DNA of 64,000 nt from Aurantiochytrium sp. KH105 (lineage: Eukaryota > Sar > Bigyra > Thraustochytrida > Thraustochytriidae), in contig BGKB01000044.1 in NCBI GenBank assembly GCA_003116975.1, forward strand, positions 74,940 through 138,939, in the 5' to 3' direction. Each line of letters starts with the position of its first letter. The first letter of the stretch is position 1. The notes under the pieces are model-generated. The model was not told where the DNA came from. It worked only from the letters and a program-made list of their open reading frames with translations, and ran no database searches. Shown piece by piece: positions 1-64,000 of this stretch. The position numbers and the translations under genes were made by a program.

Positions 1-833
1 GGCAGAATAAAGTCTGCGTGCTGCGATAGGTCCTCGAGGGATCCCGCACCGTTGGGAATGCCGATGCGAAGACCAACCTGAGCGGCGTAGCCCATGCTCA
101 TGTCCGTAATGGTGTCGCCCACCATGACGGTGTTACGCGGCTCGACACCGAGACGATCGCAAATGTGGAAAATCTGCTCTGGGTTTGGCTTGGGGGGCAG
201 ATGCGCGTCGTCGCCACAAACCACCTGGTCCACAAGATGGTCCACCTTGAGCCAGGCGAGCGTGGTCTCGGTCACATCGCGGTCATCGGTGGTGCAGACG
301 GCAATCTTCGAGCCGCGCTCCTTGCGCAAAAAGGAGAACAAATCGTGCAAGTCAGTGAGCGCACGTGTGTCCGTCTCCGGGTTGGGCATGTGCCAGGCCT
401 TGCGAATGGCCTCCACGGCCTCGTCGCGGCGATTGGAGCCCATGTGCGAGCTGACAAATTCCACGCAAATTTCTTCGATGTTGTGCATCGGCGAGCAGCA
501 AATGGGGCTCCGGTTATGCACCGTGCCCTCTGTCCTGTTGTACCCGAGGGCCTCGGTAAAGAGCTGCATGGCCTCGCGGTTCAGGTGGCCCTGGTCCTCG
601 AGTCTGGCGCACAGCTTCTCCGCCCACCTGCCCCACATGTATTTGAAATCGATGAGCGTGCCGTCCTTGTCAAAGATCACCAGATCCGGCGCGAACTGCC
701 GCGCCTCGCGCGCAGCCACCGGCGCGCCTGCCGTCTGCGCGCCTGCCAGCGCGCTCTTCGCGCGGCTCTGCACCGCGAGGCCGCCGCGGGAGCCTCCTCC
801 GCGCGCCGTCGTTGCCATCTTCATCGCCCACAT
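1..833 (-). CDS. HAD-superfamily hydrolase (phosphoglycolate-phosphatase-like), 3' part cut by window edge
   Basis: The minus strand is open from an ATG at 833 to the window edge (about 277 codons visible). Motif I FDKDGTLIDF appears about 50 residues in, motif II is AVCTTDD, and the acidic motif III/IV is MVGDTITDM, giving the usual order of a HAD phosphatase with a cap between motifs I and II. The nucleophile would be the first Asp of DKDGT. The N-terminus (MWAMKMATTARGG onward, rich in Arg/Ala/Ser and lacking acids for about 40 residues) resembles an organelle-targeting peptide, so a mitochondrial location is possible. Substrate cannot be told from sequence. Start choice: the first ATG in frame, with further Mets at residues 4 and 6. 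No ATG occurs on this strand between 834 and 1055. The C-terminus lies outside the window. Confidence 0.85.
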   Translation of the reverse strand, partial: MWAMKMATTARGGGSRGGLAVQSRAKSALAGAQTAGAPVAAREARQFAPDLVIFDKDGTLIDFKYMWGRWAEKLCARLEDQGHLNREAMQLFTEALGYNRTEGTVHNRSPICCSPMHNIEEICVEFVSSHMGSNRRDEAVEAIRKAWHMPNPETDTRALTDLHDLFSFLRKERGSKIAVCTTDDRDVTETTLAWLKVDHLVDQVVCGDDAHLPPKPNPEQIFHICDRLGVEPRNTVMVGDTITDMSMGYAAQVGLRIGIPNGAGSLEDLSQHADFIL

Positions 834-2048
834 CGAAACCCGCCTCGCGAACGCGGACCTGCCTCCGCTCGCCGCGCCCCTCGTCCCTGCTTCGCCCGCC
901 CGCTCGAGCGCACGGCCGAGCGCGAGCGCGAGCGCGAGCACGAGCACGAGCGCGAGCGCGAGCGCGAGGACTCCGAGCTCCGGTTCTGCGCACCCGTTGA
1001 GAAAGAAAAGGGTGCTGTGATGATCGCCTCCTCCGTGCCTAGCTAGACCTGCGCTCCATGTACAGACGCGGCTCCGCGCTCCGCTCTCTGCTCCGCTCTG
1101 CTCCGCTCTGCTCCGCTCTGCTCTCCCCGCGCCGCTTTGCTCCTCTCGCGCGCGCCGCCGCCCTCGCGGCTCCGCGCGATCGCGAATCGCTTCTGCGCGC
1201 CAAGATGCGGCCGAGATGCGGCGCCCGATCTCTCTCACAGTCAATGCCCGCGGTGCTAGAAGAGAGACCCGCGACGCATACAGAGAGAGAGAAGGAGACC
1301 GGAAAGCCGGCATCGACAAGTTCGTTACCTTTCTCCGCTGCCGCTGCTCGTACAGTTACTACCGGCCCTTCTACTCACTCTTCTTTGCACCTGCAGGCCT
1401 GGTTGGGCGCACGACGCTCTTCCCGCGTCTCAATCGAGCTAGCTGCACGAGCCAGCACCTGCTACGCGCAGGGCGGTGAGGCGCGGCACGAACGCGCCCG
1501 TCTGGCAAAGCTCACCTAATCGCCGCGCCTCGACTTGCCTTGGCACGACTCGCTCGACTCGACTCGACTCGAGGAAGAAGTAATTCTGCGCGCCGAGCGA
1601 CCGGCGCCGAGTGATGATGAGTGATGGATGATGATGATGATGATGGTCACAGGGTGGGTGGGTGGCACATCATCGTGATCACATCGACGTCCTTGACCGC
1701 CCGGCCACGTTGCGATGACGGGCGAGGCAACGAGGCGGGCTGCCGGCCGTGCCCTCGTGGCGAGAGACTGCTCTGCTGAGCGGAGCTGGGCGGAGCGGAG
1801 CGCGGGCCGAGGGAGAGAGCGAAGGCGACGAGGACAAGATCAGAAAGGTTGCGTTGTGGCCAGCCAGCCGTCAGCAGTCGGTCGGTCGGCCGGAAAAGGA
1901 CGCGCAAAGAGAAAGGCCTGCGCAAGCAAAGGGAAAAATCATTCATAAGCAATCCTAGGCCTCCTCCAGCCGCCGTGGCCGGTCGTTCTCTCTTGAAAGG
2001 AAGAGGAAGAGTATACCTGGCCATCAATCGACCTTGGCGACGGCTCGT
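834..2048. other. Intergenic region, no supportable gene
   Basis: About 1.2 kb between the HAD gene 5' end and the 3' end of the large membrane-protein gene. Short open frames are arginine/serine-rich and change with each simple repeat, so I do not call them genes. It contains a GAGCGC-type tract (918-968), a 10-bp tandem repeat (1085-1123) and a GATGAT run near 1610-1645. Confidence 0.6.
1085..1123. repeat. 10-bp tandem repeat, about 4 copies
   Basis: Unit TCTGCTCCGC repeated nearly perfectly in the region upstream of the HAD gene. Confidence 0.8.
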
Positions 2049-5000
2049 TCAGGCACTCTCGGTCTCAGGCTCGATGCGATTCTCCACCTCCTTGGTGACA
2101 ATCTTGTCGACCTCTTCTGAAGAACCCACGAGGTTCATCGCGGCGCCAGCAGCGCCAAAAGAATTCGTGGCGCCCGTCGATAACACCGAGGCGCTCGTGA
2201 TAAAACCGGATTGAATGAGCGCCGAAAATCCACCAGCAGGATTGAAGGCAGCCATGCTCACGAGCAGGAAGGCGAAAAGCAAGCACAAAACAACGCCCAA
2301 CACAAAAAGGTAGATGCCGATCTGAAAGTTCGATAACCCAAGACTCTCATTGAGCACATTGTCGGCGATTTCCTCCACGAGCCAATCCCACGCGTTGAGA
2401 AACTCCTCGCGCGAAATCCTCGTGTCTGTCTCGTGCGTGTCGCAGTACGCAAACATCATTCTCCGCTTCGACTCGAGCACATTGATGCCAAGCGTGTCGA
2501 ATAGCCTCTGGAAGTCATCCCATGAGAGCGACTCCTCCGCCCCTGTGTCATTCATCTCGCTCTCTTGAGGATTTTCGGCGGATCTGAAAGAGCCCTTCTC
2601 CTCGAGAGATTGTTGCCTCGCCCCGGCATCAGTGCTCGCCTCGGCATTGGTCTCAGCCTCGGCATCTGTGTTGGCCTCCGCACTGAGTTCGACCTCGGCA
2701 TTGGCTTCAACCTTGACACTGGCATCAGCGTTGACTTTGGGTTCGCTCGCGACGATAGCGTCAGCCTTGGGACCAACGTCCACCTCACCAATTGCTTCGC
2801 TGGCGTCAGCCTCGGGGCCCACGTAGACCTCGCCATTTGCTTCGTTGTCCTGCGTACTGCCGTTCTCAACCGGGTCACTTGTCGTCTTGGATCCTTCCTC
2901 AGGAGCCCTCGCTTGATCTGCGCTCTGAGAGGCAATGAGCGTAAAGAGATCGTCAGGATTGAAGACGTAGTCGGAGTCCGAAATGATGGCCACGAGATTC
3001 GTCTTGAGTGGGTTCCGGCTCTTGAGTCGAAGACGACACGCCTCCACGATGCGCGCGCCTACCTTGCTGTTAAAAATACCTCGCATTGCCTTTTGCGCGC
3101 GGTGTCGTGCCGTAATGATTTGGCCGTACTGGAAGGCCAACACTGCGAAAAAGCAAACAAGCGCTGACCCCATGGGAAGGAACTGCTGCGGGCGCAAAAA
3201 AGCCGCCAAAATGACCCAGACGCACTGCATACTGAGCATCGTGAGCAGGGCAAAGATCGAGCACCCAAAGACGAATTTGGACGTCTTGCGCTTGATCTTT
3301 CTCCATAAGCTGACTTTCTTGGAAGGATCGCTCTTGGGCAGAATAAGAACGGCAAAGAGAAGAATGTAGCTCACCGCCAGGAAGATGGCCGACAGCCACG
3401 CTGCAGCCTCGACGAGCCAGATCACGTCAAGCGAGCGGAGATTTCTCTTGCTCGCCAGGGTTGCCGTGTCTTCACTGTGCATTGTTGAGTCTGTTCCGAT
3501 GGTGGTGGCATGAAGGGATTGCGCCGAAAGTGCAAGATACAATGTCAGAATTGGCCCTAGACTGAACAAGCCGAGCAACATGAAGATCTCCATACCTTGG
3601 ACGGCGTGCTTGCTAATCTTCTTGACAAAGGGCACGTTGTTGCCGCCCGAGCTCGTGATGGAAAGGGCGCGCATGGTCTCCACGCGCACGCTCTTTCGTT
3701 TGAGACCAATGCGCTCAAAGGCCGCGTCGTCTGGATTGATCGACTTGGCCTGCTCAGCGTTGCCCGAAATAGACCCTGCAAAGCGCTGCAGACCCGTAAG
3801 AAAACCGTGACCCATTATATTCCGCTGGCCGTTGGCGCCGGCGTCTCTTCCGACAATGAGATCATCAAAGGATACAAAGTCGCGCATATCTCCCGTTACA
3901 ACACAGTACTCCTCCACAAAGGCGGAAAGTAGCGCGTCCTCGTCGTCGGGTACGTTTGCAAGACGCGCACGATAATCATTCCGAAGATTGTCATTGGATG
4001 TCCACGCTGGCATGGTACGGCGAATGGTATCGTACGGGTCCTTCCTTTTCCACTGGCAACCATGTACGCGCGCGGCCATGAAGCCGCGCGTGCGCACGCC
4101 GTACTCCACGAGAAGACGTTTCTTGATAGTCTCTACATTTGCGACCATGTTTATATCCTCTTTGAAGCAGAATTGTTCGAACTCTTTCAAGAAGACAGAC
4201 ATGGTTAATGAACCTTCCATGCGTTTGTGCTCTGCAATCATGAGTTTTTCATCTTGCATTGTTTTCTCACATGGATAGATTGTGGAAGTCTTTTTCAAGG
4301 CGCCTGCACTTTTATTTGCCCATGGCATGCAAGTCGTCATTCTGAACCACGTCATGCGGGCGAGGGCAATGAGGTGGTTTCCGCTCCAGATGGAAATGTC
4401 GACGAGCCTCTCTAATCGCCGGTTCCTTTGCTTTTCTTTGTGGGCACGATTGACCAGCCACTTTTCGTTCAAGACACACTTTCTGTCGACAAATTCTCCG
4501 AGCGAGTCCGTAAAATACCGTCGCATGGGGTCCGTGAAAAGAACTTGGCAGAGCTCCACGGGTTGTTCAAGAGGGTCGGGAAAACTCGAGACAGTATTTT
4601 GCGTTTTTGCTCCGCTTTCGCCATCGCCAGAGCTGCACGGCGTCATGCAATGTTCGGCGGCGGCATCAATCTCTCCGTTTCCAGTCTTTGTCCCCTTGTG
4701 GTCATCACCAAGAAGCTTGGTGGTGGTTTCCTTTGCTGCGTTCTCTTGCAAAAGCTCTTGATTTTCAATCTTTTTCAGTGCGATCTTGTGCGCCTGTTTA
4801 TTGTCAAAGCTCTGCTCGAGAAAATGACGCATAAGGTGATTGAATCGACTTAGAATGGTGGCACTGAGAATGAAACCGATTGTCACGCTAAAGGCGAGGG
4901 CCAGGACGCCACGCGAGTCAGGCGTGTACGAGGCGCCGGCAACGATATCGGTCGCCGGATCCAGCATGAATCGCGTGTACGTCGGGCTGTGAAAAGGACT

Positions 5001-6716
5001 TGCGTCATCGATACTCACAAGGACTCCCCAAAGCGAGGTCCTGAAGCGAGGTCGCAAAATGCGCGAGAGCTCTTGACCGATAATGTCTCGTGTGGAAGTG
5101 CTTTCATTCCCGAGCTGAAAGGGACGGGACGGCGCGAAATCGACCCGAAAATGCTCGATGACAGGCGCAAGCAAGCCAAACGAGAGGACCGAGAGGACTG
5201 CAGGAGGTACAGAGAGGTAGATTGGCTCGTTCGTGTAGACAAAGCGGAGACTCGAGGCTGTCGCAACGTCCTCGTTCAAGTAGGGGGACATATCCACATG
5301 AAAGACTGCAAACACAACAGAGGGCGTCTCCTTGGTGTCCTCGACGGGTCCGTTCCCGTACGGGTCCCTGATGGCATCAAAGATTGGCGCTGCGTTGGCT
5401 TTGAGCATGCGTAGATACCCGAGATCGATCTGGATGTCTTCAACGTCCGCATCGTCGGCAGCTTGTGCTGCGCTAACAGCATCGTCCATGGCCTGGGAGA
5501 CAAAGGGCGCTGATCCACTTTCGTTCCATAATGCGACTTGCACAGCACCTTCATCTGTACTCAAGGTCAAACGGTCCATGTTCACTTCCATGGCGGCGCG
5601 AGCCGTGTCATTCGACAGATCAATCATGGTATCGGACGCCAGCCACGTCCGACGCATACAATAGGGTACAATAGTGTAGTCAGCTTCGTCGCGTATGGTT
5701 GTGTACAGGACGTCGGCCTTGACAAAACTTTCGCCATATGGAACGAAGACAGGCGTGGTGGAGTAGGCACAGCCATCGTAGACGGGGCAGCTGGAGCCAC
5801 AGCACTTGCGAATTTTCTCGAGGCCAGCCGTGAATTCACTCGCCGTGATTTTCCCATTTTTGTCGCCGTCATACGTGTCAAGAACTCTCTGAAGGTGCCT
5901 TCCCGCGGTGCAGTCTACCATGACGTCCTCAACGGGGCGGTGAAAGACTCTGGCCGCAGACATGGCAACGCTTGTGTCATTGTAGGTAGCTGCACGGTAG
6001 TCGACCTTGACAAGATCTGGTGCGGGCCCGGCGAGACTTTGATTGGTGTTATAAATTACGCGAATGTTTCCTTGCGAGGCCGTGAAAATGCCCGTTGCAA
6101 TGCGGGAGTCGACTACGCGAATCGGCGCGGCGCCGTTGATGACCTTTGCTTTAACTTTGATTGCGGTATTGACGATTTCAATGCGAAGCTTGGTTCCTTT
6201 CACAGTGAGCTGGCCCAGTGACAGACCGTTACCCAAGTGCAGCGTGCCATATTCTGCGTTCTTGCCTTTGACCTGGTCGACCTTGAGATTGAGAGTATTA
6301 TTCTGTGGAACGTAGACGTCAACGCGGCATGTTGGCGAGCAGTGGCGCGACTGAAAGGCGAGGCAATCGTTCTCGCCTTCGGTAGAAAGGTACTCGAGCC
6401 ATCCTGTGTTGATGTTGCGAACAACATTCATGGAAGTCGCAGCAAGTTCACGTTGTACTCGCACGCTACCAAGGTTTTGACTCGTGTCTTGATCGTATTG
6501 GCAAACCGTTTGGCCAAACTCACCGACGCCGCTCTCGGGGCATGGCTTAGCAAAGACGCTGCAGCCGGCGATTGTGACGCTGAGCGCTGTTCGTGGATCA
6601 AAGGAGTACGAGACTGCAAGGAAGGCAAGCTTTGCATACGCCCAGACTGCCAAATAAACCGTAAAAGGTGCTGCCACGAGCAACACAACGGTTCCTGCTT
6701 GACTGCACCTTCCCAT
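2049..6716 (-). CDS. 1555-aa multi-pass membrane protein with EF-hand and large ectodomain, family not recognised
   Basis: A single uninterrupted frame from ATG 6716 to TGA 2049. Residues about 8-38 form a signal-anchor-like hydrophobic segment, followed by a roughly 560-residue ectodomain with Cys clusters (for example CCGSSCPVYDGC). A canonical EF-hand loop DGDKNGKITASE lies near residues 283-294. Further hydrophobic segments occur near 600-622, 1039-1065, 1097-1125, 1145-1170, 1182-1200 and 1464-1490. An Ala/Glu/Asp-rich imperfect repeat tract lies near 1296-1368 and a degenerate EF-hand-like segment near 1420. The arrangement suggests a plasma- or endomembrane protein with calcium-responsive parts. 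I do not recognise the family; channel, receptor or scaffold are all open. It is divergent from the small spliced gene at 7324. Confidence 0.85.
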   Translation of the reverse strand: MGRCSQAGTVVLLVAAPFTVYLAVWAYAKLAFLAVSYSFDPRTALSVTIAGCSVFAKPCPESGVGEFGQTVCQYDQDTSQNLGSVRVQRELAATSMNVVRNINTGWLEYLSTEGENDCLAFQSRHCSPTCRVDVYVPQNNTLNLKVDQVKGKNAEYGTLHLGNGLSLGQLTVKGTKLRIEIVNTAIKVKAKVINGAAPIRVVDSRIATGIFTASQGNIRVIYNTNQSLAGPAPDLVKVDYRAATYNDTSVAMSAARVFHRPVEDVMVDCTAGRHLQRVLDTYDGDKNGKITASEFTAGLEKIRKCCGSSCPVYDGCAYSTTPVFVPYGESFVKADVLYTTIRDEADYTIVPYCMRRTWLASDTMIDLSNDTARAAMEVNMDRLTLSTDEGAVQVALWNESGSAPFVSQAMDDAVSAAQAADDADVEDIQIDLGYLRMLKANAAPIFDAIRDPYGNGPVEDTKETPSVVFAVFHVDMSPYLNEDVATASSLRFVYTNEPIYLSVPPAVLSVLSFGLLAPVIEHFRVDFAPSRPFQLGNESTSTRDIIGQELSRILRPRFRTSLWGVLVSIDDASPFHSPTYTRFMLDPATDIVAGASYTPDSRGVLALAFSVTIGFILSATILSRFNHLMRHFLEQSFDNKQAHKIALKKIENQELLQENAAKETTTKLLGDDHKGTKTGNGEIDAAAEHCMTPCSSGDGESGAKTQNTVSSFPDPLEQPVELCQVLFTDPMRRYFTDSLGEFVDRKCVLNEKWLVNRAHKEKQRNRRLERLVDISIWSGNHLIALARMTWFRMTTCMPWANKSAGALKKTSTIYPCEKTMQDEKLMIAEHKRMEGSLTMSVFLKEFEQFCFKEDINMVANVETIKKRLLVEYGVRTRGFMAARVHGCQWKRKDPYDTIRRTMPAWTSNDNLRNDYRARLANVPDDEDALLSAFVEEYCVVTGDMRDFVSFDDLIVGRDAGANGQRNIMGHGFLTGLQRFAGSISGNAEQAKSINPDDAAFERIGLKRKSVRVETMRALSITSSGGNNVPFVKKISKHAVQGMEIFMLLGLFSLGPILTLYLALSAQSLHATTIGTDSTMHSEDTATLASKRNLRSLDVIWLVEAAAWLSAIFLAVSYILLFAVLILPKSDPSKKVSLWRKIKRKTSKFVFGCSIFALLTMLSMQCVWVILAAFLRPQQFLPMGSALVCFFAVLAFQYGQIITARHRAQKAMRGIFNSKVGARIVEACRLRLKSRNPLKTNLVAIISDSDYVFNPDDLFTLIASQSADQARAPEEGSKTTSDPVENGSTQDNEANGEVYVGPEADASEAIGEVDVGPKADAIVASEPKVNADASVKVEANAEVELSAEANTDAEAETNAEASTDAGARQQSLEEKGSFRSAENPQESEMNDTGAEESLSWDDFQRLFDTLGINVLESKRRMMFAYCDTHETDTRISREEFLNAWDWLVEEIADNVLNESLGLSNFQIGIYLFVLGVVLCLLFAFLLVSMAAFNPAGGFSALIQSGFITSASVLSTGATNSFGAAGAAMNLVGSSEEVDKIVTKEVENRIEPETESA

Positions 6717-7323
6717 CTTGCTGCCAACTCGACTCGAAAGGCTCGGCAGCCCGCGGCTGCCTACAGCGGTTCAGCCCTCGACGCCGCTGGCGTCCGCCGC
6801 GGCAAGCGGAATCGTGCCTGCCAGAGGTTTGGGGCTCTGTGCCGTTAAGAAATTTGATGGTGCCATTTGCTGCGTGTGCGAAAGAGGGTGGGCCTGTTCC
6901 GCATTTACGAATAATGGGTCCAGGACTGACGGCTCCGCGGGCCTTGGTAGGGGAAGTAAAGCAAGTTGGCGTAGGTCTCACGACCTGGCTAGCCACGGAG
7001 GAAGGCCCTAGTCGAGGCTCAAGTCTTTATTCCCTTTTGCCTTCGTCTGTCTTCTTTCTCTTTCGCGACACCGAACTTGCAGCTTTTCATGATCTTTATC
7101 GCGTGTTCACAATCATCATACGCCTCCTCCTCCTCCTTATCGTCGTCGTCGTCGTCGTCATTTTGATCTCCGCTTATCCGGTAAGGTGGGCTGCAGCTTG
7201 AACTTACATTGTTAGATGGATCGGGCGGGAGCAGAATGAGAGCAGTAGGGATGAGACGAGACAAACGCAGAATTCACAGTCGCTCGCTGGGTGACTGGGC
7301 TGGGCGCTCGGGCCTCGATTAGG
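6717..7323. promoter_or_regulatory. Divergent intergenic region
   Basis: About 0.6 kb between two divergently oriented genes, so it should hold both promoters. It contains CCT and CGT trinucleotide runs near 7122-7160. I see no convincing TATA box or gene. Confidence 0.4.
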
Positions 7324-7723
7324 ATGCCTCGATCGGGCACGCGCACGGCGAGTGTGTCGCGTACCAAGCGCGCCCGGCCTGGCTCCCAGACGTCAACGGG
7401 CACGAAAAGGGCCCGAACCAAGAGGAGTGGCAAACCGCCCTGCGAGCTAGGCGCCAAGTGGTACGTCATGAAGAAGGCGGTGGAGGAGAACGACAGAGAA
7501 GAAGTCCGCTAGGCTACTGACGAAGAAAACGCACGTAGCCCGTACAAGCAGGAATTGCAGCATCAGTGGGAGTTTTCACACGATGAAGAAGCGCCTGAGA
7601 CTGCGTCTGCGACGAAATCGACAGTTGCTGCCTTTTCGGGCCGAGGCAGACGTCTCGGAGGTGGCGGCGAGGGCGGCCGCGGCGGCAATACTATTCGCTC
7701 GGCGGCTCCTTCGACCATCACAG

Positions 7724-7757
<34 letters not shown>

Positions 7758-8076
7758 GACGATGACAGCAAGAGCGGGAACTGACGCGAGACGACCTGTG
7801 TCTGAGCTGCAGCGTCGACGGGACATGGCAGAAGCAGCGCTGCGGAGAGCAGCCCAAGCTCGCACTTCATCGACGTCGATCCAATCTCGACAGGGCAGGG
7901 TATCAAGGCCTCATCGCAAGGTCCACGATGACAATCTATTAGCAAGCGTGCGAAAGGAGACGACATGCGGAAAGCAGCCACGAGAAGAAGAGGTGGCGCT
8001 CGTGGACCTGGTTCAAAGTACGAGTTCAAATGATAGCAAAATTGCCATCGACCTTGTTGGTGATGATGACGACTGA
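7324..8076 (+). CDS. Small basic protein with C-terminal SUMO-interacting-like motif, two exons
   Basis: Proposed exons 7324-7460 and 7539-8076. Without splicing, the frame from ATG 7324 hits TAG at 7510-7512, yet the same frame resumes at once and runs to 8076. A 78-nt intron (7461-7538) with donor GTACGT, branch-like CTACTGAC at 7514-7521 and acceptor ACGTAG removes the stop and keeps frame. The N-terminus is Arg/Lys/Ser/Thr-rich. A poly-Ser run is encoded by the TCA repeat (7731-7757). The protein ends KIAIDLVGDDDD, a hydrophobic core followed by acids, typical of a SUMO-interacting motif. No catalytic domain is visible. A nuclear role is inferred only from basic composition and the SIM. 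It is convergent with the gene at 8415-11399. Confidence 0.6.
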
Positions 8077-8414
8077 ATGACGATGATCAAAGGAGAGAAT
8101 GGTGCGATGGATCGAGATTATTGTTGTTAAAGCAAGTATGGAGAAATGTAAAGAGCATGTGATGAATAATAAAAACAATAAAGAATGAGTTTTGAAGGTC
8201 GAGGGCAGCGCCCCTTTCCCTACGTATTTGTTTGTGTGAGTGTGCGATAAATTATGGAGTTGAAAGAGGAGGAGAGTCATCTCTCCCTCTCTCAAAAGGT
8301 ATTGTGTGACTGTGCGGCTCTTCATTGTTGAGCGCGCAGGGTTGGTATTTGTGGTCAAAGGCAGTGTGCTCAGGGACGCAATTGAGCTGACCCGCCAAAG
8401 GTGGGTGTGTTTAC
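8077..8414. other. Convergent 3' intergenic region
   Basis: This stretch lies between two genes that end facing each other. It is AT-richer than its surroundings, includes AATAAA-like sequence near 8165-8185, and holds no gene I can support. Confidence 0.5.
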
Positions 8415-11399
8415 TTACAGCCGCAGGAGCGCGGGCGAGGGAGGAAGGTCAAGGTCGTTCGCATGACCCAGCTGCTGATGCTGCTGCAGGGGCGACAACG
8501 TGCCCTGATGCGCCACGAGGTTGGCCACGAGAATATTGTGAATGGTCCAGGGCGATTCGTTGCTTGCACGGGTCTCGAGAATACCGCGGCCGTAAGCGGA
8601 GCCCTGGTCGTTGCGCCACCAGATGCGCGTGTAGCGCGACGTCTCCGTGTAGCGGTGGCGAATTACGATTGCATTGCCGTAAACGAATGCCTGTTTGGTC
8701 AAGGCCATGGGCGTGGAGACGCCCATGAGGGGATCCCTGAGGTCAAAGGGGTGCTCCTTGCCATCAAAGACGTAGTCGATGAGACCGTCCGAGAGAAGCT
8801 TGCGCTGGAGACGGATACGAAGGGTCGTGGGCGTCTGTTCAAGGAAGCTTTCCTTTTCCATGGCGTCCAGCATCTTGGTGCGCATCCAGGGCATCTTGAT
8901 GGTGCTCATGCGGAGATGGGTCAAACGCATTGCGCAAAAGGTTTCCGGAGACCAAGGCCCGTTGAGATCCGGCTCGCCGTTGGGGTCGAGGCCGATCCAC
9001 GGCTCGGAGGGGTCATATTGAGTATACCTTTCAATATCGGACTTGGGGAGGCGGACGGCGTGGTCAATGAGGTTGTCACGCGGGGATCCCATGACGGTGG
9101 CAGCATCGCTGGGCGAGTAGACCTCGATACGAAGGCGCTTGGAGAGGCCTTCGAGTCCCTCGAGCACGTGGGGCTCGACGCGACGAGGGCGCTTGAGACG
9201 GTTTGCGTCTGTGCTGCACGAGTCAACGAGATCGAGAAAGACCTGGCGCACCCTGCGCTCGGGGTTTTTGGAATCCTTGAGCGGGGCCGTGCCGTACTTG
9301 CGCTGGTCCATGGACTTGTCCTCGGCCACAACGCCATTTTCCGAACGGATGGCGGCCTCGGCATTGCTCTTGGCGATTTCGGCAGCTGTGGTCTGGAGCT
9401 CCTCGATTTCGGTGAGAGTCGACCCGTTTTCCTTGAAAAAATTGTGCAGGTATTGGCGCACGGCATCGAGGAAGCGGCCGTAGCCCACGTCAATGCTCTC
9501 ACCGCGGTCACGGCGGTAGGCAATGTCCTCGCAGACGTTGGTAATGTGCTCGGTGAATGCGCTTTCACCGAGGACGTGGCGTGCGAGGCGGCGGAGGATG
9601 CGCTGCAGACGTCGCTGCTTTTCAGCAGCCTGGGCTTCTGCACCCTTGTTGCCGGCTGCGTCGTCTGCAGAGGCGGTGGCGTCTCCATTGGTTGCTGATC
9701 CGGGAAGGGAGTCAGTGACGCTCCCGGGAGAGGCGGGCGTGTCGAGGTCGGAATCCGCGAGCGCGCTGGGGTCCTGAGCCTTTTGGAGGAGCGTAGCAAT
9801 GTGGTACAAGAGTGTGGCCGGAGAGGTATTGGGCGTCGAAGTTCCCATGCGGCGAAAGCGCTGGCGCCGGCGGCAGTAGAGCTGAAAAGCCGGGCTGGAG
9901 AACTTGCCGACGCAGCGGATGTTGTCGCCGCTTTCGACTACGAAAATGTAAACGTTAAAGACGTGCAGGGTGTCACACGTGTACTTTGTGGCGACCCAAT
10001 CGTAGTGCCAGCCCTGGTGCTCCTTGCTGTTGAACTTGAAGTCGATGAGCACCGAGTCGTTCTCAGCCGAGGGCGCCGTCTCCTGGCAGCTTGGGTACCA
10101 CGGCGCAAGAGGGCGGCCCCTCTTGCGCTCCTTGGCCTGGATGGCCTCGAGCGAGGCGAGGCTGCCGATCTCGACATCCTTGTAGAGGCCCAAGGCGGTG
10201 TCGAAGCGGCCAAAGGCAACGAATTGCGGGGCGCCAGTGCCGGCCTGGGGCTGAAGCTCGCATGCGGATGGCTTGTACGATGCGTGAAAGGTGATTCCCT
10301 GACCGCAGAACTTGCGAGGCTGGTGCGTGGGTCCACAGTTGGGGAAGCAGCGAAGGTTCTTGAGACCGGAGCACTTGTTGTTGCGCTGGTATCGGTCGAC
10401 AAAGAGGTGTTCGTCGAAGGAACCGTAGAGAATTTCCTTTTCCAGCATCATTGTAGGGTCAATAACATTTTGATGCTCGGCGGCGGAGGACTCATCGAGC
10501 GAGAAGTCCTCGTTAAAAGCGTGCGCGTCCGCATCTGCGCCAACGTGAACGGCGGCTGCAGGCGTTGCGGTGGCAGAGGGTTCACCATGGGCGCTGTCCG
10601 CGAAGAAGTCACCTCCGTCCTCAATAGGCAAATCGTCCTGGTAGGTGGCGGAAGGCGGGGGTGGCGGGGTGTGATGGTGATGGCCTTGACCGTGCTGGTG
10701 CGACAGCTGTCGGTGTTGTTGTTGTTGTTGCTGCTGCTGCATGTGACGAGAATTGTGGGGAAGCGGTCGGTTCGCCGAGGCGTCCTCGACCTTGACGTAT
10801 GGAGCGTTCGAGGCTGCACCGCAGCAGCAGCGGCAGCACGAAGATACATTTGCCACGGGGGCCATATGTTGCTGCTGGTGAGGGGGCAGACCTGGTGGAG
10901 GTGGGGGCGGCACAGCCGCTGAGACTGATGGGGAGGGCGAGAAGGAGGAGTTGGGCGTTGCAAAGTCGCTGTCAAAATCGTCCTCGCTTTCTTCGCTCAA
11001 ATGGTGCGCGCTTGTCGCATTGGAGCCATTGCTGCTGCTCCTGCTGCTGGTGCCGTTGTTGTTGTTGTTCCCGCCATATGGTTCATCAGGCCACATAATA
11101 TCGAGGGGCTCAAGGCCGTCAAAGTCGGGAAAGATTTCCTGCAGCGACGAGTTGGCTTCGTTTAGGCTGAGCAGGGAGAGCATGACCTTGTCGAAGCCGG
11201 CGCCTCCAGGCGGCGGGTTAGCGTGCGTCGTTTCCGCCGCCGCCGCTTCCGCCACCGTCTCAGGCGCTCCCTCTGCCTTCGTCTCGCGGGCTGCCTCCTG
11301 TTGTGGCGCCCAGTTCTCCTCGCCGCCTACGCTCGCAGGTCCTTGCGGCGTGGGGTGGGTCTCCTCCATCTTGACCTTTGTGTCGGCGACCATGTCCAT
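8415..11399 (-). CDS. Transcription-factor-like protein with CFPxC domain and poly-Q/N/P tracts (994 aa)
   Basis: I start at ATG 11399 (MDMVADTK). The frame is open further upstream to 11921, but that extension is Arg/Ser/Ala low complexity and has no ATG between 11400 and 11921. The N-terminal third is acidic with poly-N, poly-S, poly-P and poly-Q (near residues 80-260), like an activation region. A compact domain spans about residues 325-510, beginning with a KNLRCFPNC motif (Cys351) and ending SSPAFQLYCRRRQRFRR. A second conserved-looking block occupies the C-terminal 220 residues. The first domain recurs in the gene at 26376-29687. The overall look (basic closing strand after an all-beta stretch, Q/N-rich flanks) recalls p53-like/immunoglobulin-fold DNA-binding proteins, but that is inference. 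The TAA stop lies inside GTAAGTA, a consensus donor, so a further 3' exon is possible. Confidence 0.75.
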   Translation of the reverse strand: MDMVADTKVKMEETHPTPQGPASVGGEENWAPQQEAARETKAEGAPETVAEAAAAETTHANPPPGGAGFDKVMLSLLSLNEANSSLQEIFPDFDGLEPLDIMWPDEPYGGNNNNNGTSSRSSSNGSNATSAHHLSEESEDDFDSDFATPNSSFSPSPSVSAAVPPPPPPGLPPHQQQHMAPVANVSSCCRCCCGAASNAPYVKVEDASANRPLPHNSRHMQQQQQQQQHRQLSHQHGQGHHHHTPPPPPSATYQDDLPIEDGGDFFADSAHGEPSATATPAAAVHVGADADAHAFNEDFSLDESSAAEHQNVIDPTMMLEKEILYGSFDEHLFVDRYQRNNKCSGLKNLRCFPNCGPTHQPRKFCGQGITFHASYKPSACELQPQAGTGAPQFVAFGRFDTALGLYKDVEIGSLASLEAIQAKERKRGRPLAPWYPSCQETAPSAENDSVLIDFKFNSKEHQGWHYDWVATKYTCDTLHVFNVYIFVVESGDNIRCVGKFSSPAFQLYCRRRQRFRRMGTSTPNTSPATLLYHIATLLQKAQDPSALADSDLDTPASPGSVTDSLPGSATNGDATASADDAAGNKGAEAQAAEKQRRLQRILRRLARHVLGESAFTEHITNVCEDIAYRRDRGESIDVGYGRFLDAVRQYLHNFFKENGSTLTEIEELQTTAAEIAKSNAEAAIRSENGVVAEDKSMDQRKYGTAPLKDSKNPERRVRQVFLDLVDSCSTDANRLKRPRRVEPHVLEGLEGLSKRLRIEVYSPSDAATVMGSPRDNLIDHAVRLPKSDIERYTQYDPSEPWIGLDPNGEPDLNGPWSPETFCAMRLTHLRMSTIKMPWMRTKMLDAMEKESFLEQTPTTLRIRLQRKLLSDGLIDYVFDGKEHPFDLRDPLMGVSTPMALTKQAFVYGNAIVIRHRYTETSRYTRIWWRNDQGSAYGRGILETRASNESPWTIHNILVANLVAHQGTLSPLQQHQQLGHANDLDLPPSPALLRL

Positions 11400-12375
11400 C
11401 TTGCCGCTTCCTTTCTGCCTTTGCGCTCTGGCTTCCCGAGGCGGGCTGCGGCTGCGGCTGCGGCTCCGGCTGCGGCTGCGGCTGCCCCTGCTTGCTCGCT
11501 CGCTCGCTCGCTCGCTCGCTCGCGCACTTGCCGTTTTGCTCGGCGTGTCGATCGCGCGAGCGCGTGCGCGGGCGGGGGTTCGGCCGGCGGGCCCAGGATA
11601 CCGCTTCTCCTTCCTTCGTGCTCGGCCCGACCGAGTGTGACGCAAAGGACGCGGAGGAAGAAAAGAAGGAGAGAAAGAAAGAAAAAGAAAGCCAAGGCTT
11701 CCTTTCGCTTTCGTCCAAACGCACGCAATCAATGAATCAATGAAATGAATGAATGAATGAACGATCGATCGATCGACCGCTCCTCGATTCTTTTCGCAGG
11801 AACCCGTCGCGGGCGCCGCGCTGGCTGCGGAGGGGATGAAGGATGGAAGGAGGCGGGGGAGGGAGGACCGACGGGTGCGCCCAGCAGCAGCTGCAGCAGC
11901 ACGAGTCTCGCCCGCTTGCAAAGGACGGAGAGACGCCTGCTGGACCGCCCGCTGCCTCTGCTTGCTCGCCTTTCTTTATTTCAAAACCAACCTCGCGAGG
12001 GAGGCCCCTCGCGCTCGGGCTCCACGAGGCGCGGCCTGACGCTGCGTCAAGCTAGGTCCGTGCTCGGGCGTGGTCTCGCTCGAGGCGCTTGAGCGAGCGG
12101 GCGCTTGGGCGAGCGGTCGATCGATCGACCGATCGATGCGCGATGCAGAAAAAAAAAACGCTGGCCCAGGCGTCTCCGTCCGTCCGTCGGTCCGTCCGTG
12201 CGTCCGTCGCAGGTCTCCCGTGCGCGCGGGCGCTTGCGGCTGCGGCTGCGGCGGATGCTCTCGCTCTCGCTCCCGCGCTGCGCTCGATCAGGTTTTGCGG
12301 CGCCCGCGCGGCTGCGCTCGGCGCTTCTCTTGTTCGCTTGCTCGCCGGTTTCTTGTTTGCGGCGGCTTGTGGCGC
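11400..12375 (-). promoter_or_regulatory. Probable long AUG-free 5' leader of the gene at 8415-11399
   Basis: Reading 11400-12375 by eye, I find no ATG on the minus strand (no CAT on the plus strand) over about 976 bases, while the plus strand has about ten ATGs. This asymmetry fits selection against upstream AUGs in a minus-strand leader. It contains CTCG tetranucleotide and GAAAG-type tracts. Confidence 0.4.
11492..11524. repeat. (CTCG)n tetranucleotide repeat
   Basis: Uninterrupted CTCG repeats in the presumed leader of the CFPxC gene. Confidence 0.9.
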
Positions 12376-12430
12376 CATGCGACCGCCGCCTGCGACTGCT
12401 TGCGTTTCCCGCTTCACACTGCCTTCGCTT

Positions 12431-12479
12431 CTTTCTTTTCTTTTCTTTTCTTTTCTTTTCTATTCTTTTCGATTCTTTT
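12431..12479. repeat. (TTTTC)n pentanucleotide tract
   Basis: About ten TTTTC units with two variants. It lies upstream of a (GGAAA)n tract at 12687-12717 with which a plus-strand transcript could pair using one G-U wobble per unit. Confidence 0.85.
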
Positions 12480-12605
12480 GTTCCACTTGCCGCGGCCGGC
12501 GGCCACTTGAACTCGAGCCGTCTCCACTGTCGATGGCGCACGCCGCAAAGTGAGCCTATTCGAATCCAAGTCCTGACTGGGACGACACACAAGCTGCTGC
12601 AGCTT

Positions 12606-12661
12606 CTGGCTGGCTGGCTGCTGGGAGGAAGAAACAGACGGCCAGCCAGCCAGCCAGCCAG
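12606..12661. repeat. CTGG/CCAG inverted repeat (hairpin)
   Basis: Left arm CTGGCTGGCTGGCTG starts at 12606 and the right arm of CCAG repeats ends at 12661, separated by about 20 bases. This gives a perfect 15-bp stem, located between the complementary pyrimidine and purine pentanucleotide tracts. Confidence 0.8.
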
Positions 12662-12686
12662 AGGCAAAAGAAAAAATAAAATGAGA

Positions 12687-12717
12687 GGAAAGGAAAGGAA
12701 AGGAAAGGAAAGGAAAA
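12687..12717. repeat. (GGAAA)n pentanucleotide tract
   Basis: About six GGAAA units forming the purine partner of the TTTTC tract at 12431-12479. Confidence 0.85.
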
Positions 12718-13226
12718 GCAAAAGTAAAGCAAGAAACAATGAAGGAAGGGAAAAAAGAACGTAAGAATACGTGCTCGGGATCGACAGTTCGACACTTCCT
12801 CCCTCGCCAGCCGAGTGCCGCTTCGCCCACTTCCGCCCAGTCCTCGCTCGCGCCGGCCACCTTTGTACTACCCTCTCCCCGCGCGTTGGTAGAGCCTTCT
12901 TCACGCACGCAGCGCGCCCCGGCTGCGGCTGCGGCTGCTGGCCTTTTCCATTCCTCGCGCATTCTTTCCTGCTCCTGATCGCGCAGCAGCAGTATCTTTG
13001 ACCTGCCTGCCTGCCTCCCGCAACGAAGAATCCGATCGCCCGCCACTGCCTCTGCCTTCAGACCTTCATTCTTTTCGAATCCCCCCCCTATATCCCCGCA
13101 GCAGATTTCCGGACCGGTCTCGCCTCCCTCCCAAGCGAGTCCCCTCTCCTCTCTCTCTCTCTCCCTCCCTTCCTCGCGCCCAGATGAGCCAGCAGGCGCG
13201 GCCAGCCTCCGTACCGCCGGCCAGCC

Positions 13227-13275
13227 GCGGCCGGCCGGCCGGTCTCTGCAGGCCCCGCGCGGCCGGCCGGCCGGC
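13227..13275. repeat. Paired CCGG-rich palindromic blocks
   Basis: Two copies of a GCGGCCGGCCGGCCGG block, each self-complementary and complementary to the other, about 32 bases apart. Strong potential for secondary structure. Confidence 0.75.
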
Positions 13276-13482
13276 CTGCCGCGCTGCGCCTGGCCGCTGC
13301 TCGGCCGGGCTTGCCTGGCGCCTGGACCGCGCCTGCGAGTCATGACGCCACGGCGTCACCAGGGCCTTCACAGCTTTCCGTAGGCCCTCCTAGTCGCTTC
13401 CTACCGGAACCTCTCTTTTCAGAACCGCCGCTTTAACCATCACCGCCAAACCGGAGCCCGGCCACCACCTTTCTTTCTTGCT

Positions 13483-13517
13483 TCCCTCCCTCCCTCCCTC
13501 CCTCCCTCCCTCCCTCT
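13483..13517. repeat. (CCCT)n tract
   Basis: About eight CCCT units ending in CTCTCC. Confidence 0.9.
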
Positions 13518-14566
13518 CTCCGCAGCGGCTCTGCGACGCAATCCAAATCATTTAAGCCGCCCAGGCCAGCCAGGATACCGCCGCAGCCCGCTGCGGCCAG
13601 CTAGCCGGCGGGCCCGGAGCGAGGCGCGACACGACAAACAGTCATCCAATCCATCCACGTGGCCGCTGCCGCCAAAGCATAACTCGGTGAGCGAGCGAGC
13701 GACCGACCGACGATCAAACAGAGCCAGGAACAAAGCACGAAACAGCGAAAGAGCGCGCGGTGTCGACGCCCCTGCGCGAGTCGCTTTCCGCACCGCGCTC
13801 CACACAGTCAGACAGCGCACGCTCGCAGCCTCCCTCCCTCCCTCCCCGGGACCGGCCGGCCTCCGAGCTCTGCGCGAGGTCCCCTGCCGCGGCCGCATTG
13901 TTCGCGTCCGGGTGGCCCGGCCTGGCCCGGCCTGGCTGGCCCGGCGGACACGCTCCGCTGCCGCGCGCAGACAAGCGCCCGCGGGAGTTGTTGGCTCGAA
14001 TGGGAGCTCGCCGCTCTGCGGCCGGGATGCATGCGCGATCGGCGGCCGCTGCTGGGCGGTCCGTGCGACCCTGCGCGGGAGGATGCGGCGCCGAGGAGGC
14101 GCGAGACCTGGCGGCCAACTTCGAACTCGCTTATTAGGGCGGGCGGGCGTGCGAGCGAGCGTGCGTGTGGCGACCGTGGCGGTTCCTCCGTTCGCAGTGC
14201 AGCTGCAGATGCTTGCTTCCTGGGAAGGGACGATCTCTTGCCATTCCATTGCATTTCATTTTCCCCGAGTGCTCTCGAAGGGTTTCCCGCCGCAGCCCGT
14301 CCCGCCGGCCGCTGCGCTGCGCGCTCTGGGAAGAGCTCGCCCGAGCGGCAGCGCGACTGCGACAGCAGGGCGGCCAGCCATCATGGCCGCCGCGTCCGAA
14401 TCGTCGATCAGAGCAAAGCAGCGCAGAGCGGAGCAGAGCAGAGCAGATCCTCTGCAGATCAGTGCAGATTATCAGATCATCAGCCAGACCAGCCTGATCA
14501 GATCAGGCAGCTGCAGAAAACAAGGAGAAAAAAAACAAGCTGTTCACAGACTCCACGAGCGAAACG

Positions 14567-14622
14567 CCCCACGCGGCCCAACACAAGTTGAACTCCCCAC
14601 GCGGCCCAACACAAGTTGAACT
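14567..14622. repeat. Perfect 28-bp tandem duplication
   Basis: The 28 bases at 14567-14594 are repeated exactly at 14595-14622. Copies begin CCCCACGCGG and end AAGTTGAACT. It is not a simple-sequence repeat, so the duplication is probably recent. Confidence 0.9.
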
Positions 14623-14804
14623 CATGTCAGCGCCGGCAGCACAGGCCAGCGGCAGAACGAACAGCAGAGCAGCTGGCCGATGCTACAGCCAGTGCTGCGG
14701 CCGGAGCAGCTCGAACCGCAAAGCTACCTACACTCGCCAAGCCAAGCAACACCAGTGGCGGCGGCAGCAACCAAATCAGACCAATCGATCCCAGAAGAAC
14801 GGAC

Positions 14805-14840
14805 GATTCGATTCGATTCGATTCGATTCGATTCAATTCG
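14805..14840. repeat. (ATTCG)n tract
   Basis: About six ATTCG units, the last ones imperfect. Confidence 0.9.
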
Positions 14841-15730
14841 ACAGGTGCAGTCGATCCGCCAAGGAGATTGACGTTACGACGAAGTGGCCCCGGTGATAAG
14901 ACTGTGCCGACCGCTTGACTCGAGACACGAGTACGAATATGGCAGTGCCACGGTGGCCACGGCCAGTTTGTTTTCCGCAGCCGCGTAGGACGTAGCCGCA
15001 CGTAGCTGGAAGCCGCCGCTCCCCGAGCTCCGCCCGCCTTGGAGCTGAGTGACCCCCCCCCTCCTCCTCCTCCTCCTCCCTGCAAAGCCTCCCTAGCAGC
15101 CCGAAACGAGCGAGCTCCGGCAGCGCCGCCTCCGCGCGAGCGTGCATGCGGAACGGAGCTGAGCGGAGCGGAGCTATGTAGGGCAGCACTGGCAGAGCAG
15201 CTGGCAGCTGGCTGCTGCTGCAGCGGTGCGGCAGGCTCTGTCCGAACGTGGCCGCACGGTGCAAGATCCCCCGCCCCCCCCTCCTCCGCCCTTATCTTCC
15301 CGCTATGCGCACACCTGCTATGCGCTCATTGCGCTGGCACTGCGACGCGGCCCCGGGCCTCCTCCCGCGCGCCGTCATCGCGGCCTTCGGCGCAGCGCAA
15401 CGGCTGCAGTGGCATCTGCAGCTGCGCGGCGGCGGCGGCGCGGATCACGAGGCGAGCGCGGCGCCGCAGCGGGTCGGCGCGAGGAGGGGATCTTGGACCC
15501 GAGCGCGCCGCGCCGACAGGGAGGGACCGGCGCGGCGGGTCCCGTGGTTGGCGAAAGAACCTGTTGTTGCACGGGGCCACGCGCCGTGGGGGGGGCCGAG
15601 GTCCCCGAGCTCGACCGCAGCAGGCGCCGGGGCCTGGCTGGCTACTTGGCGACCGGCGGGGGAAGAGCGAAGGAGCGAGCGAAGGCAAGCAAGTCCAGAC
15701 AGGACAAGAGAATTTGGATTTGAACTTGGG

Positions 15731-15770
15731 ATTTGAATTTGAATTTGAATTTGAATTAGAATTAGAATTT
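15731..15770. repeat. (GAATTT)n tract
   Basis: Hexanucleotide GAATTT repeats grading into GAATTA, notable for their AT content in a GC-rich setting. Confidence 0.9.
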
Positions 15771-16739
15771 GAGTGCGAGTGGCCATGAGAGTGCTCCACA
15801 AGATTTTGAACTGAAGACTACATTTGAATTCGAAGTTGAGGTTCTCGCGGGCGGTGATGGCGAGGTCGCCGCCGGACCAGGCCCGAGCGCGCCTCGGACC
15901 GGCGGCGAGCGGGCGCGGAGACGCGCAGCGCGGACCTGGCCTGCCGCGCAATCCGATTCGCTCCAGCCCCCGAAATCCTCCTCAGCTCGGCCAGGGCGGC
16001 GACCGATGCACCGCGTACTGCTCGGCGGCGAAGACCCGAAACCTGCTCGGCGCAAGTGCCTGCAAGCGTCAGCGTGCGTGCGTGAATTCAGAAACGCCCA
16101 TGCCGCATGCGCCACCAGGCTACGTATGCCGACGCGATCAATGCCCACTTGGATCGCTACCAAGCCAAATGTAGCTGGGGAGCTTTGACTTGCCTGGGCA
16201 GTGCGGATGTGAGACCTCCGAGCCTCGCGCGAAACGCACAGCGGTATGGCGGGTCGCGTCAAGCATATTTGCTCATTCTTTTGCAACCAATAGCAACTCC
16301 TGCAAAAGTATAGCAGCCGCCGCACGCAGCCGCAGCAGCTGGCTGCAGCTGGCCGCAGCCGATGCATACCCAGTCTTGCCTGGTTGCTGGTCTCATTTAC
16401 AAATGTATACCACGCAATTCTACTCCTGCGGGGCGCTTGACTACCTGCCCCCTCCACCCATTTTGTGTTGATTGGTGCTGCCGAGCGTTCTGTCTGTGCA
16501 TCCAAGCACAGGCACTTGGGTATTTTCCAAGCAAATGCATGCACGGTCGATCTTGTGATTGGCTCCTTCTGACTGGACCCGTTCTTTGAGTCCAACGCGG
16601 AGAAGTACATTTTCCGCCGATATGCCAGCACCAGCACCAGCACCAGCCACCGACTGGCTTGTGTTCATGCACTCATGCATGAACCTACTACGCTACAATC
16701 AAGGTGCGTTTTTGTTGTTTGCGTTTTCTCAAAGCCTGC

Positions 16740-18077
16740 TTACAACTTGGAGAGATCGCCCGTGTTGAGCTTGTTGAACTCCTGGAAAAGCGCCGCCGCC
16801 TTGGCATCGGCAACCATGTCGTGCCGCGTGGGCCGCCGGCCTTGCGAGCGCTCGAACTCCTCGCGCCACGCGCGGAGCTCGTCCTGGAGAGCACTACGCC
16901 GCGCAAGACGCTTGTCCTCTGCAGCCTGCGCCTGCGCGTCAGACTCGGGATCCTCGCCCTCGACGGCGACTCGCCGCTCAAAAGGAGCAGGAACGTGCAC
17001 AGAGGCCACCGAGGACCTTACGCGCGTCACCGTGCCGTCGGCAGCCTTGTCGAAGATCGTCGGCCCCGTTGCCTTTGGGCCCATGTGCGCAACGAGACGC
17101 CCGCCCGGACGCAGCTGGTCAAGCAAACGGGAAAGCTCCTCGCATCCATCGCCTTCTTTGGCGTCTTGATCTTGCGGGAATCCAAAACCCACACGAATGG
17201 CGTCAAAAGGCCCGCCAGGCAGCGGCAAGTCACCCACGCCGTCGAGAGGCATGACGATAATACGCTTCAAGACGCTATCGTCCACGAGACCAGCGCCAAG
17301 GAGCTCCTTGCACGTTTCCCCAACGCGCGGAATGGCCGTATCTGCCAATGATCCGCGACGGTCCACGCCCACAACCTTGCCGCCCGTCTCGGCCTTTCCT
17401 GCGACCATTACGGCGTATACGGCCGCGAGGTAGCCAGATCCGCAGCCGCAGTCCAACACGACATTGCCCGGCTTGAGCCATGGCAGCAAGAGCTCCGACT
17501 GCTGCACGTGGTCCACCGCGCAATCGAGAGGCAAAACCTTGCCATCGTTTGGTGCTGCGGGCGCCGGCCCTTCCGCAGCAAAGGCGCCCTCATCCGCGAT
17601 CAGATTCGTATGTTTCTTTTCGAAAAATCGACCGCGATTCACCTTGGAGAATGCCTCGGCCAGACGCTCTATTTATCGTTGCACAAGCGCAGCGCAGCGC
17701 CATGTCTGTCAGCCTTCGCCAAAACAACGAACCCCTACTGATCGATGAGCAGAGCGTTATCGCCCTGTGTTCACCTTGAAAGTTGCAAACGTACCGTCTT
17801 GAAGAAGACCTCGTCCACGAAGCTCCTCCACGAGCTTTTCCTGGGCCTGCATGGCCTGTAGCTGCACGACGGCAGGTTTGGGCGCTTTTGGTTTGTTCGA
17901 TGTCACCTCGCTTCCCCCAGCGCTCGACGAGGTGACACTTGCCAATCCCCTCGAAAGCCTTCGTTGCCATCCTGGAGCAGCGGCAACTGCAAAAGCAGTA
18001 TTGGTAGTCGTCGTCGCCTCGCGCAGAAACGTGCCGCGTGCTGCAGCGCTTGCCAACCTCGCCGTGGTCATCGTCAT
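16740..18077 (-). CDS. Protein-L-isoaspartate O-methyltransferase, two exons, probable mitochondrial presequence
   Basis: Proposed exons 17795-18077 and 16740-17668 (403 aa). The intron 17669-17794 (126 nt) has donor GTACGT and acceptor AAATAG. Splicing rebuilds a family-typical stretch, LLQDERLAEAFSKVNRGRFF, that neither exon shows alone. Motif I of the SAM fold is VVLDCGCGSGYLAAV. Upstream is the LPLDCAVDHVQQSELLLPWL segment, the counterpart of the family's substrate-side helix, and downstream LRPGGRLVAHMGP is the post-motif strand. The enzyme repairs damaged L-isoaspartyl residues using S-adenosylmethionine. About 45 N-terminal residues (MTMTTARLASAAARGTF onward) are rich in Arg/Ala/Thr and nearly acid-free, suggesting mitochondrial import. 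The C-terminal 70 residues after the fold are charged and helical. ATG 18077 is chosen over 18071 as the first Met. Confidence 0.85.
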
Positions 18078-18524
18078 CGTCGTCACCACCAGCTCTTTCT
18101 CCAAACAACCGGCCAAATCTCCAGCGGCAACAGTCGCAATAGCAGCAGCAGCAGCAGCAGCAGTAACAATCTAGACTCTTGTCGACGTTTGCCTCGTCTC
18201 TGCACTCGTACCACGTCGCGCCACGCTGCGTTGCCTGAAAAAATCGGCTCAGGTCTGCTCCACCATGCATGCATGTGAGCCAACAGCAATGTAATCACCA
18301 ATGTGAACAACCATTGCCGTGTGCGGAGTAGTAGAGAAAAGGAGGCCGCTCGGCCAGCGCCACCAATACCGCCCGACCAGCAGAACCAGAGACCTCGGCA
18401 GCAGCGGCAGACCAGCGCGAACAGCAGCGGCGCGCAGCGCAGCGCAGCAAACAGCGCGGCTCGGCGCAGCGCAGCAGCAGCGTCGAAGGCTGCAACGTCT
18501 GCGGAAACGCGTAAAGAGGAAACC
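18078..18524. promoter_or_regulatory. Divergent promoter region between PIMT and Cgr1-like genes
   Basis: This 447-base gap separates two divergent starts. It includes a CAG/AGC repeat (18138-18165) and a GCAGCGCAGC-rich stretch near 18430-18480. No ATG precedes either start for about 190-220 bases on the respective coding strand. Confidence 0.4.
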
Positions 18525-19508
18525 ATGGCGAAAACGAGGACGCGCAGCCAGCGGGTGGCCAAGAAAGCGGACGAAGATGCCGAGCCCGCGGCCGCCCGTG
18601 AGGAGGTCGTCGAGCCCAAGAAGACCGTACGAAAGACGGCCAGGTCTGCCAAGAAGACGAAGAAGGCAGACGCAGTCGAAGCCGAGGCTGCGCCGGAAAA
18701 GAAAAAGGCGGCCCCCGCCAAGAAGACCCCCGCCAAGGCCAAAAAGACCCCAGCCAAGAAGGCCAAGACCCCCGCCAGACAAAAGAAGCAGCCGCAACAA
18801 GAAAACGACAACGACGACGACGACAATGATAACAACGAAATCGAAAAAGAGGAGAAAAAGGCTGTAGTGGAAAAAGAGGTCAAGGAGGCGGCCAAGCCGC
18901 GCAGCGGCACGAAGCGCCCTCGTGCTGCCATCGTTGAAGAGGAGGCCAAGGGAGACATCAAGGAAAGCGATGCACCCATGGAAACCTCCGAGGAAGCCGC
19001 GCGCGCGGTTAAGTCCCGCAGGCTGCTCTCGTATGCGGATGAGGTTGAAGAACGCAAATCAAACAAATTCGTCTCGCGCAGCGTCCCCGCGGGAGGCCGG
19101 TGGTGGAAAAAAATTCAGAATGAAAAGGCCTCCATGGTCATCTACAAGGCCAACCCCCGGACGCTTAGCACCTCCTGGGATCGCAAGATGGAGCTGCGCC
19201 ACAAGCGCGAGGCCGCCAAGGCCTTCGAGGCCGAGCAGCGGGCCAAGCGCGAGGAGCACGAGGCCATGATGCGCGAGAAGCGGGCCGAGAAGCGCCGTCG
19301 CAAGGCCGAGAACGAGCTCAAGGGCGGCGCCTTCCAGACCATCAACCCGGAAAAGCTCAAGCGCATGTCCAAGAAGCAGCTCCGCACCATCAGCAAGACC
19401 CAGGTCGACAACGAAGGCAATGTGCAAACTGTCCCTGTCTATGGCCAGGCTGCCCCTTCCAAGTTCAATGGCAGGAGCAAGAAGATTTCTGGCAAGCGCC
19501 GGCGTTAA
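18525..19508 (+). CDS. Cgr1/CCDC86-type nucleolar ribosome-biogenesis protein
   Basis: The protein is 327 aa, starting at the ATG in context AACCATGG. The N-terminal half is Lys/Ala/Pro-rich (AKKTPAK repeats) with an acidic Asn/Asp run. The C-terminal 140 residues carry the family signature: GRWWKKIQNEKAS, then TSWDRKMELRHKREAAKAFE, a long basic helix (REKRAEKRRRKAENE) and the closing NPEKLKRMSKKQLRTI. This matches yeast Cgr1 and animal CCDC86, which act in the nucleolus in large-subunit rRNA processing. The next gene downstream is fibrillarin on the same strand. Upstream in-frame sequence to 18303 lacks an ATG and was excluded. Confidence 0.88.
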   Translation: MAKTRTRSQRVAKKADEDAEPAAAREEVVEPKKTVRKTARSAKKTKKADAVEAEAAPEKKKAAPAKKTPAKAKKTPAKKAKTPARQKKQPQQENDNDDDDNDNNEIEKEEKKAVVEKEVKEAAKPRSGTKRPRAAIVEEEAKGDIKESDAPMETSEEAARAVKSRRLLSYADEVEERKSNKFVSRSVPAGGRWWKKIQNEKASMVIYKANPRTLSTSWDRKMELRHKREAAKAFEAEQRAKREEHEAMMREKRAEKRRRKAENELKGGAFQTINPEKLKRMSKKQLRTISKTQVDNEGNVQTVPVYGQAAPSKFNGRSKKISGKRRR

Positions 19509-20301
19509 GCGCCTGTCCTCGCCCGGCCCTTTGTCACCTTTAGATCTTGTGGCATTTATTGCCTTTCGCAATGCCAGTAGTCGCATCTCTTACTTTTTCA
19601 ACTTTCGTGTCGTGCCATACATTCATTCCATTCACTCATGCCTTCATGCATACTTACGTACATAAAGCAATCAATGTTGCCGTGTCTAGCCTGTCTGCGA
19701 TCGCAAAGAAAGCCAAACTTGTCCTTTGTTTTCGGCGACAAAGCAAGGATGGAATCCAAGACCCTAGACTTTTTCGCTTCCCAACACAACAGCAAGAACC
19801 CATGACTTGGCTGCTCCTGCGGCCCACGAACTGCGAGTTCTTGCGTGCATGCGCGTTTGTCGTCACCCGATACGCATTTCCAATGCACGGGCCACTCCGT
19901 CGTCCCCATCATCGACGTCATGCAAGAGGTCTCTCTCGCCTCCCTGCGGAACCCACTTTCTCTCCCTCCATCGGCCGACCGTGCTGTGACATCGCTGTGA
20001 CATCCCTCCACCCGCGCACAGCCAGCCCAGCCAGCCCGCCACAGCCAGCCATCGCCGGCGCCTTCCTCGACCTCGGAGTTGGTCGCGGCGCGGCGGCAGG
20101 AAATCGGTGGTGGCTGGCAGCCAGGGCGGCGCGAGATTGCCCCGCGTCCGGGGGAGAGCGGGGCCGAGGGGGCGAAGTCCAATCGGGTGGCTTCACGCGG
20201 GCGGGTGGCTGCGAGCGCGGGCCCAGACCCGATTGATTCTGTCCTGCCGCGCAGCGCCTGCGAGCGAGAGCCGCGAGGAGCCGCGAGCGACGAGAGAGAG
20301 C
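19509..20301. other. Intergenic region between Cgr1-like and fibrillarin genes
   Basis: The first part is AT-rich 3' flank. From 19922 to 20301 the plus strand has no ATG, consistent with a fibrillarin 5' leader of up to about 380 bases. No further gene is seen. Confidence 0.4.
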
Positions 20302-21276
20302 ATGGCGTTCACGCCGCGCGGAGGCCGCGGCGGAGGCCGCGGCGGCGGCCGCGGAGGCTTCGGCGGCGGCCGCGGAGGCGGGCGCGGCGGCTTCGGCGGC
20401 GGCGGGCGCGGCGGCGGCTTTGGAGGCCGCGGCGGAGGCCGCGGCGGAGGCCGCGGCGGCGGGCGCGGCGGCGGCCGCGGCGGCGGGCGTGGCGGCGGGC
20501 GCGGAGGCCGCGGAGGCGGGCGCGGCGGCATGAAGGGCGGCCAGAAGGTCGTCGTGGACCAGCACAGGCACGCCGGCGTCTACGTCGCTCGCGGCAAGGA
20601 GGACGCGCTCGTGACCAAGAGTCTGGTCCCCGGCAAGGCCGTCTACGGCGAGAAGCTCATCAAGGTCGACGTCGGCGAGGAAAAGGTCGAGTACCGCGTC
20701 TGGAACCCCTTCCGCAGCAAGATCGCCGCCGGCATCCTCGGCGGCATCCAAAACCTTCACATCGGACCCGGTGACAAGGTGCTCTACCTTGGCGCCGCCT
20801 CGGGTACCACCGTCTCGCACGTTGCCGACGTCGTCGGCCCCACCGGCGTGGTGTACGCCGTCGAGTTCTCGCACCGTTCGGGCCGCGATCTCATCAACAT
20901 GGCTAAACTCCGCACCAACGTCATCCCCATCATCGAGGACGCCCGCCACCCGCTCAAGTACCGCATGCTCGTCGGCATGGTCGACACCGTCTTCGCTGAT
21001 GTCGCACAGCCCGATCAGGCCCGCATTGTCGCGCTCAATGCCCACTACTTCCTCCGCAACAACGGCCACTTTATCATCTCCATCAAGGCAAACTGTATCG
21101 ACTCTACCATCGCACCAGAGGCCGTGTTCGCGCGCGAGGTCGCTGCACTAAAAAAGGAGCAGTTCAAGCCCGCCGAGCAGCTCACCCTCGAGCCCTACGA
21201 GCGCGACCACGCCATTCTTGTCGGCACTTACCGCCCAGACAAGAAGAAGAAGAAGAAGGACGCCGAAGACGAGTAA
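20302..21276 (+). CDS. FBL: Fibrillarin, box C/D snoRNP 2'-O-methyltransferase
   Basis: The protein is 324 aa. Residues about 5-78 are a Gly/Arg-rich GAR domain of RGG repeats. The methyltransferase domain follows: [14 protein letters not shown], then motif [33 protein letters not shown], the [10 protein letters not shown] strand, [13 protein letters not shown] and the closing [11 protein letters not shown] segment with its catalytic-site Lys. Fibrillarin methylates pre-rRNA ribose 2'-OH groups guided by C/D snoRNAs in the nucleolus. Length and order are normal for eukaryotic fibrillarin. It is intronless and ends in a Lys-rich tail [11 protein letters not shown]. The start at MAFTPRGG is preceded by an AUG-free leader. 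Confidence 0.97.
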
Positions 21277-21830
21277 GACGAGACCATCTTCTTTTTACAG
21301 CCACATCCGTCCCCTCCTTTTTTTTACACCCTCTTCCCCATAACAGAAACACTACTTTGCTGCGTTGCCAATCCTTTTCTTTGTATCCTGCTCTTGGCTT
21401 CGACGTGGATTTGAACTTGTCTTTGTCCTCCATTTGGCTTTCATCGTCATGGTCTTGCCTTGGCATCGACTGGGCAGTCTCCACTTGGTGTTGGCTTCGT
21501 AAGAGGAACACCAAGTCCATCATCAACAACATCATCAGTGTCTTGCTTTGGCATCGACCGACTGCGAACAATCTCGAAGTCTATCCTCGCCGACTTTTGT
21601 AAAGACCAGGGCCAACACCGCTTTCCTGCTGGTTGGTGACGACGAGATCTCTCCTTTGCTTGCTTTCATTGCCGCTTATTTTCTTACCGTGCAGTCAGAA
21701 GTGGACTTGACTTTGGCCTTTTTTAGGTCCAACAAAATCTCCCTTGACTTCCAAAAGGTCTTGTAGCGTAGCGGGTTGTAACATTGAAGTTTGCCAATCA
21801 TTGACACTAACAGTAAAGCAAGGGCTCGGA

Positions 21831-21890
<60 letters not shown>

Positions 21891-22485
21891 ACCAGCACAG
21901 CTCGCAAAGATGCTTTCACTTTCAGAGCTATCGTGAACTAATAAGCTCGGCAATCTCCTCCACGACGAGAGTAGGTGGTGGTGGTGGTCATGGCGCGCAG
22001 CTCCCTTTTTTGAGTTCTTGGCGTGCGCGCGGTCACTGCCACGTTCGAGATTCTTGTGCAGGTCTTGAGGACCATGTCCATAGTCTCCCGCGCCAAGCTA
22101 TGCGCGGGGCTTCGTCCTTGTGCGCGTATACGTACAAGGAAGACCAAGAAGTAAACCCCAGAAAAAGAAGAAGATGATGAAGAAGTTCTTACCTCGCCTT
22201 TTGTTTCTAGCACGCAGTGTCCCAGCCACAGCCGCTGGTAACAATTCGTTTTTTTGCTGTACGTACGTACCGCTTTACTAACTTTAGGGGACGCGAAGGA
22301 GGAGACTGCAGTTCTGGATCGCACGCGGCGCGTGGCGTGCAGGCCACGTTGCGCGCGCGCAGCTCGCCAATCACCAGTTCCCTCTTCCCGCCTGGCTCCG
22401 CGCTGCGCTGCGCTAGCCCTGCGCCGCCGCTCTGCTTGTTCCGCGCACGCACGCACGCGAGCTCGGCGGCCAACTTTCGCCCGCC
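21277..22485. other. Intergenic region upstream of the ABCG gene
   Basis: This holds fibrillarin 3' flank, a GGGCTC hexanucleotide array and the ABCG leader (no plus-strand ATG from about 22180 to 22485). I support no gene here. Confidence 0.45.
21823..21889. repeat. (GGGCTC)n hexanucleotide array, about 11 copies
   Basis: Nearly perfect hexamer array with one variant unit at the start (GGACTC). It reads as Arg-Ala or Gly-Leu dipeptides in open frames, so short frames over it are artefacts of the repeat. Confidence 0.95.
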
Positions 22486-25407
22486 ATGGACCACGCCAGT
22501 CGCCTGCGACGACGGACTACGGGGCCCCGGTCGCGGAAACGAAGCCGGACACCAACAGCGCGGGGCCGCGCGGCGCCAGCAGACGAACAAGGAGAAGAGG
22601 ACGACCAGCCCTTGCGCGATTCCGCAAGCGCTGCACAGCCGCAAGATGGTCGCGACCTTGCTGCACGCGAGGACCATCGACGCGCAAAACAGCCGCAAGC
22701 AGAGCATCCGCATGCGGGCCAGCAGACGGATGCTCAAAACCCGGACGATCCGAGACGACGGCCAGGTCCTCTCAGGCAACGTAGCGTCAGTTCATCCTCC
22801 ATGTCGCCGTCCTCATTATGGACCATCGGCCTTTTGGAGCGTGTCACCGAGTCCATCCTACGCTTTGTCGAGTCGATGGCCCGATCGTGGGTCGACGAGC
22901 GTGGCCACAATCCGCTCGATCGCTTTATGCGCGCCGACGACCCCGGCAAGGCGTTTTGCCCGTCCATGCGCGTCGTGCTGATCGTGTTGCTTGGATTCTT
23001 TCTCACCACCGGCGCCGTGTACTTGACCGAGGACCAGTACATCAAGGGCCCACTTCTGAGCGACGAACGTGGTGTCACCAACGCCACCGACTTTCCAGTG
23101 CACATTGCCTTTCGCAACGTTGGCTGCGCCATCTCCGACAGGGCCGATCCTGTCTTGGACCGCGTCACGGGCGAAATTCGACCCGGCACACTCACTGCAA
23201 TCCTCGGTCGCAGCGGCTCTGGCAAGACCACGCTCGCCAATCTCATCCTCGGTCGCTCGCGCAAATTTTGCGACCGCCAGTACGGGCGCGTGTACATGAA
23301 TGGGCGACCGCGTTCACTTGAAGTCATTCTCGACCGCGTTGGCTTCGTTCCCCAAGATGACGTGCTTTACCCCGAGCTCACCGTCGAGGAAACCTTTCGC
23401 TTCTCTGCCGAGAGTCGCCTTCCGCGCACCGCGTCTGCAGCGTACAAGGACCAGGTCCTCGAGGAGCTCTTGGACATGCTTGGTCTGCGGCATCTTCGAC
23501 ATACACGCATCGGTTCCAAGTCCATTGGAGGCCTCAGCGGCGGAGAGGCCAAACGTGTCAGCATCGGTATCGAGCTCATCACGCAGCCAAGCATTCTCAT
23601 CATGGATGAGCCCACTAGTGGTCTCGATAGTGCCGCTGCTTACACCCTCATCCAAATGCTGCGTCGCGTCGCCGATCGTGGCGTTGCCGTGGTCGCCGTC
23701 CTGCATCAGCCCACGACACGCATCTACAATCTCCTCAATGACACCATCTTGCTGCGCGCTGGCCGGCCCGTTTACGTAGGTCGACGCGAAAAGGTTCTCG
23801 ACTACTTTGAGTCGCTCGGTTTTCGTATTCCAGACTTTGACTCCCCCGCCAACATCACCACGGAGCCCGATGACTCTCACGCGCTGAGTACAGGCGCCCC
23901 CACTTCCTCGGACAGCCACGACCCAGCCAACTCGAGCAAAATAGACCGCCTGGTGGACCATAGAAACCACGTTTCGGAAGAAGTTGACGACGAAAATGGT
24001 GATGACGTCCCGGAGTCGTACTATGCAGCGGGTGTCTCACCCCCGGAATTTCTTCTCGACATTCTTGCTGGTTTTGTCAAACCAGAAAGGGCGCCCGCTA
24101 AACGTGACGACGGGGGCAGTGTGAGCCTCGAGTCTCTCTGGATAGAGAACGGCGATGTGGACAGACACTGGCAAGACATTGAAATTGGCATGGACCGATT
24201 GCGTCGCGAAGAACAGAGTCGCGTCGAGCGTCTGTATGCTTCAAACGGAAGCACTGGCGTCACGACCTCTGGGGCGTTTCGAAGCATTGTTTTTGCAGAC
24301 TCGGGTCTAGAAGCTTGTGACGAGAATTACCCTTCGGTTTTTCGTTATTGGTGCTACATTCTTTGGGGCCTCAGCGGTGAGCCCGGCGACCCATCGTACC
24401 CGGTGAGGCCAAAGCAAGGCTTGTTTTATCAGGTCCAGCTTTGGTTTGTCAGTTTCGCGCGCATCACCTGGCGTCGGGGCATTTTTGTCGAGGCTGGCGT
24501 CATCAGTTTGCTCGCCAGCGCCGTCGGCTTTACCCGCTCGTACAATGTGACATGGAATCGCCGCGCGCTTGGAGGATTCTTTATCAGCATTGCCCTCACA
24601 CTCTCCGGCATGCTTGCTGCGCTCTTCAATGATGACATTGGCCCCGTGCGCCGAGCCGCAGACTCTGGCATGACCCTCGGAGCCTACGAGCTTGCAACGG
24701 TCATCTTCATCTTTTTCAAGGCAATCGTTGTGGCGCATATTTTTGCAACAGTGTACTTTTCCATGCTCTATCTACGTCGTGGCGTTTGGTGCACTTCACC
24801 CTTCTCGCTCTCGTACTACTTTGAGTTTGCCCACCTCTTGCATGAGCTCTACATGTGCGCGCATAGCATCGGCAGTCTCATTTGCGCCATTTCAGACCAC
24901 AACCTGCTGCAGGCGTACCTCATGTCGCTCGCCGTCTTCATTTGCGTGCACACCTTTGCGTTTTTCGCACCGAGCCAGAACCAGATCTTGGAGGACGCGC
25001 TCATGTTTGGGCGCTTCAATTCGGCGCCGCTGGTCAACTTTATTTGCAGCCTCTCGTACGTGCGGTACTTTATGGAGGCCTACCTTCTCTGGGAGCCAAC
25101 GGACGATGATGTCGTGAGTCGCAACACTGCCTTGCGCTATCATGGTTATCACGAGCGTCACAAGTCCATGTGCTACACCTCGCTCTTCGCCATTTGGACC
25201 TTCAACCAGGCCATGCGCTTCCTCATGTTCGCGCGCCACAACCGCAATGTTTTCAACTCGCTCCACGACACCCCGCTCTTTATCATCTTTGTATCCAAGC
25301 TCATTGTGTCCTTCATCTTTGCCATCAGCATCATGACCGTCGTTCACGAGCTGCCTCGTCTGCGGGCTATCTTCAGCAAGGCCCGCGCCGCGAGTTCTTC
25401 CTTTTAG
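22486..25407 (+). CDS. ABC transporter, G subfamily (White type) half-transporter
   Basis: The protein is 973 aa, starting at the ATG in context GCCATGG. A charged N-terminal tail (about 1-105) is followed by one hydrophobic segment (VVLIVLLGFFLTTGAVYL, about 165-185), then the nucleotide-binding domain with Walker A GRSGSGKTT (241-249), Q-loop VGFVPQDD, signature LSGGEAKR (350-357), Walker B ILIMDEPTSGLD (370-381) and H-loop His407. An acidic linker (about 460-640) leads to a C-terminal ABC2-type membrane domain with about six hydrophobic segments. NBD-before-TMD order and the extra N-terminal hydrophobic segment match the plant ABCG24/28-like branch. Half-transporters act as dimers to export lipids or hydrophobic compounds; the cargo is unknown. 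No intron is needed. Confidence 0.93.
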   Translation: MDHASRLRRRTTGPRSRKRSRTPTARGRAAPADEQGEEDDQPLRDSASAAQPQDGRDLAAREDHRRAKQPQAEHPHAGQQTDAQNPDDPRRRPGPLRQRSVSSSSMSPSSLWTIGLLERVTESILRFVESMARSWVDERGHNPLDRFMRADDPGKAFCPSMRVVLIVLLGFFLTTGAVYLTEDQYIKGPLLSDERGVTNATDFPVHIAFRNVGCAISDRADPVLDRVTGEIRPGTLTAILGRSGSGKTTLANLILGRSRKFCDRQYGRVYMNGRPRSLEVILDRVGFVPQDDVLYPELTVEETFRFSAESRLPRTASAAYKDQVLEELLDMLGLRHLRHTRIGSKSIGGLSGGEAKRVSIGIELITQPSILIMDEPTSGLDSAAAYTLIQMLRRVADRGVAVVAVLHQPTTRIYNLLNDTILLRAGRPVYVGRREKVLDYFESLGFRIPDFDSPANITTEPDDSHALSTGAPTSSDSHDPANSSKIDRLVDHRNHVSEEVDDENGDDVPESYYAAGVSPPEFLLDILAGFVKPERAPAKRDDGGSVSLESLWIENGDVDRHWQDIEIGMDRLRREEQSRVERLYASNGSTGVTTSGAFRSIVFADSGLEACDENYPSVFRYWCYILWGLSGEPGDPSYPVRPKQGLFYQVQLWFVSFARITWRRGIFVEAGVISLLASAVGFTRSYNVTWNRRALGGFFISIALTLSGMLAALFNDDIGPVRRAADSGMTLGAYELATVIFIFFKAIVVAHIFATVYFSMLYLRRGVWCTSPFSLSYYFEFAHLLHELYMCAHSIGSLICAISDHNLLQAYLMSLAVFICVHTFAFFAPSQNQILEDALMFGRFNSAPLVNFICSLSYVRYFMEAYLLWEPTDDDVVSRNTALRYHGYHERHKSMCYTSLFAIWTFNQAMRFLMFARHNRNVFNSLHDTPLFIIFVSKLIVSFIFAISIMTVVHELPRLRAIFSKARAASSSF

Positions 25408-26375
25408 CGAACGAACGCTTCGAGACCAAACATTATCATTATCATCATCATCATTATTGTCACTTATCTGCTCATGAAGAATGTCTCTGGAGTCCTGCCT
25501 GCTACCCACTTTGTGCACGGACGAGGCCCAATCTCAAGTCCAAATCTCAAGATCATCACCATCCTTCTGATCGCTTGCCGTCCCATGAAGAATGTCACTG
25601 TTCAACCACGACCTCCTTCCTCGACGGACCAGACCTCACATCCACATCTCAAGACCGGGCCGCGGCGCCTCCCTGCCCTCACCCCCCTGCTTCGCAACCT
25701 CCTCCTCACTGAGAACAATGAACGAGTCCTCTTCCCTCCAAATCGCCACTTCTTCCCGCGTCCCATGCCCAGCTCAGCGCGCGGCTCCAGCCCACGCCAG
25801 CCGGCCTGAAGCTGCGACGCGACTCCAATTCCGACGTGACGACGGAGACGCCGCCGGCCTCGCCTTGCCGAAGCAGCCCGACATTCTCCTGGCTGACGCC
25901 GGTGACGCCCTCGACGAGGCCGCTCTCCATCATGACCGTGGGGGCCCCGAGGCCCGCCGCGGGATACCGTGCACGGTAGCGGCCGCCCTGTGTCGCACGC
26001 ACGCGGCGGGCGCCGACCTCGCCGCGCTGGACGCGCTCGCGCCGCGGCCGCGGCAGTTCGCGAGGGAGCGGCGGAGCCTCGGCGGCCTCGCGCGGCGGCG
26101 GCCAGACTCGCTCCGCGCGCGGCGCGTCTCTCGCGCGCGGGCCGCGGCCGGGCTCCGGCCTGGATCGGCGCGGCCTGGATCCGAGCGGCGCGGACCTGGA
26201 CCCGGCGGGCCTCGCGCAGAACAGACTCGCGCGCGCGGCGTGGAGCGGGAGAGGAGGCGGGGGCAGGCGCGCGCGCAGGGAAGTCCTGGAAGGCCTGCGC
26301 GAGCTCGTGCTCGCGCCCTCGCGCACAAGCAGATCGCCAACGTCGTGAAGGGGAACGCGAGGACCGCCGACGGCT
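25408..26375. other. Intergenic region between ABCG and TM2-fusion genes
   Basis: The first 400 bases carry ATCATC-type runs and partial near-repeats (for example GAAGAATGTC at 25475 and 25588). From about 25936 to 26375 the plus strand lacks ATG, consistent with a leader of the downstream gene. Confidence 0.4.
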
Positions 26376-29300
26376 ATGCAGCCTGACTTGCTGCCGGCCG
26401 GGGAGAGGGACTTCGAAGGGGACGGGGAGGTGTTCTTCTCTCCGCTTGACGCGCCGTTCTCGCCGTATACGTTCTCGGACTACTCCGGTGAGCATAGCGA
26501 GTACTTGACATCGCCTGCTTCCGGAGGCGAAGTTGGCAGTGAGCACGATTCACGACAGGACCTGGATTCGCAGCTTCAGATCCAGCTACAAGACCAACAT
26601 CACTATCCGTACCAGCAGTACCAGCAGCCCTATCACCATCAGCATCAGGACGCATCGGGATTTTTGCCCCCCAAGCTTGGGACTCAAGACCAGACTCATA
26701 TCCCGGGCGAAGAGGTGACGTCCATGGACAACGATGCTCACGGAAACAGCGGGATTCATCGTCCAATCATCGAGGAGCAATACGACCACGCCTTTGACGA
26801 CATCATAGATCTTCTCGACGATGACTTGACAGCCTTTGAACGCCAAGGCGAGCAACTAACTTCCAGCGTTTCAAGCGCCGGGCCGACCCCCAACAACATT
26901 GGTGCCGGACTCTTTGATCACAATCATCCTTCGCACAGCCATCCCTCGACGGATCACCTCTCACTGGACTTTCAGGGCTTTGACGCTAACGGAGCCCAAG
27001 TAGATTTGCAGCATGCGCGGTCTCAAGACGACAAGGCGCACGCAGGTCTCTTGACGTATGCAGCACCATCCTTGAGCATTTCAAGCAAGAGTTTCGAGTC
27101 GAAGCGTTCTGATAGCGAGGGTCGCGTTCCCGTCAAATACGAGCATCAATCACTCGCGCCGGAGGGCCCAATCTCGATGCCGGATACACAAGGAGAACTA
27201 TCAAGGGAACACGCCACGCTTGGCAATGGCAATGGCAATGGCAATAGCGATGGGCAGACCGACTTTTTCGAAAACCTTGAATACGTTCTCGATCCTTACA
27301 TTGATGAGCCCGGGGCTGCTCCATACGGGTCAGAACGTTCTTCCGCACAAGCGCCAACGTCTTCGTCCAGCGCCATGCATGGTCCGAGCTCGTCTTCCTC
27401 CTCCTCCTCCTCCTCTTCTTCTTCTTCCTCTTCTCTCTCTACATCCTCGGCCATACCCTCGAAAATGCCTTCGCCCCCGGCACCGCCGCCGATGATCCGG
27501 TCTCGCGAGGTCTCCGAAACGAGCGAGGTATCTATGCCTAGACAACCAGAGCCACTCGAAGATGCTGTGGGATCCTCGGCGCAACTGTCTTTCAGGTCAA
27601 GCTTTCACCCCAAGTACTGGCGCAACGACCGCAAAAATCTGCAATGCTTTCCGATGTGTCCCGAATTTGGCGACTATTATACAATGCGCGTCACAGGACA
27701 ACGCCACAGCATCAGTGGGGGAGGCACTTGCAGCAGCAAAGTTGAGGCCACGCTGAGCGGCGCAAATGTGGATCTGCAGCGGGTCACAGCGCTCTCGCGC
27801 ATTGATCTTGCGACGCAAGACGGACGCTTGACGTCCATACGACCTGGCATGGTGCTGAGCTCAGACAGCTTTCAGTCGCTCGTCAAGCACTGTCTACGGG
27901 GAAGAGTGGAGGCGCAATCCGACGGTAGCGCCCTCCTCACCTTCAAGGCCACTTGCTGGAAACTTAATGTCACCTTGTCCAAGAAGCGAAGACCAAAAGA
28001 CAAACCTGATCTCGCTCCAAAATATTCCTTTGAAGTGATTTGCGCAGAGCAACTTCCGGATGGATCAATGAGAATCATTTCAAACGTTCTCTCACGATAC
28101 TTTTGCATTGCTAGCACGCGCACGCTGGCTCGCGAACTCGAAGCCTCGCAATCTACTGGAAAGAGCGTTGGAAAGGGATCCGTCTCGCCTAGCTCATCAT
28201 CAAGTCGAGGACCCAAACGAGCACATGACCCTGGTGACGAATCCGAAACGTCAAAGCGGTCCCGTCCTCTTGCGCAGGAGGAGAGAATGGAGTTTAACAG
28301 CGTCGAGCATACGCATGATATTGCTCCACTACCTGTACAACGACAAACGGAAGAGCGTGTCGGTCGCGCGCACAATGTCTACAAGGTACAAGAGCAGACC
28401 TTGGAGGTCGATCGCGGACAGGACAAGGCTGGGACCCCACGAGCTTTTGGCGAGCCTGTTTCACCGGGCAGCGACGATGAAGCAGAAGACGGAAACGATG
28501 GTTTGGGCGAGCATGATGGTGAGGAGGAGGAGAAGAAAGACGAAACGGACAGAGAATTGGATTCGAAGGACGACGACTGCTCCGCGCGTGGGTCGGAAAC
28601 AAATGCAGACCAGGATCAAGAAGATGAATCAAGCGAAATGCGCGAAATACAAGGAGGCGCAACTGGCGCAAGGGCGGCTGCCAACATCACTCGGTACCGC
28701 AGCAGTGGCGGCAACCTTAAAATTGACAGTGACAATACTGAAGAGGAGATCCGGGCAAGCGTCAAGACGCCGACCTCGCCCCTTCAAGATGAACACGATG
28801 GAGGAGATTGTGAGGAGCGTATGCAGACGGGTCTCACGGCCATCGCGGCTCGTCCTGCTAATGTTGAAGATACAGAGTACCCTCTAGCAAACGTGACTTC
28901 GGAGAATGCTGGATTGTCACAGCGCCATTCTAGTATCCTCATGCAGGATCCACGCCAGCCTGTGCATCCCTTGATCATCGAAGATGCAATGGTGAGCCCG
29001 TCCGAAGAGCACAGCGTTGTGGTCGCGTACTTGTATTGCTTCTTTTTTGGTATCTTTGGCGCGCATCACTTTTATCTCGGAAGGACCTCCTGGGGTATCT
29101 TTTACGCATGCACGCTTGGCATCATGGGTCTTGGCTGGCTCTTTGATATGATTCGTATGCCTTCTCTCGTGCAACGCGTGGACAGTGGCGATATGGCGCC
29201 TTGCTCGTTGCAAGAGACCTATGTGCTTTGGCTTACCTTTGGCTGCTTTGGTGCGCATCGCTTTGCGCTTGGCCATTACAAGTGGGGATTGTACTATCTA

Positions 29301-29687
29301 TTTACAGTAGGTGGCCTGGGCCTAGGTTGGCTTGCGGACGCCTTCCGATTGCCAGATATGCATCACGCAATGCTCGTTCGGGGCGACCACTATGAACGGG
29401 ACTATTCACTCGTCGACGCTTACATTCTTTGGCTTCCGCTCGGTCTCTTTGGCGCTCATCGCTACTACATTGGCGACTATACGTGGGGGCTGGTGTATAC
29501 GTTCACTTTTGGCCTTTTGGGCATTGGTTGGATCCAAGATGCCTTCCGTTTGCCGGATATGATTCGCTCTAAACAGCAGATGCTCGAGTTGCAGCGTCGA
29601 CCTCCGACGCTGGCTCAAGATCGGGATCATCATGACGGAGGAGGTCTTGCCGCGGGTGGAGATATTGAAATGCAGAACTTGAGCTAG
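26376..29687 (+). CDS. CFPxC-domain protein with three C-terminal TM2 domains (putative membrane-tethered regulator)
   Basis: The protein is 1103 aa. The N-terminal 400 residues are Gln/Ser/Asp-rich with a poly-Ser run. A domain at about 410-590 starts F-x3-YWRNDRKNLQCFPMC and shares the KNL-x-CFP-x-C core with the gene at 8415-11399. It is followed by a Ser-rich and then strongly acidic linker (about 590-860). The C-terminus holds three TM2-like hairpins at about 882-935, 947-996 and 1015-1064, each with the GxFGAHxxxxG and (D)xxRxPDM-type hallmarks (FFGIFGAHHFYLG, GCFGAHRFALG, GLFGAHRYYIG). TM2 units span membranes twice. A soluble domain resembling a regulator, placed N-terminal to a membrane anchor, suggests membrane retention and perhaps proteolytic release; that is inference. 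No intron seen. Confidence 0.85.
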   Translation: MQPDLLPAGERDFEGDGEVFFSPLDAPFSPYTFSDYSGEHSEYLTSPASGGEVGSEHDSRQDLDSQLQIQLQDQHHYPYQQYQQPYHHQHQDASGFLPPKLGTQDQTHIPGEEVTSMDNDAHGNSGIHRPIIEEQYDHAFDDIIDLLDDDLTAFERQGEQLTSSVSSAGPTPNNIGAGLFDHNHPSHSHPSTDHLSLDFQGFDANGAQVDLQHARSQDDKAHAGLLTYAAPSLSISSKSFESKRSDSEGRVPVKYEHQSLAPEGPISMPDTQGELSREHATLGNGNGNGNSDGQTDFFENLEYVLDPYIDEPGAAPYGSERSSAQAPTSSSSAMHGPSSSSSSSSSSSSSSSSLSTSSAIPSKMPSPPAPPPMIRSREVSETSEVSMPRQPEPLEDAVGSSAQLSFRSSFHPKYWRNDRKNLQCFPMCPEFGDYYTMRVTGQRHSISGGGTCSSKVEATLSGANVDLQRVTALSRIDLATQDGRLTSIRPGMVLSSDSFQSLVKHCLRGRVEAQSDGSALLTFKATCWKLNVTLSKKRRPKDKPDLAPKYSFEVICAEQLPDGSMRIISNVLSRYFCIASTRTLARELEASQSTGKSVGKGSVSPSSSSSRGPKRAHDPGDESETSKRSRPLAQEERMEFNSVEHTHDIAPLPVQRQTEERVGRAHNVYKVQEQTLEVDRGQDKAGTPRAFGEPVSPGSDDEAEDGNDGLGEHDGEEEEKKDETDRELDSKDDDCSARGSETNADQDQEDESSEMREIQGGATGARAAANITRYRSSGGNLKIDSDNTEEEIRASVKTPTSPLQDEHDGGDCEERMQTGLTAIAARPANVEDTEYPLANVTSENAGLSQRHSSILMQDPRQPVHPLIIEDAMVSPSEEHSVVVAYLYCFFFGIFGAHHFYLGRTSWGIFYACTLGIMGLGWLFDMIRMPSLVQRVDSGDMAPCSLQETYVLWLTFGCFGAHRFALGHYKWGLYYLFTVGGLGLGWLADAFRLPDMHHAMLVRGDHYERDYSLVDAYILWLPLGLFGAHRYYIGDYTWGLVYTFTFGLLGIGWIQDAFRLPDMIRSKQQMLELQRRPPTLAQDRDHHDGGGLAAGGDIEMQNLS

Positions 29688-30905
29688 CTTGCTTGCATTT
29701 CTTTGCTTTTGTTGTTGTTCTTTTACCTTGAGCACGTGTCATGAATCTGTATTTCTACTTTTTGTCTTGTCGATTGAATTTCTAGTCTCTCTGGCAATCC
29801 TCGCAAGCGAGCTGTCCAACAGTCGCGCGCAGTTTGCTCGCCGAGATTTACTTTTTCACATCCCCCGATTGCTATGGTAGTGTGTGTCCTTAATGCGCAA
29901 GAGTTGGGCGCGGGCCCCGAGCGTGGCATGGGTTCTCCGATCCCGTCCCGGTCTCGGTCTCAGGGAGCCCGACGCGTAATCGTGTTTGTATTCTGTTGTC
30001 TGATGTCTGTCTTCGTGCCGTGCGCCCTTCACTACAATCCCGCCAGACCCATTCATTCATTCATTCCTTCATTCATTCATTCATTCATTCACTGTCCATG
30101 TTTCCCATCCCAGCTGCCCCCCTCACTCCTCTCCCGCCTTCCTCGTCAAGCTCCCATTTCTCCTAGATCGTCGCCCCTTTCCTCTCCGCAGACGAGGTCC
30201 TCCACGTCGCCCTCGCTGGCCGTCAGCCGCCCCGGCTCCGCCCCCAAGGGCCCAACCCTGGAGCGGCCGCTCGTTTACTCCCGCTGCTGCTGCCGCCGCT
30301 GCTGCTGCCGCCGCTTCTGCTGCCTCCCGATGACGATCTCCAGCCTCGGCTCCGTCCTCGGCTGCTGCAGGGGCTGCGCGAGCGGGAGGCCGAGGCCCGC
30401 GACACCGGCCTCGCCGTCGACGTTGGCCTCGTCGCGGTGCGTCTGCATTGTGTGCCTGCCTGTCTCGTGCGACTGCGCTGGTGACTCCGTCTGCTGTCTG
30501 AGTATGTATGGCAGGCCTAGTGTGTATGACAGAGCGACCAGGATCGCTTCGGGCGGCAGAAGCCCAACGACCGCAGCACGCCGCGGCCGCCGCGCGAGCG
30601 AGCGAGCGAGCGAGCGCGCGAGCGAGCGCGCGAGGGAGCGAGCGCGGGGGCGAGCGCGGGGGCGAGCGCACGCCCGTCCGCCCGCGCGCGCGCCAGGCCC
30701 GGCCCTCCTCCCCGCGAGCGGGATTTCGAGCGACGAGGAGGAGCGCGGCAGCGCGCTGGTGGGCGTCGGCCTGTACGAGGTCGCCTTTGGAGGCAGGCGA
30801 GGCGAGGCGGCCCGCGCGAAGCCAGCGCAGCGCAGGCGCGCCGGCCTGTCGTCCCCGGCCGCCCGCCGCAGCCCGTCGCCGCGCGCGCCCGCGGAGGCAG
30901 CCAGC
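29688..30905. other. Intergenic region and leader upstream of the RBBP4-fusion gene
   Basis: The frame of the downstream gene is open back to 29874, but this stretch is low complexity and contains an ATTC tract. After ATG at about 30528 no plus-strand ATG occurs until 30906, which I take as the start. Confidence 0.45.
30050..30090. repeat. (ATTC)n tetranucleotide tract
   Basis: About ten ATTC units with one CTTC variant. Confidence 0.9.
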
Positions 30906-31013
30906 ATGGAGGCGCCCGCGCCCGTGGACGCCGCGACGGCGCCCGAAAAGGTCGACGAGGAGGCGAAGACCGAGGCCGAGAAACTGCCGCCGCAGGCCAA
31001 CCAGGGCCAGCAG

Positions 31014-31049
<36 letters not shown>

Positions 31050-31289
31050 GAGGAGCAGCAGCAGCAGCAAGAGGAGAAGGAGAAGAAGAAGGAGGAGGAC
31101 GAGGTGGCAGAGAAGCCCACGGCTGAAATGCAGCCCGTGCAGCAGGAGTCGCAGCAGCAGGAAGAAGCGGAGAATGGCAACACCGGCGAGACCGAGGTGC
31201 CGACGAGCGCCCCCGCGGTGGCAGAGTCCACAGAGAGCAAGGCAAACGTCAGTGGAATGGCCGGGCCAGGGGACGCAGGAAAAGAAGAC

Positions 31290-31321
<32 letters not shown>

Positions 31322-34300
31322 AACCGAGGAGAAGATGAGTGAGGATAAAATGGAAATTAGTGAACCCAATGGCGAAAAAAATACAGAGCCCACCGATAGC
31401 GTGTCCAAGAACGTCGAAGCTGTCCCAGCGCCAAAAGAAACTGCTGGCAGCTCGCAAGCAGATGAAGATCAAACGCCCTCATCCTCCGCGAAAGAAGGCA
31501 ATGCCGAGACGAGCGGGGCCGCCGCAACCAAAAACGACGAGGTGGATGAGGAAGACGCCGGAGACCTGGCTGGTGTCGAGACAGTGGATGGGGGTGACAC
31601 CAAATGTCTCTGTGAGCTCATTGATACAAAGTCCCCTGCAGGTCTCTGCAAGTGGGCAGAGGAAAACGCCATCAAGGGTGTTGATGGCGACGTCTTTGCT
31701 CAGTTCGAGGGCAAGATGTTGACGCTGCCGGCGCCCGGCACGAAAAAGGAGGGCGTAGACCTCCGCGCCGCGTGGACAGATCAGCTCGGCATGAAGGAAG
31801 ACGAGCTCAAGGCTCTTGACTCGCCGGCGCTGCTTCGGTGGACGCATTTCCCCGCCATCCAGTTCCAGCTCTCGAGCAAGCGGCCGTGGCGGCTTCTGCC
31901 GACGGTAACGCGATCGCCATCGCACTCGAACTCGCAACTCATCATGGCTGGCCCAAACTTTGGTCGAGGTGTTCCAATTCCAAGTCAAAAGCTACACACC
32001 AAGATGAAGGTCATTAGTCTCTCTGTGCGATTGAGTAAAAAACTCAAATTCCACGCACGCCAGAAATTGCGCGAGGAGGGAAAACTCAAGCGCAAAAATG
32101 TCGATCTCAAGCGCAAGGCCCGGAAAAGCTTGGGGAGCGTGGCTGATGGCGACGAGGATGAGAATGAGAACGACGGGCCCATCAAGAAAAAGGCGAAGCG
32201 CAACAGCTCGGATCGTCGCATGTATCACAACCACAACATGTGCATTTGTGAACTCTTGACAACCTCAAGCAAGCCAGGCCAGTGCCGCGTTGTTGAGCCG
32301 GCTGTTGAAGATCTCGGTTATGGGCGTCTCGGGGGCCTCATGTCCCAGCTCCCACGGCCCTCCGCCACGGTTGGCAATATCAATGTGCGCGAGCGTTGGC
32401 TGGAGCACCTAGGCATCACCGAGGCGGAGATCCAGGAGCTGAACCGCTCGCACATCCAGGTTCGATGGACGCACTTTCACCCATACTTTTTCAACAAGGG
32501 AGCAAAAATGCGCCGTCTACAGCATACCGTCAAGGTTGTCCCCGAGCACGCACCCGAAGACATCATCGCGTTGGGCCCGCATCGCGGACGCGCTGTTCCT
32601 GTGCCTTGCATGAAAATCACAGGCGACAAGGTCGAGTTCACAGAGCCCCCACGTCCGTCCGAAACCGACTCTGTGGCGGACCAAGAGGGCGCAGAGGACA
32701 ACTTGTTTGGCAGCGAGAGCGAGGGCGAAGACCAGGATGCTGACTCGGATGACTCGGACGGCGAGCAACCCGGGAAAACCAACGGAAGCGTGTCGACCCC
32801 CGTGCCGAAGAAACGCAAAATGTCCATGGATAAGTCGTCCTTGCTGGGTAGCGGCAGTCGCGCGCGACGCACGCGCAGCGGACTCAACTCGGGCCCCATG
32901 TGTGTTTGCGAACTCTTGCCGTGCACACCGCCTGCAGGATACTGCAAGATTGTCGAAGGTGAGGCCGCGGATAATGGCCTCACTTGGTTAGAAGGCCTCA
33001 CGATCCAACTCCCTGCCCACGGTCAGGAACTAGGTGGCATCAAGCTTCGCGACCGCTGGTTGGAACACTTGGGCATCACAGATGACCAGATTGAGCAGCT
33101 GAACCGCAAAATGGTCCATGTGCGCTGGACGCATTTTCCCGCGTCCTTTTTTCGCCTCATTGGAACCCGGAACCGTCAGCTGCGGCGGCTGCGGAAAAGC
33201 GTTCCCGTGCATCCTGGACATGTTCTCGCAGATACGATTACGGAAACCATGGCCATTCCCGTGCCATGCGCCAAAATTGGACCCGAGTATCCAGCGCCCT
33301 CTGCAGAGGACGCACCGGCGCCAAACGTGTTTGCGCTGAAGGAAGGTGCTCCGGCAAGGGACGCCGACTCTGTCAACGAATCGGCCTCGCACGCGGATCG
33401 CATGGACGATATGGACGACAGAAGCGCAACTCCTGCGGGTAAACCGACGCGCGACGTGCGCTTCAAGTATCGAAAGAGCAGTTGCATTTGCGAGCTGATC
33501 CACATTTACTCGCAGCCTGGCTTGTGCAAGGAAGTGGAGCCCCGTCTCGCCGCAAATGGAAACGAGTGGCTCGAGGGGCTCTCGGTTCATCTTCCCAAGC
33601 CAGAGACGACGCGTAACGAGATCAATATGCGCGAGCGCTGGCTTGCGCATCTTGGCATCACCGAAGAACAAGTCGACGCGCTTGGGCTGCGCAATGTTGA
33701 CGTGCGCTGGACGCATTTTCCGCCCCGATTTTTTACCCTTACGGACAAGAATATGCGCAAGCTGCAATTCATGGTAGACCCCGAAAAACGCCATCACGAC
33801 GAGGACATTGCACCCTATGGCAGGTACCGCGGCCTGGCCATTCCGGTTCCCTGTGTGAATCTCGAAAAGGATTTGGGCGACCTGCCCGAGTTGGCGCCTC
33901 CGTTGCTGCCGGAGAGCACGACCCGTGCCAACGGAACGCCGGCAGATCACTCGCGGACCACAACGCCCGTGCCAATGGCGAAACGGCTTGGGGCCTCGGC
34001 TGCCGACGACGTCGCCGACGATGCGAGCGGGGTGCGCGGCACGGATAGCAATGCCGGCGACGGTACTGGGCCGTCGCGGCATTACAACACAGCATCGTGC
34101 GTCTGCGAGCTGGCCCCGTGCAAAAGTCCAGCAGGCATGTGCCGCGAGGCAGAAGGTTTGCTTGCAGCGCGAGGCTTTGAGTGGCTCGCAGGTACGATGT
34201 CTGCAATCCCCAAGTCAAACAGTGTCAAGAGCGGCGTCAAGCTCCGGGAACGCTGGCTGGCGCACCTGGGTGCGGACGAAGACACGCTTTCGAGTCTTCG

Positions 34301-36002
34301 TCGCAAAGACATTTACGTGCGGTGGACGCACTTTCCGCCAAAGTTCTTCAAAAAGGGCGGCAAGATGCGCAAACTGCAGTTTACCGTCGAGCAGGACGAC
34401 CGTCATGAGCCAGATGACATCATCAAGTTCGGGCCGCATCGCGGTCGCGCCATTCCGGTGCCTGTGGTGGACATTCAGGCGCTCATGGACGAGGCCGGCC
34501 CCGGTGAGGTCGCTGCCCTGGCAAGCGAAGCCCGGGCCACGTTTGCCGGGGCCAATGGTGCAGCAGAACCCTCGAGTGCTACGGTGATGCGCGCACGTAA
34601 GACTATGCGGAATGGATCTGCGGGCGGTGCCATGGCGGCTAAACACGGATCTATGACATTGGCAGAGATGGTGGCAGCGACCGAGGAGGACGACAACGAG
34701 GATGCACGCTCACTCTCGTCAACCGGCGACGAGGAGCTGCCCTTAACGCGAGGTGAGCGGGAAGCTCGCCTCAAAGACATTTCCTCTGGGGCAGCTGACG
34801 CTCTTCCTAATCCGGCGGATGTCACTGAAGGTGAGCGCAATGAGGAGTATGTCCTTTGGGCCAAGTATGCACCCCTCATGTACGATTTTGTCATCACGCA
34901 ACAATTCTCTTGGCCTGCTCTGTCGTGCGCGTGGATTGAGATGAATGAGGTGACAGCTCCTCGGTCAGCGTTCTGGACGGGTGCAAATCGTGGCGATGGA
35001 AGCAAGGGCGACGAGATTGCCATCACTTCGGTGCAGCTTCCTCGCGAAGGGGCGCATGGTAGCGCCCTTGAAGATGAGGCGGCCTCGGCCTCGTCGTTTT
35101 GCGGGTCGTATCTGGGCGATGTCGAATACGGAGCTCGCTACCGCATCGGAACGGACATTCACCGCATTCGTACAATGCCGCAGGACCCGTATGTTGCTGC
35201 TTGCTTTGCAGCATCGACGGACATTCACATTGTGCGGGTAAATCCTTTTTTGACAGATGTAGTGACTGCCTTCTCGATTAAAACCGTGCACAAGGACCCA
35301 GGCTATGGTCTGAGCTGGAACAAGCTGAAGCGCGGCGCATTACTTTCGAGCAGCGACGATGGTCTGGTTGCGAGTTGGGATTTGCACCGCAAGAAGGAGA
35401 TTGTGCACTATGAGGACTTGCAAGGCGTGGCAGTGAACGAGGTGGCGTGGGTGTACCATTCCCCTCACGAGTTTGCCTGTGTCGATGACAAGGGCGTCAT
35501 CAGCTTTGGTGACGTGCGCACGTCGTCACTGGCGCGTTTTTCGAGCACCTCAGCCTCGGGCGGCGCAGAAGGCGCCTCGGTGGGAGTGAACTGTATGAGC
35601 TTTGCGCCTGCAGACGGAAACCGCCTCGTCACTGGCAACGCCGCAGGCGCAGTGGAAATGTGGGACCGGCGAAAACCGCAAACGCCTGTCTTGGTGCTCG
35701 AGCACCACAAGGATGATGTATTGGGCATCGCGTGGAACCCTAGTTTGCCGCATGTTGTGGCGTCTTGTGGCGACGATGGGCGTGTTTGTCTCTGGGACGT
35801 CAGCGGCAAGGCCGTCAGCAGCGCGGAGTTGACGGATACCAAGGACATTGACGGCCCGCCCGAACTCTTCTTTCTGCATGGCGGCCACACGGATAAGGTC
35901 TTTGATCTGGCTTGGTGCCCTGACGACCCCTGGAGCCTCGTGACAACGGCGGAGAACAATATTGTGCAGGTGTGGGCACCGGCCAAGTCTCTTCGCATTT
36001 AA
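30906..36002 (+). CDS. Five tandem CxCEL/RWTHF domains fused to an RBBP4/MSI1-type WD40 propeller (1698 aa)
   Basis: ATG 30906 (MEAPAPVDA) follows an AUG-free leader. Residues about 1-230 are Gln/Glu/Ala-rich with poly-Q and poly-A runs. Five repeats of about 125 residues then begin at Cys234, 446, 666, 860 and 1065, each CxCEL...P-x-G-x-C...LP...RxRWLxHLG...VRWTHFP...LR/LQ...AxPVPxxxI, spaced by acidic/basic linkers. Repeat 1 is the most divergent (AAWTDQLG, LLRWTHFP). The C-terminal about 390 residues match the p46/p48 histone-chaperone propeller: EEYVLWAKYAPLMYDFVI and WPALSCAWIE are the H4-binding-helix and first-blade segments, and it ends PPELFFLHGGHTDK...WSLVTTAENNIVQVW. RBBP4/MSI1 proteins are subunits of CAF-1, PRC2, NuRD and HDAC complexes in the nucleus. 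I do not recognise the repeated domain; its conserved Cys pairs may bind metal. Confidence 0.9.
31596..34476 (+). repeat. Five protein-domain repeats within the RBBP4-fusion gene
   Basis: Approximate units: 31596-31995, 32238-32618, 32898-33278, 33480-33863, 34095-34476. Repeats 2-5 share the CxCEL start, RERWL/RDRWL-x-HLG and VRWTHF cores and an Ala-x-Pro-Val-Pro end; repeat 1 keeps CLCEL and RWTHFP but has diverged most. Nucleotide identity is low apart from the TGGACGCA(T/C)TTTC core, so the duplications are old. Confidence 0.9.
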
Positions 36003-36173
36003 TTTCAATTTCAATGGGAAAAGAATAACAATAAAAAAGAACAAGTCAAGAAACCGAGACGCGAGCAAAGCACGCCGCAACGATGACCGGTGATGGAACG
36101 ATATTGCGGCTTATGCTCGTTGTTAAAATATATTTCATGATCTTTTTTTCATTTCTTTTCTTCCCATCTCGAG

Positions 36174-39100
36174 TCAGCGATTATCTTCCGAAGGCGAAGC
36201 AGCAATGCGACGGATGAGCTCATTGTAAAAGCTGTCCGTCAGGTACAAGCGACGCTGAAATGGCATGGACTCTCTGTGATCGAAGATGTGCCTGGCCGTC
36301 TCGGGGACCGTGTCAAGGTATGTTGAAAACTCTGTAAACCCCACACGATTGGGATCGCTTTCATGCACGAGCAAGATGGGCTTCTCGGCTCGCAAGGCCG
36401 TGTCGAGCTCCATGCAAACTGCATTGGAACTGAAAACTGTCTTGCTCAAAAAGAGCAAGTAGCATTTCGACGCCAGAATTCCGGCCTGCATCTCCTCTGT
36501 GGAAAGATTGCCCCTCGTTCGCTGGTCAACCCAAACATCGAGTCCGCGATTGACGAGCTTCTCGGCCATGAGATTGCATGCATCACCGGCCTCGAGCTGC
36601 TTGTGGCTCAAAAAGACGTGATACTTTAGATTGGAGGCCAACGGCAAATCGAACTTGTCGACCTCGCCCGTGTCTCTCTCGTCCTCCTTTAGCGAACCGT
36701 CTTGGAAGAACGGTGCAAAGTCTGCGACCCTTGCGATTCTGGTGCCCACCGACTTGACAGATTGAACCCCCGGGGATGTGTATGCCCGCGCAGCATTGTC
36801 GTATGCAACCAAGATAGACGCGTCCCTAGGCGACTGAAGGAGAAGCTCCCAAGGCAAATCTCGAAAGACTGCGTCGCGCGCGCCCCGAAACATGCTCACT
36901 AGCATCTTTAGCGTGGTTGCGGGCTTCTCCGAGTCGCGCTCCATGCGAATGCAGATCTTGTCCTGGGTCTGCTCGAGCGCAAACACGGAAAGACCAAAGT
37001 GGACGATGGCCTGATTTCCCGCGAGCTGAGGTGCCCGCGCTATTTCTCCAAAGTCTCCACTGTACTGAGCGCAAAGGGAGAGCAGACGAGCAAAGACGCC
37101 ATCCGGGAGAAAGAACTTGGAAAAGTCCAAAACGCATGTCATACCGGTGTTCATATCAGCAATCTCGGCTTCGAGGCTAGCGTTTGTCGAGTTCTTGAGC
37201 AGACTGCTCACCAGGTAGAGCGGCTCGCTTTGACGGCCCGTCGTGAGGACCTCTTCTGGAAACGCCCAGTCTGACATCAGCATCGTCTCGTGCATAAACG
37301 CCCGCAGATAGTCGACTTCTTCGTCATTCCACAGAAACCTCAGCAGACTGAGCGTGGCAATGCCGCGTTTGCGCAGCACCGCGAAGTCTACTTTGAGACC
37401 AGCCTTTTGAAGCTCGCGATTGTATCGCATCTGCTTGACATGGATCTTGTCCGCGATCACGCGCGAAAGCTTGTCCAGAAGCCACTGCGGGTTCAGGATG
37501 ACCTTGTCGTGCAAGGTGTCTGTTGCGCGGAGATGGACGAGCATGCCAAGCTCGTGGAAAAAGCTCAAGAGCTCGTCGGTCTGATCACCGGCGTGGTACT
37601 TGGTCGCGAGTTCTTGCGCCATACCAAAAGGGACAAAATCGCAGTCAAGCTTCAGCAGGTCGTCCAACACCTTGAGCCAGCGCAGTGAGATCTTTCGCGA
37701 GACGGTCTCGAGCGACGACGCGCTTGCTTCGACAGCAGCGCGCAATTCCGAGGCACGATTCGGCTCAGGGCTCATGTTGTCGATGGGGAAGAAGCTCAGG
37801 TTCTTCTCAGAGTTCGTGACAATGTTGGCATTCTCGTCAACAGACAGATGTTCGACGAGGATGTCCTCCACCTCGTTGACGTCAACTGACGCTTGGTCGT
37901 AGTGCGTGCCCACGAGAATGATGGGTCCAGTTGGTGCGTGCAGCTTGACCGAGTTGAGCCAAAAGGAAAGGTACGCCACGGCTTGGTCTTGCTTGATGAG
38001 GAGTTCCTGCATGTCGAAGACGACCATGAAGACGCCGCCCTCGCGCGTGAGGAAAATGTGGTGCAGCGCGTAAAAGACCTCCTGACCCGCATAGTCCCAG
38101 ATCGTAAAGAAGATCTTCTCGCCCGACTGCGTCTGGCCGGCCATTTCCTCGATCTCCGCGAATTCGAACCGCTGCGCCATCTCGGCCTCGGGCACCAGCT
38201 CCACCTGCTCCTCTGCCGCGAAGGGTCGCGCCGCGGCAGAAGAACGTCGGCGTCCAAAGACGACATTCGAAATGCCTTGGGAGACGCGCTTGGGCAGCGA
38301 TTGCCGCTTCTTGCTCGCCGCTTGCTCCTGCGCGGCCATGCGCAGCGCCGCCACGCGGCACGCCTGGCGTTCGAACCCGCTGTCGAAGTCCTTGCTCTTT
38401 TTCCAGGACTCTGCATCGGTGCGCGTGAGCTCGACGCCCACCGTTGACTTGTGCGTTGGCTCGGGCTTCATGCCCAGCAGCGAGCGCACCACGGACGTCT
38501 TGCCGGCGGCGCCCTGGCCGACGACCATGAGCTTGCAGCGGCCCAGCTCCGCGGGGTCCCCGTTCGCCAGCGCCGCCTGGAGCGCCTCCTTCGCCGCCGC
38601 AGTAGGCGCGGGGCCGCCGAGCACGTCCTCGATGGGCCGCACGGCCTCCGTGCCCCTCAGCACGCGCGTCGAGGCGCCCGTCTCCGCGTCCCAGATGCGC
38701 ACGCTCAGGTCCCTAGATCCGCTCACGATCTCCGACCCCAAGAGAGAGACCGAGTCCACAACGCTCGAGTGTCCTTGCAAGACGTGCAGCGCGTCTCCGC
38801 TGCGCGCGTCCCAGACTCTGACCGTGTAGTCCTGGGACCCGCTCACGATGCGGTCTCCCTCGAGCGCGACAGAGAGCACGTAGCTGGTGTGTCCTTCGAG
38901 GACGCGGACGAGCTGGAAGGAAGGCACGGCGTAGACCCTCACCTTCTTGTCGTGGGACCCGCTCACCATGCGCTGCGCGTCGATCGCGACCGCGTAGACA
39001 TAGTCTGTCGCCTCCGTGAGGACGTGGCGTGGGCCGCCGCTGGCCCGGTCGAAGACGCGCACGGTCTCGTCTTGCAACCCGGCCACGAGCAGGTTCTCGT

Positions 39101-39530
39101 GGGCGGCAACGCCGTAGACCGACGCCCCGGCGTCGATCCTCAAGGTCTCTCGGCCGCTGATCTTGTCCCAGACGCGGACGGTCTCGTCGTTGTACTCGCC
39201 GCCGGAGATGAGCTCGTAGCTGCCGGAGATGATCTCGTTGCCGTCGAAGATGACGCTCAAGACATCGCCGGTGTGGCCCTGGAGGGCGTGCAGGACGGAG
39301 GCGGTGGCCAGGTCGATCAGGAAGAGGCCGCCGAGGTCAGTTCCCACGGCGGCGAGGTTGCCCTGCACGGCCACTGTTTTGGCCGGCATGTTGTTGGGCG
39401 TCTTCATCTCCAAGACGAGGGCGCCGTCCTTCTTGCTCCATGCTCGTAAGTACGCGTCGTCGCGGCTGGCGGCCAGCACGAGGTCGGCGGACTGCGCGAC
39501 GCCCCACACGTAGCCTCGGATGCGGCCCAT
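36174..39530 (-). CDS. WD40-Roc-COR-TIR protein (ROCO-family, innate-immunity-like receptor)
   Basis: The protein is 1118 aa, starting at the first ATG (MGRIRGYVWGVAQ); the frame extends upstream to 39971, but without ATG and as low complexity. Residues about 15-290 form WD40 blades (repeated SGSxDxTVRVWD). A Roc GTPase follows: P-loop VGQGAAGKTS (337-346), switch-II WDYAGQE, and GTHYD in the position of the guanine-specificity motif. A long basic insert (about 375-440) splits P-loop from switch II. A COR-like region covers about 560-850. The C-terminal TIR domain begins YHVFLSHKQ (970), continues LDVWVDQR, and carries CMELDTAL with Glu1041 where catalytic Glu sits in NADase TIRs. This suggests a sensor-GTPase-effector chain, but neither ligand nor activity is shown by sequence. 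It is convergent with the RBBP4-fusion gene, 171 bases between stops. Confidence 0.92.
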   Translation of the reverse strand: MGRIRGYVWGVAQSADLVLAASRDDAYLRAWSKKDGALVLEMKTPNNMPAKTVAVQGNLAAVGTDLGGLFLIDLATASVLHALQGHTGDVLSVIFDGNEIISGSYELISGGEYNDETVRVWDKISGRETLRIDAGASVYGVAAHENLLVAGLQDETVRVFDRASGGPRHVLTEATDYVYAVAIDAQRMVSGSHDKKVRVYAVPSFQLVRVLEGHTSYVLSVALEGDRIVSGSQDYTVRVWDARSGDALHVLQGHSSVVDSVSLLGSEIVSGSRDLSVRIWDAETGASTRVLRGTEAVRPIEDVLGGPAPTAAAKEALQAALANGDPAELGRCKLMVVGQGAAGKTSVVRSLLGMKPEPTHKSTVGVELTRTDAESWKKSKDFDSGFERQACRVAALRMAAQEQAASKKRQSLPKRVSQGISNVVFGRRRSSAAARPFAAEEQVELVPEAEMAQRFEFAEIEEMAGQTQSGEKIFFTIWDYAGQEVFYALHHIFLTREGGVFMVVFDMQELLIKQDQAVAYLSFWLNSVKLHAPTGPIILVGTHYDQASVDVNEVEDILVEHLSVDENANIVTNSEKNLSFFPIDNMSPEPNRASELRAAVEASASSLETVSRKISLRWLKVLDDLLKLDCDFVPFGMAQELATKYHAGDQTDELLSFFHELGMLVHLRATDTLHDKVILNPQWLLDKLSRVIADKIHVKQMRYNRELQKAGLKVDFAVLRKRGIATLSLLRFLWNDEEVDYLRAFMHETMLMSDWAFPEEVLTTGRQSEPLYLVSSLLKNSTNASLEAEIADMNTGMTCVLDFSKFFLPDGVFARLLSLCAQYSGDFGEIARAPQLAGNQAIVHFGLSVFALEQTQDKICIRMERDSEKPATTLKMLVSMFRGARDAVFRDLPWELLLQSPRDASILVAYDNAARAYTSPGVQSVKSVGTRIARVADFAPFFQDGSLKEDERDTGEVDKFDLPLASNLKYHVFLSHKQLEAGDACNLMAEKLVNRGLDVWVDQRTRGNLSTEEMQAGILASKCYLLFLSKTVFSSNAVCMELDTALRAEKPILLVHESDPNRVGFTEFSTYLDTVPETARHIFDHRESMPFQRRLYLTDSFYNELIRRIAASPSEDNR

Positions 39531-40017
39531 GGCGGCGGCGGCGGCGAGGGGAGCGAGGGCGTGCGGGCGGGCGGGCGGCAAGCGGCGCGAAGAAGCGGCG
39601 CGAGCGAGCAAGCGGGTGCGGCGGAGAGGGGGCGAGAAAACAGACAGAGAGAGACAGACTCGGGGCGAGGGTAAGGAAGGAAGAGCGCGAGGGGAGAGCC
39701 TGGCTGGGCTGGCTGCTGCTGGCTGATGCGATGCGGCCTTGGCGCGTTCTCCGCGGGGGGGCGCGCGCGAACGGAGCGTGTCGCGGCGGCGCCCGCGCGG
39801 AGAGGGGAAGGGGGGGGGAGGAGGGAGGGGGTGGCTGGCTTGCTGGCTTGCGCGCCTGCCGCGCCTGCCTGCCGCGCGCGCGAGGGCGAGAGCGAAGGGG
39901 AGAGGTGTTAGGTGTTTGGGCGAAGGCCGAGCGTGTGCACGCGCTGGCACGCGCGGACGGTGCACGCGCACGCCAAATAAAAAGAAATAGGCTTTCTTAC
40001 TTCTTCATATCAGTCAG
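39531..40017. other. Leader/promoter region of the ROCO-TIR gene
   Basis: No minus-strand ATG from 39531 to 40005, fitting a 5' leader of up to about 475 bases. Purine-rich GAGAG/GGGAGG tracts. No gene. Confidence 0.4.
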
Positions 40018-40926
40018 TCAGCGCTTGTTCGCGCTATTCGTGGGCTTGACCTTGAAAGTGCCATTCACCGACGGAAAGAGAAGTTTGCGAAACATCGTAA
40101 AGCTGCTAAACGTACTGATGAGCTCATCGCTCAATCCGCCTACAAGATCCATGTACTACGGAGGATAAACTCCGTGTTGCCCTCGTTGTACGATATTGCT
40201 CGCGTGGTCACCGAGAGAAGCGACATAAACATCATGGTTGATAGAATGGGGATGGCCGAGAGCACGAGGTTTTCACGCGCAAGCTTGCGCAAGGTGTTCG
40301 TTCGACTGCTCTGACCTATGGTCGCTCTCTACGTGGCCTCTCATGACGGGCCGCACAAAGAGAAAAAGCAAAGTCAACGAGAGAGCACAGTCGGCGAATG
40401 CTCCCAAAATGGGTAGTAGATTGTGCATACGAACAACGCAGAACTCCTCGGCATACGTACTTGAGTTTTCCAGAAAAGGCAATGATCGTACGAAGAGCAA
40501 TCGTACCACACGAAATTGATTGAGTAGAGTCTCATACCAGATTGGCATAATGTTTTGAACAACCATGGCGCGAACAGCGAACGCTCTGCAGCAGGAAAAG
40601 TGCTGCACAACGTACAAAGCAGCTCCACAAGAACCGACAATGGCGCACCCCTGCCAGTTTCCATCGAGACTGAGGAATACCAAGCCCCATGCCCCCGTTG
40701 CGAGACTCGCGACGACTTGGCCCAGCATCTCACGTAACGCTTCTCCCGCTTTGGCTTTCGCTTTTCGCGTCGCTCGCAATACGATTGCGATGCATACAAT
40801 GAAAAGAATGGTCGATGTTATGCTCAGTGTGAATGCAAGGACACGGAGCGAGCGCACGTTCGATGGCGCACTAAAGTTCGGAAAGAGTCGCGTACCTGCC
40901 TTTGTTCGACTCGCGACGAGACCCAT
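40018..40926 (-). pseudogene. Frameshifted multi-pass membrane protein gene
   Basis: ATG 40926 opens a frame coding for several hydrophobic segments (for example VLAFTLSITSTILFIVCIAI) that stops at 40273. Coding character continues in other frames: from about 40330 a shifted frame carries LARENLVLSAIPILSTMMFM to a stop at 40140-40142, and from about 40155 a third frame carries DLVGGLSDELISTFSSF and ends KPTNSANKR at 40018-40020. Two single-base frame changes (near 40326-40332 and 40148-40156) therefore interrupt what reads as one membrane protein with at least five hydrophobic segments. I found no splice pair of reasonable length to explain either. It may be a decayed seven-helix-type receptor or a gene hit by sequencing errors. 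Family unknown. Confidence 0.55.
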
Positions 40927-42209
40927 GGTGCTTGCGAAATTAATTTATGGATTGCGGAGCTAATGGTAGGATCGAAGGTGCCTTTTGACTCTTCCGTTGA
41001 GGACACCCGCATTGGTCGCGGATTGCATTTTTTGAGGATGGGTGCCCTTTCCGCCTGCTTGTCGGTAATGCGCAAGGAACGTAACCTCATCGTTCATGAC
41101 GCACCAAGTAAGCAAGGGTGGGAGATGTGCGTATATACTTGAGTCTGAAAAGAACGCTTTTTCTCTCCCATGGGCATTGAAATCTAAATTTGAGCCGTTT
41201 CTAGCGATGAAGACAACAATTTTGGACTCTTGCCCTGACTTCCAGCTGTGTAAAAGTGGGAGGGACAATAGTTTCCCCACAGGAGAGGGAGAGATTATTA
41301 TGCTGCCCTGTAGCGGTGTTATCGTTAGATTTCATTTTTACGTCACGCAAAGTCACCACTAGGAGCACCCACCCACCCACCCAGCCTTCTCTCCCTTTTC
41401 GACTCTTGGTGAACCACTTGCTGGAATCCTTCAACTTTGCTCACGCTTCTTGATCGAAGAAGAAGGTTTGTTTTGGTTAATAGAAATGACGTGAGCAGAC
41501 AGCAGCGCCAAAGAAGTAGTGAAGTCAACCTGGCACCCACGGGAAGTCTACTGTAAGACTTGCTGTGCCAACAACCATCCAATCTCAGCAGTCACTAGTT
41601 CGTGCGACATTAAAGTAAATCTAATATCGCTCAGAAGCACGAACTAGCACGGCCAAAGATTTGTGATCATTAAGCTCTTCTCTAGATCCTCGAGACGACA
41701 TTTAAGGTGGGGATAAACATCGATCTCCACCACCAGACAAATTCGTCTCAGCAGAACCGAAACTCCCAGACATTCCTAGCGTACTTAAGCATACTAGCAA
41801 CCCATCTGAAGCTATATATTTCGGGGAAAACGCCTTTTCGAAAGTTACGAAATTTCTCCTCATCGTTGAATTGATGACGTGAGTACACGGAGGCTTTTCT
41901 TTGGGAAGATAATAGATCGGCGTTGGCGTATTTGATGGAGCGAAACGTTGCGATCACCTCACGGATACGCATCATTGAACGGGCGGCTTGCTCAATGCCT
42001 GTCGTTGGCCTAGCCCGTATCTAGGCAAAACTCAGAGTCATCCAATCGTCGGCAAGCAGCAGAAGCCGGCACCGACGACCAAACTCCGATCGCGAACACA
42101 GGCAAGCAGCAGTCGCACGTAGCAGCAGAGAAAGGCACAGGCCCCGCGCTCGTCCTTGGCGTGGTCTCGCTGACGCAGAGGTGCACCGCAAGGTCGTCTG
42201 CTTTCGAAG
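40927..42209. other. AT-richer intergenic island
   Basis: About 1.3 kb visibly richer in A/T than the rest of the window. Short frames (such as a 75-codon minus frame at 41748-41975) lack recognisable content. An 11-bp inverted repeat lies at 41595-41605/41637-41647. It could be old insertion remnant; no transposase or terminal repeats seen. Confidence 0.4.
41595..41647. repeat. 11-bp perfect inverted repeat
   Basis: CTAGTTCGTGC at 41595-41605 and its complement GCACGAACTAG at 41637-41647, with a 31-base loop. Could form a hairpin in DNA or RNA. Confidence 0.75.
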
Positions 42210-42252
42210 ATGGACAAGTACGGCACGCACGGCGGCATCACGGTGAGTGGCG

Positions 42253-42291
<39 letters not shown>

Positions 42292-42736
42292 GCACAGAGA
42301 GACAAGGCAACCTTGGGAGTTGGCCGCGGGGAGGATAACAAACTAACTGCTAGCTGATCGAAAATAGTGCGACATGTGCACGGCGAGGCCTATCCAGGGC
42401 TTCCGCTTCAAGTGCAAGAACTGCCCTAACCATGACTTGTGCGAGTCATGCTATAACCAGTTTAATGAGCAGGGCGAGCTCAAGCAGGACGCCTCGATGG
42501 CTCGTGTCAACAAGGTGAGCACAAACCCCGAGGACCACGAATTCTACAAGCACGCCGAGACGGACACTTCGTTCGTCCCTATTGGTGGCGCCAAGAAGGA
42601 GGCCAAGGCCCCAGTCCAGGCTGTCAAGAAGGTCAAGCCTAACGAACCATGCACGTGCAACTCGGGCAAAAAGTACAAAAAGTGCTGCGGCAAGCCCGGT
42701 GCTGCGCCCCCGGCGGCTGCCTCGGGATCTGCTTGA
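42210..42736 (+). CDS. Small ZZ-zinc-finger plus SEC-C motif protein, two exons
   Basis: Exons 42210-42242 and 42368-42736 (133 aa). The intron 42243-42367 (125 nt) has donor GTGAGT, a CTAAC branch-like site near 42341-42346, acceptor AATAG, and a CAAG tetranucleotide array inside. Splicing joins MDKYGTHGGIT to CDMCTARPIQGFRFKC, completing the ZZ signature H-x-GI-x-C-x2-C ... C-x2-C-x5-LC-x2-C. The C-terminus has EPCTCNSGKKYKKCCG, a SEC-C metal-binding motif. ZZ fingers bind peptides such as histone or arginylated N-termini; SEC-C motifs bind zinc and occur in proteins contacting nucleic acid or chaperones. The combination in so short a protein suggests an adaptor, but no role can be assigned. 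Confidence 0.85.
42254..42292. repeat. (CAAG)n array inside an intron
   Basis: About nine CAAG/GCAA units within the intron of the ZZ/SEC-C gene. Confidence 0.9.
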
Positions 42737-43675
42737 TTGAACCCAAGGACGGGACCTCTTTTGAGGATTATTCTCTTCCCCCATCCTCTTCAAAGTTCCC
42801 TTCACCAGTGTAAGGGAGAAGGTGGGGGAGGGGTGGGGGGTTAGGGCCGTGGCACAGTGGCTGCAAAAAAAAAGGCACAGCGACTCATTCCAATAAGAAC
42901 CATTGCGCTTTGTAGTAGGTAGTAGCGCAGAAGTACACGCAAATGTCACGTCTTTGTCGCCGCGTCTCGTAGCCAGCGACGGTCCTCCCCAATTTTTTTT
43001 TCACGCGAACTTTCGCGCGTAGCTTCGTGCTTCGGCACGACTGTCTCACAGTTAAAAACAAGTCCTTTTCTTCGCCTTTCCGTGTCCCTTGCTTTGTTCT
43101 ATGCCTTGTTCCATTGTCGAATTGAATTCCATCGCAATGGATCGGATCGCCAAAGTCCCCCAACTCTGTCAGTATTGTGCGCCATGTTTGGCATTTCTCA
43201 TCAGAGCTGTCGGTCGACGACAATGCCACATTCTCCCTTAACGCCGTAGCCAACGTCCACCTGACCCCATCTTCCCCTTCGACCATGTCTTCGACCAAGT
43301 CTTCGACCACGTCGTCCTCTTGTGCTAGCGCCGTGCAATGCTTGTCCACGATCGCACCATATCCGCGCTCGAGCCATTCCCCGCGTAGGCCTGCATCCTT
43401 TCCGCCCCCTCCTCGGCGCACCGCCGACCCCGCCCGCGTCCGTCCACGCCGGCCCTGTCGCGACCTGCTCTGTCGCTCTGTCTGTCGTGACCTGCAGTGC
43501 GAGCAAGTCCGCCGCTTTGCTTTGTCCGACGCCCGGCTCGCCGTGTCGTCCCGGCGCGCCAGACCCGGCCTCGGCAGACCCGCATCGCGAGCGAGAGCAG
43601 CTTCGCGCGGGAGCAAGGAGCAGCTCAGCGGCGGCGGCAGCGGCGACGCGGGGAGCTCGAGGAGCCAAGACCAAG
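42737..43675. other. Intergenic region between ZZ/SEC-C and cytochrome b5-ACAD genes
   Basis: It includes the 3' flank of the ZZ gene and the 5' region of the b5-ACAD gene. A minus-strand frame from ATG 43286 to 42885 (134 codons) has mixed, non-repetitive composition and might be a gene or the end of one, but I recognise nothing in it. Confidence 0.4.
42885..43286 (-). CDS. Uncertain 134-codon frame, hypothetical
   Basis: Starts MVEGEDGVRWTLATAL and ends TYYKAQWFLLE. Unlike most spurious frames here it is not low complexity. The same frame is open upstream to 43616 without another ATG, so it could be a terminal exon. No domain is recognised and it overlaps the presumed promoter of the b5-ACAD gene. 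Confidence 0.2.
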   Translation of the reverse strand: MVEGEDGVRWTLATALRENVALSSTDSSDEKCQTWRTILTELGDFGDPIHCDGIQFDNGTRHRTKQGTRKGEEKDLFLTVRQSCRSTKLRAKVRVKKKLGRTVAGYETRRQRRDICVYFCATTYYKAQWFLLE

Positions 43676-45256
43676 ATGGCCGAGACGATCTCGCGGGCAG
43701 AGGTGAAGAGACACAACAAGGAGGAGGACGCGTGGATCGTGATCAATGACTGCGTGTACGATGTGACCAAGTTCGCGATGCTGCATCCCGGCGGGGAAAA
43801 GCTGCTCCTGCAGTACGCCGGAGAAGACGCGACGGAGGACTTTTACGGGCTGCACAAGCAGAGCGTGCTGGACAAGTTCGGACCGCGGCTGCTCAAGGGC
43901 AAGCTGCCGGCGACGGAGGCCCCCGTGGAGACAAACGAGGCCGATGGCGTGAGCGCGTGGGGGAAAATCTCAAAGGTCCCGTACGCCGAGATGCCTTACT
44001 GGCGCGGGTGGAAGTCGCCGTACTACAACGAATCGCACGTTCGCTTTCGCAAGTACGTGCGCGAGTTCTACGACAAGGAAGTACGCGAGATCGCCGTGAA
44101 CGGCGAGACAACGCACGAGGCGCCCTCGCTGGAACTCATGCAGACAATCAGCAAGGCAGGCCTGATGCACACGCAGCTGGGCCCCGGCGAGCACCTCAAC
44201 TTGCTGCCCATGCCGGCGGGCCTCAAGCCGGAAGAGTTTGACTACTTTCACTCCATGATCTTGCACGAGGAAGGCGCCCGTGTGATGGCACCTGGTTTTT
44301 TCGATGGCATTTACGCGGGTTTTACCATTAGCGTGCCTGCTCTGCTGCATTTTGGCACAGAGAAGATGAAAAAGACGGTGCTGCCCGAGATCCTTGCAGG
44401 CCGCCAGCGCAGTTGCCTGGCCATTACCGAGGCCTTCGCTGGATCCGATGTTGCCAACCTTCGTACCACCGCCACCAAGTCCGCTGACGGCAGCCACTAC
44501 ATTGTCAATGGCACAAAAAAGTGGATCACGAACGGCACCTTTGCGGACTATGCGGTGACAGCGGTTCGGACCGGCGGTGCCGGCGCCGGCGGTGTTTCAA
44601 TGCTATTTATTCCGCTCAAGTCCGAGGGCGTCAACGCCAAGATCATCAAGGCAGCGTACAGCCATTCTGCGGGCACCTCTTACTTGACGTTCGAGAACGT
44701 CAAAGTGCCTGTTGAGAACCTCATGGGCAAGGAGAATCAAGGCTTTGCCCTGGTGATGGCCAACTTCAACATGGAGCGTCTTCATCTCGTCCAAGGTGTG
44801 GTGGCCTGTATGCGCTACGTCACCGAGGAGTGCTTCAAATGGGCGACGCAACGCAAGGTATTTGGCAAGCCCCTCATGCAACAACCTGTCATTCGCAAGA
44901 AGCTGGGCTGCATGATCGCCGATGTGGAGTCTTGCTCGGCGTGGCTTGAACTGGTGACTTACCAGGTCCAGAACATGAGTTTCGAGGAGCAGAACCGCCA
45001 GCTCGGTGGTACAATTGGTCTTCTTAAATACCAAGCCACCACCGCCGCGCAGAACGTTGCGCGCGACGCTGTTGAGATCTTTGGCGGTCGCGGTCTCACG
45101 CAGACCGGTATGGGACGTGTCATTTCCTGCTTCCATCGCACCGTCATTGGGCCCCATATTTTTGGTGGAGCAGCTGACGTCGTGCTTGATCTCGGTGTTC
45201 GTCAGGCCGTCAAGGCCTTCGCGCCGGACCTCGACTCTCCAGAGAGCAAACTCTAG
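43676..45256 (+). CDS. Cytochrome b5 / acyl-CoA dehydrogenase fusion (526 aa)
   Basis: The start MAETISRAEV follows CAAGATGG; the frame upstream to 43322 is low complexity. Residues 5-75 are a cytochrome b5 domain with heme ligands His37 (HPGG) and His60 (GLHKQS). Residues about 115-515 are an acyl-CoA dehydrogenase: ITEAFAGSDVANLRTTA (FAD/substrate loop), KKWITNG, the RKVFGKPL helix and EIFGGRGLTQ near the C-terminus. The position that holds catalytic Glu in medium-chain enzymes is Gly497 (IFGGAAD), while Glu367 (NMERL) occupies the alternative site used by long-chain and isovaleryl enzymes. It probably oxidises an acyl-CoA, with the b5 domain as intramolecular electron partner; that electron path is inference. 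No clear targeting signal is visible. Confidence 0.93.
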   Translation: MAETISRAEVKRHNKEEDAWIVINDCVYDVTKFAMLHPGGEKLLLQYAGEDATEDFYGLHKQSVLDKFGPRLLKGKLPATEAPVETNEADGVSAWGKISKVPYAEMPYWRGWKSPYYNESHVRFRKYVREFYDKEVREIAVNGETTHEAPSLELMQTISKAGLMHTQLGPGEHLNLLPMPAGLKPEEFDYFHSMILHEEGARVMAPGFFDGIYAGFTISVPALLHFGTEKMKKTVLPEILAGRQRSCLAITEAFAGSDVANLRTTATKSADGSHYIVNGTKKWITNGTFADYAVTAVRTGGAGAGGVSMLFIPLKSEGVNAKIIKAAYSHSAGTSYLTFENVKVPVENLMGKENQGFALVMANFNMERLHLVQGVVACMRYVTEECFKWATQRKVFGKPLMQQPVIRKKLGCMIADVESCSAWLELVTYQVQNMSFEEQNRQLGGTIGLLKYQATTAAQNVARDAVEIFGGRGLTQTGMGRVISCFHRTVIGPHIFGGAADVVLDLGVRQAVKAFAPDLDSPESKL

Positions 45257-45787
45257 GTACTAGCGAGACAGAGGAAACGAAAACATCATCTTGCAGTCTT
45301 GTCAAAAAAGCTTTTTGCTCAAACAAATCAAATCAGAGGAGGGTGGAAGAGCGCGAAAGGAAATTCGCATGCTGTGCCTTGCTTTCTTGTGTCGACATTC
45401 CTTTGTGAGCGCAGAGAGCTTTTTCTCACTGAAATCATTTTCGCTCCAAAAATGTTGTTCTTTGGTGGATTCTTCTTCTAGCTCTATCTCTGCTCTTGAG
45501 TCGGACAGCTACGAAGCCCCAGTGGAAGTACACACTTCCCTTTTATCGTTGTTCTTGTCCAATAAAATGCGTTGCGCAAACGCGAACTCAGGCTTCAAAA
45601 GACCAAGCATGAACACCTTCTCCGCGCCAAACCGTGACCAACCCTGCAGGTAGTACGACCTTTCCGACCGCGCTAGAGAGGTAGCAACTAGAAAGAGGGG
45701 TCCAAATCTGGTACGCCACGGCGACGCTCGCCGTGGCGCCCGCTTTCGTGGCCGGCAGCTGCGTCGAGAAAGAGGAAAAAGAGAACC
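45257..45787. other. Intergenic region, nothing supported
   Basis: This lies between two plus-strand genes and is AT-rich in its first half. No coherent frame. Confidence 0.5.
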
Positions 45788-47029
45788 ATGTCGATCGTTC
45801 TTGGTGAGGAGCAGCGAAAGCGGGCACTCGTGCCAGCGCCCCCAGCCTACACAACGAAACCGAGCACGCGGAGATTGGCTTATACGATGAGCACGCGCAA
45901 ATTGAGTGCGCGGAAACTGAGCGCGCGCAAGCTAAGCTCAAAAAGTCAGAGCCGCAGGTCGCTCTCAAATGGTGCGTCGTCTCGGCATCTAAACCGCAAG
46001 GACACGGAGGTCTCGGTGATCAGCGTCGAAGCACGCCGTAGTCAGTTAGAGATCATGGCGGCCGCAACAGGCATAAACAGCAATAACACAGACATGGATG
46101 GACAAGAGTCGAGTTTGCACCTTAGCGAAGAAGCCTTAGAGTCCATGCGGCGCGACTACGTGCGCAAGCTGAGTTTGGAGATCCTGTCGTCCACCACACA
46201 CGATACGCGCACAGAGTTGCACTGTGACGTGCTCTTGGAGCTGCTCAAGGACGACGCCTTTTTCAAGGACCTGAGCGACAGTGTTCGAAGGGAGCTTTGC
46301 CGGGTTATGGGTTACAAGAACCTGGCTCCAGATATGGCTGTCTTTCGACGCGGCGACCCCGGCGACAACTTTTACGTCATTCTCAGCGGATCCGTGGCCG
46401 TATATGCCGATGAAATCGAGGGCATGCCCTTGGCCGAGCTTCGCGAGGGTCAGGGCTTTGGCGAAATGGCCTTGGCGCATGATGCCCCGCGAAATGCAAC
46501 CATTGTGACGCGCGATCAGACCGAGCTCCTTTTCATCCCCAAAAACGAGTATCGATCGATCTTGCGAAAATTGCAATTCAAAGAGTACAACGAAAAGACG
46601 AGTTGCTTCAAGTCGCTGCCACATTTTCGGCATTGGGACAATTACGCGCTCATGGGTCTGAGCAAGGTCTGCAAGCTCATCACTGAGCCGGCAAACAAGC
46701 TCATGTGCCGTCAGGGGGATGTGGTCTCACACATTTACATTGTCAAAAAAGGGCGCTGTAGACTCATCAAGGAGATTGCGGTTCCACGCATCAAGTGCCG
46801 GCTCGGGGAGTCACAGACGGCAGATCGTCTGATTGGAAAGAGAGACTGTCTCGTGGACGCAGAAACACTCGAGGGGGGAAGCTTTTTCGGGGAGAACGGG
46901 GTCCTTGTCCTGGATAAGGCGACGCAGCCACCGCCATCGGCTGCATCCCCTGTTGTTCCAGCTACTGTTGTTGATGCTGCCAGTCATGATAGTTCTTCGG
47001 AAGCCACGGCTGCGTTAGGTGCACAAGCA

Positions 47030-47062
<33 letters not shown>

Positions 47063-47569
47063 ACGCAACGAACAAAACTCGCCGAGGCGGCCATCCTCAG
47101 CGATAACAGCGACAGCGAGAGCGATAGTAGTGAGAGCGATGACGGTAATGATGGCGGTATCAATCAAGACAACAGGGTCTCGAAAAGCAAGCCGATTGCC
47201 ACGAATAGTGGTAAACGGCCGCGTCGACCAAGCCAAATTCTCAAAGCCGCAATACCGGAGCTATACCCCGCCAGCATGGTAACGGACTGCGAGACACAAT
47301 TCCTCGTGGTGCGTCTTGTTGATTTCCTGCGATGTTGTACCACAACGGACCACGACGAGCTTTTGCAATTCGCCGCTTATCGCGTGCATTCACTGCATCA
47401 CAAGACTGTGCAAAAGAGACTTGCCAATCAGATTCGCTGGGAGAGGGAGAAACGAAATGTGCTTCTCACTGCCAAAATTCCTAAATACTCACGTGCTCTT
47501 CAGCTTCATCGACCACACCATCAGCAGCACTCCATTGAAGAACTCCATGATCACCCCTTTCGCTGCTGA
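45788..47569 (+). CDS. Double cyclic-nucleotide-binding-domain protein (593 aa)
   Basis: The start is ATG in context ACCATGT. The N-terminus has a Lys/Arg/Ser-rich repeat (KLSARKLSARKLS). The first cNMP domain, about residues 175-275, holds the phosphate-binding cassette GFGEMALAHDAPRNATI with the Arg that contacts the cyclic phosphate. A second, degenerate domain follows (about 285-560): MCRQGDVVSHIYIVKKG, then GSFFGENGV without the Arg, then an insert of about 100 residues rich in Ala/Ser and Asp/Ser encoded partly by a GCGTCC array, then the closing SMVTDCETQFLVVRLVDF strand. Two cassettes without a kinase or channel domain resemble a PKA regulatory subunit, but no RRxS-type inhibitor site is evident. 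cAMP/cGMP binding is likely for the first site only. Confidence 0.85.
47026..47062. repeat. (GCGTCC)n hexanucleotide array in coding sequence
   Basis: About six units encoding alternating Ala-Ser within the insert of the second cNMP domain. Confidence 0.9.
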
Positions 47570-48040
47570 AATTGTCACGGAAGGGGAAAAGAGTCAAGGC
47601 AGGAAAATGTAAAAAATCGGTTGAGAAAATGCCTGCTTGCACTCGCGCTATGTATCATATGACAAAGCACGCAAGAAGTCGCGTCCTATACAATTCAAGG
47701 TTCGCGTGGTCAAGATGTCGACGCATCCCTGACACGCGAATCTGTGCAATTTCATTTCGCTCCATGCGAAAGCCTATTGTGTGAAGAAATTGTTTTTTAG
47801 TAATGAAGCGTTACAGTAAAGCCGACGACCGCGCGCGTCTTTTGCCAAGTCTTGTGATGCTTGAACCATCTGAACTGCAATGTGCTCGATATCCTCATGG
47901 CTCTTTCCAGGGCGGCTCGACCCATCAAGCTAGACGTTTGCAGAGGATCCAATCGAGCGCAGCAAAGCAAGGACGCTCTCGCGACGCTCGCATAAACCAA
48001 ACCGCGAGCAACATCAGGGCAGCAGTCCGCGACGAGTGGG
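47570..48040. other. Intergenic region with possible upstream ORF of the Wss1-like gene
   Basis: A 95-codon plus frame from ATG 47803 to 48090 overlaps the Wss1-like start in another frame. If the transcript starts before 47803 this is an overlapping upstream ORF that would reduce initiation at 48041. Nothing else seen. Confidence 0.35.
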
Positions 48041-49168
48041 ATGTCGCGCGCGAACGCGCCGGGCGCGCGCAAGTTCTCTCGTTTTGGTAGCGTGAGCGCG
48101 GCCAAAACTGGTGTAGCTCGCGGCGGGGGCGGGGGCTCGCTCGAGGATGCCCAGGCGCTCTTGGACCGCGTGGCGACGACGGTGGAGCCGCTCATGAAGC
48201 GACACAGCTGGTTCGTGGAGAAGCTGCAAGAGATGATGCCGCGCAAGGAGGGCCTGCTGGGGATGAACGTAAACCGTGGTGCCAAAATTCTGCTAAAATT
48301 GCGCCAGGGCGGAGGGTTTATGCCGTTCGAGCAGATTCTAGACACCATGCTTCACGAACTCGTGCACATGGAGATTGGTCCACATAATGCCTCGTTTTAC
48401 AAAATGTGGGACGAACTACGCAGCGAATGCGAGCGCGATTTTGTCTCGGGGGCCTTCACCATCGCCAACAGGGGTAGTAATAGTGATGATGCTACGAGCC
48501 AGGTTGTACCTTTTAGTGGCAAAGGCCAACGCGTAGGAAGCGCAACAGGCAGGCGAGCGGGCGCCTCCATGCTTGACCGAAGAGCAGCAGCCGTGGCTGC
48601 TGCTGAGCGACGGCGAGGTGTAGGGGGTAGGCGTCTTGGTGGTGGTGGTGGTGGTGGCGGCGGCGGCGGCGGTGGTGATAAAAGAGGTGATGCCGATGAC
48701 GGCGAGGCGCTCCACGGGCTTTCGGCCAAGGAACGTGCTCTACGAGCTGCAGAACGTCGACGCCAACAGCAATCAACCTGCATTGCCATTGCCGACGGTC
48801 AGGACCAAGACGTGGCGCTCGATGACGATCCTGATCTCCAGGTCGTGGAGAAGCCGCCATCCACCACAGGTGTTCCAGCAGCATCCACGAGTTCGTCGAC
48901 GTTTGATCGCAAGTCTCCGCTGCCTGTTTCCACCTCGTCACAAGCATCATTTCCCGCAGATCAGTCGTGGTCGTGCCCAACGTGCACGTTCGTGAACTGT
49001 CGAGAAGGAGCGGCCAGTCGACGATGCAGCGCATGCGGAGCAACGCCTGGCGCAGATGTGTCCTTTTGGCGGTGCGTTCTCTGTGGTTTAGAGATATCGG
49101 ACAAGCATGAACGTTGTCTTTGTGGACGTCCTCGGAAGCGCGAGCCAGATGTTGTTGATTTGACGTGA
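48041..49168 (+). CDS. Wss1-type WLM metalloprotease with two C-terminal zinc fingers and SIM (375 aa)
   Basis: The WLM domain covers about residues 35-130: DRVATTVEPLMKRHSWFVEKL, GMNVNRGAKILLKLR and the zinc protease motif H105-E106-LVH109-x5-H115 (HELVHMEIGPHN). A Gly-rich linker follows. The C-terminus has a RanBP2-type finger WSCPTCTFVN...CSACG (about 306-330), a second four-Cys finger WRCVLCGLE...CLCG, and a final PDVVDLT, a SUMO-interacting motif; another acidic DLQVVE lies before. This is the architecture of Wss1/SPRTN-like proteases, which degrade DNA-protein crosslinks and act on SUMOylated targets in the nucleus. Catalytic residues look intact. Confidence 0.92.
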   Translation: MSRANAPGARKFSRFGSVSAAKTGVARGGGGGSLEDAQALLDRVATTVEPLMKRHSWFVEKLQEMMPRKEGLLGMNVNRGAKILLKLRQGGGFMPFEQILDTMLHELVHMEIGPHNASFYKMWDELRSECERDFVSGAFTIANRGSNSDDATSQVVPFSGKGQRVGSATGRRAGASMLDRRAAAVAAAERRRGVGGRRLGGGGGGGGGGGGGDKRGDADDGEALHGLSAKERALRAAERRRQQQSTCIAIADGQDQDVALDDDPDLQVVEKPPSTTGVPAASTSSSTFDRKSPLPVSTSSQASFPADQSWSCPTCTFVNCREGAASRRCSACGATPGADVSFWRCVLCGLEISDKHERCLCGRPRKREPDVVDLT

Positions 49169-49370
49169 CAGGAAGCAACGCGAATGTGAAATGCCATCAA
49201 TACAAAAGTGCTGCGAGTCATGGACGTCAGCTACGCTAACGCCAAAAAGCATGCAATAAAGAGGAAGTTGATCATCAAGGCCAAGAAAAGCTTCGCGCAG
49301 AGCCGAAATAACTGCACCAGCCATGATTTTCAGAGAACAAAACAAGAATTGAGAGAGCTACATCGTGCTA

Positions 49371-49947
49371 TCAGTCCAGGAGCGAGTCATTGGTCCCGAT
49401 AGCCTTGAGGTAAGCGGAAGCCTTCTCGAACGTCAAGTCGTATCCAGCGTACTGCGATCTGTAGATAAATAAAGAGGTTGATATTTTTTTGGTTTCACAG
49501 GTGTACAGTTCATCATTGTCTCTTTCCTCTGCATGCACGCGCACACACGTGCGCATCATTACAGACGTGGCGGCGGCAGGAGGATGAGCCTTGGTGGTTT
49601 TTTTTTGGTTTTCAGGTATGTGCTTTTTTCTTTTTCAGGTTTGGACGGTCTTGGTTTTTTCTTTGTCTTGGTGATGAGGAGATTTGTATGCGGGGCGGCG
49701 AGATGATATTTTGTGTGCATGAAAATTGCTGCCCTGATGCATTGATGTGTGAGAGGATATAAATTCTGAATCTCGTCGCATTGAATTGGAGATGTAAACA
49801 GAGGAATGCGAACATGTTGAGGCCGTGGGTCCGTCACAGCGGCGAAAAATGGATGTGTGTGCAGGCTGATAGGTACGAGGGCACGTAGACCGACGTGTTA
49901 TCAGCGGGAAGGCCAAGTCCTTCCTGTACTTTGTTGGTTTTCGACAT
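49371..49947 (-). CDS. Possible small spliced gene or C-terminal extension of the PI4K-like kinase
   Basis: Exons 49877-49947 and 49371-49458 would encode 52 aa (MSKTNKVQEGLGL ... GTNDSLLD). The intron 49459-49876 (418 nt) has donor GTACCT and acceptor CTCTTTATTTATCTACAG. Both exons have balanced, non-repetitive composition. The ATG follows directly after the TAA stop of the PI4K-like frame, in the same frame (TAAATG). Alternative: removal of a 30-base segment GTGTAAATG...GTACAG would fuse this to the kinase as a C-terminal tail. Function unknown. Confidence 0.4.
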
Positions 49948-51042
49948 TTACACGAGGGCGGCGTCGACGAGGTTGTTAAAGGCTTCGAAAAATTGCTCCG
50001 TGCCCTGGGCCATGGCCTCAGCACTGAGCGTCTCGAGCACCGAAGGTTGCGTGCGGTCGCCAGGACGCACGAGCATGGAGCCAATCTCAAAGAGAGTCTT
50101 GCCCTTGGCCGCGGCCTTTTGCAGGAGAACAGTCGACATCCAGACGCCGAGCTGAGATTCCTCCGCGACACCAGCGTCCTGCAAGAGATCAAGATCCTCA
50201 TCAACATTGATGGCCGCAATCTCTGCGAGAAGCTCCTCGCTGAAGGGCTCCTTGGCCTGAGGGTAAAAGAAGACCTCGCTCGAGACATCGGCGAGCTCAC
50301 CGCCATTTACGTCCGGGAAGCTGAGCGCGTGATCGATCGGGACGAGACGCTTGTCCTGGGTCATCATGAGATTCCCGGCGTGGCGGTCCCGGTTGAGGAT
50401 GCGGGCATCCAAAACGCCGATGCGGTGGACATCGTCCTTGGCAAAGACGTTGGCGCCGTAGTCGGTCGCATCTTCGCCGGGCACAAAGGCCTGCGCAGAA
50501 CCAAAGGTCTCTTCGTTCTCGGCGCCGAGCTTGACACTGCCGAGCGCGGTCTTGGGCACGCCGGCGAGTCCGCGGTCCAACAGGTAGGCGGCCTGCTCGT
50601 TGATGGCAGCACGCTCGGTCTCCGCGTCGACGGCAGGCTTGAAGACGACCTTGCGCTGGCCCGCATCGTCGGCGAGGAAGTAGACCTCCGAGGTGCCGTT
50701 GTCGGCACGTTCGGCCGAAGCGACGTCGACTTGGCAAAGGAGATCGTCCATGCCCCCAATGATCGCCGACTTGAAGGGCGTCGACGAGGCACAGCTGTCA
50801 TCGATTTTGAGCTCCTCGGCAGGGTTGTAGGAGACCTGCTCGATAACTTTGTTCAGGCTCTGAAGGAACTCCTGCTTGTTGTAGTAGACGATGGCAAAGG
50901 CGGCGCGGAGGGCGGGATCGCGGTCCAGGTCGCGATCCAGAGGTGTGCGATCGATCTCGGGATGGTCGGGCATGGCCATGGGGACAACAAGCGACGGCGA
51001 CGGCGCGCCGGCCGTCGCCGGGACCTGCGAAAGGACCAGCAT
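49948..51042 (-). CDS. PI4K-gamma / type II phosphatidylinositol 4-kinase-like protein (364 aa)
   Basis: Kinase-like motifs of the PI3/PI4-kinase fold are in order: KVVFKPAVDAETE (ATP-site Lys, about residue 133), INEQAAYLLDRGLAGVPKT, GSAQAFVPGEDA, VHRIGVLDARILNRDRHAGNLMM (catalytic loop DRH), VPIDHALSFPD (the metal-site Asp in IDH). This matches the plant PI4K-gamma/UbDK branch, where lipid-kinase activity is doubtful and protein kinase activity has been reported. The start is the only ATG for about 1.75 kb upstream. The same frame continues upstream with SLALYRFFVGLYIFEH up to a splice acceptor (CCCTCTTCCCTTTAG at 51150), so a non-AUG or distant upstream exon adding a hydrophobic N-terminus is possible. 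Confidence 0.85.
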   Translation of the reverse strand: MLVLSQVPATAGAPSPSLVVPMAMPDHPEIDRTPLDRDLDRDPALRAAFAIVYYNKQEFLQSLNKVIEQVSYNPAEELKIDDSCASSTPFKSAIIGGMDDLLCQVDVASAERADNGTSEVYFLADDAGQRKVVFKPAVDAETERAAINEQAAYLLDRGLAGVPKTALGSVKLGAENEETFGSAQAFVPGEDATDYGANVFAKDDVHRIGVLDARILNRDRHAGNLMMTQDKRLVPIDHALSFPDVNGGELADVSSEVFFYPQAKEPFSEELLAEIAAINVDEDLDLLQDAGVAEESQLGVWMSTVLLQKAAAKGKTLFEIGSMLVRPGDRTQPSVLETLSAEAMAQGTEQFFEAFNNLVDAALV

Positions 51043-52796
51043 GTGCTCGAAGATGTAGAGTCCGACGAAGAAACGGTACAGAGCAAGGCTGCTCCCGGAG
51101 GAGGCCTTGCTGGGAGCGACGTCAGAAATCTTGGCTGAGAAGAAGTCCGCTAAAGGGAAGAGGGAGAGTAGGATAGAGAGAAAGAAAAGGAGGAAGAGTT
51201 ACAGGCCCTTTTCTTTGCTCTGCTCGCTCACTTGTCTCGTCTCGTTCTCCTTGTCTGTCTGTCTAGAGTCTTTCTTTCCTTCTTTCTTTCACGCCCGAGT
51301 TCGTAGATACAGGATAGATAGTCGGATAGATGAGATGGATGAGCGAGTGCCAGACAGACAGATAGACAGTCAGTCAGTCAGCCAGCCAAACACCCACCCG
51401 GTCAGTCTGTCGGTCGGTCGGTCTCGAGAGGGACGGCCGAGGACGGGCTGCGCCGTCTCCGTTCGCGCCCCTGTCTGCGCGCGCCGCCGACTCCCGCGGC
51501 CCTCGCCAGCTTGGCTTGAGGTTCTGCCGCTCTCTCTTCTTTCCCTCCTTCCTTCCCTGTTCAGGCCACGGCGGAACTCCGCTCAGCTCGGAATCGCGGG
51601 CGAAACGCTGACGCAAGGAGAGGCGCTGTTTCGGGAAAGAATGCCTCCCTCGCACTTTTCCCGCGCCGGCGCCGACGGAGCGAGTGCGCAACAACGAGCG
51701 CACGAGCGCGGCGGCGCTCTCGCGGCGGGCCGGCGGGCGCGCTGGCTGGCTACCTCGCTGCGCGCGAGGAGCAGCGCAGAGGGGAGGACGAGGAGGAGGA
51801 GGCGCGCCGGCTTGCTTGCTGCGCAGGCGGTAACGCACCCGCGGGGGACGAGGTCTGCCTTCTTCTGTCTGCCTTCTTCTGTCTGCCTGCGCCGGCTTCA
51901 CTAGCAATCTATCTCTCTAGATCGCGCGCGAGACGAGGTGGTGCGAAGGATGGACGATCGAGAACCTCTTGCAGCAGGAGGTGGAGGAGGAGGAGAAGAA
52001 CGAGGAATGAACAAGAAGGCTCGAAGAAGAAACCACGCTCGTTCTATTCTCTCCGCGATGGATGCGCGTGCGAGACCGCGGCAGTCGCGAGCGCGATCCC
52101 TCGCTCTGAAGACGGCGCGCCGGCTGGCGGGCCGGCTATAGCGAGCGAGCGAGCTAGCTAGCTGGCGGGTCTCCGCAACGAGACTGCCTCGTCGCGGGCC
52201 TGGATGGGTTGGCAGCGATGAGCACGCGCGAGCGCGGTCGCGTGCCTGCCCGAGTTTGAAATGTGCAGCGCCGGGGACGCGCGGCGCGCGAGGTCGAGGG
52301 CGAGGTCAAGGGCGAGGGCGAAGGCAGCGCGGCGCGCGGTCTGCGCTCGCTGCGCTCGCTGCGCGGGGCGGGCTCGGGCCCGCGCGCGATGGCGATCGAG
52401 AAGGGCCAGCGGGATGGAATGGAATGCACGCGAGGCCTGGCCTGCAAGGCAGGGCGATGCAATCACCTCTCTCCGCGCGCGAGGGCGAGGGCGAGGGCGA
52501 GGGCGAGGGCGAGGGAGGCCGCGCGGACTCCGCGCGGCGCGGCACGCGGCGGCGGCGGCGGTGAGAGGGCGCCCGAGCGCGCGAGCGAGGGAGGCCGCGG
52601 CAGCTCGGCTCGGCTCTGCTCGGCTTGACTCGGCTCGGCTCGGCTCGGCGCGGCGGGCGCGAGGAATTCGAATTTGGCGCGCACGAGGTAGCGCGATCCG
52701 CGCGCCACGAAAGTCTGCTGCGGGGCGCCTTTTTCGCGCCGCTTTCTCCCCCGGCCGCACTGGCGCGTACTCGGGTCGAGATCTAGCGGCTGTGGG
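51043..52796 (-). promoter_or_regulatory. AUG-free tract, candidate 5' leader of the PI4K-like gene
   Basis: No CAT occurs on the plus strand over 1,754 bases, so the minus strand has no ATG, while I count about 17 ATGs on the plus strand. It includes a splice acceptor at 51150 with a clean pyrimidine tract. The simplest reading is one long minus-strand leader, probably with an intron, under selection against upstream AUGs. It also holds CAGT/CAGC, CTTTCT and GAGGGC repeats. Confidence 0.45.
52481..52516. repeat. (GAGGGC)n hexanucleotide array
   Basis: About six GAGGGC units, a palindromic cousin of the GGGCTC array at 21823. Confidence 0.85.
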
Positions 52797-53740
52797 CATG
52801 AACTTTCGGCCGCGTGTGAGGTGCACCTCTGGAAAGATCTCGGTCGACGACTCTGGCAGCGGCAGAGAGGAGGTGGAGGCAAAGTGTGCGCAGGCATTGT
52901 GAGGGACGCCGAAAGAATCGCCAAGGAAACATCCGCGTAGGAGGATCGCGTCCGGGCGTTTCGCCCAGTGTGTACCCCCTCTCCCCGTGAGGTGCCTTGA
53001 ACGCCGTGGCCCCGCCTCCCCCTCCTCCCCCCGCCCCCACATCCACTTCCCTTCCAACTCCCCCCTCACAGGGGACACCCTCTGTTCCTCCCACTGCCTC
53101 CCCCTCCCCCTCCTCTCGGACCTACCCGCCCCCTAGTTTCCCCGACTTCCCCAATCCCAATTTCCGCGACGCATTTGCCGCAAAATCCGCAGCAAACGTA
53201 AAAAGATTTTTCCTGAATGCTGGCGCGGGCGGCGGTAGCCCCTCCTAGCGGCCAGCTACGCCCCGCGGAAGCGGGCCCGGAGGCGGAGATCATCCGCCGC
53301 GAAGACGACGTGCTCGAGGCCGCCGAGAGCGGCGCCAAGAACAGAACGCCTTCCCGCCGCCGCGGCCCGTGGCGCGAGGTGGTAGTATCTTCGGGGAGGT
53401 GGAGCGCGCTGTCGCGCTGGCGCGCGCCTTTGCGCCGGGGCGGGACGAGGTGTCCGGGTCCGTGCGGGAGCGAGGAAGGGCCAGGACTCGAGGCCTTTGG
53501 CGGAGGGCCTGGAGATCCTGGCCGCGAAAAACCGTGCCAAGGGTGCTGCGCATCCAAGTTGGGGTCACGGGCTGCAGCCGCAGCCGGTGCGGACTGCTTA
53601 CTTTGAGGACGAGCAGAAACTGCAGCTGCAGCTCGGTTTTTGGAATGGGGAGCGTCCGGTTTGTTAGCGGCGGAGGTGATCTTACTTGGTGCTGGCGGTG
53701 GTGGTCTTGGCGCCGGACGAACCGGAGCGCATACACTTAC

Positions 53741-54031
53741 GATCTTTGCGCGCAGTTGTCCCCGCGACAAAGCTTCGCTTGTATGTAATCGTAGGTAGTA
53801 GGTATAGCTTACTACTGTAACACAGAAGTTGTCGCACAAGTTGAAGCATCGGCCAGTGGGTGAAGGAGGAAGAGGAGATGTGCGCCCTTGTCCAGAGCGA
53901 TTGCGTCGTTCATTCTGCTCTTGCCGTCGTTGAAATCGTAAGGTACTGCGACGATCCTTGTTGCTCACCTGGCGAGCAATTGCTTGTTCTTCTGTGGGCA
54001 GGGAGATCTTAACCAGTCTGACGATTGGCAT
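53741..54031 (-). CDS. Candidate 5' exons of an unresolved spliced gene
   Basis: Exon 53969-54031 encodes MPIVRLVKISLPTEEQAIAR plus Q and ends at a strong donor CAG|GTGAGC. A possible second exon 53741-53777 (acceptor TACATACAAG, donor GATC|GTAAGT) continues the frame with RSFVAGTTARKD. I could not identify later exons or a family. Confidence 0.3.
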
Positions 54032-54785
54032 GCTTTACGTTTCACCTAAAGGCTGTAACGTGCCGCGGCGATTGATCTTCCTCCCTGCCTGCCTCATTTT
54101 GTCGCAGCCAGCCGGAGGAGATTCGCTTCATTCGCGGTGCAAAGTGTGCTTCCAGGGCCGAGCCGCGGCAGCGGCCGGCGAGAGAGAATCCTGGTCCCGC
54201 CGTAAAGATCTTGTACCTCTGCATGGACTTACGTATCATCCTATCTCAGGCTACAAGGACCGACCAGGGTCCCCAGCCGAGTTGCCATTGACGAAACTTG
54301 TATTTGGGGGCATGCACGAGGGGCTTTCCAAGCCACCCAACGCCTTCGCTTGATAACGAGAGGCGCAATCGAATCGCGCTCCTACAACATTGAATCCAGA
54401 TGAAGTGAACGATGTGCAACACGTGAATGACGTTTCCATCATATCGATGTCCGCAGGAAATCCTCTCTTGCCTGCGATTTCGTTCCTCGCGCTGGCAACG
54501 AAGATGCGAACAAGTCCTAAAAAAATTAAACTCCTTTGCAAGGATTGGATTCGACTTTGTCGATCTGATAGTCGCAAAAGACAAGCTTCTTTACTTTGTG
54601 CAACTGAATTTTGAAGTCTGAATACCACTCAAAGTCTAGAGCTACGTTTACGCAGGTAAACCACGCGCCCGCGTCTGCTCCGCGCCCCTCCATCGCGTTT
54701 CAAGACCCGATTTGCTCACTTCGCAACAAAACAAAAACAAAACAAAGAACCACGCTTACATCTTGTTGATTCGATCGCGCTTGGC

Positions 54786-54995
54786 GATGTCCTGCTCGAG
54801 CTTCACAATGTCCTAATCGAGCTTGATGATGTCCTAATCGCGTTTGACGATGTCCTAATCGCGCTTGGCGATGTTCTAATCGAGCTTGACGATGTTCTGC
54901 TCGAGTTCGGCGAGGTTCCAATCGAGCTTGGCGAGGTTCTAATCGAGCTCGACGATGTTCCAACCGCGCTTGGCAAGATTCTAGTCTCGCTTGGC
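54786..54995. repeat. 21-bp minisatellite, ten units
   Basis: Units of 21 bases of the form GATGTYCTAATCGMGCTTGRC, diverged at several positions but with no length change. Because 21 is a multiple of three, both strands stay open in one register: the minus strand gives ARLEHRQ-type heptads and the plus strand DVLIELD-type heptads. Confidence 0.9.
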
Positions 54996-55257
54996 GCGTT
55001 TCTTGGCGACTTTCTAATCGTGTTTCGAAGCTCATGTTTTGAAGTTTGTCCTTTGCAATTCGCGTATCGATCTTCACAAGTCGATCGTGCGGTGAGCTGC
55101 GCTTCACGCTTTGCGCGCCCCGACCCCATCGCGACGAAAAAACGCAAGATGGACTTGGGACTCACTGATCAATGGAGTCTTTCTTGTGCTCATGACGCGA
55201 AGAGAAAGACAAAACCTGAACTCGTAAAACGCACCAGGAAACCGGCGCCCGTGCGCG

Positions 55258-58200
55258 ATGGGCGCGGAGCAGAGCGCGGCGGAGGCGCGGGGAGCCGGTG
55301 ACGACGCGACCGCTCCTCCTCCTCCTCCTCCGGCCGCCGCCGCCGTCGCCGCCGCCCCCACCAGCGCCACCAGCGCCAGCGCCGTCGCGCGGGACGCAAC
55401 AACCCGGGAGGGGCGTTTTGATGTAGCTTCGCGGTCCCGACAGGGCTCGGCGCGCGCGCTGCAGAGGCTACCGTCGACGGCCTCTTTGTCGTCGGCAACC
55501 TCCTCTGTGGCCTCGAGCGCCATCTTGCTCCCGTTCATGCGCTCCCCCGAGGAGGAAGCGCGCATCGCGGTCGTCATCAACGCGGTTCACAACCCAGCTC
55601 TCGTGGACCCGGCCCCGCCCGCCGACAAGGCATGGGCCTTCGAGGCCGTCTTTGATGCACTTCTCGAAGCTGGCCCCTGTGCTCTTTCTCACGTAAATGC
55701 CGACCTTTTGCGCATCGTCATGGACGCGCTCGAGTCCCAATACGCGCCAGTCCATCGTCAGGCTTGTCGTCTTCTATGGCTCATTCTCTCCGGCGTACGC
55801 CCTGGTTGGGATGCAGACTACTTTCCACCACTTTATCTTCCCTCACGTCAAATACCTACGGATACGCGCAAACATCTCCGCAGGATCGATCGCACTCTTG
55901 TCGAAGACCTTGGTTTCCCCTTTCCCATCGTCCCGCTGCTGCTCTCCGGTGAGGACAATATCGTCCGCCACGCCACGGCCAGTCTCTCCCTCATACTCGG
56001 GCGCCGCGGCGTGCCTCGCTTTCGCGAACGCTTCCAGGTCCTGGAAAGCGCGCTCGAAGCTCTAGTGGCCAATATCGTCTCTGAAGACCCACGAGTCCAG
56101 CTCGTTTCCGTATCCTCGCTCACGAGCCTCGTTGCACACATTGCAACGCACAACGCCGTCATCGATGCCAATGGCGTCGAAAACCTTGCGACCATTCTTC
56201 ACCGCTCAGATTCATCAAGCGGCCTTGTGCGCATCGCAACACTGTGTCTTCGCGTTCTCGCACAACGCAGTCCTTTACTCGTACAAACTCGGCTTCAAAT
56301 CTGTCTTCCGGACGACACACCTATCATCACTGTCCTTATGCGTAGGCTGCGTGAAGTCTGGGAGACCTTGCGAGGTTCTGGCTCATCCACCATCGCAGCC
56401 GACACGACTTCAATCGTTGATTGTATCATTGTCCTTACGGCCGCTGTGCGTGACGCCGCACTTCTGGAAATCATGAGAGCGCCACAAAGTCCGGAAAGTA
56501 CACACATTCTTTCATTGGCGGTCGAGATTCTCGACTTTGTAAAACGTTTGAGAAATCCAGACTTCGCCCTGTGCGAAACACTTTCGGATCTGCTTTTGCA
56601 TCTTTGTGTTAATGAAAAGTGTCTGCCGCGCATCCTGGAGAATGGCGGTCGTCTCGCGCTGCTTTGCGCTCTTACATGTAAAGTACGACCCACGCAGAAC
56701 CTGGCAATGTTCTCGCATGACCACCAGCAGCCTCCTTCACGACACTACGCATGCCTTTACGCGACAGACGCGGAACTGCAGCAATGGCGCTCGCGTCGCT
56801 TAATATTTTCAGGTCGTGTTCTGGCCGCGCTGTGCGCCTATCTCACACGCATAACCGACACGAGCTCGACCACAATTGGTGCCACTATACTGGTTCGCGA
56901 TCTCGTCCTTCCGTTACTCTTTGATGCAGTAGGAACCGATGTCCCCGAGGTCGAGGCCCATGGCGCGCTTTCCAAGAGGAATGCCCTTCGAAACACCATA
57001 CGGCGGGCCGCAGTCGCTGGCCTCGCGGACCTTGGACTGCGTGAACAATGGGCGCGCTGCGTGTTCGCGTTTCGCAACGGAGCCGTGATCGCAAGGCTTC
57101 TTGCTCTTGGCTTCGCCGCGCATGCGGTCTGCGCGCACGCGACGAAGCGTCGCGAAGCCAAGGGCGCCGTTGGGGAGCCCTACGACGCTAATGAAGAGGC
57201 GCTCATGCACCAAGCCAACGCAGCCGTACTCTTGCACCTCGTTGCGCGAGGGCTCAGCACCTTTGCCATGCATGACAACATTCTCGAAAGTCAACCAGCC
57301 CTGTCAAAGATGCTCATTGACCTCTGGAAATTCTTCGCGCTCACAAGTCAAGACAACAACCTTTATCTGCCCTTGCCCATTGCATTGCTCGCCTCACTGA
57401 ATCCCGAGCTCTCGGAATTGGCGCTCCTCATGCGCAACGGCGATGATGACGACACTGACAGCACAGACGAAAATGAGGTTGATGATGAAGACCAAAAGTT
57501 CGAAGACCGCAGTGACACAACGCAAGACGGTCCAGCCGACTCAATTTCTCTCAACGCAAGCAACACGGAGAACGATACGTACCGGCACAGGGCATCTTTT
57601 TCAGGCAAACCTCGAGAGGCCAGAGACCGGGCCAGTTCTCCTGCTGAGCATTCCATGGGAGACCGATCCTCGCGTCAAAGCTCGCTCTACGCCTTGGGTG
57701 GCAAAACTAGACAAAAGAATGTTGCACTCGAAACCGCCTTTGTCGAAGCTTCACTGGGTCAGGCGCTCATCCAAGTGGGCTTTCATGCCAATATTTTCCC
57801 GCCTCAAATGCTCTCTGCAGCCTCTTCGGACCAGCATCAGACCACCCTCACCTGGACCTGCAAGTGGATTGCATACGCCGAGACTGTTCTCGAAAGCTAC
57901 CCTCGACACGAGCACATTCGCGCGAAATCGATTGCTCTCATTGCCCTTGCGATCCGCCGCCAGGGATGGCTTGCGCTATGGAGCAAAAGCGCAGCGCTCC
58001 GAGTTGTTGCAGCAGAGCTGCCGAGAGACTCAGCTTCCGCCTCGGCGCCGCTTGACTCGTGGCCCTGGGATGAAGGCGCTGTTGACCTCATCGTTGATGC
58101 ACTCACATCAGCCGCCACGCAGGGAGGGTCTGTGGGAAAACCGTGCGCCCGTGTCGACCTTTTGCAGGTATCCACCATGCGCGTCGCGTTGCGTGCAATC

Positions 58201-59436
58201 ATCGAGCTTCTTCAGCCCGCCGGATTCGAGCGCGAATACAAATTACTCCTGCATCTCAAATTTGCCAATTCTGAATCACTGCTCTCGGATGCGTCTGGAA
58301 ACACCACTTTGCACATCTTCGCGGACGGCCAACCCAAGCATGTTGGCGAACTCGAGCTTGCGGCTGATCTCGTGCACAACATGCCGTGGGGCGTCGCTTT
58401 CACCAGTCCTCAGAGCATCCTGCGATTCGCAAAAGTCAACAAAAACAACACATTACCGGATGCCCCAGTCACTCAGTCTCCGGCTTATGTCTGCTTGGAA
58501 AAGGCAGGCTGGACGATTAGTTTGTGGATGCGTCATGGCGACAACATGGGCGGCAACGACAAGGAGAGGCTCTCTGCGTCTGATCCTGACAGCCAATCTG
58601 TGCACGTTCTTGCTGCCGCTGCCAATGGCGAGTTTCCCGTAGCCGTACTTTCTACATGCCACGGAATTGAGCTGGGATGCGTGGAACTCCTTGCTTCCGT
58701 TGCGGATGAAGCTGATCACTTTCTGGACTTTATCCCATCACTCTTTGAACGTGGTGACACCAGCGTTGAAAAGGACCCCCTGGACGTGAGGCCAGTGTGG
58801 CACGGCACCGGCTTTGCGCTCAACGAAGTCTCGCCGGGCTGGCATCATCTTGTGGTCCTCTGCGATGGAAAGCAAACGCGATTTTTCGTGGATCGAGCCC
58901 AGGCCGGAGACACCATCGATTTCGCGTGTACAGAGACAAGCTTGGAGTCCCTTGGAAACTCTCGCGACCTCGCGCACGCTTTTCTCCCTGACTGGACCAT
59001 TGCCGACTTTCGTCTCTACGGCACAGCTATTCCCTACATGACGGTGGTGTCCTCACCCGTGCGCGTGCCGCTCAATCGTCGTCCTTGGGATGTCTGCAAT
59101 GCCATGGACATTGCACACGAATACGCCAGGCAACGACTCGCACCGAATATCGTTGATGCTCTCGTCGCTATGATTGATGTCGATGTGATCGAGGTTCGTC
59201 GTTATGCGGCCGAGGCGCTTCTGTTGCTTGCTGCGCATGATGAAAATCTGCCCCGGATCATTGAGGCCAAGGCTGTTCCAAAGCTCGCCAAATGGGGCAA
59301 ACTTCCTGTTGGCCTTGACCTCGCCACATTTATTGAAAAACACAGTCACACACAACCGGAAAACGATGCCTTCCTTGCAAGCATGCAACACCTTGCGTGC
59401 TGCACGCTTGTGCAAGTGATTCTTAAGCTGCGATAG
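55258..59436 (+). CDS. ARM/HEAT-like protein with ConA-like domain, probable N-myristoylation (1392 aa)
   Basis: It begins MGAEQSAAEA, an N-myristoylation consensus (Gly2, Ser6). A Pro/Ala/Ser-rich N-terminus (to about 90) leads into an all-helical ARM/HEAT-like region (about 100-720) with recurrent hydrophobic helix pairs (LVSVSSLTSLVAHIATH, LVRIATLCLRVLAQRS). An acidic linker lies at about 720-800, then a second helical segment. A beta-rich block at about 1040-1260 (GWTISLWMRHGDN, GWHHLVVLCDGKQTRFFVD, TIADFRLYG) has the look of a concanavalin A/LamG fold, followed by a last ARM-like unit. ARM units flanking a ConA-like domain occur in BEACH-family proteins, but no BEACH domain is present here. 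A membrane-associated scaffold is the likely role. No intron is needed. Confidence 0.8.
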   Translation: MGAEQSAAEARGAGDDATAPPPPPPAAAAVAAAPTSATSASAVARDATTREGRFDVASRSRQGSARALQRLPSTASLSSATSSVASSAILLPFMRSPEEEARIAVVINAVHNPALVDPAPPADKAWAFEAVFDALLEAGPCALSHVNADLLRIVMDALESQYAPVHRQACRLLWLILSGVRPGWDADYFPPLYLPSRQIPTDTRKHLRRIDRTLVEDLGFPFPIVPLLLSGEDNIVRHATASLSLILGRRGVPRFRERFQVLESALEALVANIVSEDPRVQLVSVSSLTSLVAHIATHNAVIDANGVENLATILHRSDSSSGLVRIATLCLRVLAQRSPLLVQTRLQICLPDDTPIITVLMRRLREVWETLRGSGSSTIAADTTSIVDCIIVLTAAVRDAALLEIMRAPQSPESTHILSLAVEILDFVKRLRNPDFALCETLSDLLLHLCVNEKCLPRILENGGRLALLCALTCKVRPTQNLAMFSHDHQQPPSRHYACLYATDAELQQWRSRRLIFSGRVLAALCAYLTRITDTSSTTIGATILVRDLVLPLLFDAVGTDVPEVEAHGALSKRNALRNTIRRAAVAGLADLGLREQWARCVFAFRNGAVIARLLALGFAAHAVCAHATKRREAKGAVGEPYDANEEALMHQANAAVLLHLVARGLSTFAMHDNILESQPALSKMLIDLWKFFALTSQDNNLYLPLPIALLASLNPELSELALLMRNGDDDDTDSTDENEVDDEDQKFEDRSDTTQDGPADSISLNASNTENDTYRHRASFSGKPREARDRASSPAEHSMGDRSSRQSSLYALGGKTRQKNVALETAFVEASLGQALIQVGFHANIFPPQMLSAASSDQHQTTLTWTCKWIAYAETVLESYPRHEHIRAKSIALIALAIRRQGWLALWSKSAALRVVAAELPRDSASASAPLDSWPWDEGAVDLIVDALTSAATQGGSVGKPCARVDLLQVSTMRVALRAIIELLQPAGFEREYKLLLHLKFANSESLLSDASGNTTLHIFADGQPKHVGELELAADLVHNMPWGVAFTSPQSILRFAKVNKNNTLPDAPVTQSPAYVCLEKAGWTISLWMRHGDNMGGNDKERLSASDPDSQSVHVLAAAANGEFPVAVLSTCHGIELGCVELLASVADEADHFLDFIPSLFERGDTSVEKDPLDVRPVWHGTGFALNEVSPGWHHLVVLCDGKQTRFFVDRAQAGDTIDFACTETSLESLGNSRDLAHAFLPDWTIADFRLYGTAIPYMTVVSSPVRVPLNRRPWDVCNAMDIAHEYARQRLAPNIVDALVAMIDVDVIEVRRYAAEALLLLAAHDENLPRIIEAKAVPKLAKWGKLPVGLDLATFIEKHSHTQPENDAFLASMQHLACCTLVQVILKLR

Positions 59437-59678
59437 GGCTAGGCCTAGCTGCAAAATAGACCGAGGCGATTCACCCTCATTTGCTTGAGAACAATTCTGA
59501 ACAAAGCTGACTCTACGTAACAAACACATCGTAACTTTTTATGTTCGAAGCAAATAATTCTCACATTCTTGGGCCCGCTATCCTTGTTGATGCGAGCTGG
59601 ATCTTCAAGTTTTTCTCGCTTCCAGTGCCATGAGACTCTCTACATTTGTTGCCTTTTACTGAGCTCCTATCTACTTAG

Positions 59679-60987
59679 CTAAATGGAAGAAAAACAAAGG
59701 CCAACAGGCGTCCCAAACGTAAATGACCTCGTCTTGTCCGGACAAAGCGTACCCGTCTCCTGATCTACCGCAAAGCACTCGATATTGTCCGAATCCTGAT
59801 GAGCAACGTACAAAAACGCGCCTGCAGGGTCCAGCTTCATTTCTCGCGGAACATCGCCTCCACTATTCATGCAGCAGACGAATTCCGCGCGCGTCCCGGT
59901 GTCATCCTCGGCGTCCACGAGACGGAACGCCGTCACGCGCCCAGTTGATGTTGACGACCCCATATTTCGTGTCGAGCAATACACAAACTTGTCATTTGGA
60001 TGCAGTTGGATGGCCGCAGCGGTCCACCTCGCGTCAGAGCTCGGCTCATCGCTTCCGTCCAAGAGCGAAATTGCCTGCGTTGCGTCCCGAAGAGGTCCTT
60101 TTGTCGTGTCTTGGGCATCTCGCTTGGCTTTCCATGGCACCAAGCAGAGCATCGAGGTTAATTCGCAGACTACGAGTCGGGTGCGATCCGAAGAGCGAAT
60201 GGCCACATGGCGCGGACCCCAGCCGCCGGGAAGAAATGCATACTCGTGCCGCGTCTGCCTTCCTTGCGCATCGAGCGTGACTTCATGGACGCAGTCGGAC
60301 CCGAGATCAGGAATGAGAACCAATCTTTCCTCGCCTGTCGCAGTTTCATCCTCAATGCTCATATGTGGGTGGGGCATATCTTGGCGTGGCTCATTGGGGC
60401 CGGGGAAGATCACGTCAGGTACATTCTCGCAGGACACAATGCTTACCGCCTCGCCGATGCGACCTTGCTCATCGAGAGCAAAGACGACGGCAGGTGAGGA
60501 TGCTGCAACCGCATAATTGGCGACAAACAAAAAGCGGCCATCTTTGCTGACGCTGACAAAAGCCGCGCTCGTGCCAAGACTATCTACTTTGTTGAGCACC
60601 GAGAGCTGTTTCGTATCACGGTCAATCGTGTAAGACCACACGACTCCGCTATCAAGGAGCTCGTCGGTCGAGTACAGAACGGGCAAAGTCGGATGCAGAG
60701 CAAGATACGATGGGTTCTGGGGGGCATCTGCACCTGCCTGAGATGACTTTTCAAGCACACTACGCAGCGCCGGTTTGCCGCTCACGTCAATCTCAAAGTA
60801 GCCTATCCCACGCCCATTTCCCTCCACGAACGGCAGAGTCTTGCCGTCTGCAAGACAAGCGGGTTCAGGCCCCAAGTAGCGGTCGCGCAATGGGCAAGCG
60901 CCATTCATTCGTTCGTCCGTCGTGTTAGTTGGTGTCGCGTACAGAAACAGACAGGAAAGACTTACACGTGCCCACAAAGAGCTCCAT
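59679..60987 (-). CDS. Lactonase-family seven-bladed propeller protein (6-phosphogluconolactonase-like), two exons
   Basis: Exons 60966-60987 and 59679-60847 (396 aa). The intron 60848-60965 (118 nt) starts GTAAGT, contains ACTAAC, and the first AG after that site is the acceptor CTTGTCTTGCAG. Splicing rebuilds MELFVGTYGKTLPF, the conserved first strand of the family, from a 22-base exon. Further hallmarks: NPSYLALHPTLPVLYSTDE, FLFVANYAVAA, GGWGPRHVAIR, PREMKLDPAGAFLYVAHQ and the closing GTPVGLCF. Relatives include bacterial Pgl-type lactonases and fungal muconate-lactonizing-type propellers; the exact substrate is uncertain. Head-to-head with CFAP74. Confidence 0.88.
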
Positions 60988-61686
60988 GGCTGCTCGTCCG
61001 TCCAAGCCCGACACGGCAAAGGTCTTTGCTGCCGCGAGCTCGGCCTCGGAAACCCTTTTCTGGGTCAATCTTGGTCTCCCTCATCTTTCGCTGAATTGAC
61101 GTTGTCACACGATAATGGCCCGACACACGTGTGAGAGCCTCTAGCAAGTGCGTTCTTGGATCCTCTTTGTTTGTTTGTTTTCTATGGAGCTTTGCCGTGC
61201 TTTCCTTTCCGTCTCGCAGCATGGCCTTGCTCATAAAAGGTCGCTCGTGCTGCTTTGCAGAATAGGCCTGATCGTCTTGATAATCTTGCTCTCTCTCGCT
61301 CTCGGGAGATGAGATGTTGTTCGTGGCGACAAGCCCCTCCCTGCTCCAATCCGAATTGCGGCTTTCACTTCTTCGCATACACGACGTCTCCCAAGCCCAG
61401 TACCCTTTCCTCGTAAGAAGCAAGTTGTGGCGGGAGAAGGAAAGCTGGCCTAGGCCTAATACGACTTGCGTAGTAGCAGTCAATGCCACGCGCGGCGCGG
61501 CTAATTTTCGTTCACCGGACAAATATGCAGTTCGAGGGCATTGAGCGTGCAAAAGACGAACGTTGCGCGGCGACGTGGCGGCGGCGGCGCGCAAGGCGCC
61601 CGTGGGGACGGGCAGAAGAACGAGCGCGGCCGGTGCTGGCCAAGTCGGGAGCACGTACGCATTGAAGAGGTTGAAAGAAAAAGGAG
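60988..61686. promoter_or_regulatory. Divergent region between lactonase and CFAP74 genes
   Basis: About 0.7 kb separating divergent starts. A long minus frame over it (60962-61825) runs antisense into CFAP74 and lacks domain content. It contains GAGAG-rich and GCGGC runs. Confidence 0.4.
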
Positions 61687-64000
61687 AATGGACCAAGGCC
61701 AAGGTCAAGCTGTCGAGACGTGGTCTCCACGCGTAGAAGCAGAGCGCAAGCACGTCGTGGGCGGCGTCGTAAGCGCGCACAAGTCGCTCCAGGAGTGCAG
61801 CAGAGACCGCGAGGCCAGGGCGCAAGTTGCCGTGACAGAAGAGGCAGAGTTAGAGCTTCGACAGCGAACTGTCGAGCTTGGCGAGGCGCGGAAAAGGCTC
61901 GAGGAGGGTCAACGAGCTTTGGAGGACGCAAGGGCAAAAATCAAGCTGAGCGACGCCAGCGGAAGCCAGGACGATGCGCTCCGAAATCTCCATGCCCACG
62001 TCGCAATGGTGACGCGTGAGGCGGATGAAGCCGAGCGCTTACGCGATGTTGCAGCCGTGCGTGTTCACAAGCTTCAGCCTGCCACCGCCCAGCTGAGGAA
62101 AGAGGCCGCGACACAGGAGGCCGTGCTGACGGAGGCAGCCGCTCTTCGTGTCCGCAACGAGAAAAAGGCAGCCAAACAGTTCCTTCGCGCACGTCAAGCC
62201 GAAGCTGCGAGAGCCGTGCAAGCAGGGCAAGCTCGCGATGCCGAGGATGCCGCTCAAATCGAAGCAGCGAAGCGCGAGAGAGAAAAAGCAAGAAGACGTG
62301 TCATGGAAAACAAAAAGGCCAAACAAGAACGCTTGGACCAGTTACAGGCACAGTATGATGCAGAGCATAGACAACGCGCGCAGTCGATCTTGCAACTGAA
62401 GAAGACCACCGAAGCCATCCAGGCCGAAACAGCGGGCAAGATCGCCCAGCGCAAGGCGCGGGAGGCACGGGAAGCCCAACGCGAACAAGAAGAATTTAAC
62501 GAAATTCTTGAGGCCGGTGGAAATCCATACGAGGTGTTTCGGCGTCGCAAGCAAGATGCACGTGTGCGCGCAACCAAGGAGCGCATCAAGTTGCGGCTCC
62601 GACAGTCGGAAATGCTCTTGACCAAGAAAATGCTGGCCTTTGACGAGTACAGTCGAGTCAAAGATGCTCAAGAGGCAAAGGAAAAGGCTTACGAAGAGCA
62701 ATACACTAAATCGCTCGGACGCCATGCCGCAGAAGAGCGGACGTTAGAGTATATGCAGTCCCGTACCATTGGAGGCGTGGCCTCGGTCGATCCATCCGGA
62801 CGTACCTTTCGCGTTCAGCCAAGTCAGGTCACGACGATGAAAACGCATGCCTTCGGTCTTGGAGAAGTGCAGCGCCACCGTGGGGACATTGTCGACAAGA
62901 TCGCTGCGCAGCCCGTCAATGCCGGTGTGCGCCCCATCGAGTCTCTCATTCCAGCAAAGTTGCGCCCCTTTGTACCCCCACAGCACCTAGCTCCCACGGG
63001 CTCGCAAGAGGCTCTGGTGCCAATGACACCCAAATCGAGACCAGAATCGCAGGGTTCCGCGTATGGACGCGCAGCATCTTCCGGAGGGGTTTCGGCAACG
63101 CAGGCCGAGGCGCGTGCGCTGGAACATCAAATGGAAGCTGCTCTCGGTCCACCCCCTGGCGCCTCCATTCTTCCAGAGGAGGCCAGTGTTGGAGACGCTC
63201 GGGTCGAGGACGAGCGCCGGCTCGCCCTTGACACAGCCCTCAGCAGCGCTCACGAGACCGCCGGCCTCGAATCTCCCGCTGACGCCGCTTGGTCGCGCAA
63301 GAGCAAGTATGCTACGCGTGAGTTGAGCGTCTTTGAGGAAAAAATGCTGCGCAAAGCTCGCCAGGAGCAGCTGCGCAATGTTGTTCAGGACCAGGTTGTA
63401 TGGGGCAAAAAGTTCGAGGGCGAAGCGTTCCTTGTGAAACCCTCCGTGCTCCACTACAAAGACTTCATCGTCGGCGAAACGTACACCAAGACGTTTGCTC
63501 TCACCAACGTTTCCTTTACCTTTAACAGCTTCAAGCTGCTCGAACTTCCTGACGATATCAAGAATTTCTTCACCGTATCGTATGAAAAGCCGGGCCGCAT
63601 GAGTGCAGGACTCTCGTGCAAGGTACGCGTCGATTTTGAACCCAAGGTCAACGAGGACATTTCTGTCGACCTTCCTTTTCTCGCAGCCACAGGGCCTTTT
63701 AGCGTTCCCATCCGATGTACCACACGCAAGACTCGACCCGCTCTCTCGCGAGAAGATCTCGATTTTGGTACTGTCGTACATGGCGAGACCAAGACACTCG
63801 TCGTGAAAATCGCAAACGAGGGAGCACTTCCTTGCGCCTTTTCAATGGAAGGTTCTTGCTTTGAGGCTGGTGATCTGCAAATCGGCACTCCGGCAAAGGA
63901 AAGTCTCCAGGGTTATGATGCGACGAGTCTCAGCATCACGTACGCGCCGCAAGAGGATAGTCCCGTAGACATTGATTGTTTTCTGGACTTTGTTTTTGCT
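61687..64000 (+). CDS. CFAP74: CFAP74-type cilia/flagella-associated protein, 3' part cut by window edge
   Basis: Open from ATG 61687 to the window end (771 codons visible). Residues about 20-340 are a long coiled coil rich in Glu/Arg/Ala/Gln. A conserved block follows (NPYEVFRRRKQDARVRATK, MLAFDEYSRVKDAQE, RTIGGVASVDPSGRTFRV). From about 570 come Ig/ASH-like beta domains with the characteristic HYKDFIVGETYTKTFALTN, FTVSYEKPGRMSAGLSCK, FLAATGPFSVPIRCTTRK. This order matches CFAP74 (human C1orf222/KIAA1751), a component of the axonemal central-pair apparatus. Its presence implies a flagellated stage. The remaining C-terminal domains lie outside. Confidence 0.85.

Follow-up and report, generated by a model that had tools for sequence, protein, structure and literature searches.

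What is the protein encoded by the single frame at positions 30906-36002 of a 64,000-nucleotide stretch of Aurantiochytrium sp. KH105 DNA (the window), in which five repeats of about 135 aa are followed by an RBBP4/MSI1-type propeller? A first-pass annotation, made from the letters alone, had proposed five tandem copies of an undescribed domain fused to a histone-binding propeller. The 1698-aa protein starts from the Met at 30906 within the open frame 29874-36002 (+), and upstream of this Met the frame stays open to an ATG at 29874. Its parts are as follows.

30906..36002, + strand: whole gene, a single frame of 1698 aa, also found in the second haplotype and in the orthologue P0003
30906..31586, + strand: N-terminal low-complexity segment rich in Q, E and A (residues 1-227), probably disordered
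31587..32006, + strand: THAP-like domain 1, which diverges most (31-36% identity to the other four)
32223..32630, + strand: THAP-like domain 2, from repeat comparison and domain alignment
32883..33290, + strand: THAP-like domain 3, from repeat comparison and domain alignment
33465..33875, + strand: THAP-like domain 4, from repeat comparison and domain alignment
34080..34487, + strand: THAP-like domain 5, the modelled repeat (pLDDT 90.0)
34842..35042, + strand: RBBP4-type N-terminal helix region (Pfam CAF1C_H4-bd, residues 1313-1379; 38.0 bits, cut-off 22.7)
35043..35990, + strand: remaining RBBP4-type propeller (residues 1380-1695), from PDB matches and residue comparison

The five repeats (residues 230-366, 442-574, 662-794, 856-989 and 1061-1193) share 31-47% pairwise identity, far above chance, in agreement with the proposed five-fold tandem module, and are mildly basic (pI 7.9-9.3). 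The motifs ascribed to them held apart from minor deviations, chiefly in repeat 1: CxCEL is present in all five, RxRWL and A-x-PVP in four each, and exact VRWTHFP in three. Repeat 1 reads RAAWTDQLG for RxRWL, LRWTHFP for VRWTHFP and GVPIP for A-x-PVP, and repeat 2 reads VRWTHFH for VRWTHFP. The one-frame fusion was also borne out, as residues 1306-1695 matched RBBP4/RBBP7/Mis16/Hat2-type structures at E values of 2.5e-65 to 2.3e-39. No NCBIfam family matched the whole 1698-aa protein.

RBBP4 is normally a stand-alone protein, and RBBP4/MSI1 proteins of this kind are about 400 aa long; here the propeller is part of a 1698-aa chain. This general knowledge favours two genes or transcripts, one for the repeats and one for the propeller, which happen to lie in one frame, or else an assembly join. 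Against it, an allelic copy on contig C122 encodes 1690 aa with an identical fusion layout, and the orthologue P0003 (1697 aa, encoded on a contig of 5645 bases) carries five repeats and the propeller in matching order; the linker motif LTRGEREAR, directly before the propeller, is conserved in it. Since the fusion occurs in both haplotypes and in P0003, an artefact of assembly or gene model was ruled out, and we give hardly any credence to separate transcripts.

The two haplotypes differ at 91 synonymous and 32 non-synonymous codons, plus 8 gapped codons. Synonymous and non-synonymous differences number 33 and 1 in the five domains (675 codons), 19 and 6 from residue 1307 onward and 39 and 25 elsewhere; the amino-acid changes fall mostly in low-complexity-type sequence, and the THAP-like domains are under purifying constraint. 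Counterpart repeats 1 to 5 of P0003 and the window protein are 57, 72, 80, 79 and 75% identical, compared with 28-52% for all other repeat pairings, whether in one protein or across the two. Therefore the arrangement of five parts is older than the separation of the two species, and every repeat has been maintained individually. Identity to P0003 is 28-49% for the five linkers, 68% for the propeller and only 27% over 180 aligned residues for the N-terminal segment.

In order to identify the repeats, we aligned eleven domains of the family, including the five of the window. Invariant columns are C7, C9, E10, C21, E25, P44, R56, W59, L63, G64, H84, F85, L99 and P128, while nine THAP domains aligned alone retain C5, C10, P26, W36, C54, H57 and F58. 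The order of the invariants common to the two sets is the same except for the third Cys. The three key residues by which THAP is defined in the available portion of PMC6004289, P, W and F, are present in all eleven domains as P44, W59 and F85. At the site of the AVPTIF box, Pro128 is found in every domain, preceded by V, I or M, with variable flanks (PVPC, VVPD, AVPD, AMPN). The likeness to THAP (PF05485; P-element transposase, human THAP proteins, C. elegans CtBP, LIN-36 and LIN-15B) extends over the order C..C, P, W, H-F, Leu and box Pro.

Profile searches gave a graded picture. THAP was the sole Pfam family in three of the eleven single domains (E 0.0035, 0.0067 and 0.014, all below cut-off), and none of the five window repeats matched PF05485. 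Three of four whole paralogues matched THAP (E 2.3e-6, 0.025 and 0.07), one of them, the three-domain paralogue L011, at 28.7 bits against the whole-protein cut-off of 23.9; at E 0.1 the family was absent from the fourth paralogue and from P0003. As a scale for THAP divergence, phmmer with a THAP1 query recovers THAP11 at merely E 0.055. A PDB search with the family profile gave ten matches, none significant (best E 0.43), among them the CtBP THAP structure 2jm3 (E 0.92), aligned from RxRWL to HF. Genome searches with PF05485 and, for a possible P-element origin, with PF12017 returned no match, but their controls were silent too, so that these outcomes carry no weight either way. SymE toxin was rejected as a candidate: it reached 23.6 bits against a cut-off of 29 over about 23 residues around RxRWLxHLG, was seen in one of the eleven domains and fell to 14.9 bits with repeat 3 alone.

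The predicted structure of the module has the beta-alpha-beta fold of solved THAP domains, and its core aligns with 70-71 of the 74 residues of 3kde; a Foldseek search with model 2 returned 13 rows, THAP in none. The repeats differ from THAP in several respects. They read C-x-C where THAP has C-x2-4-C, carry an extra helix with the invariant C21 between the first Cys pair and the Pro, have a longer stretch from the invariant Leu to the box Pro, and lie in tandem and away from the N-terminus. The C2CH signature with C-x2-H is absent, the window repeats reading C-x-C and R-W-T-H, and the Cys of C-x2-H is replaced in eight of the eleven domains: position 81, the third-Cys site, is Arg in six, Ser in two and Cys in three, with Arg in all five P0003 repeats and Cys in P0002, a second outside relative. 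C21 is present in all 17 sequences (the eleven domains, the P0003 repeats and P0002). Because of the unmatched signature and the different invariant Cys we call the repeats "THAP-like" rather than canonical THAP. C7, C9, C21 and H84 are invariant in all eleven domains, which supports the suggestion that the repeats have a zinc-binding fold, here held to be probable, and these four residues may together bind zinc.

An unrelated, lineage-specific zinc domain whose P, W, HF and box Pro came to resemble THAP by convergence is quite improbable. The domain described as matching no named family is better regarded as a divergent THAP-like domain, through the matches of its paralogues and its predicted fold, even though no window repeat itself matches PF05485. 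The refuting outcome that the first-pass annotation had named, identity with a known domain, has therefore come about in part.

The 76 Mb genome (367 contigs, largely two haplotypes as judged by paired matches) was searched with single-protein queries, which revealed at least eleven domains in at least five genes per haploid set: five domains in the window, three within a single gene on contig C28, and one each on C76 (allele on C14), C89 (allele on C18) and C17. The paralogue L011 (2498-5095, +) has three THAP-like domains and matches no further Pfam family at E 0.1. No allelic copy of L011 or of the C17 gene was among the matches listed. Some weak fragments turned up as well; one of them, at C175:23616-23951 (E 7.9e-4), contains three stops and is perhaps a decayed copy. 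At least two members, P0002 and P0003, were found outside this genome among 5.8 billion protein sequences, in a word-limited and length-limited search that scored candidates in part and may have missed others. P0002 is 43% identical to the C76 protein over 366 aligned columns. No relative was confirmed in viral contigs (24 pattern stretches) or prokaryote genomes (6).

Like RBBP4/RBBP7/MSI1 proteins (PF12265 plus WD40 propeller), the C-terminal part has the N-terminal helix, matched above cut-off as listed, and a seven-blade propeller (PDB RBBP4, E 3.6e-58). Against human RBBP4 (2xu7) it scores 200.9 bits, with 33% identity over 368 aligned residues, and keeps the PP-loop DGPPEL; a separate 465-aa frame on contig C139 is a canonical RBBP4 (518.9 bits). 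Judged by sequence, the propeller of the fusion is an RBBP4 paralogue that has diverged, and it coexists with this canonical copy. According to the accessible part of PMC2572730, the acidic PP loop of RbAp46, whose numbering is one lower than that of RBBP4, binds histone H4 through Glu356, Asp357, Glu359 and Asp360. The accessible part of PMC6053351 places the R/K-peptide cleft for H3, FOG-1, PHF6 and AEBP2 at Glu126, Asn128, Glu179, Tyr181, Glu231 and Phe321. At these cleft positions the window protein and P0003 both read D126, H128, P179, Y181, N231 and L321, so that one of the six is identical; Asp248, also near the cleft in that account, is kept in both. One of the four listed PP-loop acids is kept in the fusion and in P0003, and where the loop has the hydrophobic pair F-L, the window protein has L-M and P0003 has I-L. 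The canonical copy keeps four of the six cleft residues and three of the four acids so listed. The description of a histone-binding propeller is weakened by these losses and by the ordinary RBBP4 elsewhere in the genome. The 68% identity between species indicates that the propeller keeps some function.

The reading that we favour, and regard as fairly probable, is that of a chromatin adaptor, in which a multivalent THAP-like DNA-contact array would place an RBBP4-derived docking scaffold at chosen loci. Five divergent zinc modules on loose linkers would form the array, likely the role of the repeats, with DNA binding as the inferred activity. The propeller, in which most of the compared residues for histone and R/K-peptide contact are gone, could still dock chromatin proteins, and a single polypeptide would thus set an RBBP4-like scaffold at DNA sites picked by the modules, with repression as the probable outcome. 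A locus-specific recruiter fits a THAP-like array tethered to such a scaffold; sequence specificity, partners and a repressive effect are presumed for it. Alternatively, the repeats may be THAP-like in fold but contact proteins or histones, the whole protein being a scaffold that docks on chromatin proteins. Against this reading, R or K stands just before the invariant Leu99 in ten of the eleven domains, a region that is presumably also basic in the P-element THAP row, and an array of five copies joined by dissimilar linkers suits multivalent binding of DNA. In its favour are the frequent replacement of the C-x2-H Cys, the only mildly basic window repeats, and a C. elegans THAP domain suggested, in the part of PMC8552245 available, as a possible mediator of interaction with DREAM. 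We consider protein contact rather unlikely, and retain the DNA-contacting adaptor.

In C. elegans, as the same part of PMC8552245 describes, THAP and RBBP4-family parts come to the same loci via DREAM/MuvB. DREAM contains RBBP4/LIN-53, and THAP proteins act with it; by analogy, the fusion may parallel both, since like DREAM/MuvB with LIN-36 and LIN-15B it unites THAP and RBBP4-family parts. These are separate proteins in C. elegans, whereas the translated frame would join them in one covalent chain. If the proposed role is correct, what in animal DREAM is an indirect partnership of THAP and RBBP4 is united here in one molecule, which by itself recruits chromatin machinery through five sites. 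With tandem modules and an RBBP4 paralogue in one chain, the fusion suggests that THAP and RBBP4 can be linked directly, and would offer a simple system for asking how THAP proteins engage DREAM-type repressors.

THAP genes occur across Metazoa, and choanoflagellates have only two transposon-derived genes, of the ZBED and THAP superfamilies respectively, in the portion of PMC10027918 available. The THAP reports in the available portions of PMC10027918 and PMC6004289 cover animals, one choanoflagellate gene and transposases, and the THAP content seen in PMC3537659 concerns animals. Among the open-access papers listed for these subjects, no title pointed to a THAP-RBBP4 or MSI1/RBBP4 domain fusion. 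The present family would carry the THAP fold, its zinc site altered, into the stramenopiles; GC-rich genes with few introns, together with pfaD-type PUFA synthase genes, are what a labyrinthulomycete such as a thraustochytrid would be expected to have. Tentatively, at somewhat less than an even chance, it is a THAP-like DNA-binding regulator family built outside animals on a rewired zinc site (C-x-C, helix Cys and His), one member of which was fused to an RBBP4 that turned from ordinary histone reading to a docking scaffold.

The neighbouring gene, at 36174-39971 (-) of the window, is a single frame of 1265 aa that combines WD40 repeats, Roc and COR-A with a TIR domain at the C-terminus; all four Pfam families score above cut-off (WD40 85.3, Roc 74.0, COR-A 43.4 and TIR_2 39.4 bits). 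A long protein at 26376-29687 (+) ends in three TM2 domains (135.2 bits), and 43322-45256 (+) encodes an acyl-CoA dehydrogenase fused to a cytochrome b5 domain. A short motif, KNLxCFPxC, is shared by 26376-29687 (+) and 8415-11921 (-), possibly by chance (BLASTP E 0.009 over 23 residues). Elsewhere, pfaD-type PUFA synthase genes were found at four places in the genome, above the curated cut-off.
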